A DNA stretch of 64,000 nucleotides, from positions 124,001 through 188,000 of the forward strand of contig AJFK01000612.1 in NCBI GenBank assembly GCA_000467715.1, in the 5' to 3' direction. A program made the translations under genes and the position numbers. The stretch is from Hysterium pulicare CBS 123377. Its lineage: Eukaryota; Ascomycota; Dothideomycetes; Hysteriales; Hysteriaceae. The notes under the pieces are model-generated. The model had not been told where the DNA came from. It saw nothing but the letters and a program-made list of their open reading frames with translations, and did no database searches. Numbering within the stretch: position 1 is the stretch's first letter; the number at the start of each line of letters is the position of its first letter. Of the stretch, positions 1-64,000 are shown piece by piece.

Positions 1-2581
1 GCTGCAGAGACAATGCAGATGTGGGGTCAGAAGATGATGGTTCGGCTTTATGGCCATATGGACATAGATTCTTCTGGTGAGCTAAAGGTCTTCTATTTAC
101 AAATCAAAACTAGCTGACACTTTGTAGAGCAAGTCATGATCGAACAGCTGGCGGAGCATGGGGTTGAGCCAGGAGATTTGACACCAGCATTGATGCAGAA
201 CTCTCGTGTGAAGAATCCGGCCGCAGAAGAAACATCCTCTAGCAGACCATCGATGGCATCGCCTCGTCCGGAATCGCTTGGAGGGAAGTCTCCGTCCTTA
301 TCACATACCAGCCTGCCAGAATCTGCCGAAACCCCTCCTCCGCCTCCTTACCAAGAGCATGAGGGCGATGATCTTCCAGCTGTCCGTACTCCGTCGCAAC
401 TCCCAGATACTAAGAATATCGACATTGATCTTCGCTGGACCATACTATGTGACCTTTTCCTTGTCCTCATTGCGGACTCGATTTACGATGCTCGTTCAAG
501 ACAGCTTCTTGAGCAAGTCGGCAGCTACCTAGATGTACCCTGGCTTGAAATTTGCCGGTTTGAAAAACGTGTAACAGATGCCTTGGAAATGCAAGAAGCT
601 GCCAGTAAAGAAAATTGGAACGAGGACCAGCACATGGAGAATAGACGAAAGCTGGCACGGAATAGACGTTTGGCCATGATGGGACTTGCTACCGTTGGGG
701 GCAGTCTTGTCATTGGACTATCTGCTGGTCTTCTTGCCCCTGTCATTGGCGCCGGTCTTGCAGCTGGGTTTACCACTATTGGAGTTGCGGGTACTGGGAG
801 TTTCCTTGCAGGCGCAGGAGGCGCTGCTATAATCACAACCACAGGTGTATTGAGCGGTGGCACAGTCGCTGTAAGAGCTGCGAACAGACGAACAGGTGCT
901 GTTAAGACTTTCGAGTATCGGCCACTTCATAACAACAAAAGAGTGAACCTTATCGTGACGGTATCCGGATGGATGAACGGTAAAGTAGATGATGTCCGCT
1001 TACCATTTAGCACGGTGGATCCCATTATGGGTGACATTTACTCCGTTCTATGGGAGCCAGAGATGATGCGAAGTATGGGTGACACGATCAACATTCTTGC
1101 AACAGAGGTAAGCGCGAAAATCTTAAGATATCGGAAGACGTAAGGTTGATTTCAACTAGGCTCTTACTCAAGGCCTTCAACAAATTCTGGGCAGCACAAT
1201 TCTTGTTGCACTCATGGCTTCTTTGCAACTGCCTATCGTTCTAACAAAACTATCATATTTAATCGATAATCCATGGACGGTCTCTCAAGCAAGAGCGGAT
1301 CTTGCAGGCCTCATCCTTGCAGACTCCTTGATTGACCGCAATCTTGGCTCGAGACCAATTACCCTTGTGGGATTCTCGCTGGGATCAAGAGTGATTTTTG
1401 CATGTCTCCGAGAGCTCGCGAACAGGGGGGCAGTTGGCCTGATCCAGAATGTATATCTCTTTGGCACTCCAATAGTGGCAAAGAAGGACGAATACATCCG
1501 AGCGAAGGCTGTCATACCTGGGAGATTCGTGAATGGTTACGCTACGAATGATTGGATTTTAGGTACGTAGATTAGTTGATCTAATTAGCCTACCAATCTA
1601 ACAGCACTCTCAGGCTATCTTTTCAGAGCAACAAGCGGAGGTATCATGCGTGTAGCAGGCCTTGCGCCAGTTGAGGTTCCTGGTATTGAGAACATCGATG
1701 TCACAGAACTTGTTCCGGGTCACATGGCGTACAGAGCAGCGATGCCACGTCTCCTGCGGGAGGTTGGTTGGATGGTAGAGAGCGATGAGTTCACCGAGAT
1801 CGAAGACCCTGATCCAGAAAACCACGATAGAAGACAGCGAGAGCTCATTAATGAAATTGAAGAGGCCCGAAGAGAGCTGGAAAAGAAACCTGAAAAGAAA
1901 GGGCGCTTTGGCTTTTTTAGAAGCAAGAAACTCGAGAAGAAAGAATGGGAGGTGTACGACGAATCGTCCAAAGAGTCGGCCAGTAAGGATGGGGTCGAAG
2001 GCCCTGCTGGGAAAAGTGGGGCAGTTCTGTTTGATATTGATGCGATCAGAGCGGAAGCTGCTGAGTTGGCTGCTCAAGGCATTGAGATCAAACAGTTGGA
2101 ATCAACATTACCACCGATGAAAATTGACATGCGAGCTCCGAGCCCCTCAAATCCTCCTTCCACGCTACGAGAGACAAAAAGCTACAACGATAGTATCGGG
2201 CTAAGTCCAAAGGCGAATTCCCATGATGTGACTTCTACATCGAAAGGAGATAATGCGGTAAACGGTATAAAACCCCCTCGAAAGGAGTACGATGAATACG
2301 ACGATGTTGCACAGGATGAAGGCAACGTTTCCATGACCTTCGACACATCCTTTAAAGAGTCTTTTAAAGAGCCTCATCCACCTCCGGTTTCAAAACTCCC
2401 GGAACCGTCATCATTTGAGCCATCGCCTAGACCATCTTGGAGTACTCCCTCAGAACGACCCCCTTTGAAGTCTGCTAGCACCCTGCCGAATGTGAATATA
2501 TCTCCAGATTACAACGCCTGGGCAGATGAAGACGAAGAGGACTTCGGAAAGGAGAAAGAGATGAAGATGACTTTTGAATAG
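1..2581 (+). CDS. DUF726/TMCO4-type alpha/beta-hydrolase-fold membrane protein (5' end cut by window)
   Basis: Exons 1-76 (start lies before the window), 128-1107, 1160-1562 and 1614-2581; the joined frame is open for 808 codons. A glycine/alanine-rich hydrophobic block near visible residues 207-273 looks like paired membrane segments. It is followed by a hydrolase-like domain with the nucleophile elbow GFSLGS (Ser near visible residue 425). The C-terminal ~250 residues are charged, low-complexity and rich in Pro and Ser. This order matches the DUF726 family (human TMCO4, yeast Mil1/YFL034W). Yeast Mil1 is linked to membrane and adaptor traffic; a hydrolase substrate is not established. The three introns are 51, 52 and 51 nt with GTGAGC, GTAAGC and GTACGT donors; the second acceptor (1158-1159, not 1171-1172) is forced by frame. 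Family call is firm, enzymatic activity is inference. Confidence 0.88.
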
Positions 2582-3229
2582 GTACACGGTCCTCAAGCGG
2601 GGACCTATCTCTCGCGATTTTACGAATTGCATCTTCGACTACTGTGCATGATTGACTGTTTTCATTGGCGTTCTCCCTCATTAGCGTGCATGCATGGTGG
2701 AGTTTTGGAGTTTGGAAGATAAGGAGGGGTTGGACATTGGCTTCCCACCAAATAACTTCTTAGTCTTTGCTAGCATTGGATCGTAGCATTCGAGTATCTA
2801 GGTAGCCCTTGAGGCATCATTGTTCCTGTAATGTTTTGTCCATACCTAAGACATCAAATAGCGCCACCAATTCATTTATTTTAAAATGATAGACACGGCT
2901 TGAAAATCTCACAGGCATTATTAAAGTGACAGTACACATCCAATGTCAGTCTACGCCTCTCAGGCCCTGATCCTTAACTGAAAGACATGGGTGCACAGCC
3001 ACAGCTTGGCGTTGAACCCTGAAGCGTCAGCTTCAAACGTCGCCGGAGGTCAAAACATATCACAAGCATTATCCAAACCTTTTGAGATCCCTCTCCCAGA
3101 CGCCTTCGCTCCTCAAATAGCTGCTATTACAGTCTGACTGATTATCAATCTATCCTTTGACCTTTGCGGTCGCGCGAGTCTGACTCCCAGGCAGCTACTA
3201 CAGCTCCGCTATCTCGCTCCGGAATCAAG
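2582..3229. other. Spacer between the DUF726 gene and the Env7-like kinase
   Basis: 648 nt holding the 3' flank of the upstream gene and the promoter/leader of the kinase. No convincing ORF, RNA gene or repeat seen. Confidence 0.5.
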
Positions 3230-4602
3230 ATGGCTGCATTAGGATCATATTTCCTCGACCTAGTATACTCGTTCACCAATTGCATGGTGTGCTTTCCTGG
3301 TTCACCACAGCTCAAGATCAACAGTCGGAGTTTCAAGATATTGAGATTACTTGGAGAGGTCCGGCTTCCTTCGCTCCATTGAGGCTGTTTTCACCTTATG
3401 ACATGTAAACTGACAGACTTTTTTCGCAGGGCGGCTTCTCCTATGTCTACCTCGTACAAGACAATTCAAATCAGCAATTGTTCGCTCTCAAAAAGATCCG
3501 ATGTCCATTCGGCCAGGAATCAGTTGCGCAAGCTCTGAAAGAAGTCGAAGCCTATAGCTTATTCTCTCCGCACCCGAACATCATCCATAGTATAGACTAC
3601 AGTGTCGCGTCGGACAAGTCTGATCCTGGAGCAAAGACCGTCTATATTCTATTACCATACTACCGCCGCGGGAACTTGCAGGATATGATCAATGCCAATC
3701 TCGTCAATCACACAAAGTTTCCTGAGAGGAGGCTGATGGTCCTATTCCTCGGTGTATGTAGGGCGCTGAAGGCTATGCATCAGTATAAGGTGAAGGGTGC
3801 ACCAGGAGGAGCTCCAAGTCAAAACAAAGCCAGGAAAGTAAGACGGGACGCAGCGAGGGCGGACGCCGAAGCCGCGGAAGCGATGGAGATGAGGGCGCCG
3901 AAACGAAGGGGTACTCACAGGGAGGAAGAAGACGATGAGGATGTAGAAGCTGAGCCGCTTATGGAAGACGAAGTCACGATAAGTCAAGAAGGCATAGCTC
4001 CGGGGGGTGACCGTGCTTATGCTCATAGAGATATCAAGCCTGGTGAGAATAGATACAGCCACTTTCGAAACCATGGGAAAGCTAATTCGGCTACAGGAAA
4101 CATAATGATCGCGGATGATGGCAAAACCCCAATTCTCATGGACCTTGGCTCATTAGCTCCATCCCCAACACCGATCACGTCCCGTTCACTTGCCCTTGCA
4201 GTCCAGGATACAGCCGCAGAACACAGTACGATGCCATACCGTGCTCCCGAGCTCTTTGATGTCAAAACCGGTAGCACGATCGATACTAAAGTTGATATCT
4301 GGTCACTCGGCTGCACTCTCTATGCTTGTCTAATTGGAAAATCACCCTTCGAAGCGCGGTCAGAAGAAACTGGCGGAAGTTTAAGTATGTGCGTGCTTGG
4401 GGGTGATTGGAGATTCCCAGATGAAGCGCCACAGAGAGGAAAACAGAAGGCACCCGCGGAGGAGGCTGTCAGCGACACCGTCAAGGAAGTTGTAAGGAGG
4501 TGTTTGAAAGTTGAGCCAAGTGAGAGACCCGATGTTGATGAGTTGATCAAACTTGTTGAGGACGTGATTGTCACGCTTCCGGAAGATGGGTCCGAAGATT
4601 AG
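3230..4602 (+). CDS. ENV7: Env7/STK16-type serine/threonine kinase (NAK family)
   Basis: Exons 3230-3358, 3430-4042 and 4097-4602 give 415 residues. The start is the ATG in ATCAAGATGG; frame is open further upstream but this one gives the family-type N-terminus with the NCMVC cysteines, which in Env7/STK16 relatives are acylated for membrane attachment. Kinase motifs in order: glycine loop LLGEGGFSYVY, Lys64 in FALKK, HRDIKPGN (catalytic Asp near 244), and DLGS in place of DFG (near 263), which is normal for STK16. About 80 charged residues are inserted before the catalytic loop, rich in Ala, Arg and Glu. In yeast, Env7 acts at the vacuole membrane to restrain fusion. Intron 2 (54 nt) is stop-free and in frame, so its retention would add 18 residues between Gly and Asn of the loop. 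Strong family call; location is inferred. Confidence 0.9.
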
Positions 4603-4938
4603 GGGCTCGTGCATTGTTGGATGCGGCGACCTGTGGGCATTTTGGGTTCTGGGGTTTGTAAAATCATAATTCTCTGTTTCTAATTACCCACTCGAGATCG
4701 TCTCGGAGCTTTTTGAATGATCACCTGGCGTTGCAAGTTAGTTTCATTCCCAGACAGATCTTGCTTTCGGTAATCGACAACGTTGCGCAGTGGTACCCGC
4801 CGACGCCTCCCCTGAGTATACACGATGCAATATCAGTCGTGGTTGAACAAATGCTTCCCAATAATCTGTAAGTTCGATGGATTACGTGAAGTAATCGATC
4901 TTTGACTACAAGAGCCAAAAAAATGTTATTTTAAATTT
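4603..4938. other. 3' flank of the kinase gene
   Basis: Non-coding; becomes strongly AT-rich after about 4915, leading into the A/T run that ends the tRNA unit on the other strand. Confidence 0.45.
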
Positions 4939-4947
4939 AAAAAAAAA
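4939..4947 (-). terminator. Pol III terminator of the tRNA-Ile gene
   Basis: Nine As on the + strand read as T9 on the tRNA strand, 7 nt beyond the discriminator base. This is the expected place and form for an RNA polymerase III terminator and argues that the tRNA gene is a whole transcription unit. Confidence 0.75.
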
Positions 4948-4969
4948 GGAGTGATAGTCCTGGTGGGGT

Positions 4970-5021
4970 CTATAATATAGTTAGATTTTGTTACCAATCT
5001 ACAATTTTCTCATGATCTTAC
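4970..5021 (-). other. Spliceosomal-intron-like insertion inside the tRNA T-loop
   Basis: On the minus strand this 52-nt segment begins GTAAGA, has CTAAC at 4984-4980 and ends TATAG, with 10 nt between the branch motif and the end. Size and signals match the protein-gene introns nearby (for example 51, 52, 51 and 54 nt). Precise removal joins TTCGA to ACCCC, giving a canonical T-loop TTCGAAC flanked by perfectly paired GTGGG and CCCAC. tRNA splicing endonuclease recognises anticodon-loop introns, so it should not remove this one. The insertion also splits the Pol III B box after GGTTCGA. Confidence 0.75.
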
Positions 5022-5042
5022 TCGAACCCACGGCATCCGCAT

Positions 5043-5076
5043 TACCAGATGAAGGCCATATGAATCTGACGAGCCA
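5043..5076 (-). other. Canonical tRNA intron, 34 nt
   Basis: It sits between positions 37 and 38 of the tRNA-Ile(UAU), the universal site for nuclear tRNA introns. It begins TGGC like other tRNA-Ile(UAU) introns and holds an ATA triplet able to pair with the UAU anticodon. Confidence 0.75.
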
Positions 5077-5112
5077 TATAAGAACGGCGCGCTACCACTG
5101 CGCCACAGGACT

Positions 5113-5727
5113 TTTTTGAGTCACAACTGGATCTCAGAATTGGAGAAAGTTTAAATTCAAAAAAATTATAATGCTTATATAGGTGAATTTTAAGAATGAT
5201 CTCACGCCCCTAGACACAAATCTTAACCCAATAGGGTTATGCTAGTAACTGAGGGTGTCGTCCGCTCAATTAAAGGGAAGGTGTGTGGAACAGGAGGCAC
5301 CACCCCCGCACATGACGATTGGTGGGGCAAGCAACCTCCACACTCTCTCACAGGTCCAATCGACCGAACTACAAGCCACTCACCGTTGGCTTCGGAGAGG
5401 AAGTGCCAGTATATAAATCATCTTGTCTTCGACGGCACACCAAAGGAAAGAAGGCAGGTTCAGTTGAGAGCTTATTGCAACTCAAACTTCAAATCCGTAG
5501 TAAGCTGTTTCAATTGACTTCATGCAGCCTCTTAACTCTTTTACCTGGACTGAATCCATTTGCTCTTTGAAGTCTTAGCATCTTATTCGACTGTTGGATG
5601 CACTATCAAACACACCATTCCCTCAAATTGCCGTTGAGAACCACTACAACTCCATACATTCGCTAACTTCCCAAGCACGACATTACAACACTTGAATAAT
5701 AAAGATCTACGACAAGAGACTTTGATC
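5113..5727. promoter_or_regulatory. Leader region of the S9 peptidase gene and 5' flank of the tRNA
   Basis: 615 nt. TGAGTCA (Gcn4/CPC1-type) lies at 5117-5123, four bases from the tRNA 5' end. A TATA-like TATATAAAT lies at 5410-5418, about 310 nt before the peptidase start. Short ORFs here (5239-5570) show no family features and are more likely leader sequence. Confidence 0.4.
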
Positions 5728-8155
5728 ATGACAATTCGAGCAACAAAATTCACCCCTGAGGTCCTCCTCAGCGCTCCTCGTCGGTCTGCAGGTGTACCTA
5801 ATTCCTATGGGTCCAAAGTCTTATACAGCGTGTCAACCTATTCATTTGCGGAACATTCCAAGAAGTCGGAGATTCGGGTTCTTGATGTTGAAACGCAACA
5901 GTCTTCCCTAATCACAGATGAAGCTGGGGCGAGCGAGCCGAATTGGCTTGATGACGACACCATCATCGTTCTGACATCCGGCGACGAAGGCACTACCGTG
6001 CTAAAAGTCGGACCTGTCAACAACTTCAAAGACAGGTAACATAATTCTTACTATTAAGCACTATCAAATGGTTATCCGGGTTGATATTGGCTAGAACGAG
6101 GTCTACTCTCATTTGCCAAATGCTCGTACACTGACTCCCTACGTAGTAGTTATACTGCAGGTGTCATTCATGGGCCAGCCGATAATTTCAAACTCAAGAG
6201 CTCCGGGAATGACTTATTTACTATTGCTTTCTCCGCTCAAGCAACTCCGGAAGGTGACCTCTTCAACCCAGAAAAGGCAAAGAAGCCACTATCCTCGGGA
6301 AAGCTTTACAAATCATTGTTTGTGCGCCACTGGGACAAGTATGTTACGCCGGAACGCAATAGCATCTGGCTTGGTACTCTTTCTCGAAAATCTTCTGATA
6401 GTGAGAGTGAAGCTCAATTCGAGCTGAAGAACTTGGAAAACGCCCTGAAAGGCACAAATCACGAATCGCCTATTCCACCTTTCGGTGGAGCCGATCATTT
6501 TGATATCAATTCAGTGGGATTAATTTACACGGCAAAAGACCCAGACCTAAATCCGGCTCTGCATACCAAGACAAATGTATACATCAAAGTGGGCTCAACC
6601 TCCCCGACAAAAATTAACGTTGGCGGGTTCACAGGTGCCAGTACTTCACCCGTATTCTCTCCAGATGGGAAACAAGCAGCTTTCCTTTCAATGCGCCAAG
6701 ATGGCTATGAAGCCGACAAAAACCAACTCTTCATTATTCCTGATATCCAGCGACCATCCTGGGTAATTCATGCCCTCGGCTCAAACGATGGCAAGGGCAG
6801 ATGGGACCGGAGTCCTCAGGCAATCATCTGGAGTCGCGACGGGAAGAGTTTGTACCTTCTAGCGGAAGACAAGGGCCGAGTTTGCCTTTATCGATTGGAC
6901 TTCTCGGAGTTCCCTAACTATTCGCTACCTGAGATGATCGTACGCGGTGGTGCCATTTCCGACGTACAAGTCCTAGAGGATGAAAATCTCTTCGTGTCAT
7001 CGACAAGTCTCATCGATAACAGTATCTACCACCTCTACAGCCAAGCTGATAAACAGACTACGGTTATATCATCTTCCACAAGAGAAGGTTCCATGTTTGG
7101 ATTGTCTAGCAAACAGGTATCTGAGATCAGCTGGGAAGGAGCCGCGAAAGGCACGCAAGTGCATGCTTTTGTAATAAAACCCTCCTCGTTCAACGAAAAG
7201 GAGAAGTATCCTCTAGCCTATCTCATCCATGGTGGTCCACAAGGAGCTTGGGAAGATAGCTGGAGTACGCGATGGAACCCTGCAGTGTTTGCAGAACAAG
7301 GCTATGTTGTAATCTGCCCGAACCACACGGGAAGCACCGGCTATGGGCAAGATTTTACCGACGCCATTCAGAACCAGTGGGGTGGACTGCCGTATGAGGA
7401 TCTGGTGAAAGGATTCGAGTGGATTGAGGGGAACCTTGATTATGTGGATACCGATCGTGCTGTGGGACTGGGTGCATCTTATGGTAAGCTATTTTTGATG
7501 AAGGACGAAATTTACCAACCCGCCGATTCCTTGCATATGTACAAGAATAGAAGACCTAAGCTTCATTGTTTTTTTGTTTCCCCAGATGATATTGGACTGG
7601 AATGCTAACATAGTGCCAGGTGGCTATATGATGAACTGGATACAAGGCCACCCCTTAGGTGAGTTGACCTAGCTGATATTAAATAAAAGTAAACTCACAA
7701 TTCTAGGCCGGAAATTCAAAGCTTTGGTAACCCACGACGGTGTCTTCAGCATGGCAGGTCAAATGGCTTCCGAAGAGCTCTACTTCCCCTTTCACGACCT
7801 CGGCGGCACTCTCTGGAATAAACGCGAGGAGTGGATGAAGTGGGATCCGTCTGCCTTTACAGAGAATTGGGCTACGCCGCATCTCATCATCCATAGCGAG
7901 CTTGATTACAGATTGACTCTAAGCGAGGGCCTTTCGGCGTTCAATGTGTTGCAAGTCAAGGGCATCGATAGTCAGTTTTTGACCTTTCCGGATGAGAACC
8001 ATTGGGTGTTGAATCCAGAAAATTCGATGATGTGGCATGAGGTAGTGCTGGACTGGATCAATGGATATGTGGGGCTGCCGTTATATTCTAAGAGTAGGGA
8101 AAGGAAGGATAAAGAAGGAGAAAAGTTGGGTGAGGAAGTTCATGAGAAGTTGTAA
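5728..8155 (+). CDS. S9C prolyl-oligopeptidase-family peptidase (dipeptidyl-peptidase 5-like, probably cytosolic)
   Basis: Exons 5728-6035, 6147-7483, 7620-7658 and 7707-8155 give about 710 residues. The N-terminal two thirds is a beta-propeller-like region (repeats such as VFSPDGKQAAFLS). The C-terminal third is the hydrolase domain with Ser547 in GASYGGYM, Asp628 in HSELDYR and His660 in DENHW, a complete triad in the usual order. No signal peptide is visible from the MTIRATKF start, unlike secreted fungal DPP-V, so a cytosolic paralogue is likely. An in-frame upstream ATG at 5692 would add 12 residues. Exon 2 has a tandem acceptor (CGTAGTAG), so either 6147 or 6150 can begin it, differing by one Ser. 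Exon 3 is only 39 nt. Substrate preference is not readable from sequence. Confidence 0.88.
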
Positions 8156-8625
8156 AGATGGAACAGTTTCTAAAGATATTGGATGGGTACTGGAAAGGTA
8201 TATTATACCATGATGCTGTCTATGAATCTGCGTCAGGTTACCGGCGTCAGACCCATACGTTTCCCAAAGCATTATGACCTATCTGAAATTCATCAGAGTA
8301 TGGTGCAAAAGCTTTGGGCATCTGGATATTTTCTAAAGTGGTCATGCTGATTTATTATTACCAGGAAAAAGCCTTATGAAAAGTTCTAAAATTTCTATTA
8401 GGAAAATTAGGCTTCATATACTTACGTGCATGTGTGAGATAGCTTTCCCATCCTTATGATAGAGCGTGAAAACAGGTGGGAAATTTTCCATTACACTTAA
8501 AGTTCGAATTCTACGATATGCAAGGCCTACCGCTATGCCAAAGAACGAAAAAGCACTCCTCGTGACCAATGATCTTGAGAGCTCTTTCAATACGTTTCCT
8601 CGGCCGGACACCACCCGCTCGTTTC
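8156..8625. other. Convergent spacer
   Basis: 470 nt between the 3' ends of the S9 peptidase gene and a minus-strand hypothetical gene. AT-rich, with no supported gene. Confidence 0.45.
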
Positions 8626-9114
8626 TCAAGCCCAATCACACCATCCCAACTTCCTCGTCTTCTGTCTCTCCTCCCTTATACTCCTATTAATCCTATCCTC
8701 TATCATCCGCATATGAGCCCGAACCTCCCACACGGGCGTCTGGCACCCGCGCATCCCAATGAACTTGGCAAACTTCCTCCTCTTGATGCCCAGCCTATCC
8801 TCATCTCTCAATCTGAACCTTCCCTCACCCCCTTCCCCAAATTCCACAATCTCTCCGGGCTCGGGTCCAGCGAGAAACTCTCTATCCCAACCCATGGTCT
8901 GCGGATAGAGAAAGGTGAGTTCGTCGGGTGTCGATTGCGAATAGTAGTGTGCCATGCTGTCGAGCTGTTCTTCGGTCAGGAGGAAAATTTGCAGCATTGT
9001 GTAGGGATATTCGGGAGGTGGGAGACCCGTGTTTATGTGTACTATGGGTGCGATTTTGAGGCGCATGTGGGCGATCTTTGAGGCCAGCTCTGGGTTGCGC
9101 TTTGAGAGACCCAT
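8626..9114 (-). CDS. Hypothetical protein, 162 aa
   Basis: A single uninterrupted minus-strand frame from ATG at 9114 to TGA at 8626. The product begins MGLSKRNPEL, is rich in Arg, Glu, Pro and Tyr, lacks a signal peptide or membrane segment, and ends in a basic helical-looking tail. Composition and length look like a genuine conserved ascomycete protein, but no domain is recognised and no function is proposed. The opposite-strand frame at 8569-9081 is an antisense shadow rich in Pro and Leu. It lies tail-to-tail with the S9 peptidase gene. Confidence 0.6.
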   Translation of the reverse strand: MGLSKRNPELASKIAHMRLKIAPIVHINTGLPPPEYPYTMLQIFLLTEEQLDSMAHYYSQSTPDELTFLYPQTMGWDREFLAGPEPGEIVEFGEGGEGRFRLRDEDRLGIKRRKFAKFIGMRGCQTPVWEVRAHMRMIEDRINRSIREERQKTRKLGWCDWA

Positions 9115-9776
9115 GATTGCTTAACACGCTGAATGAGGCGGATTGGAGGTGGTTTTGGGATGTTTCGCAATGTGAGTAGTAACTTTTTATGTGGCAGAAA
9201 AACACAAAGTCGTGTTCAAAGATAGATACTTATAGAGAGAAAAGCTCGAATTAACGTTGAAGATTTTATTTCACTAGCTGGGTAGATGAGGATAAGAAAT
9301 TATATAAGAGGACAAAGAACATTCTGGACGAGTAGTTGTTTCATTGTTCTTTATTCTCTGTCTATTGATGGTTATGTTTGTCCATTGTTTAAGAGGGTCC
9401 TTGTCGTCCTTTATTCGATTGTCGGAAGTCTTGGCTGGGCTGTCGAGTGAATGATCGAGTGAGTTCGAAATAGCGCCTCATCTCATTGCACTCCGGAGAC
9501 AGTCTTTCCTCAGGCCAAGGAATAATATACAGTCGGTGGATGTTTCTGTGGTCGTAACAAATAATTACACGTTCTAACGGTAATCTTGATGTAGTCAAAT
9601 GCTGATTACTCCATTAGTCATGAGGTATCTTATTCTTTAAGGAGAAACATACTTTCAGGTGCGTATCACAAGATCTATGGGACTTCAAGCCTAAATTCGA
9701 TAAAGAGCTGATTGCAAGTATATCTTGGGTGGTATCAACATGTTATAAGTTGTCTAGTAGAGCACTCGAGGTGATG
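9115..9776. other. Spacer between two minus-strand genes
   Basis: 662 nt holding the promoter of the 162-aa gene and the 3' flank of the cysteine synthase-like gene. A 69-codon minus-strand ORF at 9389-9598 has no family features. Nothing else seen. Confidence 0.45.
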
Positions 9777-11330
9777 TTATAAGTTTAGTACATCACCCAG
9801 AGTAACTTCGTTCTCGCCTCCTACGGCGCCTGCACGAGCCCAGAACTTGCTGAGATGTCGAGTGCCACTATCGCATAAGATAGTGACGACGCGGTGTCCG
9901 GGACCAAGCTGTTGCGCGACCTTAGTGGCTGCGACACCTTGACTATATTAGTAGTGGTGATTAAGAAACCGATTTCGAGAACTTACAGTTGACAGCACTG
10001 CTACTTCCACAGAAGATACCATCATGTTCCACAAGCCAGCGTGCCATTGCGATGGCTTGTTCGTCAGTCACTCTAATGGCGTCATCCACTAGCTCTCTGC
10101 CTGCCTCGAAGTTGTGCGTCACTCTATTGATGCCGATACCTTCTACAATCGTGTCGACTTGTGGTCTCCTCCGTGTCCCTTCTTTTTCTTTAGGATCAAA
10201 CATTACGCCGAACTTGACACGATTGTACAGCCCACTACCCGGCGGATCGGCTAAGACGACCTTGAGATTGGGGAGCATAGGCTTTAAGAAGAGGGCGACG
10301 CCTGATATCGTACCACCAGTTCCAGCCCCAGCTACGAAAGCATCAAGGCTGCCTCCGGTTTGGTTGAAGATTTCCGGGCCAGTGCCGGAGAAATGAGCTT
10401 GCCAATTAGCTTGTGCCTCAAATTGGTCAGCGAAAAGCCCACGGCCTGGGCGGTCTGGATCTGCAGTATGCTCTGCGGCTCTGTTTCTTGCCATATTTAC
10501 AAACTGGTTCTGGTCCACGATCGGTGCTGGCCGTACTCTCTCTACTTCTGCTCCGAGTCTGAGGAGAAGATCCGATTTCTCGGTCGATTGGTCGTCGGGC
10601 ATGCATCTAATGATGTTGTCAGTTAATCGAACAAATTACATGTCTGCCTTTAGAAGGTGTCCATACATGTGCGCCAGATAGCCTCTTGCTCGACATATTG
10701 CTGCCAATGAAATGCCTAGTACGCGTAAGGAGTTGCAGTGTAGTTCCGTCAACGCTTTCGAATACCTGTGCTCCCGACCGTCCCTTCATATATCATGTCC
10801 CCCGAATTAGGAGTTAGAAGCCCATTCTCTTCGGCCTGCACTATTCAGTGGCGAAAGCTTTTAACAGACAGATATACATACTGCTTGTATAATATTAAGT
10901 GCTACTCTGTCCTTGGGACTGTTGCCCGCGCCGTTGAGAAACTGCTTTTATTTAGCCAAGTCTTGTTAGTAACTACTTATCGCGGCATTTCTACCTCTGC
11001 CTTAGCAAGAATCTCGCAGCCTGTGGCTTCTGACAACGATTTTATCTTGATGAGTGGTGTGTTGCCAATGCACCCTTCGATGCCTTCTTTGATATCTTCG
11101 TGTTGCAAAATTGGAACGGTGTCTTCATTAGAATTATCTTCTAAATTGACCCGATGAAATCCCAGTCCCCAAAAGGAGCTTCTTGTTGACGAATCCAAGT
11201 ATCTCGAAACTCGCCGCCTTCGCCGCTGGAAGCTTCGTTCAAGATCTGGGTAGACGTCTTTGTATCCAAGAGTCAACAAGACGCCCAGAGTAAAAGCTCC
11301 TGCGATGGACAATTGTGAATAATATCGCAT
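9777..11330 (-). CDS. MCY1: Membrane-anchored cysteine synthase-like PLP enzyme (MCY1/cysteine synthase 2 type)
   Basis: Six minus-strand exons: 11330-10995, 10944-10882, 10835-10766, 10715-10667, 10606-9987 and 9937-9777; 432 residues. The N-terminus has a hydrophobic anchor (about residues 8-22) followed by a strongly basic stretch, as in the yeast mitochondrial outer-membrane protein Mcy1. The fold-type II PLP core follows: GNTPLIKI, then the Schiff-base Lys in NSPKDR, then GTVGSTGIS (substrate loop), MPDDQ, and AGAGTGGTISG (phosphate-binding loop), ending in CGSSSAVN and CDSGTRH. Core residues for an active enzyme are present. Yeast Mcy1 lacks a proven role in cysteine synthesis, so activity is left open. 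All five introns are short (46-60 nt). Exon 4 is 49 nt. Divergent from the NDUFAF7-like gene across 164 nt. Confidence 0.9.
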
Positions 11331-11494
11331 TTTTGTGGAGCATGTTTATGTGACGTTGGGCTCGAGCGGAGAGTGATGGTCCCGTGCGCATGATGCTTCA
11401 TGGCTTGGCAGAGTAGCCTAGCTCGTGCTCCGCCGGCTGAACATCTCTACGGCCATCTCAATGTCCTAACACGAAACGGTCTCCCTGGGTGTCA
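11331..11494. promoter_or_regulatory. Divergent promoter, cysteine synthase-like gene / NDUFAF7-like gene
   Basis: 164 nt between the two start codons must hold both leaders and promoters. Both products are predicted to be mitochondrial, so shared control is plausible but not shown. No clear TATA box. Confidence 0.5.
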
Positions 11495-13109
11495 ATGGAC
11501 TCGCCTCTCTTGAATCAGCTCTTCCGGCAGCTATTCTCACACAGATCATCGCGATGTCTCGCCCGCCGACCCAGGCTCAGTTCGCCTCCCATCCAGCATC
11601 TCGGGAACCATCGGAGGAGCTTCTTCTTTGGAGCTAAAAAGGGCGTTGCAAGGCAGGAGAAATGGCAGCAGAGGACAGACGTCTTCCCCGAGGACATGTC
11701 TGAGGAGTTCAAACGATTTCCTATGGTCACTGCGGACATGTTAAGGATGAGAAGAGAGCGGCCGAAGAGGGTTAAGATGCTTTTGCGAGACTTTATTGAA
11801 GGTCGGTTTCTCTCTCTAATGGCGCATATATCGTGCTGCCTGTATGGCTGACCTCTCTTCAGACAGCCTATATAATCCACACTATGGGTATTTCTCCAAA
11901 CAAGTTGTCATTTTCTCTCCCGGAGAGCCTTTCAACTTCAATGAAATGTCGACCGAACGCCAGTTCCACGACCTACTATCACAGCGTTACACCGATTTCG
12001 AGGATGCTCTCGACGAAAAAGAACCCAATGACCTTCGCCAGCTCTGGCACACACCCACCGAGCTATTCCGCCCGTTCTATGGAGAAGCAATTGCTCGCTA
12101 TCTCGTCACCCAATATAAACTGACCTCATACCCGTATCACGATTTGAATATATACGAAATGGGCGCAGGGAATGGCACTCTGATGCTGAACATATTAGAT
12201 CATATCCGCGACGTTCACCCGGAAGTCTACGAACGCACAAAATTTAAAGTTATAGAAATATCCAGCGCCTTAGCTTCTTTACAAGCCAAAGGATTGCGCC
12301 GATCCGCCCAATCCCGCGGCCACTCCGACAGAGTAGAAATCATAAACCGCTCCATCTTTGACTGGACAACATTCGTCTCGTCTCCTTGTTTCTTCCTCGC
12401 TCTCGAGGTCTTTGACAACTTTGCGCACGACGCCCTTCGATACGACACCCTCACTGGGGAGCCGCTTCAATCGAACGTCCTCATTGACACAAAAGGCGAG
12501 TTCTATGAATTCTATTCAAAGGACATTGATCCTGTTGCCTCACGGTATCTACGGGTTCGGCATTCTGCCTGCGTAAATTATCCACACCCCCTTGGAGATT
12601 CGCGAATGGCGCGAATAGCAAAGACTCTGGTGCCATTTGGATCTAAGTTGACGAGGCCCGAGTACATACCGACGAGGTTGATGCAATTTTTTGATATTTT
12701 GTATCATTGTTTTCCTGCTCACAAGCTTATAACGAGCGATTTCCACAGTCTGCCGGATGCTGTGAAAGGTATCAACGCGCCTGTTGTACAGACGAGGTAT
12801 CAACGGCAAACGGTACCCGTCAGTACACCTCTGGTAAGTTTCATTTGCCTCTCTTGCACTCGTTTCGACAGCTGATAAGTGAGTTTCCAGGTCCAACAGG
12901 GATTCTTCGATATTCTTTTTCCAACCGACTTCGCAGTAATGGAAAGTATATACCAGGCCATCACGGGCAAGTTGACGCGCCGCCAGACCCACGAGGATTT
13001 CATGAAGAGATGGGCATATGTAGAGGATTCACAGACTCGTAACGGAGAGAATCCGCTATTGAGTTGGTATAAGAATGCTTCGGTCATGACGAGCTACCAT
13101 GTAACATAA
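11495..13109 (+). CDS. NDUFAF7: NDUFAF7/MidA-type SAM-dependent protein arginine methyltransferase, mitochondrial
   Basis: Exons 11495-11801, 11863-12833 and 12891-13109 give 498 residues. The first ~45 residues are rich in Arg, Ser and Leu and fit a mitochondrial presequence. The core shows the family signatures SLYNPHYGYFSK, FGEAIA-type helix (FRPFYGEAIARYLV) and the SAM-binding YEMGAGNGTL near residue 205. In animals NDUFAF7 methylates an arginine of the complex I subunit NDUFS2 and is needed for complex I assembly. The same role here is inferred from family. The insertion-rich middle and the C-terminal GFFDILFPTDF segment are typical of fungal homologues. Introns are 61 and 57 nt. Confidence 0.88.
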
Positions 13110-13348
13110 ACCTTCTGTGTTAATGTATACTCGATTTTAGGAGAATGGAGCATCTGCGCTCACCATCTTGAATGTGATGGTAATAGAAGAACTTTACGAT
13201 TCGCCTTAATGCTAGCGATGAATGCTTTAATATTGATTTGTTAATTTACTCATGGGTATCCTTTCAACAGCGCCTGGAAAGTATGCTACGCGCCAAGACG
13301 CCATGCAATTCTGATGCTATGAACATTCTCACTCCCCCTCAAGATCGT

Positions 13349-14656
13349 CTAAATCTTCTCGAGACGTTCCTCTATGCCCCTCATCCAATCCTCTACCATT
13401 TTCATGTTTTTCTGCAGATTGGTTTCGTCGCCTTTTATGTTGACTTCAACTTGCTCCAATGCTTCTCGCCATTTCTTGATCTCCGTCTCTTGTTCAGCCT
13501 GCCGCTTTTCCACTTCCTCCAAGGTCTCGCATGCTTGGTGTGCACTGGTGTGAATGAGTCGAAGGGTGCGCAGTCTCTCCAAGACAAGCGGAAGCATCGG
13601 CGAAATTTGATCAATTGTTGATAGCGTCCCATATAGAGCGTTTATCTTGGACCTACGCTCCTCCTCTTGAGGATCTTTGAGATCAGTACTATTGCCTATC
13701 GCCGTAATGTCTCTCGTGCTCGAACTTTCTGGGTCAGTAGAAGCCCTGATTTCCTTCAGATGTTCTGCATCCTGTATTAATTTCTTAACATTTTGGCTGG
13801 TTGCGTCGAGATTTGATTTTGATGCTTCGGAGACCGTTGTGAGTGTCCGCTCGAGCATTTCCAGTGTATGGAAGATTGGAAATGGCGGATTCTCTCCGAT
13901 GTCTGGCATCGTCTTTCCATTAAGGCCGAGAGATTTCTCTAAAATCTCCATACGATTATCGAACTCCGCCGCTTTCTTCATGAGTTGTGTCAGCTGTCCC
14001 CTGGTAACTTGACTTTGGTAAGTGTATGGCGGTGCATTGCTGCCCATTTCTGCATTTGCTCCTGGCTTCTCAGGCCTCTGAGCAGCCGAAGCCTGAAACT
14101 TGTTGATCGACCGCTGGAGAATTGCCTCAGCTCCCTTGGCTCCACCCTTCCTCTTTGTATATACAGAGTCTAACGATGCACTCAACTTCTGTACATATTT
14201 TTCTGCATCGAACTCCTTAACACTCTCATCTCCTTCCTGCACTTTCCTCTCATATTCATTCTCCAGCTCCTGCACCTCTCTTCTCAGTCTCGTAAGCTTC
14301 CTCTTGAAGTCCTCCTCATCACTGTCATCCCCGAGCACTTCACCATTGCGGCGTCGCTGACGTCGAGTAGTGGTGCGGTACGATCGCCGCTGTTGGCTTA
14401 TGTCGTCAGAGAAATCTACGCCGCGTGCGTCTACCCGAGCAGGCTGGAAGTGAGTACGCGCTTGGTCGGTTTGTAACCGTCGCCGGTTAATGCCAGATTC
14501 TTCGTCATCAGACTCCTGGGATGAGGTGGGCGATGCTGAGCGAGCGGTTGTAGTTGGTCGGATCGAAAAATTATCTTCAGTTAGCTCGGGGGTTTCGTAG
14601 ATGTCTGGTGCGGTGTCGAGGTCGGGGAGATTTGCGTATTTGCGAACTTGCGCCAT
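13349..14656 (-). CDS. DCTN2: Dynamitin (dynactin p50 subunit)
   Basis: An intronless minus-strand gene encoding 435 residues. The N-terminus KYANLPDLDTAPDIYETPEL is the dynamitin signature that binds the Arp1 filament and projecting arm. An acidic, Ser-rich linker follows, then long coiled coils (about 125-165, 225-290 and 330-430) with heptad Leu. Dynactin links dynein to cargo and supports nuclear positioning in hyphae. Length matches fungal dynamitins. It lies tail-to-tail with the NDUFAF7-like gene across 239 nt. Confidence 0.9.
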   Translation of the reverse strand: MAQVRKYANLPDLDTAPDIYETPELTEDNFSIRPTTTARSASPTSSQESDDEESGINRRRLQTDQARTHFQPARVDARGVDFSDDISQQRRSYRTTTRRQRRRNGEVLGDDSDEEDFKRKLTRLRREVQELENEYERKVQEGDESVKEFDAEKYVQKLSASLDSVYTKRKGGAKGAEAILQRSINKFQASAAQRPEKPGANAEMGSNAPPYTYQSQVTRGQLTQLMKKAAEFDNRMEILEKSLGLNGKTMPDIGENPPFPIFHTLEMLERTLTTVSEASKSNLDATSQNVKKLIQDAEHLKEIRASTDPESSSTRDITAIGNSTDLKDPQEEERRSKINALYGTLSTIDQISPMLPLVLERLRTLRLIHTSAHQACETLEEVEKRQAEQETEIKKWREALEQVEVNIKGDETNLQKNMKMVEDWMRGIEERLEKI

Positions 14657-16406
14657 GTTTATTGTGGATGGCGAGAAGTGAGGTAATTTTCAAGGTTGAG
14701 ACTAGTAGTCTCCCTAGTAGTGACAAAGTCCAAGGGATGTACAAAAGTGTAAAGAAAGCTTTCCAGATAGTTTGCAAGCCCAAATGGCCTCCTTGCTATG
14801 GTTGGGATTGCGGCTTCCTCGTGGTTGTAGTAATTTGTATCTCGAAGATAGTTCATACAAGCCAAAAAGTACCTTGGTATTGAAGCATGCTCTACTGTAT
14901 GATAAGGAGGAGAAGCACTGCGTGGAAGGCCGAATTCACGTCTTGTGGTTGAAGGGACATCGCGTCTCGATATTTTGGGTTGTTCGAGATTGGGCCGTGC
15001 GCAGTTTCGAGGGGTCACCCAATCGGGTTTAAGTGAAATCCTGTCGTTACGTCCGACCTACCAAGCAGAAGAGCGAGTTGATATCTTCGCATGTCACATT
15101 CCTGGCAAAGGCCAACATAAACGCTGAGTTATCAGTTCAAACTGTATAACGGTACAGCTTCTCAGACATGTCAACATATAATAAATCGGACGCTACTAAC
15201 TAAGAGTTCCATACTATTGAATCTCTGCTTCTGTGTGTGCAGAGCACAAGTACGACGAAACCAGTTCTTGTGATTAGCTGAGCAGATTGGATTTGGAGCT
15301 TTTAGACTAAACGGTTCCAAGCGAGGGCGAGCGGACAAGCCTCTCCCATGAGGGGCCATACCTTGGTGATTGTCCGTTAACGACTTCCTCTGCGACATCG
15401 ACATGAAGAGGAGCTTAAAGATTGCTGAACTCGGGTGCTTATGGAGTCTTCCTCCATTGTGGCAGAGAAATCCGTGCTCATACGACAATACCATCTACTT
15501 CAAAAGTTTTCTCATCCCACTAATGTTATCGAGTAGCAGCCAGGTGGTGTCGCAGTCGTATTCGTGATGTGTATGAATCAGTCTCTCTTCAAATATCAGA
15601 AGGCTTCAATGAGCGAAAATATCTTCCAGAGCCCTCACGAACATCACCACTGTCTTCGTAGCACTGCCCGGCATGCCGGTTGGATTGCCAAATATCGGCA
15701 GATTCCGAACGTTGGCAAACCAACAAGCTCTGATCTTCACTTTTCATGAAACTGGAAATGTTTATCGGTAAGGATTTGATATGTTTGTTGTATTTCTCTT
15801 CCGAAAGCGAAACGGCAATATGCGCGGCTGCGATAGGAACCTTGCGTTTGTTAGCAGTGCTAATACACACAGGATCTGAAGGATAAACTAAACCTATGAC
15901 AATGAGGTATCAAGAAATAGATGCGCAGTTTTACTTGGTGGAATGATGTACTGACAATATACGCTTGCTCCACCTCATAGGTAGTAGCTACTAACTCGTC
16001 CATGTTGTTCAGCATCAGCTCCGATCCAGGGTAGAGCTCATCCCCAGTACGAAGTTAGGCTACGAAACAGAGTATGCATATGTAAGAAACTATCTTCGAA
16101 GGATGATCGTGTGGATCGGGCAGAAGTTCGTGATGGAACGAGGTTCAACTGAGCCCGACCAGAAACGGTTGGCGTCGTATCGTGACCTAGCTCGCTTGGA
16201 TCCAGACCGCAGACCCATGAGGAGACGGCAGGATCATCACTCCAACCAGCCATCTACAGAGAATCAAATCTTCCATGTTTCTGCCATATAACATATATCT
16301 TTTCTGTCTTTCACCTCCTACAAATTCACTGCAATTGGTTCATAGCGGGACATAGTGGCATTCAGACACGTCACAGGGTGGTCGATGCCTTCCCTGGAAG
16401 AGCGCT
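14657..16406. other. 1.75-kb spacer upstream of dynamitin and of the LSD1-type gene
   Basis: The 5' flanks of two divergent genes. Short ORFs on both strands lack family features, apart from the possible coding remnant at 15606-16050 described separately. No tRNA or repeat recognised. Confidence 0.45.
15606..16050 (-). pseudogene. Possible small gene or decayed coding remnant
   Basis: On the minus strand three stretches have protein-like composition in different frames: about 16049-15960 (ends TTYEVEQAYI), about 15895-15725 (YPSDPVCISTANKRK then HIAVSLSEEKYNKHIKSL), and about 15745-15606 (LPIFGNPTGMPGSATKTV, ending EDIFAH and a stop). They cannot be joined with convincing splice sites: the donor after the first piece would be GTCAGT, and the second and third overlap in different frames. 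It may be a multi-exon gene with sites I failed to choose, or a pseudogene. No family recognised. Confidence 0.22.
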
Positions 16407-19400
16407 ATGTTGCCCATCGACTCTGCCGATGCAACGGCCGACACCGATGCTCTCGGCGAGAACTCTTTTCTATTCAATTCAAATCACGATGACCTGCTCT
16501 CCATTCCATTGTCGAACGGGACTGTGCAATCCAGGCTTGAATTGAAAGCTTCGGCGTCGACCACTATCCCTTTCTCAGGCTTTGACAATCTCATGTACGA
16601 GCGGTATAATGAATCTGAACCATCGTCTGTGCAGTATGGGGATATGAACGATGTTTCTGAGCGATGGGACAGTCATATGAGCAGCAGAGAAGACGGCAAC
16701 GATTCTATTTCAACCTTGAATGGTGTTTCTAATAGTATGGACCGTAGCCATGCGGCATCGCCATTGCCGCATTCCCTTGGAGCTCAAAGTGTTCATCAAA
16801 ATGGCCTCAATTCAGAGCAAACGTCATCTAGACAGGTGAAGATAAATGGGTATAAGCAAGCTCCTGGATTTTCAATCGGCAATATACGTGCCGGATCCAA
16901 TCCCCAGTTACCTACCGAACCCACGGTGATCAAAGATCCGGTAAACCCCAACAATATGACAAGGTCTTCAGAAACGTTCATTCGCAATACAAATTTATCC
17001 TCTACACCTGAACACTCTCAATCGCAGGAATCATCGAATGCGCCTCGATCATCAAACGCGAGTCCTGCCAAAAACAAAGTGAGCGATTTTCGAGCAAGAT
17101 CATCGATACCATCATCACTTGTACCTGAAGAGTTCGCTCGGCAATCCATACTGGCGGCATACAGTTCCCGTCTCAGTCCCTTTGCCTTGCACCCGGGAGA
17201 ATATAAAATTCTCAGAGAGCACATTACTCACCCTCAAGTCACGATATATTTGAATATCAGAAATGCTATACTCCGCCTCTGGACCAAAAATCCCCTGGTG
17301 AATGTTACGCTCGAGGAGGCTGTAGGATGCTCAAAAGAAAGTCGATACTTCAATTTGGCCAAGGTTGCATATGACTGGTTATTGCGGAATGGCTACATTA
17401 ATTTCGGATGCGTCGAGGTACCGAACACTGCAGGGACAATTCCTCGATTCAAAGCAAAAGGAGGGCCACGACGAACGGTCCTTGTGATTGGAGCTGGCAT
17501 GTCAGGCCTTGGTTGCGCGAGACAACTGGAAGGGCTGTTCGCTCAACTGGGAGATCAATGGACGAATGCAGGAGAACGGCCTCCAAAAGTGATCGTACTG
17601 GAGGGCCGACCCCGCGTCGGTGGCCGGGTATACTCTCATTCATTGCTAAGCCAAGCGAAAGGAACTCTTCCAGTCGGCCATCGTTGTACGGCTGAGATGG
17701 GCGCTCAGATTGTGACTGGTTTCGAACACGGCAACCCTATGAATGCAATCATCCGCGGACAGCTTGGGATCCCCTACTATGCGCTAAAAGACAATACAAT
17801 CCTGTACGATCACGATGGTACAGTCATTGAGAGAGACCAAGACAAACTTGTGGAGAATCTGTACAACGATATTCTGGAACGTGCAAGCATGTATCGAAAC
17901 AAGCCCGCAGCCTCTCGAACAGTTGAAGGAGACCGAACACTAATACTCTTCGGACGTGATCCCAGTGGTGATAGTGGAGCACTGATCTCAACTTTAGAAG
18001 AGTCCAACGTTCCGTTGCCCGCAAATGGTCATATTGCAACCTCTACAGTAGAGGAGAAGCCATCATCCGTGTCAGAAAAATTACCTGGCAGGGCATACCA
18101 ACTCACTGGTGGTTTCAACCCCGATATTTCCGCCGCTGAAGCAGCCAGGTCCCTGGGATGGCCCTTGAGGAGTGGCGTCTCGATCGGTCAGTCTGTGGAA
18201 TTGGACACAATCGCAAAATCATCTGAGCACCCGACATTGGGTCAAACTATGGATGAAGCGATTCGGCAATACCAATCCATTCTCAACCTTACCGCCAAGG
18301 ATATGCGTCTCTTGAATTGGCACCATGCGAATCTAGAGTATGCTAACGCGGCTAGTATGAATCAGCTAAGTCTAAGCGGATGGGACCAGGACCTGGGGAA
18401 TGAGTTTGAAGGCGAGCATTGCGAGATTATTGGCGGTTACCAACAAGTACCCCGGGGTCTGTGGCAAGCTCCTGGAAAACTAGATGTTCACTTCAACTCC
18501 GTCGTTAAGTCAATTCAGTACGATGCCCAAGAACGTGGCCCTACAAAGGCTGTAAAAGTGGAATGCAAGAATGGAGAGATCTATGAAGCCGATACATTAG
18601 TCATAACGACGCCCCTGGGAGTGCTAAAAGACGGGTCTATTAACTTTGAGCCTCCTTTGCCAGATTGGAAACGTGGGGTCATTGAACGTTTAGGCTTTGG
18701 TCTTCTGAATAAGGTCTGTACGAAACAACTTAGATCTGTAGTGTTTACTAACAGATACAGATTATACTAGTTTATGACAAACCATTCTGGGAGCCCGACC
18801 GAGACATGTTCGGCTCGCTCAACGAAACAGAGCAGTCTGGAAGTCTGGAACAACACGACTATTCGTCCGGGAGGGGTCGATTCTACTTATTCTGGAACTG
18901 CATCAAAACCAGTGGACGACCAATGCTTGTTGCTTTGATGGCTGGAGAGGCCGCTCATTATACGGAAGCCAATACGAACGATAGTCTCATCCGCGAAGTT
19001 ACCGATAGGTTGACGAAGATGTTTGCTCCCACGCCGGTTCCCCTACCTTCCGAATCTGTCATCACCAGGTGGAAGAGGGATCCCTTCGCTCGAGGCAGCT
19101 ATTCATACGTTGGGCCTCTCACGAAATCTGGTGACTATGATGTGATGGCCCAACAGCATGGACCGCTCCACTTTGCTGGTGAAGCTACATGCGGCACACA
19201 TCCCGCCACTGTACATGGGGCATATCTATCCGGTCTTCGTGCAGCTGCAGAGGTGGTTGAATCAATGCTAGGGCCAGTCAAGATACCTGGCCCCCTTGTT
19301 GAGAAGAAGGTTAAACCGGAGCGTGGTTCAGCAATAATGCCTAAACACAAGCTCGAAGACAATGTCGATCAACAAGAAGGTCGAAACGTTCGACAGCATC

Positions 19401-19861
19401 GTGACGAAGATTATGAGGCTTCTGTCATCGGCGCCATTCTCAATGAGATTGGCGAGCGTCCCCTCAAGCCCAGCCGAGGTGGCGTCAATCCCTTTCTACT
19501 GTACACTAAAGACTACTGGCACATTTGCAAGGCCGAATGCGACAGAGCACGAAAGACGGCGACCGGTAATCCTAATGCAAAGGCATCAAAGCAGGAAATT
19601 CGGACAGCTTTGGGTCAGATGTGGCGAACCGCGAGCGCAGCCGTCAAGAAGCCGTACTTAGATCAGACGCAGAATGCGAGAGAGGTCTCAGCAGCTAGTC
19701 TAGCTGAATTCACAGAGCGGGTGGCTGCTTGGGATCGCGATGCAGAGCGTATACGACAAGAATACATTCAGAACCACCCGCCTCCAGAGAGTAGCGGTGA
19801 TGCCTTTACTGGTAAGACTGCTATAGAGTACGGAGGCGGAAGAAGGATACGACGGTTGTAG
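16407..19861 (+). CDS. LSD1: LSD1-type lysine-specific histone demethylase with SWIRM, amine oxidase and HMG-box domains
   Basis: Exons 16407-18713 and 18761-19861 give 1135 residues. Residues 1-230 are Ser/Asn-rich and disordered. A SWIRM domain spans about 235-330 (EFARQSILAAYSSR to LLRNGYINFG). The amine-oxidase domain opens with the FAD-binding VLVIGAGMSGLGCARQ near 357, then EGRPRVGGRV, and closes with HFAGEATCGTHPATVHGAYL near 920. A C-terminal HMG-like box (about 1005-1085) begins GGVNPFLLYTKDYW. This SWIRM-oxidase-HMG order is that of fission yeast Lsd1/Lsd2 and Aspergillus HdmA, which remove methyl groups from histone H3 lysines with FAD. The tower domain of animal LSD1 (CoREST binding) is absent, as usual in this subfamily. 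The single intron is 47 nt with an unusual GTCTGT donor, supported by frame and a TACTAAC branch. Confidence 0.92.
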
Positions 19862-21528
19862 GCTAAATGTGACTCAGCCTGGGGAAACTCTGATAACAGA
19901 GTAGATATTTCAAGTCTTTGAGAAGGGTATATGTGCCCTTCGGTGACCAGAAAAGTGTATTATTATCGTGGCACTCAATAGCATATGGGCGGCGCCAGAG
20001 GTCGTCACACGACGGTGTAAACTAGTCTGCCCAAGTACGGCTACTAGTACAGCATAGTTGTTTTATTCTTCTTTTGCCGTTGCGGAATCGGATAAAAGGG
20101 TCGGGTCTCTGATCATATCTGCATTATATCGATTTTATTGCGAGGGGCCTTAGCGTGCAGGTAGTCCAGGTGTAACACACCGCACACAATCTATGGCGGA
20201 GGATTTCGCATGTACCTAGATAGATTGATGCACTGCATTGTACTGCGGGTTGGTGTTACTGTAATGCAGTGTCAGCTTTCAGTTGTCATACATTCCCCTC
20301 CTCCCATAGCGTGGAAGTGCATCGAATTGATGGTCTACATATTACGGTGCGCGTAAGTTGCTTGTAACCTGGAAACTAACAAGGGCGTGCACGTAATAAC
20401 GGGATATTCTCTATGAGGAGGTATCACATCTACCGTCATGATTTTTCGTTGTCTGGGGATAGGTCTACGCCTCCCACCTTCTTTTCTACCAGCCTGCAAA
20501 GCCAATTCAAGCTCGGTATAAGGCATTAAAGCAAGTTACCGTCCTTAAGATCATTTGAAAGCCAGCTTGTAGAGTAAAATCCATCTAAACTTATATAGCT
20601 TTAGAAATCTATAGTAGAACTAATAATGCTATCTATTATATATCTAAGTAGCTTACAATGTTATAATGCGAACATGGTAATCTGTAGCTCTAGTGTATGT
20701 CTGCTCGCCACTTGAGCTGAGAGGGGTCTGTGTACATCATTTAGGCTCGGGGAAGGGTTTGAGAGCCAGTCGCCCTCATTGAGCAAACCTAGAAATTGCT
20801 CAGTCTACAAAGCCTGTGCACATGGGGTTTGGAAAATGGGCTATGTTTGCAAGTATAGGCGCACAACCCCCATGTGGAGGCTAGCATCAAGTAGGGAACA
20901 ATTCTGGAAGCGCACAGGGGGGCAGCCGTTGCCTTTAGCCCTTCACTGCTGTGCATCTCGGAGTGCGATCGGCGCAACTGTCGCTCTCTCCGGCGGTGGC
21001 ATGGCCGTCAGATAGGTCGACAGGGCTGAAAGGCGTGGTGAGTGGGGCAGCAGGATGGCGAATTGCCCTGAGTTTTCTAGTGCACCATGCACCACCGGCT
21101 CGGGCTCTTCATCGCGTGGAGATGGGGGGGCTGTCCACGGCTGTAGCAAACCGACCTGGAGAGGCCCCGTTGATCCCAGGCGCCCGGATTTAACATGACC
21201 TCCCAGGCCTAGTCGCATTCACTTCTCTTGCATGCCTCCCGCATACATACCACATGCCACTTCCTTCGCTAAGGCAAACTACTTCTACGGACTGCCCCCT
21301 GCGCCGCTCCGCTGCAACGACCCTCGCTCTCGACCTCGTCCGCCTCGACAACCACAACTAGCTTTCCCTTGCGCCGCCATTTCCCCATGGTTCTAGCTAC
21401 TAAGCATCGCGCCTGTCGCTCAGGGTTGCCTTCGCAGGTTTAGACTCTTGATCGGTGTTGATACTTGTCCTCCTCGAATCTCGACTTCGCCTCCACTCCT
21501 TACTCCCCTCGACCTGTTCGGCCGCAGA
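19862..21528. other. 1.67-kb spacer before creB
   Basis: The 3' flank of the LSD1-type gene and a long promoter/leader for creB. A pyrimidine-rich stretch (about 21220-21530) just before the creB start fits a fungal 5' leader. Small ORFs have no recognisable features. Confidence 0.45.
20560..20690. repeat. AT-rich island, possibly degraded repeat
   Basis: About 130 nt of strongly AT-rich, TAG/CTA-rich sequence inside an otherwise balanced spacer. It resembles the residue left by old mutated repeats in ascomycetes, but no ends or family can be defined. Confidence 0.25.
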
Positions 21529-23971
21529 ATGTCGTCTTTCTTGAGTAGATTCAAGTCGAACACTGTCAGTATTGGTCCAAAGACTGTCTTGCTCGTGTTC
21601 TGTCGCACACAATGGCTAACTCCGCATTTCCATCCAGGGTCCAGCAAGTCCAGCATCCGCCAATACCCCAGCAAAGAAGGACCCCAACGCACCGCAGCCG
21701 ACTCCACTGGAAAAGCTGCTGGCCGACGCGGGGCCAATTCGCCCAGATGGAAGTGATAAATTCTTTGGATTTGAAAATGTACCTCTCCATCATCCTATAC
21801 TGGAGTTCTGCTTGCTAATCACGCCCGCTTCACAGTTCGGCAATACCTGGTACGGATCCCTTTGACCCCCCCTTTCACATGATAGATCCACTTACATACC
21901 CGCCACCAGTTACTGCAACTCCATAATACAATGTCTATATTACTCTGCTCCTTTCCGAGAACAGGTTGTCAACTTCCCCGCCAGATCACCTCAGGAAGCC
22001 CTCGACAAAGCGTTGACGACTCTACCACGACTGAATACAGACCTATCGTCAAACGCAAATGGCTCGGCCATGTCTCCCACCAAGGCGAGGACATCGTTAT
22101 CTAGTCCTAACCCAGCTTCACCACGCAAGCCTGCTACAGCACCGCCGGGTGCTCCTGGCGCGCAGGGAACCAAGCCTGAAGATAATAAGGATTCTCCCGA
22201 GTACAAGAAGAAAATGGCGATGGCTGCCGGGCCAATACTGAACATGGACTACGAGAACTCCAAACTGTACGGCATGTCTGAGTCTCTATTTGCCTCTCTA
22301 AAGGACATTTTCGAAGCGATCATTGCGCATCGATCTCATATCGGCGTAGTGAGCCCGAACAAGTTTCTAGAGATTCTCCGGAGGGAAAATGAGATGTTTA
22401 GAACTGCCATGCACCAGGACGCCCATGAATTTCTGAATTTGCTGCTGAACGAGGTCGTTGAGAATGTAGAGCAGTTTTCCAAACAAATAACCTCGAAACC
22501 CGAGCAAGTAAATGGAGATGCAGATTCTGCGGTCGTTCCTGTGGCGAATGGCTCGAATGGGGTCTCCAAACTTCCCCCCACGAATGCTGGTTGGGTCCAT
22601 GAGTTATTTGAGGGTACCTTAACTTCAGAAACTCGATGCTTAACGTGCGAAAACACCTCACAACGGGACGAGGCATTTTTGGATCTTTCAGTCGATCTTG
22701 ACCAACATTCTTCAGTCACTTCTTGCCTACTGAAATTCTCCGAAGAGGAGATGTTGTGTGAGCGGAATAAGTTCCACTGTGATAATTGCGGTGGTTTACA
22801 AGAAGCTGAGAAGAGGATGAAAATAAAAAGATTGCCACGGATATTAGCCCTACATTTGAAGAGGTTCAAATACACTGAAGATTTACAGCGGCTGCAAAAA
22901 CTCTTCCATCGGGTCGTCTATCCGTACTATCTTCGACTGTTTAACACCACCGATGATGCAGAAGATCCTGACCGGCTTTATGAGCTTTACGCTGTTGTTG
23001 TACATATTGGAGGCGGACCTTATCACGGGCACTACGTGTCCATCATCAAGACTCCGGATCGGGGGTGGCTACTTTTCGACGACGAAATGGTGGAGCCCGT
23101 CGACAAAAGTTATGTCAGGAACTTTTTCGGTGGAGAAAACGCTTTGGCTTGCGCATATGTTCTTTTCTATCAGGAGACGACATTAGAAGCTATGCAAAAG
23201 GAGCAAGAAGCTGAAGGGTTAGCAGCTGCGAGTAAAGCGACGGAAGGCGAGAAGGAAGGTATTCATGTAGGAGCAAAACAAAACGGAGTCCTGCATAATG
23301 GACATCCTTTGCAGCAGGCAACAACACCAGTGGTGGAGGAAGCCGATCAGTTCGTCAACCTCGACCACGCTGCAACAGCACCACCGGTAGTACCGCATAC
23401 CGAGCTTAGTCCACTTGAGCATGCTACGACTTCACCAAATGCTATGGCTTCACCAGCAGGCCCAACACTCAGCCCAAAGAAGAGCAACCTCCAGTCCAAG
23501 AAAGAACGAGCCAAGGAAGACAAAGAGAAAAAGGCAGCAGAAAAGGCAGCGAAAAAAGAACAGGAAAAGCTAGCGGAGCAAAAACGGAAGGAAATGGAAA
23601 CAAAACGGCGGGAAAACTACAAGAAACAGGAAGAAGAGCTCAGAGTCGCATTGGCCGCTAGCAAACTCACGAAAGCCGAGGAGGACAAACGAGTAGGCTC
23701 AGATCCACTGTACAAGGACAGGGAGAACGGCAGTAAAGGCGGATTGAACCGGTTTAAGCACAGCAGCATGAGTATACGACACAAGCCCAAATTCTGGCCG
23801 ACGAAGGACAAGCATGAGTCTCAGTCGAACGAATCTAGGACTAGTCAAGAACAACCAATTGCTCCAGGTATCGAGGGTGAGAGTCAGGGAAATACACCTG
23901 CAAACACGCCTGATAAGCCCGCGAAGAGTCGGTTCAGCCTGAGTCGGAAGAAGTCGAGCCTGCTGCTTTAA
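21529..23971 (+). CDS. creB: Ubiquitin-specific protease CreB (USP12/46, yeast Ubp9/13 type)
   Basis: Exons 21529-21564, 21638-21778, 21836-21849 and 21910-23971 give 750 residues. The Cys box reads [17 protein letters not shown]. The catalytic Cys codon is split: TG ends the 14-nt third exon and T begins exon 4. The His box is [12 protein letters not shown]. Zinc-ligand pairs CLTC and CDNC and the long conserved run around [15 protein letters not shown] match Aspergillus CreB closely. The C-terminal ~220 residues hold a Lys/Glu/Ala-rich coiled coil (about 575-650) and a Ser/Arg-rich tail. In Aspergillus, CreB works with the WD40 protein CreC to deubiquitinate targets in carbon catabolite repression. 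CreC is not in this window. Acceptors have good branch sites (GGCTAACT, GCTAATC). Confidence 0.95.
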
Positions 23972-25032
23972 ATGAAAGCCGTTTGTACAGTTTCACGCGG
24001 ATTGTTTGAACTTCGTGAAGAGTTGCATATCTTATTTGGCTCTCCTGACATATTTGACGTAGAGCTTCTATCTCGAAGCGTAGTTCTGGATGTCGAATAG
24101 CGTCTCAGCGTCAAGAACCTCTATTTCCACGCATAAGTGCTCCGCTCGTGGCGATAATTCGTTTTGGAGATTTTGACTATATTTTTTGGGCACAGAGGGG
24201 ACGAGTTCCCCAATGAAACGGATGCTTGGACTCAAGCGATATATCCAAGAGCTTTCGACATGGTGTAATTACTAGTATAGCAGTATTCGTGTGGATGGAG
24301 GTGTGTATGAACTGCCACCCTTGTTGGCATGGGGGACTTTATGTATCACTCGGCGGCTCCTTAAGGAGAGGTTGCGTGCGCCATAACCCGCATTCAAAAA
24401 AAGGATGCATCATGTTTTACGTGGATTTGTACAGCGGTGTCTAGCGGTCTAGTTCGTTCGATAACATATTTGATCGAATCCTGTACAGTATACGTAGTTT
24501 AGTCATTCATATAGTGTCGTATAGTTCAGAACCTTTTTAAAGTGTGCTTAGGTGTCTGAGACAATGTCACTGTGGTTTGCAGAACGGGGTGGCCTAGATG
24601 AAGAGCCCTCTTTGACATTTTGCTCTCGGAGAGGATATGAAAAGTAAAGTGGGACCGATATCTAATTCTGCGTCCTAGGGAATTTGGCTTAGTTATATTT
24701 TGAGTATTTGCAAATCTAATTTAATCAAGTAGACATTTGTTCCTCTGCTAAGATACCCAAGGGCTAGTAGTTGTCCTGTTTGCATAATGGTGACCTTTTT
24801 CGTCCTGGTTTCCTGCAGAACGAACTTTCTCCAGGAAGAAATGCGTACTCCCTGAAGCAGCGAAAAACACCTGGGCAGCACCTCATGGTCCCTTGATTCT
24901 CTCACACCATCATCTTTTCCCTCGTCAAAGAGTAATGCGCTGCGGTCTTCCGGTATCTGCCCTCTTGTCTATCTCTATCCTAGTATTGTATTCATGTAGA
25001 TTCGTGCCGGGTCTTCGATGTTCAGACCCCTC
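23972..25032. other. Convergent spacer creB / YOS1
   Basis: 1061 nt between two 3' ends; AT-rich, with scattered short ORFs and no supported gene. Confidence 0.45.
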
Positions 25033-25510
25033 TCATCCGAGTATTAATTCATAGACTATTATGAGTGTGTTCACTCCGATCAAAGGCACTATAACACCCT
25101 TCATCAGTGATCTCTTCACCTGAGCTAGAAATGCCAGTGTATACCTCTCATTAATGTCCGTACCGATGCTATCAGATTTACCATTCGTGATTTGACGCTG
25201 TTATTATCCTGGGCGCCGCCGAAGCCGGGCTCTGCAGATGTAGTCCATCCGACTGTTGAAGAGGGCGGTTAGTGGAAAAGCCGAAAGCGCGTATAGAGGA
25301 TATGGTGATACTGAACGAAGAAGCTTCCGGGGTATGAGGGGAAGGGACGGAGCTTACTTCGCGCGAGAAAGCGGTCTTCGGAGAGAATGGCAATTGCATT
25401 AAGGAGAAGGATTGTGACTGTGGAAATCTTGTCAGCGAACGATTTGAGGAGTTTGGAGGAAGGACTTCTGTACCGTAGACAAGGCTACCGAGTCCGAAAA
25501 AGAAGACCAT
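25033..25510 (-). CDS. YOS1: Yos1/IER3IP1-type ER-Golgi transport protein, 86 aa, four exons
   Basis: Minus-strand exons 25510-25474 (37 nt), 25417-25358, 25252-25145 and 25088-25033 join in frame to 86 residues. The product starts MVFFFGLGSLVY, has one N-terminal hydrophobic segment running into LLLNAIAILSEDRFLARIGW, a conserved middle MVNLIASVRTLMRVPL, and a second hydrophobic segment ending YELILG. This is the Yos1/IER3IP1 layout. In yeast Yos1 binds the Yip1-Yif1 complex and is needed for COPII transport from ER to Golgi. Introns are 56, 105 and 56 nt. The last acceptor (TTATAG, not the earlier GAAG) is required by frame. No exon exceeds 108 nt, so simple ORF scans miss it. Head-to-head with the histidine kinase at a distance. 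Confidence 0.9.
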
Positions 25511-26926
25511 CTTGGCTGAGTGTTGAGGTGTATGTGGGAGTTTGGCGGAAATTGAAAGGTACTAGAGTTGGAAAGTCGGGTGAAAAGCCGTTGAAATATC
25601 AAAAGCAGGTGTAAGGTGTAGTTTTGGTGGCAGACCACATATCTTGGCGGTCACGTGCCCTCGCGCAAACTGGAAATCCCTTGGTATCCTATCCTTCTGC
25701 CTAAGTACTGTTTCAATTCCACGTACGTAGCAACAACCATTCTTCGTCGGAATCATGATAGCAACAGCGTCGAGTTTGTGTCGTAGGAAGTAGGGTGTGT
25801 GCCACTTGTTCATACATCACAGTCACTAAGTATGCCAGGGGGAGGAGAATGATGTTTTCGATTGTTTGCGTTTCAATGCTCTTCCAAATCTCAATGGGAC
25901 CGTAGAGGTGGCCGGTGGATTAATGCATCGTGGTCTTCCCATTTGGCACAGATCATCAGTGTATATGTGCTGCCTGGGGGTCCTTCGTCTTAAGGACTGT
26001 CTGGCAATCATTGAATACCTAGGTAGTCATAATGAATATCGAGAAGTCATACACTTCCTTCCTTTGGTGTTGCGCAGTCCGTCAGCGATGTCTTACTGTT
26101 GCTGTGTCATACTACGAATGAGGTGAGGTTCGCACCGATCGACAAGGGCCCTTCGCAAAAAGCGCCACGACGTTGATGTGCTTCCCAATCTTCCCGCCCG
26201 CATCGTGCCCTTTGACGGCCATTCATGCCAGCGAATCGTGACTGTCGGAGTTGGCTCCATCGTTGCGCGCTGCACCCTGCGACTCTTACTTACCACATAC
26301 TTTCTCTCATGTACCCTAAGCTTAACAGACGCTCCTTTCCTTCACGTTCGAGACTGAACGCGACGTCATATGCGGGTACTTTCAACGACCGCGTTCTAGA
26401 CCAATGCTCCCATTCCGTCTATTCTCCCATACCCTTCACTTCCTTCTCCAAGTAGCCCTCCTTCATCCTCTTCCAATGTCTTCGCATCTCATGTTTTGCT
26501 CCCGTGCCACCCTCACAAGTTCGTAACAAGTGCCAGTCTTCCAACCCCATACCAAAACAATACCGCCGAGCTCTAGAACACTTGATCAGCGTTACCCGAT
26601 CTAGACTTGCTTCCACATCCACACCACACATTCTAATTAACTCCCTTGACTATTTTAACCACGACTCTTCTTCCACCGCCCAACTCACAACTCAACCTTC
26701 TCTTGCTTTCAGTAGAAGCCCTTTCCCTAGGTTTTCATTTTGGAGTACGTGTCCGATGCTCCTTCGAGAGATATCGCCTTTGAACCGCGGTCAGCTGAAG
26801 GAGGACGGGCCATTCGGAGGGCAAGAGTGTATTTGTGAGGGGAATTCTACGAAGCACAAGAGGCGAAGTTAATCCGGACGGGACACACCTCGACAGTGTC
26901 ACGAATCATATGACCAATTGTGTATC
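25511..26926. promoter_or_regulatory. 1.4-kb divergent spacer YOS1 / hybrid histidine kinase
   Basis: Holds the short YOS1 promoter and a long leader region of the kinase gene. The pyrimidine-rich stretch at about 26270-26760 fits an mRNA leader; ORFs there (such as 26504-26872) show no domain. Confidence 0.4.
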
Positions 26927-29900
26927 ATGGCCGAATCAAGGCCGCTAGGTCGCAACGGCGACCTCAATATTCCGCCTCAAAAGCCGCGCCTTGATAAATC
27001 TACATCGTCGAGCGCGATGGCTGAGGCGGAGAAAGATGGAGACAGCGATGAGTACTCCAGCTTGCGCAACGAGAGTTCTCAATCTCTGGGTTTTATTCGC
27101 AGTACTGATTCGCTTTCGTTACAAATGCCCTCTACAACGGTTGCCGCACTTACCGCCATGCAGTATCTTCCAATTCCACTCTTAGTTTTATCCTCCTTGA
27201 AAACTGTTATCCTAGCTAATGAAGCTATGGGGAGATTGCTTGGTATCGATTTCACGACCATGGCAGAGGACAACGAACGGATGCTATCCGTGACCGAAGT
27301 CTTGCAAGGCCTAAGCATGTCACAACTGGGGATTGATATGATCCAGAATGGTTCGCCAATCTTGGTCACTTGGGAAGTAGGTATTCATTTCTTCATGCCA
27401 CTTTCTAGATTGGCTTCATGAGGGTATCCGACTTTTAAATCATTTGCGGACTCAGAATCACATACGTAGACTGCTAGCGCCATCTTGGTCGTGGTTGGGA
27501 TAACCTCTCAGGCCGTGGGCATGCTGTTTCTACTTCTTCGCCCTTCCCCAACTTCATCCTATTCTATGCCGCAACCGAGAAATGGGTTCGAATGTCACTA
27601 ACTTTGATCCTGATAGGAGTTCCTTGACTCGGTGCGCGAAGACGCCTCTGGGTCAATGGATCGGCATCTTCACTCTGGGGTTGAAAGCAGTACGCCTTCT
27701 GCGACACCGAGCGATCATAACGAGCCGACTTTTCAAGAAACAAAACTTCCCTTACCTCTGCTTAGTAGCGCCAATTTAGCCCGGACAACCGTTCATGATT
27801 TCGCTGTTGACGTCGTTGTATCCCCTCAGCCCAGGAATGCTCCTGGAGGGATGAAATCAGATAAGGCATCCTTAACTTCCGATGCCCTCCTAGCGAACAT
27901 GATAATATCCGTGTGGAACATTGAAGATACACAATATTATACACTGACATTCACAAGCTCTACTACCACAGAGGCGGTTTCTAAGAAGCCTTCCAATCGA
28001 ATTGTTGCAAGGACACAATCCAACTTGACCCATGGGCGAAGCCCAAGTTCCAGCTCTTCCTCATCGGGTCAGCCCTCTGGAGCATGCTCTAGCACAACCC
28101 CCAAATCTGTGAAGCCAACATTGCAGTCTCCTCAATATCCCCCGCGAGGCCCGCCAATTCGGAGTGATGTATCAGCTGCGGCTTCTATTGTTCAGAAAGC
28201 TACTCAGCTCAAGGACGCTATCCTGAATTCGATCAATATGCCGGCCTATGGTAAATTAATTGACGCAACCCACCTCTAAAGCAATTCTAGCTAAGCTCTT
28301 TTAGCCATGTGGAAGGACGAGGGTTTCGGAATTCCCAACAAAGCTCTCCTTCGACTGATGCCTAAGGATGGAGAATATACGTCAGGTGATCAGAGACAGT
28401 TTCTCTCCCAATATACCCTATGGACCGAGAATTTCGAGCGTAAACTAGATCTTGATGAATTTCCCATCATTGAGCTTTGTCGCAGCAAACAGCGGTTTGA
28501 CGGGCGACGCATTGGCATGCGTAATCCGACTTCTGGGGCTCGCATCGTATTTGACGTAACCGGAGAGCGTATCCTGCACGAGGGCACTGGAGGATTTCTT
28601 GGTGGCATCGTAGTATTCAAAGATGTGACAGCATATACAAAGCGCATCGCGGCACAGATTGAACAGAATGAACGGCAATTCGAGCATATTGCAAACTTCA
28701 TGCCGGCTATGGTTTGGACTACTCGACCCGACGGCTCGGTCGATTGGTTCTCTCAGCGCTGGTATGACTACACTGGACTCACTATGAAGGGGTCGCTCGG
28801 GGAAGGCTGGCGAGATGTTTTCCATCATGACGATATGACTGCGACTTCGGAAAGATGGGCGCACTCACTCGCTACTGGGGTAAGTACTATTTTCTTTCTG
28901 CCTGGTGCCTTTCAACGTGTTTACACCGCCTCTGTGGATGGGAGAACTTTTGCCCTACATCTTGAAATGAATAGATACCCCCTTCACATCAAAGTTATAT
29001 ATACCCCTAATCCTGTACCACTTTCTTGTCTTGCAAATCCACATGACGGCGATCGTTCTAAGGCTAAGCATATGCACAGGATGAATACACTACTGAGTAC
29101 CGTGCCAAAAGATACGATGGGGAGTGGCGGTGGATGCTGGGCCGAGCAGTGCCCTTCTATGATGATGACGGTAACATCAATAAGTGGGTTGGGACTTGTA
29201 CCGATATTCATGACTTAGTCGAAGCTCGCCAAGAAGCGAAGCAAACACGGTCTCAGTTGCTCCGCGTAATCGAACATGCTCGCGTAACAGTATGGGCCAT
29301 AAATACCGACAAAGAACTTATCTTATTGGAAGGAAATCTCAAATGGAGCAATCTCAAGGACGGCAAGGATGCCATTAGAAAAAATGTGTTTGCCGTATTG
29401 GGGAACCAAGATCGTCCGGAAGAGATGCTTCGATGGAAGAAGCCGATTGATAATATCCTAAAAGGAAAAGCAGAGGGCGAGGTTATTGAAAGATACGTTG
29501 ATGCTAAGGGTCGTGTCTATCGCACTCGCCTTGCACCATTGATGAGTGTTTCGCGCATTGGTGGAGTCGATGTAGACTCGTATGTTGACGGAGTTATTGG
29601 CGTGAGTATGGACGTTACAGGTATGTTCAAATTTCCTTCGATCTTTACACGCTTTTACAAAGGCCACCCTTCATACGAGAAGCTTTGGACTAGGCACCTC
29701 CTAAGACTATTCACTATGTCGACGCATTCGAATTCGTTTCTGCGGTTCGGAAAATTCTGCTCTCAGATACTCCCTCCTACTTGGATGAAACAAGCCATTG
29801 TATACTAATCTTGTTCTGTAGAATTACGGGAGCGTGAGGAACAATTGAAAGTTCGGGAAAAGGAGAATACGAAACTTCTGGCGAATGCTGCCGCTGCTAA

Positions 29901-32103
29901 GGAAGCAAGTCGAATGAAAAGCCAATTTTTAGCAAACGTAGGTTGGAGTACTTGGAACGCCGCGAGGAATAACGAGAGTCTGCTGCAATGACGACGGTAT
30001 TGCTAACAGCTTGCAGATGTCCCATGAAATTCGAACTCCTATTGCTGGCGTCATAGGCATGAGCGAATTGCTCTTAGATACTGAACTCGATGACGAGCAA
30101 AAAGAGTGGGCAGAAAATGTGCAGCGATCAGCGAACGGCCTTTTAACAGTAATCAACGACATCCTCGACTTTTCTAAAGTCGAATCAGGCAGACTTGATG
30201 TCGAAGAGGTCCAGTTCAGCCTGTCCGTCGTCCTTCGCGACGTGAACAAAATGATGTCTTTTGCTGCACAAAGGAAGAACATTGCGTACGACAGCTCGAT
30301 TCAGAGAGAAATTGACCAAGACTTAAGAGTCATGGGTGATCCAGGACGTCTTCGACAGATCTTGACTAATCTTCTGACCAACAGCATTAAATTTACGTCT
30401 GAAGGCTCAACGAAGCTGGAAGTTACCATTACCGAAGACCGCGCAGAGACTGTTACCGTGCAGTTTGTCGTTGAAGATACGGGCATTGGCATCGAAGAAG
30501 AGGTCCGGAAGAGATTATTCAAGCCTTTCAGTCAGGCAGACTCGTCAACTGCTCGAAGATTTGGCGGAACTGGGCTAGGACTAACGATCAGTAAGAATGT
30601 GAGTGCACTACCCTCACATAGTCCCAGCACATTCTATACTGACCTTTCCCCAGCTTGTCGAGCTCATGCATGGCGAGATATCGCTTGAATCTAGACTAGG
30701 CCAAGGCACGAAAGCTACGTTCTGGATACCGTTCAGCAAAGCTCAATATCAAGACGAAGGTTCGCCGTTGATCGATCTCGCATCGATTCCGGATCGGCTG
30801 CAATCTGATGTATCTGTCTCGTGTGGCAGTTCCGAAGATGTTACCACTCCACCACACACTCCGAGGCTCGGTTCTAAGAGAAACCCACACGCTCGGGGAG
30901 GCTCACCATCTCAATTGAGGGCTTCGCCTTCCATTGACTCATCCATACCCGACCATCTCCTGAATTTGACGGAAACAGAACGACAGCAGATTCATATCCT
31001 TGTTGTCGAAGACAAGTAAGTGTGCTTTGTACCTTCTAGATCTATGCGCTAAGTGCGGGAATCCAGTCAAATCAATCAGCAAATTGCGCTCAAGACCATC
31101 AAGAAATTACATTTCTCTGTGAGCGCGGTATGGAACGGACAAGAAGCGTTGGATTATCTACTGGAAGAACCGTCGGACGAGCATCCGCGACCTGACATAA
31201 TTCTCATGGACGTGCAGGTATGTTATCCCGCTCTTCCACATGGATGCGCAGCGCACTGAAGAGTTTACCCAGATGCCAATACTAGATGGCTACAGCGCGA
31301 CGCAGGCCATCAGGACACAGGAAGCCTTCAAGAACCAGCCGGAGATACGGAACATTCCGATTGTGGCCATGACGGCCTCAGCGATCCACGGTGACAAAGA
31401 GAAATGTCAAAAGTCTGGCATGGACGACTATCTGGCCAAACCAGTTAAGGGGAAGCTGCTGGAAAAGATGCTCGTGAAATGGGCTCTCGAGGGGAAGCGT
31501 AAGCAGGACCAGGCCAGGAAGGGGAAGGATCGACGTGGCGCAAAATCCACCGGCAAACCCAGCACGGATCGCGCCCACGACCACCCTAGCGCAACAGGCT
31601 CTGGACATGCAGACTCTGAAACAGCGGCGCAACAACCCTCCCGTTCGTTGACTGCAGAACTTGAACGGCTGCACTATGCGAGCAAATCGACCCTCGCAAG
31701 GTCCTCCGAGAATGACAACGACCGTGCTCTCCGTCGCATTCAGGCCGAAGAGAAGGCCTCGAGTCTCCGCGATGATAAGCTCCTTTCTCTGACAGGGAAT
31801 GCGCAAGTACACCGCCATCCTGAACATCAAGACGGTGAAGCCACTGAGAGGGCTGGTGGGCCATCCCACGCCTTGACTCTGGAAAATATGCAGAAGCTAG
31901 CTGATGAACGGGATGGAGACCTGAGCCATCAGACACGGCGGACCAGAGCGGATCAGGTAAGCTCCGATATGGCGATAGAAGCTCGAAGTAGGAGCGAAAG
32001 CAGAAAGCATGGACCATCTCCAAGACCCTCGCTGAGAGCTGCACGATTTTATGAAAGTGATCGGACTGTCACGCCGCAAACTTTGAAACGGGACAAGTTA
32101 TAG
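26927..32103 (+). CDS. Hybrid sensor histidine kinase with PAS domains and receiver
   Basis: Nine exons: 26927-27376, 27617-28250, 28305-28879, 29080-29620, 29822-29937, 30017-30598, 30654-31015, 31067-31217 and 31273-32103; 1413 residues. A PAS-like N-terminal region (about 65-150) and a clear PAS/PAC unit (about 480-620, with MPAMVWTTRPDGSVDWFS and EWRWMLGRAVPFYD) precede a linker helix. HisKA follows with His775 in MSHEIRTPIAGVIGM, then an HATPase (N-box LLTNSIKFT, DTGIGIEE, FGGTGLGLTI) and a receiver with VVEDN, phospho-Asp near 1135 in ILMDVQMP, and Lys in LAKPVKG. All phosphorelay residues are present. A charged ~200-residue tail follows the receiver. No membrane segment is seen, so a soluble sensor feeding an HPt protein is likely. 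Three introns are 200-240 nt, unusually long here. The first intron (27377-27616) is the least certain. Confidence 0.88.
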
Positions 32104-35100
32104 CGGATCTAGATCTTACGCTAGCATGTTGTTCTGCCCAGAGCAGATCAGGTCGGCGACCATCCCGCACTATTGGAGATATCCGACAAATCAGATAGCA
32201 ATCCTGGAGCAGCATATTGCGAGCTTGACTTGATTTCGGTGTGTTTGAGATGCGGCAGCGCAGGTACATGCGAAAAGGAGGCTGTAGCTTCACTACTTGC
32301 ATACCACGCTAATAGCTTGAAGAGCTGGGAGCTTACGAACTATTCCGCATAAGGTGCGGCTCTCTGAGAGAATGGTTTGTGGTTTTAGGGGAACCTATCA
32401 TTGCGAGCTAGCCCCGTCAAGCGCGTAAAAACATTGAGATAATATAAAGAGTCCAGACTTGATTCTGGCTCATATTCCAATACGATAGAGTGATGATGAA
32501 CGCCTAACCTGGCTGAATGTCTCTCCAGCTGCTTGGTGTCGACCGTATTGCGATCGTCCATGAATCTTGGTGCCGCCAATGCGCGTGATTTACTAATACG
32601 GATATCTACAAACCCAAGTGGGCATTATCCAATTTCCTGGACTCTGTCATGCTGGATCTTCCAAGATGTCAACGCTGCACGTGGCAATGTCAACATTGAA
32701 GTACTATCAGATGCCTGCGTTTAATGGTACGCTAACTAATTTACTTCGTACTCAGTCCGCTAGAGAAACAACAGCCTTTGGGTCCATTACTGCTGATCTC
32801 TCACCTGATAGTCGGCATCCACTCGGCAGAACAGATTATTGCGGAGTACATTGATCTCTTCAGGGAAGTAAAATGAGTGAATGAACAATCAATTAGCGTA
32901 AGTCTGCTACTGACGAGGTTCTTAGAGAGGTCCGGGAATAACAGCGATATCACAATACAAGACCGCATAACTCTTTACTGGAACTACTCCGCTAGGTGAG
33001 AAGTTTAATGCCTGGCAACGTATGTCTGAGGCTAGGTACTGGAGATCGATAACATAATAGCAGTGTGGAAAGGCAGTATCACACCGCAATCTATTCTCTG
33101 TATTGGAGTACGTCTTCCAAAACGCCCGTTTCGGAAATAAAGGGTCCTCACCAAGGCTGATTGGACCCGGTCGGTCTGTAAAAGCAGCGTCGTAAGCCTC
33201 ATCTTTGCGGAAGTGTGGATACCAGAGACGGGATGGCTTGTGTCCAACCAGGTGCTCGCTGCAAGCCCCCTCAAATCGTATCTCACCGCGCTGCGGCCTG
33301 CGCTCCACGGTGGACCCTGCATTGCCAGAATCGGATTCTACCCAGTTTAGCCGTTGTTTACCTCTTCTCAGCGTGGTCGAACCACCATCATTGCTTGGCT
33401 GGCTAGCGTCGAGGTCAAATGCGACGGCTTTGACGTGATTCAGAGGAAGATTGGTCACGATCCGGCACCACTAGGTGACAATTACATACCGTCAGCCTAC
33501 ATGAGTCGGCAAAACAAGAAAGTAGCTCACACAAGACGTGTCAGCCATCTCCGCAGCAAAAAGCGCAGGGCTTATTGTCGGATTATAACTTTGGTGGCGA
33601 CAATTCCTAGGCAGAGGGATGCAGAATTTGGTGAATAACAACATGCTCCGTACCAGAATGCGACAGGCATCAGGCTGCCCTGCATGAAAGTAAATCGGAT
33701 TGCATTTGAGAGAGGGCAAACGGTGGAGGAAACGACTCTGCGCAGGACAGTGACGACATATCCAGCCGCATCAGGAATGCCAGCCGACGAGTCCGGTCTT
33801 GGCAAACCCCACAGCGCTCACTGTTGTTGGACCGTTTCTGCCGCACTTTGACAGACACCGGCATGATAGACGACCAAACCGTTCGGACGGGTCATGGTGA
33901 CTGCAAGATGACGCCACCGTTTTTACAGGCTGTGGCTTGCGCGGGAGATGTCCCCCCGAACCCTTGTTGTTTGCATCTTTCCCCCAAACGTGCAATTATT
34001 GGCTTAATAGCCCTCAGGAAAAAGCACGTCGGCGCGCTGCAACTCACCGCTGCGTTACGGATGCCAGCTCGACAGCCGCGATTTGCTGGGTTGAAGGCGG
34101 TGCCCTGCTTCCTATTTCTTCACAGCACTTTGTCCGATGCGTCGCCGTCTCAGCTCCTTTCGATAGCTAAGGCTGCAAGCTAAATTCTCGTCAGCAATCT
34201 AGGGACGAAGACAACTACTGGACAGCTAGTTTTCGGGAGGACCACTGAGGGTAGCCAGCTTTCCTTTCACCATCATTCGTGGCGGCGCCGGTGTAGATAG
34301 AGATAGCAGTATCGTTGCCCTGGAGAGTTCGCAGGACCCGGCATCTGAAAAAAGCCAAGCCATGTCATTGGCCGGCGGACTTTATGTATCTACGCCTACG
34401 CCCTGCCCAGGGCGGAATCAAGGGCGGACCCCGGAGTTGTATCAACAAGGCCAGTGTGCAGTACGAAAGCAGGTACACAAGGGCTACACACCCGTTTTCC
34501 CTGAGCCCAACATGGAGGGAGGAGACTCTACATGATTGGTTACAAAGACATTCCAGAAGGTCAGTGTGTGCAAGACCCTGGCGTTGCTGAGATTGCTGTC
34601 AGTTTGCTGCCGGCCGGCTCGTGATCAGTGCGACCAACTGGAGCAATTTCGTTGAGCAAGAAGCATTTCTATAAGCAGCATATTTTACGGGCGATCAAAC
34701 GCTGCCGAGTGCGCCTAACAAAGCCCGGCGGGGGACCGTCAGGGGAGGCTAATTAGATTTTGGGCTGCCGCGATGCTCGATGCGCCCCGAAATGGGCGCG
34801 GGACTTGCTGCGATTATGTCCCAAAAACCCAGGACGCAGCGTCAGCACTCTGACGAAGGCGCGGACGAGTTCAATCCTCGGCTCTGATTGACCATAGCTG
34901 CGTTCGCGAGAGTGGAACATCTCTGGCCGTTGACGCTGCCCCTTCGGACTCCAGCACGACGTCCTTCACTGATTGTTATGCTGCTTGATGAGGGACTTGC
35001 ATGCGGACCGTTTGCGCTATATCGCCGATCATAAGTTTGAGGAGGCGGGCTTGCTGACCGTGCTTTTGATCTGAAGGGTGCTTGCGCTGGCGGAGCGCGG

Positions 35101-36439
35101 AGAATTTAAAAAGAAGGGAAGCCAGGTCGTCGTCCTCGGACCAAGACGGCTAGCACATATCAATTAGAACGGCATTTGCAGCTTGCGGAAGGGGAGCCAA
35201 GGAATGTTGGCTCAAAGAGGCATGCAACGATAGCACTATTCCGCTTTGAAGCTGCCAGCTCAAAGTGCCCCTGACGCTGATTTGCCCAGCGGGAACAAGC
35301 CTGGCGCGGGCTCCTCGACGGCGCTGCTCAGTAGTGCTTCACGCTGCAAGCCGTCAACTCAAGATGATGGATGATGGCAGATGGCAGCTTGGGCGACGGC
35401 GGGCGCCCACTATTAGCGGGGATGTGGTTGGCCACCTGATGGATGATGATTTTGGGCGCACCATGGTCTCAACGACGACGATGCTTGATTGGATTGATAC
35501 AACGACGGGCCGGCGTTCTTTTTGTTGGCGCTTTTACGAAGCCCTTTCGCCCCGTCCCTCCCTTTCTCACTCCGTCCGAGAGCGCTGCAGCAATGCTTCT
35601 CCCCACACCCGTGCTAAAGGCAGCCCTAACAATCCTTGTCGTTACTGTCGCGGCGCCATTGTCCCTCCCTGCAGGGCCGGGGGGTGTCAGGCCTCCTAGT
35701 GCTGGGTGGCTCTTCAAGCCATCCTGCTCCCATTTCTCGCTTGGCCCCAGCCTATGATGCCGCCAACGACGTCAAGGCTCCGGGGCTTTCAGAGTGCACC
35801 TCCATCATCCAGTCGGCCTGCCGAATTTATCTACACGCAGCCCCCCATTGATGCTCGGTGATCAACATTCACTGCCTCAAATGCTCACTCAATTGCAAAC
35901 CGTCTCCCAGCTACAGCTACCCAAACCGAAAATCTTAACTGCTTCAACCCAACCAACCTCACATCATTTCCTGTCTTTGTTCCTAGCCCTTCGCCTCTAG
36001 CCAGTCTCCTCTCAGGCTCGCACGCACGAGACAACTTGACACCTTCTTCTCCACATTCGAGAGAAGACCTTGAAACACTCGGCTGCAGTGCTTAACGGCC
36101 ACTTCGTCACCCCCGACCAAACCTAATCTCACCATTGTCCATTGCCACGGCTCAACTTGCTCGGAACCGTCCCGTGATCGACACCTCAAGCTTGCCTATC
36201 ACTACCCTCCTGGGGAGCACTGCCAGACGGGAGTTCCCAGCGTCAGAAGGGTCAAGTTCAAAAAGTCCGCAGATCCCACACATCTGAGTACCAGTGATCG
36301 ACTGTCTCCACGTTTCTCTTACCCTCGAACCGTATTGTTTCAGCTTCCAGTATCCCAACTCGTGGCGATTTTCGCGATACTTCTTTGTCTGTTGCCTCAC
36401 CTCCGTCTTTGAGTCGATTCAGTCTTTGTTCTCTCCACT
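32104..36439. other. 4.3-kb non-coding stretch upstream of the C2H2 factor
   Basis: The largest gene-poor interval. The longest ORF is 178 codons on the minus strand (32922-33458), which is about what chance allows and shows no domain. The part from about 34.6 to 35.8 kb is GC-rich. The final ~600 nt is CT-rich and looks like a long 5' leader of the zinc-finger gene. No tRNA, array or element ends seen. Confidence 0.45.
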
Positions 36440-37654
36440 ATGGCAATGGCAGTCGACAGTCGTCAACAGTCCCAGCTAAGCGGCATGGGCTACGACCACT
36501 TGCGCTATCCGGCGCCCCAATTCACGAACCCGTGGGTGTCCGCGCCTGGGGCTGCCTCGCAGCAACTGTATTCGACTTCAAATACCTCTAGCCTTGACAA
36601 GTACGAGACTACTGGCCTCCCATCTGCCCGGCCAACAAGTATCTCCTTGCCGTACCATGGCCTCTCAGTCACCGCAGCACCACCACTAGGATCAGGTATT
36701 AGCCTCTCAGATGGGTCATTCGGATCAGAAAACTTACTTGACGTTTCCCAAGATTTACTCAATCCTACGAGGACTTATGCAAGTGCATATACTGCATCTA
36801 CGTCTCCAAATACAAACACGTATGCTCCCACTTCGGCTCCCCAGTACCCCATGGACTATTCCAATAGTACCAGAAGCCCCTACACATACCAACAGGACCC
36901 TGCGCGGCGTTCTTCACATCCGTCAGTACCATCCGCAGCGTTCTTAGACGACCAAGTCGAGGCACAGAGACAGCGCCAAAGTTCATTAGTTGACTTTAGC
37001 AGAATGAATTCGCAGCAGGGACAGCGAAATAGCTTCAGCGATGCGCTCGATGCGAGCCGAGGAATGGTTGCCATGAGTCAGTCTGATATCACTCCGAGGA
37101 ACATCTATGGTCCTTCTGGATCTAGCCGTGGTTCGACAGACTCGTATGGTTTTCCGTCAACCCACTCGGCGCATTCGTCCATCTCGTCAGCTAGCTATAA
37201 CCCTTCCTACTACAGCGGATCCGTCGCTGAAGGTTCCGTTACCGACTACAGTACCTCATCAGAGGCAGGAGATCCCATCAGCTCGCGAACGCTCCCAAGG
37301 CCATCTGCACTGATTGGGACGAATTTGCCTCCAGCGCCACAATCAATGATGGGCCAGTTCAGTTCCAAAGTCTCGTCCAGCTCGCAAAAGAAACACAAGT
37401 GCAAGATTTGCGACAAACGATTCACTCGTCCTAGTTCATTGCAGACACACATGTACAGCCACACCGGAGAAAAGCGTAAGTGTCCTAGAATTTGAAATAG
37501 ACAGGGTGCTGGAAACTGACAATGTATTCTAGCATTTGCCTGCGAAGTGGACGGCTGTGGTCGTCACTTCTCGGTTGTTTCCAACCTTAGACGGCATCGC
37601 AAAGTACATAAAGGCGAGCGCGATCATGATCACCCTTCGCCCGATGATGCATGA
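36440..37654 (+). CDS. C2H2 zinc-finger transcription factor with two fingers
   Basis: Exons 36440-37475 and 37533-37654 give 385 residues. Residues 1-310 are low-complexity, rich in Ser, Tyr, Thr, Pro and Gln, typical of a fungal activation region. Two adjacent fingers follow: CKICDKRFTRPSSLQTHMYSH and, across the splice, CEVDGCGRHFSVVSNLRRHRKVH, joined by the classical HTGEKPF linker. The intron splits the Pro codon of that linker, so retention removes the second finger. A short acidic tail ends the protein. Fingers resemble the Azf1/Con7-like group of ascomycete regulators, but I cannot settle the orthologue. The 4.3 kb of upstream spacer suggests complex regulation. Confidence 0.88.
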
Positions 37655-40076
37655 AGGTCGATCATCATAAGGTGATCTGCACTGTTGCTATTTTCATTTT
37701 TTGTCTACTGTGTCTATTCTGTTTGGGTGTGTCTGTTTGAGATATCCTCTATCGCGTTTCTGGAGCGCTGCCGGTTCGGGTATGTTTAGATGGGTCCTCA
37801 TTGATGAAAAGGAGAGACGAATTTTCTACTCGTATCTTGTTTCGCACAGTCACTTTTTGACCTGTTTAAATCTTCCACCCCCTTCTGCATTTCTGGAAGG
37901 AAGGAGTTTTCGGCGCTGGTGGCTTGGAAAGATTGGTTCTTATGGGCGATTTTTATACTCGCTCACGTGTATCAGTACGGCGATGTTGTTCGTTTTTCCT
38001 CTTGGGAGTGCTCTCCCATCGACATGTATATGGTTCGAAGGGGCACAGTCCGTTGTCATTCACTTATACCCTTTAATGTTTTTAGACCCTCATTCGCGTC
38101 CACCTGGCAGTGTGCCTCAGGGTGGGTCGCATTACATTGTACTATAGGCCTTAGATTCAGGGCACAGCTTTTTAGATTGTACCTGGAAGACTTCACTCTG
38201 ATGTCAGAGGAAGCCAGGGCGCTGTCACACTCGCTTTCGACGAATCAAGCGAAACCAGCAATCAAGCAAGCGCAATAAGATATGTCTGGATGAAAAGCGA
38301 AACTAGAATTCGTCTCGTATCACGGTCTTTTGGCTGTCTCAACCATCATGTCGTGGCTCACACTACGGTACAATATCATCATCTTCCACTCGAGGCGGTC
38401 AGTCGTCATGCCCCCAACCAATGACGAAGTCGTGTAGCCGTGAGTCGGAAGCCGCTAAAAACAAGCATGCTGGCAGGGTTCAAGGAGAGACAGCCTGCAC
38501 CTAGTCTAAGCCACCGACGCCATTGCACATCAACCTCCCTGTCTAGCGCGGACCCTGATCGTCACTTCCCTTGCCGCCCATGAATGCTCTCGTTCGCTGC
38601 GATAATGCTGCCGCCCGATTTGTTGGTCGTGCGCGGAAGACACAGGGGCCGGTGTAACACTCAAAGGATGTTACATTGAGCTTTCCTTTCCTGTCGCCGC
38701 CCGCTCGGCTTGCCTGCCGTACTGCGGCACTGCGGTACTTCAATTATCTGGTCGGCCTGCAAAGGTGCTCCGTGGAAAGGAGAGGTGGTTCAGTCTGTCT
38801 CACGACGCGATAGTCGGCTCGGGCTCGGGCACTTTGCCTTGGGATGGAAGGAAGGAAGGACGGAAGGAAGGTTTTCGTGAGACTTCTGCCTGTTTCTTCG
38901 ATCCGAGGAAGCATGTCAGATAGGATTCGGATGCAAGAGGTACCATGCTGGGCGCCTGATTCGGACTGGTGAGTGAGATTTGGTAGGTAAAGCAAGGCTG
39001 ACACATGCACACACAAGTCTCTATCTATGTATACTCCTGAGGCAAAATGACATATGTTTTATCCCATTCGCGAGACTGTCGCCACCAACAAAAGAAGTGC
39101 GGTAGCTGCGGAAAGGGTATTCTGCGACAAAACTAGTGTAAGATTTCGGGGGTGGATTATGCAAGTTGGAGAATGCAGGATATGCAGGCAGGAGTCCGGC
39201 AGCGGAGAGTTTTAGGGTTCCACATTATCTGTCAGATTGCGTGGCAGGCGTGGGCATGCTGCAATTTCCATGGATGCGAAGTTGAGGTCACGCATTACAG
39301 ACGCCGCGCCAGCCTGCATTTTGCACTACATCTTCCATGGAAGAAGAAAACGGGAAAAGCCAAGGGGGTGTGTGCGATCAAAACTACTGTCGCACATTGA
39401 TTCAATGCATTCGTTTAGATGTTTTCTAGAAGACTTCAATCTTTGGTCTTGAGCATGTGCCCCAGTCGATCTTACCAGATCTTGCAGGTGCAATACATGT
39501 AGCATGTTCCGTACACGATGGGGACTCCAAGTTAATCTAATCTTTAGTTTTGTCTATTTACTCTCTGACAAGCTAACGGTTCCATCAAATAGGTACTTGG
39601 TCTTTTTGCAGCAGTTTCCTGGCAAACCCTGCCTTACTCCTTCTACGCACCTTTGCTCCGCTCTCTAGACTCACTGGCAACTCCACAGTCCAATCTTTCT
39701 GTTCTACGCGGCGGAACTCACCCCAGCGTACGCCAAGAGATCCTGCAGCAGTGGAAGTACAGCGGCCGTTGGCTTTCAAAGCTCCTCGGGCTCACCGATT
39801 GAGGCTGACTGGGGAGTGCGAGCTTTGTGTCCAACAGTCTACTTTACCAAGTACGGTTCACGGCTGGGAAAAAGTAACTCCAGAATAAGACTGACCGAGT
39901 TAACCAATGCCGTTGTGTTCCTAGCACTCGAGAGTACCTTGCATTCGGCCTTGACCGAAACATTCCTTCCTACCAAACCATTCGACATCGACATATCGTG
40001 GCTATCATCTCGGAGGGTGGCCTGCCTGCAATGATAAGATCTTCACTAACTCATAGTTTAAAGCTGCCAGTTTCTT
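37655..40076. other. 2.4-kb convergent spacer
   Basis: The 3' flank of the C2H2 gene, then sequence with no supported gene, up to the end of EAF6. ORFs at 37701-38147, 37919-38278 and 38744-39016 lack domains. One tetranucleotide repeat is listed separately. Confidence 0.45.
38845..38871. repeat. GGAA/GAAG tetranucleotide microsatellite
   Basis: About six imperfect GGAA units interrupted by one ACGG, next to a short GGCTCG duplication (about 38816-38830). Simple sequence in a spacer; no function proposed. Confidence 0.7.
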
Positions 40077-40759
40077 TCAATCTCTTCCATAAGTGATCTT
40101 TCCCCGTTTTGCAGGTTTGGATTCTGAATCATCTTCATCCTTATCCGCTAGCTTCTTCTTCTTACTCGCGGTGGCCTTCCCTGTCGTGCTGCCGTTGGTT
40201 TGCGGTTGGCTGCTTTCGCGGGTTGGGAAGGATGAAGTTGGAGTAGGAGCGTGCGAAGGAGTCGTCTGCGTGGAACCAGGTGTTGAAGCTTCCTGTAGAG
40301 GAGTTAGAAGAGCGAACACGAGATCATCACAGAGGCAGGATACAGAAAATCCCAAGGAACATACCCGCATGAAACTGGCCGAGCTCCTGCTAAAAATTCT
40401 ATCCATGTCGCTGATGGCAGCTTTCCGACGCGTCGCTGTTCCCGGTCCACCACCGATTGTAGAGCCTCCCGTTGAGCCCTTGATGTAGTTGTCAAATCCC
40501 TTGATGATATTTCCAGCGCTCGTTTCCTCTAGGTATGAAGTCTCCACTCTGTGAATGCTTTCTTCGAGTGCTGCCTGGTGGAAGTGGTAAGTGAGGGATG
40601 ATTTCGCAGAGTAACAATTGATCCACATACCAGACTCTGGTCCAGTACACGTTTCTTTTGAAGAGTCTCTCGGAGGTCTCGGCGTAGTTTCTCGTAGTAG
40701 GGCATGCCTCTGGACGCATCGGAGCCGGCATTCGCGGCTGGAGGAGCGTTTTCAGCCAT
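40077..40759 (-). CDS. EAF6: Eaf6-type histone acetyltransferase complex subunit (NuA4/MYST)
   Basis: Minus-strand exons 40759-40631, 40574-40365 and 40292-40077 give 184 residues. The conserved core is MPYYEKLRRDLRETLQKKR followed by YLEETSAGNIIKGFDNYIKG, a short coiled coil plus loop diagnostic of Eaf6. Eaf6 is a scaffold subunit of NuA4 and NuA3 histone acetyltransferases. The C-terminal half is Thr/Ser/Pro-rich and ends in a basic segment (KKKKLADKDED, KRGKITYGRD) that may contact DNA or serve nuclear import. Introns are 56 and 72 nt. Divergent from the TFIIS gene across 371 nt. Confidence 0.92.
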
Positions 40760-41130
40760 TGCAAGATATTCTGTGAGTGGTAGTATCTCTTTATCCCAGA
40801 GTGCGACGATAGAAATCAAGCTGCAGCTTGAGGCGAACAGTTGGCTCGATGAGGTTCCTTTGAACTGGCGCGATGGTTCGTGGGGAAATGATGGAGATTT
40901 GGACGTGTGTTTCAAGCGCCAAGACGAGTTTCGCCAAGACACCCGCAAACGACACGACTTACGTGATTCACCACTTTTGCTTCAGCTAGGTACATTCACC
41001 CATAACAACGAGCCATCTTTGGTCCGCATAAAGTCTGAAGCGCCTCTTACCCACTGATCCCCAACGCATTAACATCAACTGCGATCAAAGAAATCCACCG
41101 CTATCGACATCTTCCCCACTTCGACCAACA
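40760..41130. promoter_or_regulatory. Divergent promoter EAF6 / TFIIS
   Basis: 371 nt between start codons of two nuclear transcription proteins. ORFs crossing it (40529-40948 minus, 40704-41057 plus) are extensions of exon 1 or its antisense. Confidence 0.5.
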
Positions 41131-42089
41131 ATGGATGCGAAAGAGGTGGAACTTCGAGGCAAGGCCATCACCAAAGCATACGCTGGCGGCGAACCCCCAG
41201 CCAACCTGCTGAAACTACTATCCGACCTCCGCAAAGGCGTACGTGCCACCGAGGACCTCCTGCGCCAGACACGCATAGGGGTCACTGTCAACAAATTGCG
41301 CACGCACAAGGACCCCGCAGTAGCCAAGGAGGCGAACGAGCTGGTGTCGAAATGGAGGAACGACGTTGGAAAGAATAGAGGAGGAGGAGCTGCTACTCCC
41401 AAGGGTGCTAATGGGGCCTCAACACCAGCCCCGGCTACTACACCGTCACCCGCACCTTCGAAGGCCAAGGCTAAACATAATGTGGCACCGGAGAACCGCT
41501 CTCATAAGACGGATAAAGTGAATTACCAAGTCACGGGCAATGAGATTCGAGACAGTTGCGTCAGGCTGATGTACGACGGTCTGGCGTATATGTCTGAAGA
41601 CCGTAAGGCAGACAACTTGCAAGTCACAAATGTCGCGTGAGCTAACAATTCCTTCGAATAGTCCCAGAAGAAGTGCTTCGTATTGCTCGAGATGTCGAAA
41701 CAGCAGCATTCAAGAAACTCGGACCAGAGAACACGTCAGAGTACAAGACCAAGATCCGTTCGCTATTCCAGAATCTGAAGAACAAGTCAAATCCCCAATT
41801 GCGGAAACGGGTCCTTTCTGGCGAAATCACACCAAGCCGCTTCATTACCATGTCACACGACGAACTAAAGTCAGCCGAACGCCGCGCTGAAGACGAGCGA
41901 CTAGAGAAGGAGAATATGAACCAGGCGATGGTTGCGCAGGTTGAGAAGAGTATCAGTGCCAGCTTGCAGTGCGGCAAGTGCAAGCAAAAGAAGGTCAGCT
42001 ATAGCCAAGCACAGACGAGGAGTGCCGACGAACCGATGACAACTTTCTGCGAGTGCATGAATTGCGGTAATAGATGGAAGTTCTCATAA
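41131..42089 (+). CDS. DST1: Transcription elongation factor TFIIS
   Basis: Exons 41131-41602 and 41662-42089 give 299 residues, the usual TFIIS length. Domain I (about 1-78) is the LW-type helical bundle. A Pro/Ala/Thr linker leads to domain II (about 135-250, IRDSCVRLMYDGLAY to LSGEITPSRFITMSHDEL), which binds RNA polymerase II. The C-terminal zinc ribbon has Cys pairs CGKC and CMNC around the acidic hairpin RSADEP, whose Asp-Glu stimulate transcript cleavage. All key residues are intact. The 59-nt intron has a GTAAGG donor and a GAGCTAACA branch. Confidence 0.95.
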
Positions 42090-42591
42090 GTCACGTGCGG
42101 CCTCTGCCCGTTCCAGGCTATCGTATTTTCTTGGGATTTCGATTTTTGATTCGTCAACCGGCTGATCGGTGTATCAGCAATGGAGCGGGCGTTTCAATCG
42201 TTTCGGGAGTTAGGACAAGCGTGGTATCACCCGTCGCCTGGCCAGGCCGGCTGTTTTGGTTTTATAAAGTTCATGAAGCAGACGCTTGAGAGTTGTGTTA
42301 GTAGTCCGTAATATCAAATATTTTCCAAACCCTTCTCTTCCAACCTACGTTGCTTGATCGTGAAGGTGGAAATCACTACAATTCCCCTCTAGGACTCTGC
42401 TTCTGCACGTATGTGGTATGAAGACCTTCGAACTCTACATGAAATCGTCAATCCCACTCGTTAGAGGTGGCATATGCCAACACGGTTGTACTATTAAAAC
42501 CTATTTCCACGTACTCGAGGGAAAGGGAGGCTGATGAATCTCGTGCAGCAAACCAATCTTTATCATTTTGAACTACTAACCAAAAATTACC
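42090..42591. other. Convergent spacer TFIIS / UTP12
   Basis: 502 nt between two 3' ends; nothing beyond 3' untranslated sequence seen. Confidence 0.45.
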
Positions 42592-45500
42592 TCACGCAAC
42601 ATCTATAAACGCCCTCTTACGATTCGCCTTCGACTCCTCCGCCTCCACATCCTCCAGCCGTACAATACCATTTTCCTGAACTCGCTCAGAGATGAAGCGT
42701 AACGCCGCCAGGTTGAACCCGATCATATCCTTCATCCCTCCCAACGTAGATCTTAGATCCGCGCGCATGGACTCCAATGCGGACTTCAATTCGCGGCTTG
42801 CCACAATCTGCTTTTGGTGTGTCTTCAACATGAAAAATAATACCCGGCATGTCAAAGTTGTGTTCCACTGCCGACGTACCCAGATAGCGATGAAAGTGAA
42901 TAGGGATGGTAGAGCTGAGAAGGGTAGGACAAGTAGAGCGTCGTGGAGTTGAGCTGCTGGGATCTTGGCGAGGGTATTGAGGACATGCCTCTCGGCGCTG
43001 ATGTTGCCCAATGCGATGAAGAGAGGATTCCGTTGTGGGGGAGCCAGGTTTGGCTTCGTCTTTTTCTGCTCCTCCCAAGTTTGCACGAGCTCTAGATCAG
43101 TTAGACCTAGCTCTAAAGCTTCGGCAATTCGTTCCCCTGCCGTAAGAGTTGAAATAGTCTGCTTAGATGCCGCCACAGCTTCTTCGCCCTCCCCGTCAGG
43201 CTGGTCGGCATCCGCACCTAAATTCGTCGCGAGAGTAGATTCATATAACTCTTCCAGCTCTCGTTCTCGTTCTTCTTCAAGGAAGATCTGTTCATCGGTT
43301 CGTGACCATACCCGGATACTCTTATCATGTGATGCAGTCACTAGAAAATCCCCAGTTCTGCTGACTGTCATGGCCCAAATCTCTCCATGATGCCCCTTAA
43401 ATCTCTGGATTTGCTCAAACTTGTCCCCATCCCAGCTTTTGATGGTGCGATCCTTGCTAGCGCTGAAGAAGATGTGGTTTTCCTCCCTCGCTATAGGATG
43501 AGCGATGAACGAGATCTGCATTATACTGTCGTCGTGACCAAAAAGTGCTTTGTGACAATCACCAAAGTCGAGACCCCATATACGAACATTCTTATCGGCA
43601 CTACATGTAGCGATCAGTTTGCTGTCGGAGGATATTGATATATTAAGAACGGGAAGCTTATGCCCGTAAAGGTTCAGGAAGAGTTTGAGCGAGTCGACGA
43701 AAAAGACCTTGACGGTGTTCTCGAGGGTTGAGACTGCTAGAAGCCGAGAGTCTGGGGAGAATTGCAGGCTCAACACATCATCGCTAACTTTGAGAGTTCG
43801 AGATTGGACTAGTTTGAGACGAGGTGTAGTGCGTTTGGTGCCTGGTATTTCTTCTTGTACGATGTCGAAAGTCCAAAATTTGACCGATTTATCAGCACTT
43901 CCTGTAGCAACAGAACGACCATCAGGATGAACTTGTAAGGTCCAGATTGCCCCTTCATGAGCGTGTATTCGGTCAATGAGGGATGATGCAGCGACGTCGA
44001 AGAGCTCTAAATCACCTTCTTTTGTGCCCACAATGACTATCTTGTCACCTGGCAAGAAGGAACAACAGAGGGCATAGCCACACTCCAGTGTTCGCAGGCA
44101 ACTTTGTGTTCGACAATTCCATATTTTGAGGCCGCCGCTAGATGCCGATGCAAGCATACGGTCGTCTGAACTGAGGGCCAAAGCACGAACATCATTCCTA
44201 TGACCCGGTAGTTCGACAGAATATACTCTATCATACTCCGTTGCTTCATCGGGTTGTGATGTTTTAGATTTTCCTTTGTACGGAACATCATAGACATCCA
44301 CCAGGTTGTTGCTCGTGCCCACTAAGAGTTGCAGCTTTTTGTGCCCTCGAATATTCATCCATGAGATAGATCTGACTTTACCACTGGTGCGAACAGTGAC
44401 ATAAGGTACAATAACCTCTGATATATCGGCGTTTGAAAGATCTGTCTTTTCTTCGGCATCTTCTGCGTCACCATTAACATCTCCATTAGCAGTCTTCTCT
44501 TTCTCGCGCCTTCTCTTCCTCTTTCTTGCTAAGCTTTTCTGGATCTCACCCTCGTTTCGTACTCGCCATATTTCTACGGCCTTCTCTGAGCCATGCACGG
44601 CTATGTAGTCGGATCGATCGTGGAATGTAATGCCGAGCGTCCTGTCCTTCCCTTGACGGTACAGAGTCCCTCTTTCATGTAGGTATCGCTTTCCTGTGTT
44701 TTCTCCAATTGATGACGCCGACTTCCTCAGCCCTTCCAAATCGATCGCCCAGACTTTGAGTTCGCCATCATTACCTGCAGTCATACATCCACTTCCATCT
44801 CGAACCACTCCCATTGCCCAGCATTCTCCGTTCGTCTGTGCGACGTGAGTTTCTATGCAGTGTTGTGTGGTAATGTCCCATATCTTAATCAGTGCGTCTT
44901 TGCTCGTCGATAGAAGAAAGATTTGGTCGGCGTCTATTGAGTCTTCAATGTCTTCGTCCACTTCTACGGTAGTGTCCTTGGTGGGATGGAGGAAATGCAG
45001 AGCGGTAATCTGGCCCTTATGTCCCCTAAGCTTAAATAATCCAACCTCGGATACCAAGTCCCATATCACAATATCTGTGTCCCTTGATCCACTAGCCAGT
45101 CGTACTCCAGAAGCGTCAAAAGCTAACGTTGTTATGGCGGACTTGTGGCCGTTGAAGCTGATGATGACTGTTGCTGTCCTTGAGTCCCAAATGCGAATGC
45201 TACCATCGGCATAACTGGTTGTATATATGCGTTAGCCCATGCGGTTGTTTGTTAAATCCTTGAATAATTCACATACCCAATGGCAAAAACATCAGGGTCT
45301 GCTTCGCTCCGTGAAATCGCAGTGACTTCATCGGTACAGGCCGAATCGCGCCATCTGCTCAGTAGTTCTCCCTTTTTAACATCCCAACATAGAACTTCCT
45401 CGTTTGCGCCAACGTACGCCCGTCCAGCTCCCGCCGCGCGAGTCGAGCCAGGTTGCGTGAGACCTTGGGAGGTCCAGACGAGGTTCGAAGTCGCGGATGT

Positions 45501-45599
45501 AACTACACCGAAAGCATCGGATTGCTCATACTTGCTATCCAAATTAGGGTGGATTCCGCAGAAGGGTTATGCTCGATTTTACCTGTATGTCTTGACCAT
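42592..45599 (-). CDS. UTP12: Utp12/Dip2 (WDR3) WD40 protein of the U3 snoRNP, small-subunit processome
   Basis: Minus-strand exons 45599-45583 (17 nt), 45534-45277 and 45214-42592 give 965 residues. The first exon encodes MVKTY plus two bases and was placed from the conserved Utp12 N-terminus (MVKSY in yeast). About 12-14 WD repeats follow in two propellers, with clear units such as TASHDKSIRVWSR and ATGSADKSVKFWTF. A basic loop (RKRKRRREKEK) precedes a Utp12 C-terminal domain (about 810-965). Utp12 belongs to the UTP-B complex, which acts early in 18S pre-rRNA processing in the nucleolus. Length agrees with yeast Dip2 (943). Introns are 48 and 62 nt. Divergent from the ARPC2 gene. Confidence 0.95.
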
Positions 45600-45951
45600 T
45601 GCGGAGCTTCTAACTGAATGAGAGAATACAGAAGCCGCCTGCTTTTACGCATTCAAATAATCAATCAAGTGCAGTTGTCATTCGAGAGAGTCTCTTTTCT
45701 TCCTTGGGGTCCTATTACAGATCTGGGGGTGTTTTGAATTGGAGTTGTGAACCTCTTTGTCTTGCCCGAACTTTTTTGCAGGGCTGAGAAACCCCACTGA
45801 AAACGCACTAGCCACGCACCAGCTACAGCGCCTCCCGATCAACTTCATCACGCACATCGCTCTCGTCGATGGTTTACACTATACAAGCTCGCCCACTCTT
45901 CAACCTCTACGCTATAGAACCCAGACTCGACAAACCTGACGGGCGCCAACC
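45600..45951. promoter_or_regulatory. Divergent promoter UTP12 / ARPC2
   Basis: 352 nt between start codons. A + strand frame (45757-45939) crosses the ARPC2 leader but has no features. Confidence 0.5.
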
Positions 45952-47253
45952 ATGCTTCTCCTGGACTACCAGAATGTTCTCATTGAATCCATACTCAGAG
46001 ACCGCTTTTCAGGGCAAGTTGACCCCGCCGCCGCCTACCACAAACTCAAAGGCCGTAGCTGATTTTCAACCAGAGCCGCGCCTGTATCAATCGACCAGGT
46101 TGTCTCGGACTTTGATGGCGTGACGTTCCATATTTCCACTCCCGAATCAAAAACAAAGATCCTCGTCTCCATATCAGTCAAGTGCTACCAGGAATTGATC
46201 CGATATGGAGCACAATCCGTGCTTGAGAGGGAATATGGTCCTTATATTGTGGCCCCGGAGTCAGGCTATGACTTCTCCATCCAAGTAGACTTGGAGAATC
46301 TTCCTGCACAGCAAGGTAGGCTCAGCTACTTCAGACACTGAGTGGGACTCGAACTGAAATTATAATAGACGACAAGGATGATTTGATACGCCGCATATCT
46401 CTTCTGAAACGCAATGCCATGGCCGCACCTTTCGAACAAGCATTCGATGAATTCGCTCAACTTCAGGAAGAGGCGTCCAAATACACCTCCGAACAAGCCC
46501 CGCAAGGTGTACTGGAGGGTGGAGAAGTCCGTGCCATTCACTACAGAGAGGAAGAAGCGATATACATCAAGGCCAGTCACGACAGAGTAACTGTTATCTT
46601 CTCCACTATTTTTAGAGAAGAAACGGATAGGATATTCGGCAAGGTCTTCCTTCAAGTAAGTTGTGGAATTTGTCATTCCTGGATTTGATGCAAGATTGGA
46701 GGAACGTGTACTAATACTATGTTCTTAGGAATTTGTTGATGCACGAAGGAGAGCTATCCAGAACGCTCCGCAAGTTCTATTTCGAAATGACCCCCCACTG
46801 GAGCTCCAGAACGTGCCTGGCCTCCCGACTACCGGGGCTGGGGAAATCGGATATATCACATTCGGTTCGTCTCGGCTACCTATTTCTCTGGAACAATATT
46901 CTAATAATTTCAGTCTTGTTCCCCCGTCATCTAGCCAATCAACGACGAGATGAGGTCATATCCCATATCCAGACCTTTCGAGACTACTTCCACTATCATA
47001 TCAAGGCCTCCAAGGCGAGTCATTCAATGCTCTCCACGAATCTGAGGCATACACCTCTAACAAAAATGTTATAGGCATATATCCATTCAAGAATGCGAAG
47101 ACGAACGGCTGACTTCCTTCAAGGTACTCTAATCGACAATTTAGGAATGGACAGAGTGCTAACGTATCAACAGTCTTGCGAAGAGCCCGACCAGAAAGCG
47201 AGGAGAAGGAACGCAAGACAGCCAGTGGGCGAACCTTTAAAGTACAGGCTTGA
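45952..47253 (+). CDS. ARC35: Arp2/3 complex subunit 2 (ARPC2, p34)
   Basis: Seven exons: 45952-46013, 46074-46315, 46369-46655, 46729-46864, 46914-47014, 47075-47123 and 47174-47253; 318 residues, the normal length. Family signatures run through the protein: MLLLDYQNVLIES, SDFDGVTFHIS, YGPYIVAPESGYDFS, LLKRNAMAAPFEQAF, FRDYFHYHIKASKAYIHSRM and LRRARPE. With ARPC4, this subunit forms the structural core of the Arp2/3 complex that nucleates branched actin at endocytic patches. Two introns use GC donors: 46014 (GCAAGT) and 47015 (GCGAGT). In both, no GT donor nearby keeps the conserved frame. The other four introns are GT-AG. Total CDS is a multiple of three. Confidence 0.93.
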
Positions 47254-47917
47254 GCATGTAAAATGGTCTCTGAACAAGCTATGTTGTTGGAGCACTGCGT
47301 CAGGGGGTCTATTGACACTATCGAGATCTGTCTCAGAATCGAGTTGTAGAATTACAAACTGTTTTGGCGACAAATGGTGCAAACCTGGTTATATAATCCA
47401 TGGATAGATAACCTGAAAGAATGAAATATTGATAACAATGTTAAAGCATTTGTTTGAAAGCCTTGCCTTTGGCGAGACTCCATGACTATGATCCCTCACC
47501 CCTACATCAACCCTTAGACGGAATGGTCCATATCAAGTTTTTGCTATTAGTCTACATAGATGGTCCGGACTAGGCTAAGTGTACGTAGAGGCATAGGCTA
47601 CCTGTAGCTTTCCTGATCAATACCCTATGGAACAAACTCTGATCTAGATAGTCTAGAAAAGGGATTACATTTTAAATTTAAGAAGTACCTTCTTCTAAAA
47701 GTTATTTTTCCTAGTTATCTAAGAGTAGAAGGCTATGCAGACGATGATTTTCATCCGACTGAGGGCTAGATACTCCTCTAGAATCATATTACCAAGTTCG
47801 AACAGTGTACGCAAACAGCACGAAGAGTCATCGCGAGGTTGATGCGCAGCCTAGATCAGAATGACTAATACTCCAGAGTAGATGGGAATGAACCAATATC
47901 TATTAGGGGTATCTCTA
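47254..47917. other. Convergent spacer ARPC2 / ATG6
   Basis: 664 nt between two 3' ends. Around 47640-47740 it is AT-rich with TAG/CTA-rich words, like the island near 20.6 kb; too short to classify. No gene seen. Confidence 0.4.
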
Positions 47918-49498
47918 TCATCTCCTCCTGCTTGAAGGACTATCGAGGTTGCTCGCGTGAGCCAACAAATATTTGCAGCAAGTAAGCGTATATTTGCACG
48001 CTTTCGTCCACGCCTCCTCATTATTGAAGCTAAACTTGATGCTCTGGTCGTGGATTTTGTCCTTCCTAATCTCGTACGGCATCCGCAGCCCCTGAGTGGG
48101 GTTCCCTGACCCCTGAGCCGGTGCATGCTCCACAAAATCCCCTACCTGCCGCAGACACTCTAGGAAAGCAACCATGGCGGAATCGAACCGTCGGTTGAGG
48201 AAAGCAAGTCCAAGTGGTAGATCTCCGGTAGAGTATAGTTCTAGTTTTTGAACTTTAGGTTTTACGGGATGTGAAGGATCATTGGATGTCGATGGCGGAT
48301 ATTCAAACTTGTCTATAGTAGATGATGAGCCGGTGGGATTGAGCTGATAATCTTTGAACTTGAAATCGAGCCGTTCGGCTACCGTGGCAAGGAGTAAGCA
48401 TGTCTGACCCCATGCTGCGTTAATTTCATTCCACTCAACCACTGGATTGGATAGTCTTCCTAGTCGAAGACCGTTGATGGTGCCGAAATAGCCATCGTGG
48501 GTGATACAGAATGTGTCGTTGAAAACGTTCGTCCGTTGTAACCTTTGGAGCTGCTTGCCATCATGATCGTAGCGTGTATTGAGCGCGTCTCGTTCGTTTT
48601 GGAAGGAGTTTAGATTGGCTGTGAAAGCGTTTCGCTCGCGCCAGAAAGCTTCTTCTTTGTGATCAATGCCACGCTCTTCTTCGTTCAGTTCTGCGAGCTG
48701 CTGATCTAACGCGGCTTTCTCTGCCTCTAGCTTCTCTAACTCCTCGAATGCCGCAACCTCCTTTTGTCGCGCGATCTCTAGGTCCTTTAGCGCTTGTTGT
48801 CTCTCCTCATCAGTGGGCACGTCTGTATTAGCTCGGCGCAAGTAGTCCACATAGGCATCTCGCTCTCTAGTCGCGATCCCTAGCCGTTTCTGTAGGCTGT
48901 CTACCAAAAGCTCTGTGCATTCAACACATACTGGGTGATCAATATCCGATCGAGCTGACAGTATTTCAAACAAGCGGGCAGTTGTCTCATGGTCATCCGA
49001 GCTTTTGGGCGCTGAAATATTCGATTTCCTCCGCTTTGGAGTATTCAGGTCTTTCTCATTGGGCTGGTGGTGCTCTGGTGCCTGGAAAACTTGAGAATCT
49101 CCGATCTCCACGAAAGACATGGCAGGGTGATGATCTTTTGGGCCATATCTACTGCTTCGTCCGGAAGCACCTTGGGAAGCATAGCGACCAGAAGTTACGG
49201 CGCGTTTAAAGGTAGGATTTCGGGCATCGTGGATGGCCTGCTGGTAGTCGTCGCGGCGGCCCTGGGAATAGGCAGGCCGGGATTGCCGCGGGGAAGAGGT
49301 GGATCTAGCTTGTGGTTGAGCCGGGACCGTGGAGTCTACCTTGCTTGTTATTGATGGGTTCGGCCTGAACAGTACATTTGGGAGGAATTACGTACTGATC
49401 AGGAGCTGGAAAGCGGCCGGGTTGAGCTCCTCGACTGAGGGGTCCAAGGTAATAGGCGTGCGGCAGTTTTGGCACGAGTATGTTATAGCGGGAGACAT
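47918..49498 (-). CDS. ATG6: Atg6/Vps30 (Beclin-1) autophagy and vacuolar sorting protein
   Basis: Minus-strand exons 49498-49392 and 49343-47918 give 510 residues. The N-terminus has the CxxC pair SCQNCRTPITLD and a second pair, CVEC, further on. A coiled coil (about 195-290) follows, with heptad Leu/Glu and a KLEAEKAALDQQL run. The C-terminal BARA domain (about 300-500) contains NVFNDTFCITHDGYFGTING and ends KACKYTLTCCKYLLAH. Atg6 is a core subunit of Vps34 PI3-kinase complexes I (autophagy) and II (endosome sorting). The 48-nt intron begins at GTAATT rather than the GTACGT five bases earlier, because only that joins the frame. A GATAAG motif (49604-49609) lies about 105 nt upstream. Divergent from the SCM3-like gene across 258 nt. 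Confidence 0.95.
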
Positions 49499-49756
49499 GG
49501 TGGACGTGTTATGAAGGTATGAGCATGGTTGATTTGAGGCACAGTTGATGTGAATATGCAGCAGGAAGCAGTCGAACAATAAGTCACAGGGCAAGCAGCT
49601 GGCGATAAGACAGTAACGGTGCACGTGCACAGGTAAGCTACAAGCGGCCGGGAGCTTTCCGCGTCGTAAACTCCGCAAACGCGACGGCCCCGGTGTACAC
49701 AAAATGCAACAATACAACTCCAACGTCCACCGCCAAACGAATGCCTCTCGTAAACC
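49499..49756. promoter_or_regulatory. Divergent promoter ATG6 / SCM3-like with palindromic E-box
   Basis: GTGCACGTGCAC at 49619-49630 is a perfect 12-nt palindrome centred on CACGTG, the core bound by basic helix-loop-helix factors such as Cbf1 and Pho4. GATAAG (49604-49609), the core for GATA nitrogen regulators, is 10 nt away. Binding is inference. Confidence 0.5.
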
Positions 49757-52104
49757 ATGCCACACCCGTCGCAGCGTCTTCAAATCCTCCGCCCCGATCA
49801 GTACGATGAGAGCAATCCGGATTTGCAAGAACACCGCAGAAACAATGACCTTCGCTTGAAAGGGCTTTGGGAAAACATCTTCGACAAATACGGGAGGGAT
49901 TTCGAAGGCGAGCACGACGAAATTGACCTGGTCACCGGCCAGATCGTCGTCGACAATGGTCACCTCTCGGGTGCGCAGAATGAGGAAGACGATGAGGGGC
50001 CAGACAATCCTCATCGTATGTTGAGGGCATTCACAGAAGATATCCTCGATGACTTTAGCGATGACGATGCAGATGAATTGGCAGATTTGATCACCTATAC
50101 GCACGCTGGAAAGGGGAAATCTCGAGTACCTTCTCCCAAACACTTCACTTGTTTCAGTAGCTAACCGCACTTCAGGCGGATACCGACAAAGAGATGTCTC
50201 ACCACGACCAAGGTACGGAGGTGGAAACAGAATCGGAGCCGCAGATCGGAGCGACCACACATATCGGTTCAACAAGCAGGCAAAACATCCAATCAACTCA
50301 GAGTCCTCATGCTGCGAACAGTGACCCCACAACAGGACAGGTTATGGCCTCACAAGCCCCTACGACCCCAGCACAACAACCCGATCCCGCTATCTTCGAA
50401 GCGCTGGGGAAATTTGTGTGGTCACAATTCTCAAGCTTTATGGGCAATGCGAGCGGAAGCCTACCCGTCACGGATCCGAAATGGTCAGCCCCACCACTGC
50501 CGCTCGCGCCGGCTTCACTTCAACAGTTCCACCAACCTTCAGAGTCCTCCCCATTATTAGCTCGAAAGACTTCTCCGGAAGGAGGAGATATCTGGGCTCT
50601 AACACGAACGAAGACTTCCGCTCGAGCGCCGGCGCGGATACCCGCACAAACCCCAAATCAGCAGAATAATGACGTGCGGGAAAGGTCTATATCACCTCAT
50701 CGAGACGACCACGGCGAAGACAATGACTTCGAACCTGGCAATGACCATGAATCTCCCAATGATGCTCAGGCATACTTCGAGCACCGCTTGTACTCTGCTA
50801 ATAGTTCAGCGAAAAGGCTCCCTGGCGCTGGTCGCAAACGCAAATACAGATTCGACGAATCTGATAAACAACTTCTTGTTCGTCTAAAAGAAGTGGAAGA
50901 TCTTCCGTGGGACACAATTCGTGAATACTGGCCAGATCGTCCACTATACATAACCCAACAATTCTACTATAGAGACATTAAACGGAAACGTTCAAGTGGA
51001 CCCGATACCTCCCAGAGTGTTGACGAGCTTCATGGGGAAGACGTATTCCAAGGGGAAAACGAGAGCCGAGAGCATACCCTACAACCACCGAGAAGTGAGC
51101 CAGCGTTCAAGAGACAACGTTTGCTGAACCGTGATACTTTGTCATGCGCAAATACCCAAAGTTCACCGATAAGAGCCCGCAAGCTACCGACTCCAAGCAC
51201 GAGTAACAGGCCAGGGATTGATCAGCCAGGGAAGTCGACCATCAACCGACTGCTTGCTCGCGCTCGGGGAAACGCGTTTCTCGGTATCGATAACGGTTCA
51301 GTAGCCGTTCCAAACCGCCAAGCCGAAGAGCAGTCTCCATTAGCCGGAGACGGTTATGAGCAACTTGTTGTACAGGATCCCATGGGGACTTATTTCGACC
51401 CGTCACAGGAGGATGACATGGAGGAAGCACTGGAGCAAGACCACGAACCCGATCGAGCCCTTTCTTCGACCACAATTCCGAACTCAACAGATGTGAGCTT
51501 AACACCAGACGTCGTGGACTCGGTCGAACAATCTACCGCAACAAGAGACTCTCCAGTACATCATACTCCCATTAAACGCACTCCTGCTAAACGCACTCCT
51601 ATTGAACGCACTCCGGTTAAGCGCACTCCCGTTAAGCGCACTCCTGTTAAGCGCACTCCCGTTAAGCGCACTCCCGTTAAACGTACCCCTGTTAAGCGCA
51701 CGCCTGCCCAAAAGACCCTAGAGACCTGTTCCCCAGATTTATCTCGACAAGGCCCATCTCAAAAGGCCCCGTCTCAAGAAGTTCCGTCTCAAGAGGTTTC
51801 GTCCCAAGAGACCCCATCCCCCCAGGTTCAAATCAAACGTGAAAGTGTCACCCCAGTGAGACTGATCAGCGACATGTTCGCAACCCCACAGAGCTCCAAA
51901 TCCCATGACCGGAAACGTTCCAGCCATTCGAAGAGCCAAAACCGTGCTGCTAAGGCTCAATGGAATAAATTCTACAAGAAAGAGGGTCATAGGGGAACTT
52001 CGCAGGTTTCGAGGATCTACCGCCCATCATTTGGTTCGTCTGGGCAAAAACCTCGCAAGTCATTGGCGTCGGCGGAGGATTCTGCGGATGAACTGGGATT
52101 TTGA
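49757..52104 (+). CDS. SCM3: Scm3/HJURP-type CENP-A chaperone candidate with Myb-like domain and TPxKR repeat
   Basis: Exons 49757-50125 and 50176-52104 give 765 residues. Near residues 28-70 it has LRLKGLWENIFDKYGRDF and then EIDLVTGQIVVDNGHL, the Scm3-family core that binds the histone H3 variant CENP-A/Cse4 (yeast Scm3 has a similar DLTTGEIVEDTGHL). A Myb/SANT-like segment lies near 345-395 (FDESDKQLLVRLKEVEDLPW, then a Tyr/Arg-rich helix). Filamentous-fungal Scm3 proteins are known to be fused to DNA-binding domains, so this fits. About ten TPxKR pentapeptides follow (587-636), then SQxxP repeats. Much of the rest is disordered. Centromere function is inferred from the core motif; the remainder has no clear homologue in memory. 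The 50-nt intron joins KGKSR to ADTDK. Confidence 0.75.
51565..51714 (+). repeat. 15-bp coding minisatellite (TPxKR), about ten units
   Basis: Tandem units of the form ACTCCCGTTAAGCGC encode TPIKR, TPAKR, TPIER, six TPVKR and TPAQK. Units differ mostly at third positions, so the array is old enough to vary or is under protein-level selection. Each TPxK/R unit is a full CDK phosphorylation consensus. Confidence 0.9.
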
Positions 52105-52579
52105 ATGAGTTCTACGTGTAATATGATCAATGAATAGGAAAGGAGGATTTTATATAGTTACTCTATAATTCCTACTGGTTTTGGCATGAGGAGGGTTGCA
52201 TATACGGTGTAGGTTCCGCAAAGGGCAGCAGCCTTTGTATTTAAGGTCTGAGCCAAAGCACAAACTTAGGAGAAACAAACATGACTATATCGACACGCAA
52301 TTATACCTAGCCAGAGTTTGGTAGCAATTATCTCCTCCAATGCTCCGACTACGAATAACGAACCACAATACCATTGAATAAGACAGACATCAATTAGCGC
52401 ACTTTTGGTCTACCAGTGACGAACATGACATGTGGGAAATATATACAAGAACGCTGACTATCACAAGCTCTCCTTATATCACTTCCCCCATCTTATCTTC
52501 TCCAGGCTCTGCATTATCCTCTTCCCAGAAAGAAAAACTCCGAACTCGTAAACATGGCCTGCGTGACCGCTTAGACTTT
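52105..52579. other. Convergent spacer SCM3-like / CPS large chain
   Basis: 475 nt between two 3' ends; no supported gene or repeat. Confidence 0.45.
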
Positions 52580-55500
52580 TTACAATGGCCTGCCACCAAT
52601 GAAATCGCTCCACGGCCTGACCTCAGAGGGGATACCTTCTTTCTTGGGTAACTTCTCGCTCATGCATTGCGCGAACAGAACAGCAGTCTGTGAACAATTG
52701 TTAGTAACAAATCTCTCCGAACAACATCAAATATCTCCATGATGGAATATGGGGGGAATGAGCTCACCTTAGGCTCCATGAACAACGGTACACCGAAATC
52801 CACAGCATTCCTCCTCATAACATAATCCTCATCCACTAAGCTTGACGCCCTGGCTTTAGCCAAATTAAAGACACCTCTGATGTCGTATTTCTGAAATACT
52901 TCTCTCAGCGCCCGCTTATCCTCTTTCGGGAACTCGATCACCTCTACTTGAATACTCCCATCCTCGGAGGTCTTCTCTAAGTGCTGCTTCACCTCTTTAT
53001 TTGCAGCGTAGAATTTATAGCCGAGTGGGTTGAGGAATTGAGCAATTTTGACCAGATCAGTGGTGGAGGTTGTGCCGCCAAAGAGAAGACCTTCCCCGGG
53101 CTGCGGGAGGCGGAAGTTCATAGTCGATTGCATGGATGTCCAGTACGCTTCGATAAGATCTTTGCCAAAGCAAGCCATCTCGCCTGTACTGGACATCTCG
53201 ACGCCTAGATAGGGATCGGCGCCCGCCAGACGAGTCCATGAGAACTGGGGGACCTTGGTCGCTACGTAATCTCTCTTGACGGACATGAGGTCCACTGGTT
53301 CAGGGACGTCACGTCCGACGAGAGCCTTGGTGGCCACGTCGATGAAGTTGGTACCGAGAACCTTGCTGACGAATGGGAAAGATCGAGAGGCTCGTAGGTT
53401 GCATTCAATGACTTTCAGCTGTGGTTCACCGCCTTCAGGGTCATTTCTCTTGATGATCTGCATGTTGAAAGGACCTGTGATGCTCCAGGCTTTCGCGACC
53501 TTCTCAGCGATCTCCTTCACCCGTTCCTGAATGCTCTGATCGAGGTTTACTGGTGGGAGGACAAGAGTGGCATCACCGGAGTGCACACCAGCGTTCTCGA
53601 CGTGTTCACTTACGGCATGTACCAGGAGCTGCCCATTGGATGCAACGGCATCACAGTCAATCTCCTGAGCACCCTCAATAAACTGTGTAATGACGACGGG
53701 ATGATCTGGGGAAACCTCCGAAGCAGCGAGCAGCTTGTCTTTGAGTTCCTCTTCGGTACGAATAACAGTCATGGCAGCCCCAGATAGAACATAACTGGGG
53801 CGGACAAGGACTGGGTAGCTAACAGATCGTGCGAATTCCTGGGCTTCTTCATACGAAGTAAGCTCTTTCCAGGCAGGCTGATCGACTCCAATAGAATCGA
53901 GAATCTGGGAGAACTTGTGACGATCTTCTGCTTTGTCAATGTCTTCTGGATTCGTGCCCAGCACCTTGGCTTTCCCAGACTCCTGGAGCTTTAAGGCGAT
54001 GTTTTGAGGCAACTGACCCCCAACAGATACAACCACTCCGCTTGCGGACTCTAGTTCATAGATATCCATGACTCTTTCATAGCTGAGCTCTTCGAAATAG
54101 AGTCTGTCAGCCACGTCGAAATCAGTCGAAAATGTTTCCGGATTGTACTTGAACGTGTTAGTGAGTGTATTGGAGTAGTAGGAGTAGTGGGGGGTAGAAG
54201 GAGAGCCCAGAGGTGAAGGGCTCAACTGGGCAGCTTAGGAAAAAAGATGTTCAACTTACGTTGATCATGACAGTCTTCCTGCCAAGCTTATTTAGGGACT
54301 GTGTAGCACTGACGGCACACCAGTCAAATTCCACTGAACTTCCAATTCGATAAACACCGCTGCCGAGAACAAGGGTGCCATGATCGTCAAAGGTAACATC
54401 GTGGGAGGAGGCGTTGTATGTGGTGTAGAGGTAGTTGGTGTCAGCTGGGAATTCAGCAGCTAGTGTATCGATCTTCTTGACCCAGGGCCTGATGCCAAAG
54501 CTCAGCCTTCGCGCTCGTACTTCGTCTTCAGTGCTATTGACTGCTTTTGCAATTTGCTTATCAGAGAAGCCCTGTTTCTTGGCGGTTACGAGTAACTCTT
54601 TTTTCAGGCCATACAAGCTGCCTATGTCCTCAAGCTCGTGCGTGAGGTCTACAATGTTTTGGAGTTTGTACAAGAACCACTTGTCGATCTTCGTCAAGTC
54701 ATGCACCTTATCCACAGAGTAGCCTTCATGGAACATGGCCTGGCCAACAGCCAGCCATCGGCGATCTTTAGGATTCCTCAGCTCGTCATCGAGATCTCCG
54801 AACTTTTCCCCTTGAAAGCCAAGGTATTTCGGGTCCACCTGACGACAAGCCTTCTGGAAAGATTCTTCGAAAGTACGACCAATGGCCATAACCTCCCCGA
54901 CAGACTTCATGGAGCTACCAATGTCTCTCTTAACATTTTGAAATTTACTAAGATCCCATCGTGGCATCTTCGTGACAATGTAATCGAGACTGGGTTCGAA
55001 ATTTGCCGTAGTCGTTCTCGTGACGGCATTTGGAAGCTCAGGTAGGGTATGTCCCAGACCGATCTTTGCCGCGGTGTAGGCAAGAGGATAACCGGTCGCT
55101 TTGGAAGCTAACGCAGAAGACCTGGACAAACGGGCATTGACTTCAATGACCCTGTAGTCCAACCCATCGGGCTGAAGCGCGTACTGAACATTGCATTCGC
55201 CAACAACCCCGAGGTGCCTGACAATCTTGATGGATGCCGAACGAAGCATGTGGTATTCCTCGTCACTGAAAGTCTGACTCGGAGAAACGACAATACTATC
55301 ACCAGTGTGGACACCTAGTGGATCGAAGTTTTCCATGTTGCACACAGTAATGCAATTGTCACTTGCATCACGCACAACTTCATACTCTGCTTCCTTCCAG
55401 CCTTTTAGCGACTTTTCGACTAAGATTTGAGGTGACAGAGTCAGTGATCTAGCAGATAAATTCCTAAGCTCCTCAGCATTTGTTGCAAAACCTGAGCCTA

Positions 55501-56348
55501 ATCCACCCAAGGCGTAAGCTGCACGAACGATGATCGGATAACCGATTTTATCTGCAGCGTCCAGTGCTTCGTCCGTCGTTGACACAGCAATGGATTTGGC
55601 TATTGGGATGTCGATTTCGTCCAGCGCTCTTGCGAAGAGATCACGGTCTTCACTGGTCTCTAGAGTCTTGACGCTTGTTCCGAGGACCTTGACCCCGTAC
55701 TTCTCAAAGATGCCCATCTTGTTCATGTTCACGCCAAGGTTTAGAGCCGTTTGACCACCGAAGCTAAGGAAGATACCATCTGGACGTTCCTTCTGGATTA
55801 CATATTCCACGTATTCGGGGGTAACCGGCAGGTAGTAAACCTCGTCAGCCAGGACGTGGGAGGTTTGGATCGTTGCAATATTAGGATTAATTAGGACGGA
55901 TCTGACTCCAGCCTCTTTTAAGGCTTTAAGTGCTTGCGATCCTGCACAGAGTGTGTAAGCAAGCTCCTTTCCAATGCGGATAGAGTAATTGGGCATTGTC
56001 CAACGTACCAGAATAATCGAATTCTCCTGCCTGGCCAATGCTGAGACCACCACTACCAATGACCAGCACTTTCTTTACGTCCACGAGGTTCCTCGCGCCG
56101 GCTATAACACCGCTGTTTAGATAAGCTTGCGCATTTGGCGCTTCTTGAGTTTCGTTCTTCCTAGCTGGAATTTGGGCAAAGGTCCGTATTTGGCGGTGGG
56201 CTGGGTTTGACTCATAGCTATTCCGGAAGGTTAGGAGAGGAGAGGAAGCGCAAGATTTCAGCCCACGGGAGTAGACCTGAGGAGTTGACAGGCGGCATTG
56301 TCGTGTGAGAGTTGGTGCGCGGCGTGCCAGACGACCGCAGAGAGCCAT
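52580..56348 (-). CDS. CPA2: Carbamoyl-phosphate synthase, arginine-specific, large (ammonia) chain, mitochondrial
   Basis: Minus-strand exons 56348-56009, 55941-54260, 54147-52768 and 52687-52580 give 1169 residues. Residues 1-70 are Arg/Ser-rich with no acidic residue at the very start, a typical mitochondrial presequence. Two homologous ATP-grasp halves follow. The first opens [21 protein letters not shown] and [11 protein letters not shown]. The second has [17 protein letters not shown], whose junction is an intron. The C-terminal allosteric domain (about 1030-1150) includes GYKFYAAN. The protein makes carbamoyl phosphate from ammonia, bicarbonate and two ATP for arginine synthesis, with a small glutaminase chain encoded elsewhere. 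There is no aspartate transcarbamylase fusion, which separates it from the pyrimidine CPS. Tandem GATAAG sites (56612, 56620) lie upstream. Confidence 0.96.
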
Positions 56349-57072
56349 ATCAAGCGGTCAGAGCTGCTGGGGAGCCTGCAGAGCTCAATATGGCCCACTG
56401 AAGCACTGAATAGCTTGATACTCAAGATAGGGTAAGGATAGGAGGCGGTGGGTGTTTGGTATAGAGAGTATGAATGCAATTGAAGGGTGCACAAAAGGTG
56501 CAGACCGTGTCAAGCTCTCCTTCCAGGCTCTCGTCACCAGCGAGTCTGAGTTGGAGCAATAAATTTTTGGAAGAACCTTGGATTCGATGCACCCAATCAG
56601 CTCTCGCTTGTGATAAGCTGATAAGCCTTTTGCCAGACGCCGTGGAATTGACGAGACCAAATAATATCCGCAGAACGAACGAGGGAATGGTGCAGTCGAG
56701 GAATGGCGGCAATGGAGAATAGGATCAGGCCGACGCAATGCTGCTTCAAATTTTATCGAGTATGTTGTAGGGGCCCGTCCATGGTTAGTGTGATTTTGTG
56801 AGGTCAAGCTCGCCGCCGATTGTCGGTCGAAAATGATTCTCGAAATTTTTCTTTGCAGATTGCATCACATCACGCATCAACTAGGCCAACCCTACCTATC
56901 CATCACAACCCTTGAGCAGTCACGGGGCTCACAAACGCTTGAAATTTTCTACATCTATGTGGCTGACCAGGAAAACTTTCTTCATCCAATCAGCATGCGT
57001 TGTCTCCCGTATTGGCAGAGCTCCATTGGTGGGCGCTCATTGAAATGTATGTGCAGCCCTCTTTTGATCATG
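56349..57072. promoter_or_regulatory. CPS promoter region with tandem GATA sites
   Basis: 724 nt. GATAAG occurs at 56612-56617 and 56620-56625, a closely spaced pair of the kind favoured by AreA/NIT2 nitrogen regulators. CCAAT is at 56593-56597. Overlapping ORFs on both strands (56385-56807, 56422-56712, 56833-57087) lack features. Confidence 0.45.
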
Positions 57073-58007
57073 CTAAAACCAACGTGAAAACCACCATGGA
57101 CTGCTTTTTGCCGCCTTTTTCTGACTGTCCTTCTCTGGCGCCGGAGCAGACATTCGAGTCTTATACTCCCGAGGGCTCTCAAGGTCCTTTGCTTGCTCTC
57201 CTCGCAGTCGTGCCCATATGGAAGGCTGTGACCAAATGCCAATTTTGTTCTTCTTAGCCTTCGCTTCTGCATTTCGATATTTTCTCTCGAAATTCCCAAA
57301 TTCAGACCCGACTTTGGCTTCATAAATGGTTGCCAATCCACTTTTCAACATTTGTAAACCCAAGTCTTTTCTAAACAGCCACCTTCGTACCAATACCTGA
57401 GCCACTACCCGGTCGTACTGGTCCCGTTTATAGATATATACACGAACCTGTCGATGGAGTATGTATTCTGTAAGCCAATGGAGTGCTTCCTGAGAATAAG
57501 GCTGTGCTGGACGACCAAAATGTGCTGCTTCCGGGGCGTCGACGCCGGCGATTCGAATATGAATCTATCAGGAATATTTAGTCTAAGCCCGCCGAATTAG
57601 TATGGTTGGACTAGCAGAAGTATACATACTGTCTTATCAGCCAGTTCAGTCCTCTCTTTCGGAACAATCTTCCACGGTAGCCATCCCCATCCAGCTATTC
57701 GTCCTCCCGGAGTGTGGAACAACCTGAAGTTATCTGCATCACCAACACTCGTCACTTTGCCAAACAGGCTCCGTCGGCGGTACAATTCAGGTTTGATGTG
57801 GTTTACACTCGGGATCCGTCGCAGGTAGGATTTGTATGTACGTATGAAAGCTAGGGTGGTGATGGTGAGAATAACAGAGGGAACAACGGTGCGTGCTTCC
57901 ACGAATTGTGACCAGTCGATCGCGTCGAGAGTATTATTCCATGATACCCAGGGTCTTCGGTCACTGTCGTCCTTTTCAGACTCGGCGCCCGACCACGGCC
58001 ATCGCAT
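57073..58007 (-). CDS. LCL3: Lcl3-type membrane-anchored endonuclease (SNase/thermonuclease fold)
   Basis: Minus-strand exons 58007-57630 and 57564-57073 give 289 residues. A single membrane segment lies near residues 40-56 ([13 protein letters not shown]), after a Trp/Asp-rich leader. The staphylococcal-nuclease domain follows: [27 protein letters not shown] (conserved Asp), and then [21 protein letters not shown]. The C-terminus is basic and aromatic ([10 protein letters not shown]). Lcl3 is a fungal family whose yeast member is linked to long chronological lifespan and reported in mitochondria; substrate is unknown. The 65-nt intron joins DKT to IHIR. Divergent from the phosphotransferase gene across 488 nt. 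Confidence 0.93.
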
Positions 58008-58495
58008 CGTTGATGCTGCGAGCGAGCAGTGTTGTCGTTACATGATCGTTGTCCCGTGGCAGGTGCAGGTCAGTCCGTGCATTGCCGAAGCTCCAGAATT
58101 AGGGGTCACGTGCTGTAATTGCTTAGGTGGGTATTCTATATAAGTCTGATCCTGTTGAAGACTCAAATAAATGCTACTTTCAAGATCGATATCGATTACG
58201 TGACTAGCTTGCAGCCCTTTGCAGCGTCCAAATTCCCCGTGTAGACGGATAGGACCGAACAATTAGGGGGCATGATGCCATCCATACAATTATTAGAGCC
58301 AAGCGAATCTGGGAAACTAAACATGTAAACCCGCGATCCGGTACCGCCGCCAATTTACGTTCAATCAACCCAACAAACTCCCCTCCAATAACCTTACCCA
58401 CGCCTGCAGCGAGCTCAAACCGTTCCTGACATGGCCTTGAGAAGACTTCTGCTATAGATTAACCCGCGCTGTCTGATCCCTAAAATCGTTCGCCT
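58008..58495. promoter_or_regulatory. Divergent promoter LCL3 / CDP-alcohol phosphotransferase
   Basis: 488 nt. A TATATAAG sequence near 58137 could serve the + strand gene about 355 nt downstream. No other feature seen. Confidence 0.35.
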
Positions 58496-60117
58496 ATGTC
58501 TTTACCCACTCCAGCAACTCATCCCAAGATGCCGAGCAGACGTGAGTCCCTGCCCGCCCTAAAGCCGCGTGTGTTCGTCATGCAGGTATGCGCAGTCGGA
58601 GTACTGATGATTGTCTCACTCCAGAAACCGCGGCCCACGAATGCGTCTCCGAAGAGGCACTTCAACACCTGAAGTCATACAAGTACTCCAGCGTCGACAA
58701 GTCCTTACTCACACGATACATCCTAAAACACTACGTACCGTTTCCCGGGCGCGTTCACTATAGAATACACGCTCTGATACTGCTTATAGTGGAACGGCTT
58801 CGTAGAACTTCTGCCATTATGGCTGGCGCCGAACTTAGTGACCCTACTTGGTTTTTTCTTCATATTAGGAAATATAGCTTTATTAGAAGTCTATGTTCCA
58901 GATTTGGTCGGCCCGGTAAGCATCTAATGCAGAGTTATGGTTAGTGCCATATCGAATGAAGTTGACGTCTGTCCTTGAGCCATAGGCGCCATCCTGGGTA
59001 TATTATAGCTTTGCGTTCGGACTATGGATGTGAGCTGGCCCTATACCCTCCTTACTCCTCATGAGTCTGACGCGTGCATCTCGATAAGGTACTCAACGAT
59101 GGACAACGTCGACGGCAAACAAGCAAGGCGAACCGGTTCTTCGAGCCCGTTGGGAGAGCTTTTTGACCACGGAATCGACTCCCTTAATTGCACTCTGGCT
59201 AGTCTGCTTGAGACAGCAGCAGTAGGATATGGTGCGAGCAAAACCGGAGCTTTTACCGCGCTTGTACCAGTGCTTCCCATGTTCTTCTCCACATGGGAGA
59301 CATACCATACTCATACGCTTTACCTAGGCTATTTCAACGGACCCACCGGTATGTATATTTTCGTGTCCAACTGTAAGTCGTGCGTTTTGCTTACATAGAA
59401 ATAGAGGGTTTAATCATTGCTTGTACTATCATGATTCTTTCCGGCTACTACGGTCCTGCCATCTGGTCCACCCCTCTAAACAAGTTCTTTCCCCTAGAGG
59501 AGCACGTAGGGGATCTTACGTTTCGAGATCTATGGGTACCGATCATATTAGCCTCTTTCTTCATTGCTCACCTTCCGGCCTGTGTAATCAATGTTGCACG
59601 TGCACGTCGTGCTCAGAATCTGCCCCTCGCACCGCTTTTTAAGGAATGGACACCGTTATTCGTCTTTGTGGCCGCGACTATGGCTTGGCTTGGTTCTCCG
59701 TACTCCCACCTTCTAGAAGACAACCATCTAGTCCTCTTCTGCTTGACTATGTCCCTAGTCTTTGGCCGTATGACGACGAAGATCATTCTCGCACATCTGA
59801 CCCGGCAACCCTTCCCATACTGGACTGTCATGTTGTGGCCGTTGATCGGCGGCGCTTTTCTCGTCAACCATCCTTACTTCGCGATACCTGGTACAAGCTT
59901 TGGCCCCGTCTCTGCAGCATTCGAAACTTGGTATCTTCGAGCCTACTTCGTCTTCGCTGCAATAGTGTACTCCAGGTGGGCACATTTGGTCATCACCAGC
60001 ATTTGCGATTTTCTAGGTATCAACTGCTTAACAATATCAACGAAGCCATCCTCGAAAGATAAGATACCAAATGGAGTTGCCAATGGAGGACCACATGACA
60101 AAGGACGGCAGGACTGA
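58496..60117 (+). CDS. CPT1: Choline/ethanolamine phosphotransferase (CDP-alcohol phosphatidyltransferase)
   Basis: Exons 58496-58541, 58625-58734, 58790-58915, 58986-59029, 59089-59348 and 59405-60117 give 432 residues. The catalytic motif is MDNVDGKQARRTG followed by GELFDHGID, matching DGxxARx8GxxxDxxxD. LKSYKYSSVDKSLLTRYIL near the N-terminus is typical of Cpt1/Ept1, and about eight membrane helices follow. These enzymes transfer phosphocholine or phosphoethanolamine from CDP-linked donors to diacylglycerol in the ER. Choline versus ethanolamine preference is not readable. Intron 1 is uncertain: an acceptor at 58585 gives a 44-nt intron and 13 more residues, one at 58624 gives an 83-nt intron with a better branch; I prefer the latter. 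Exon 4 is 44 nt. Confidence 0.92.
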
Positions 60118-60929
60118 GCCTAGAACACTCAATGAGGAAATCACATTTCAGCATACCTATAGGAAAGACGACGAGCATCATACATTCATTGTGAGCGACA
60201 ACGAGATATCTTGCCCTGCACTAGTAGCATTAGAAGGCGGGTTGGCATCGTCTACGATAGAGTCTATTGTGCACACATTAACTCCTAGCATATCAATCGG
60301 CGTCTTGCATTAGTCGGTTTTATTCAGATTATTTTTAAAAGCATCCATTGTAATATTGCAATTGCGTGGCGGAAGAGCAAACATCTGCTTCAACAGCAGA
60401 TGTATTTTTATTTCTTGTAGTCGCATAGTAGAACACAGACAAATGCTCAAGTTTCATGTCCAGACACAAAAATGGGTGGAACGAGGCTGAGACAGTGGAA
60501 AGCTGCATGCAATACCTGCATAGCCTCCGCCTCAATAGCCGATGAGCTTCGACCGTATCTTTGGACACTATCGCAACTGAACAGCTGAAAAACATGTGAT
60601 AGATATTTGTGGAAAAGATTGTACGATTCGCAATCATGTTTCGGCAAGTCTTCTCGAGAAGGGGCCATTTGTTGAAACTGTGTTGTCACAGAGGCCGCGG
60701 TGGTTGGGTTTCGGAGCTGCAGTGTCTACCGAGACTAATGAAATTTGTCTAAGCCACCTTACTCTTTATCTCTGTGACCTATTCAGCCTCGTCTCAATGG
60801 CGTATTTAGCTGCCTCGTTGACGCTCAGCCTTTGGGGCCGAGCGCGAGCGATTCGTGGATCATAAATGCGGGCCGTTCCTGCGCACTGCAAACTGTTGTT
60901 CTGTTCAGAGAACCTTCACTACCGCCACC
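60118..60929. other. Spacer before the multi-pass membrane protein gene
   Basis: 812 nt. A short inverted repeat, CATCTGC / GCAGATG with a 7-nt loop, lies near 60382-60402 followed by a T-rich run. Small ORFs have no features. Confidence 0.4.
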
Positions 60930-62614
60930 ATGCTGAACTGCCCAGGATATCGTCCTACTAACTGTACGGCCACGAACCAGCCTGTAGCGGCCAATCCAGA
61001 TATCGCGGGAATTGGAGTAAGTCTACACACCCCAAAACAGGCACAGACACAATACAACAAAAGGAAGCTTTCCCTACATCCTGGGACGGAGCGTAAATGC
61101 TTCGGTATGCACCGACGACCTTGTTATAGCCAAACAACCGCATCTTCCGATACCTTAAAAGAGCCTGCCATTACTAACAAGTTATAGGTTATCATTTCTT
61201 TCTTGGCGACAACATGTCTCGCGTTCGTTTTAGCGTTCGTGGTGATGTTTCTTAACCGATACCAGAATCTCCGGACATTCATCCGAATACACATCACAAA
61301 GAACGAAGTGCAATATGCCCTAGAAGAAAACGGACCCTACTGGCGCTCACCGGAGTTCTGGTCGAGGGTACTAAGCAAGAACTTGTTAGCCTTCAGCGAT
61401 ACACAGCTCGTGACAGGCCTGGCAGTCCAGTTCACTGCGATGCTCCAGCACTGTCAGCTTTCAATATATCATTTTCAAGTCGTCACAGAACTAGCTTTTC
61501 TAACAACAGTCACACATCTCTTGGCTCTGGTGGCATTAAGAGACTACTTTGTCAAATACAAATGGATCAATCTTCCCCGTGTCTTCTTTATGCTTGCCAA
61601 CCTGGCCCTACTCGGTTATACATCCTATGTCGCTTATTCGTACGATTTGGCTGGCCTCAACGCTTCTTCTAGCCTTGCTTGTTTCTTCCAAGGACATCGG
61701 CCCCCATTCAAGGCGGCTTTCGCCGGTCGGTACGCGACACTCCTCATTGGAGCAATCGGCGGCCATGTCACGATCATTTTGGCCATGTACGTCCTGCACA
61801 GCAAGGATGAAGAAATAAACAAATTCAAACACTGGGGAGCTGTGCTGCGAACTTGGGTTCTCGCTCCCATTTATGCAATCTACGGCCTCATTTTCGCTGG
61901 TGTGGCCCTGCACAAGACCCAAGCATTGGGCGTCGCCAGCGTTGACATTGAAGGAAGCGAGAAACAGTGGGGATTCGGTCAATTCCTTCCGGTTCTTCTG
62001 CTAGCCCTGCCTTTGTTTGCTGGATGGGAAAGTTTCTGGGGTAAGTCATGTCACTCTATTATTCTACAGTTGATAAAGCACCTCGGGGCCCGCGGATCTG
62101 CAAGCCTACATATATGAAGGTTCTCTGCTGTATACAGAGCTCAGCAGCAGGTTTTAAATAGACTTTTGCGGTGCAGAAGCTTCCTATTCTATCTTCTTAT
62201 CCGTGCATTTTTACAAGATGGTAGGGAAAGGGGATCAAATTGGGGGCTTTGATTGAAGCTGGTTTTTGTCTATTGTTTGGTGAATATACTAACCTCTTCA
62301 CAGAGGAGAAAGACGAGGACAGAGAAAATCGGTTTGGCCGGAAAAGGCATACTTCGAACACTCTCAGCCGCAGTGGATTGAATATTCATGAGATGACACC
62401 CATGATGACGAAGACTCCTAATATCGATCAACACTCTGTGGAAAATTCAACGTTAGAGGCGACAATTGAGAGTAATGGAAGCAGCCCTGCACAAACGCCG
62501 AGACAAGGGGTGTCTCCCAGTCCTAGACGGACTCCTGCTTCTACTCCTCGGCCGACTCCTCAACAGACGCCCTACCTCAGCCAGCATCACAGTCCTCGGA
62601 CGCCACAAACATAA
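60930..62614 (+). CDS. Multi-pass membrane protein, family not identified
   Basis: Exons 60930-61016, 61188-62040 and 62304-62614 give 416 residues. A short Cys-containing N-terminus (MLNCPGYRPTNCTATN, with N-glycosylation sequons) is followed by about seven hydrophobic helices between residues 30 and 312 (for example LAFVLAFVVMFLN and LIGAIGGHVTIILAMYVL). The last ~100 residues are polar, with repeated TPR/TPQ motifs and many Ser/Pro. The start ATG has a good context (CCACCATG). Topology is receptor- or transporter-like, but no signature of a known family is visible. The last intron is 263 nt, long for this locus. A middle exon was sought there but none keeps frame. Tail-to-tail with the GH88/105-type gene across 150 nt. 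Confidence 0.75.
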
Positions 62615-62764
62615 GCTTCACGGCCCTCTTGGCTTTAGAAACTCACTCTTTTGGTCTTTCCGCATCTATCCAGAAGAATTACAATGAATTTAAATGTCAC
62701 AATAAACGTTGAATTGCTTCGTTCCACGCTCAATACCCGGACTTGAATTATCATCTAGGCGGCG

Positions 62765-63900
62765 TTATTTTTCCATTTTCCAATCCCGGTATGCAGCATG
62801 CATCAATACTACAAAACTCTGTCCCTCCGGAGACCCATTCGTGTAGGGGGTCTTGTCATGCCAATTCAGCGGGTTAACAGCGGGCGCGACAGTCCCGGTT
62901 GAGTTGTCGATCTTGGTATCCACCACCACCAGCTTTTTGGTAGCCCAATCGGTGTACTTTTCCCCAAAACTCGAAGGAGCGAGCACAGCCATACGAAACG
63001 CAGTAGCGGCCAATAGTGACGTCCCAGAGATCTCTCCAAACCACGTTGTATCATTGAGATAGTTCCTTAACAGACCGCTCGAATCGGTATCGAAGCTAAT
63101 GGCCCCGTCTATGATTGCCTTGATCTCTTTGATCAAGATACTTTGTTCAGACTTGGTGGAATCCGCATATGGAGATTTCAACATTGTCGCAAGCACCCTT
63201 GCTTCACCAGCGGCCGCCCACCCATTTCCGGTACTCCAAAGCGCGAAATCTTTAGTATGATTACCCGCAATATGAAGCCAAGTTCCGGAAGGTTCAACGA
63301 GAACATCATGGTACAATTGACACTGGCGAGCAGCTTCCTTTAGTAATGTGACATTTTTGGTCGCAACGGCATAATAAGCAAGGAAGGGTGGAGCCATATA
63401 AACGAAATCGGCCCATAGCTCGGGGTAGGCCTCGCGCTGACTGATTGCACCGTTGGACCAGCGTGGAACGTCGTTTACAAGATGCTGCTCTTGTCGAACG
63501 GCAGCATCGTAGTAAGTTGAGTTTGTCTTGCCGATGAGTATGGCCGGGATACCGACGGAGCATGGATCGCCTGCCGCACCTATAGAATGAATTAGAAATT
63601 TCCTATTCTACACTAGATGATGAATTATCAGCAAGCAGTGGGAAGGGACGCACCATCCCCATCCACCAACGTGATATTATCAGTTCGTATATGCGGCTGT
63701 ACATAACTCAACGCCTGCACTTGATTTATATTCAACGTCGGCACCTTGCCACCGGGAAAAGGGTTGTGCCATATAGACAGAGATGCATTTTGCCATTCGA
63801 GAATCGCCTCTGAGACAGTCCCGTACTCCCAACTGTGCGTTGCAACTTGGATCGCCTTTGCTAAGACTTGAGCGACGACAGACGCGGAGGCGATGACCAT
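62765..63900 (-). CDS. GH88/GH105-type six-hairpin glycosidase (unsaturated glucuronyl/rhamnogalacturonyl hydrolase-like)
   Basis: Minus-strand exons 63900-63654 and 63579-62765 give 353 residues from the ATG at 63900. The sequence shows alternating helices of an alpha6/alpha6 barrel with VNDVPRWSNG, ELWADFVYMAPPFLAYYA, FALWSTGNGWAAAGE and the C-terminal SPEGQSFVVLMHAAYRDW, matching the GH88/105 family (Pfam Glyco_hydro_88). Members cleave unsaturated uronic-acid residues from pectin-derived oligosaccharides. The Asp in LWADFVYM is a plausible catalytic residue by family. Only a weak signal peptide is seen (MVIASASVVAQVLAKA), and the true start could lie in an exon beyond the window. The intron is 74 nt with a GTGCGT donor. 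Confidence 0.82.
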
Positions 63901-64000
63901 GGTTGCAATGTTGAAAACGGAATCCGTAGGGAGGTCAGCCTTTGCTCAATGTCTATTACACAGCATTGAAGCCGTTGGAGACGGGGTAATGAGTTTTGAT

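Follow-up and report, generated by a model that had tools for sequence, protein, structure and literature searches.

A spliceosomal-type intron in the T-loop of an apparently single tRNA-Ile(UAU) gene of Hysterium pulicare

The gene and its two interruptions

The window, i.e. the whole stretch of 64,000 nucleotides that we analysed (Hysterium pulicare CBS 123377, contig AJFK01000612.1), carries on its minus strand, at 5112-4955, a tRNA-Ile(UAU) gene interrupted by two introns; the anticodon is UAU from the cloverleaf as well as from ARAGORN, and the mature part counts 72 nt with the discriminator A. Its neighbours, to judge by the look of their ORFs, are a protein kinase-like gene on one side and an acylaminoacyl-peptidase-like gene on the other. 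The 5' exon (5112-5077) holds the 5' strand of the acceptor stem, the D arm and the 5' half of the anticodon arm, the anticodon TAT lying at 5080-5078. The middle exon (5042-5022) runs from A38 through the 3' strand of the anticodon stem, the variable loop and the 5' strand of the T stem to TTCGA; the 3' exon (4969-4955) brings the remaining AC of the T-loop, the 3' strands of the T stem and of the acceptor, and the discriminator A. Once the introns are removed, ARAGORN and the structure both give a complete cloverleaf with the UAU anticodon, A37 and discriminator A.

The stems AGTCCTG/CAGGACT (acceptor, 7/7 pairs), GCGC/GCGC (D, 4/4) and GTGGG/CCCAC (T, 5/5) are perfect, and the discriminator is followed by TCACTCC and then by nine T (4947-4939), the Pol III terminator, just as a reading of the sequence only had described them for a minus-strand tRNA gene. 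The sole flaw seen in the gene is a T.T mismatch at 31-39, which leaves the anticodon stem with four pairs out of five. Aligned with L029, a tRNA-Ile(AAU) gene from this genome, the body of the gene is equal at 52 of 74 columns, and the agreement takes in the GCGCGCCGT run, the D arm and the wobble pair U30.G40.

The same reading had announced two interruptions, and both are there, the one in the T-loop exactly at its coordinates. The first, at 5076-5043, is an ordinary anticodon-loop intron of 34 nt at 37/38, the canonical position of tRNA introns, with boundaries set from the cloverleaf; ARAGORN unaided draws there an intron of 15 nt only, together with a distorted variable region. The second, 52 nt at 5021-4970, splits the T-loop between tRNA positions 58 and 59, away from the canonical site.

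Splice signals and register of the T-loop insert

The 52-nt insert starts with GTAAGA, holds CTAAC and ends with TATAG, as had been read from its letters. Each of these signals is that of a U2-type intron: GTAAGA (5021-5016) fits the 5' splice site GTRNG, CTAAC (4984-4980, branch A at 4981) fits the branch motif CTRAY, and the TAG ending at 4970 is a YAG 3' site. The likeness in size to the mRNA introns of the neighbourhood, claimed beforehand, also holds: the insert has 52 nt and a branch distance of 12, against 51-80 nt and 11-20 in ten introns predicted in the window, a comparison informative for length and spacing only since these introns were themselves picked by signals and frame. They were defined by GTRNG, CTNAY, YAG and a joined frame that stays open, at a permitted length of 42-100 nt and branch distance of 8-27, which gave 10 groups from 12 candidates; we used this strict set instead of that of an earlier loose finder, whose 51 groups (from 256 candidates) include many that look false. 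The G+C content is 25% in the insert and 56% in the other 106 nt of the gene. The general style of introns and genes gives the impression of a filamentous ascomycete.

How easily could such signals arise by chance? When the 52 nt were shuffled 200,000 times by mononucleotides, the combination of a GTRNG start, a CTRAY near the end and a YAG end never arose. The strict pattern GTAAG..CTAAC..TAG, with 45-70 nt, occurs twice in all over the 64,000 positions and both strands; these two occurrences are the insert itself and 41603-41661, the latter being also a predicted mRNA intron by the frame test. On the other hand the loose pattern GTRNG..CTRAY..YAG occurs 32 times in the window (2.5e-4 per position), and a genome-wide pattern for a GT-AG insert between GGTTCGA and ANYCC had one match, the tRNA-Ile(UAU) gene, vs four in reversed controls. 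The letters of the insert alone are thus not rare, and what counts is their exact place within a complete tRNA gene.

In this respect the register is informative. Removal of the 52 nt in the GT-AG register restores the T-loop TTCGAAC, as proposed earlier, with the T-arm junction GGGTTCGA|ACCCCAC. Three of eight registers (58/59, 59/60 and 60/61) restore a TTCRANY loop, and only 58/59 combines it with GT-AG. ARAGORN finds nothing while the insert is present and calls tRNA-Ile(tat) once it is removed; however, among the shifts listed ARAGORN also accepts removal at registers -3 to +1, and hence does not single out the GT-AG register. With the insert present, a search of 4900-5160 at E up to 10 gave two matches, neither of them to the Rfam tRNA model. 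When a covariance model was made from Ile tRNAs, the locus itself included, it matched 5112-5007 with 31.7 bits, in an alignment that puts the 3' strands of the T arm and of the acceptor inside the insert. Folding of the precursor gave a z of -1.58, 16 of 200 shuffles being at least as good.

The precise fit of the insert bears on several other readings. An assembly error, by which a stretch of mRNA intron would have been placed in the tRNA gene, might be invoked for a draft assembly of 596 contigs; nevertheless the junctions agree base for base with the T-loop, the joins are without repeat by eye, and a source copy of the 52 nt was not found, the single match of the 261-nt region against the assembly at E 0.001 being the region itself. 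We hold such an error to be hardly credible. The same search led us to reject an introner copy, since at E 0.001 the assembly has the region only once.

Spliceosomal introns normally belong to Pol II transcripts, their usual home, so that one could also imagine a longer Pol II transcript (a non-coding RNA or a UTR) that owns the intron and has the tRNA as a passenger exon. Against this stand the nine T directly after the tRNA, intron boundaries that match the T-loop exactly, and the joined frames, all three of which hold stops over 150 nt to either side; together they make a passenger exon very improbable. A protein-coding exon was ruled out by these same stops.

The insert might instead, like those of Cyanidioschyzon merolae and Crenarchaeota, be an ectopic intron of the tRNA type, to be cut at a bulge-helix-bulge (BHB) by the tRNA splicing endonuclease. 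T-arm introns do exist, one of them even in a tRNA-Ile(UAU), according to the consulted part of PMC9602550. Yet in the three registers restoring TTCRANY no more than 2, 2 and 3 of the 4 pairs of the helix can form, in a test that covered the simple BHB (two 3-nt bulges around a 4-bp helix), and the GT, CTAAC and AG signals would all be accidental. Furthermore the eukaryotic enzyme is tuned to the 37/38 site, as stated in the part of PMC3978253 that was consulted. This reading therefore appears very unlikely to us. The four helix pairs form together only in a register giving the loop TATAGAC, and a BHB intron was rejected. As far as sequence can tell, the insert is a real spliceosomal-type intron within a tRNA gene.

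Promoter elements, copy number and the working of the gene

TFIIIC needs an A box and a B box. The A box TGGCGCAGTGG (5105-5095) is intact. As for the B box, the insert starts directly after GGTTCGA, and the box as it stands on DNA, GGTTCGAGTAAG (5028-5017), has for tail the letters of the 5' splice site; it fits GGTTCGANY in its first nine letters and, as GGTTCGAGT, carries AA in place of the last CC of the consensus. The very same 12 letters, GGTTCGAGTAAG, are found again in this genome right after the terminator of L033, a U6 gene. Directly after the T-run of L033, and likewise of a second U6 gene, L034 (each at 1596-1630, on G000:C383 and C300 respectively), stands the B-box-like GATGGTTCGAGYAR; these two places account for both genomic matches of the 17-letter motif (control 0), and GATGGTTCGAGYARNNG occurs twice, both times behind U6 matches (control 0). 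An external B box is known to work for the U6 gene of budding yeast, and judged from their position those of L033 and L034 would be functional. The identity with the L033 motif suggests that Pol III could still be recruited to the tRNA-Ile(UAU) gene, whose 5' splice site may, from its letters, double as a tolerable B-box tail. That the insert does so little damage to the DNA B box speaks for a working rather than a silenced gene.

The longest T run inside the gene is of two; the lack of longer runs has weak weight, as TTTT is also absent from 1522 of the 2554 stretches of 158 nt that were sampled in the window. Upstream, we found no TATA-like site near -30; there are TATA-like sites at -69 and -58, and the usual position of a Pol III TATA is nearer. 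The two sites lie in an AT-rich stretch at 5181-5166 of the minus strand.

The five U6 matches of the genome (47 of 2278 candidates scored) have no intron in their aligned core, and all 20 listed tRNA loci have a continuous TTCRA, the model used to find them requiring an unbroken T arm. Nothing else seen in the genome, thus, supports spliceosomal introns in Pol III genes. Among the U6 matches, L033-L037, two may be pseudogenes: L036, whose 3' part is divergent, and L037, which is without a clean T-run.

Are there other tRNA-Ile(UAU) genes? Their count, which had been asked for at the outset, is nil by pattern and sequence searches of the 37,200,777-base assembly. The 31-letter 5' half of the gene, with up to three mismatches, matched the whole assembly once, at its own locus (control 0), and the 72-nt mature sequence retrieved only its own two pieces. 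A pattern of the A box plus UAU had five matches vs 16 in reversed controls; the four that are not our gene have neither an ARAGORN tRNA nor a GNTTCRA in the next 200 nt. With the anticodon left open, this pattern misses two of the 20 tRNA loci of an Rfam search, L018 and L019, and fits the other 18, while at L014 the letters it takes as anticodon differ from those of ARAGORN; as the pattern misses some known tRNA loci, a further copy could still be missed, e.g. one with an odd A box or in an assembly gap. The Rfam search itself, with 63 of 1229 candidates scored, gave an incomplete tRNA set. The sister pattern for AAU had four matches (six in controls); one of the four, L029, is a tRNA-Ile(AAU) according to ARAGORN. 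Relatives of the locus were also sought in a viral collection (0 matches and, in a second search, none of 34 candidate stretches confirmed) and in a bacterial and archaeal one (0 matches), collections which have no bearing on conservation in fungi. The tRNA-Ile(UAU) gene thus appears single in the genome.

This count is of importance for the most serious of the rival readings, that of a recent pseudogene: an intron would have landed in a T-loop that is since unspliced, and the gene would be dead yet too young to have decayed, AUA being read by an inosine tRNA-Ile. An inosine-bearing tRNA-Ile could indeed also read AUA, so that losing the tRNA-Ile(UAU) gene need not kill the cell; a tRNA-Ile(AAU) gene is present in the genome, and the gene under study has its one stem mismatch. 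On the other hand the other stems, the A box, the core of the B box, the anticodon, the discriminator and the terminator are all intact. Moreover, a redundant pseudogene would have an intact synonymous gene elsewhere, and none was found in the assembly; and ATA makes about a fifth of the Ile codons (64/310) in the open frames of at least 350 codons of the window. We consider a dead gene unlikely, although less so than the readings discussed above.

Altogether, the anatomy suggests that the tRNA-Ile(UAU) gene is probably a working one. We judge it likely, without being certain, that this is the cell's tRNA-Ile(UAU) gene, made by Pol III and spliced by two machineries that each take out an intron of a different class. 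The course of events that we infer is the following. Pol III would transcribe the gene from the A box and from a B box ending in the letters of the intron 5' splice site. The spliceosome would then take the 52-nt GT-AG intron out of the T-loop, and the tRNA splicing endonuclease (Sen), with the ligase, would take out the 34-nt intron at 37/38, the end product being a normal 72-nt tRNA. The T-loop intron would probably leave first and the anticodon intron later, as enzymes that act afterwards require the T arm. As for its origin, the intron might have come by reverse splicing or by intron transfer. On balance we lean towards a nuclear tRNA for which the spliceosome and the tRNA splicing endonuclease are both indispensable, and whose gene uses the 5' splice site also as B-box tail.

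Relation to known introns and to other tRNA genes

Several non-coding RNA genes of fungi are comparable. In fission yeast, splicing is part of the maturation of U6, whose intron is attributed to reverse splicing in the part of PMC10484740 consulted. As in fungal U6 snRNA genes, the tRNA-Ile(UAU) gene would bring an mRNA-type intron into a small structured RNA that Pol III transcribes. U6, however, is part of the spliceosome, which the same part of PMC10484740 states as the reason for the insertion, and a tRNA is not; besides, tRNA-Ile(UAU) needs a second and different splicing enzyme. Fungal U3 snoRNA genes also combine a structured non-coding RNA with ordinary spliceosomal introns, experiments being cited for two species in the consulted part of PMC5832005; there, at variance with the tRNA case, these introns are almost always found in the 5' stem-loop. 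Finally the nuclear rDNA of lichen fungi carries spliceosomal introns that are likewise short and outside mRNA genes, and yeast removed one of them from Pol I rRNA transcripts; these concern Pol I and rRNA, and the part of PMC8527467 consulted names no tRNA case.

The site, as distinct from the type of intron, has precedents. The tRNA-Ile(UAU) of C. merolae has introns in the D, anticodon and T arms, those of the T and D arms being thought to be removed ahead of the anticodon one (PMC9602550, in the consulted part); by analogy, the order T arm before anticodon is plausible for our gene, which shares with it the isoacceptor and a T-arm site alongside an anticodon-loop intron. The nucleomorph of Guillardia theta has short T-arm tRNA introns of 3-24 nt, and in other eukaryotes insertions in the T arm are taken to be pseudogenes, since they mostly occur in one gene out of many synonymous ones, as put in the consulted part of PMC4090602. 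This reason, in so far as that part of the paper gives it, was not found to apply to tRNA-Ile(UAU) in the assembly. In the consulted parts of these sources, the ectopic T-arm introns of C. merolae, the G. theta nucleomorph and Crenarchaeota are either tied to a BHB or of unknown mechanism, and none is described with GT-AG and a branch site. Thus a T-arm tRNA intron is already known from algae and nucleomorphs, and what is new is the type of the intron.

A literature phrase search on tRNA phrases gave no match, and a spliceosomal intron in a tRNA gene was absent from the matches listed, in a search of titles and starts of abstracts with most subscription journals and bioRxiv outside its scope. 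There is a fair chance that this tRNA gene is the first with a spliceosomal intron. Such introns are known from mRNA, rRNA, U3 and U6 genes, and tRNA would add a further class of Pol III transcript. If our reading is true, two unrelated splicing systems act on one small RNA, and the supply for AUA decoding is under the control of the spliceosome. Two questions become testable: can the spliceosome work on a pre-tRNA from Pol III that is uncapped and tightly folded, and do tRNA genes, too, gain introns by reverse splicing? As both ARAGORN and the Rfam tRNA model missed the gene, tRNAs apparently missing in fungal genomes could hide more such cases.

Anticodon introns are frequent in this genome (L002-L021 and L029): ARAGORN gives an intron to 11 of 21 genes that it calls, e.g. 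a tRNA-Gly(UCC) gene, L017, whose intron is of 67 nt, and the tRNA-Ile(AAU) gene L029 has an intron as well. At L012, L015 and L016 the anticodon of ARAGORN differs from the letters expected from the spacing to the D arm, e.g. gat by ARAGORN vs CTG for L016, a disagreement probably due to short introns.
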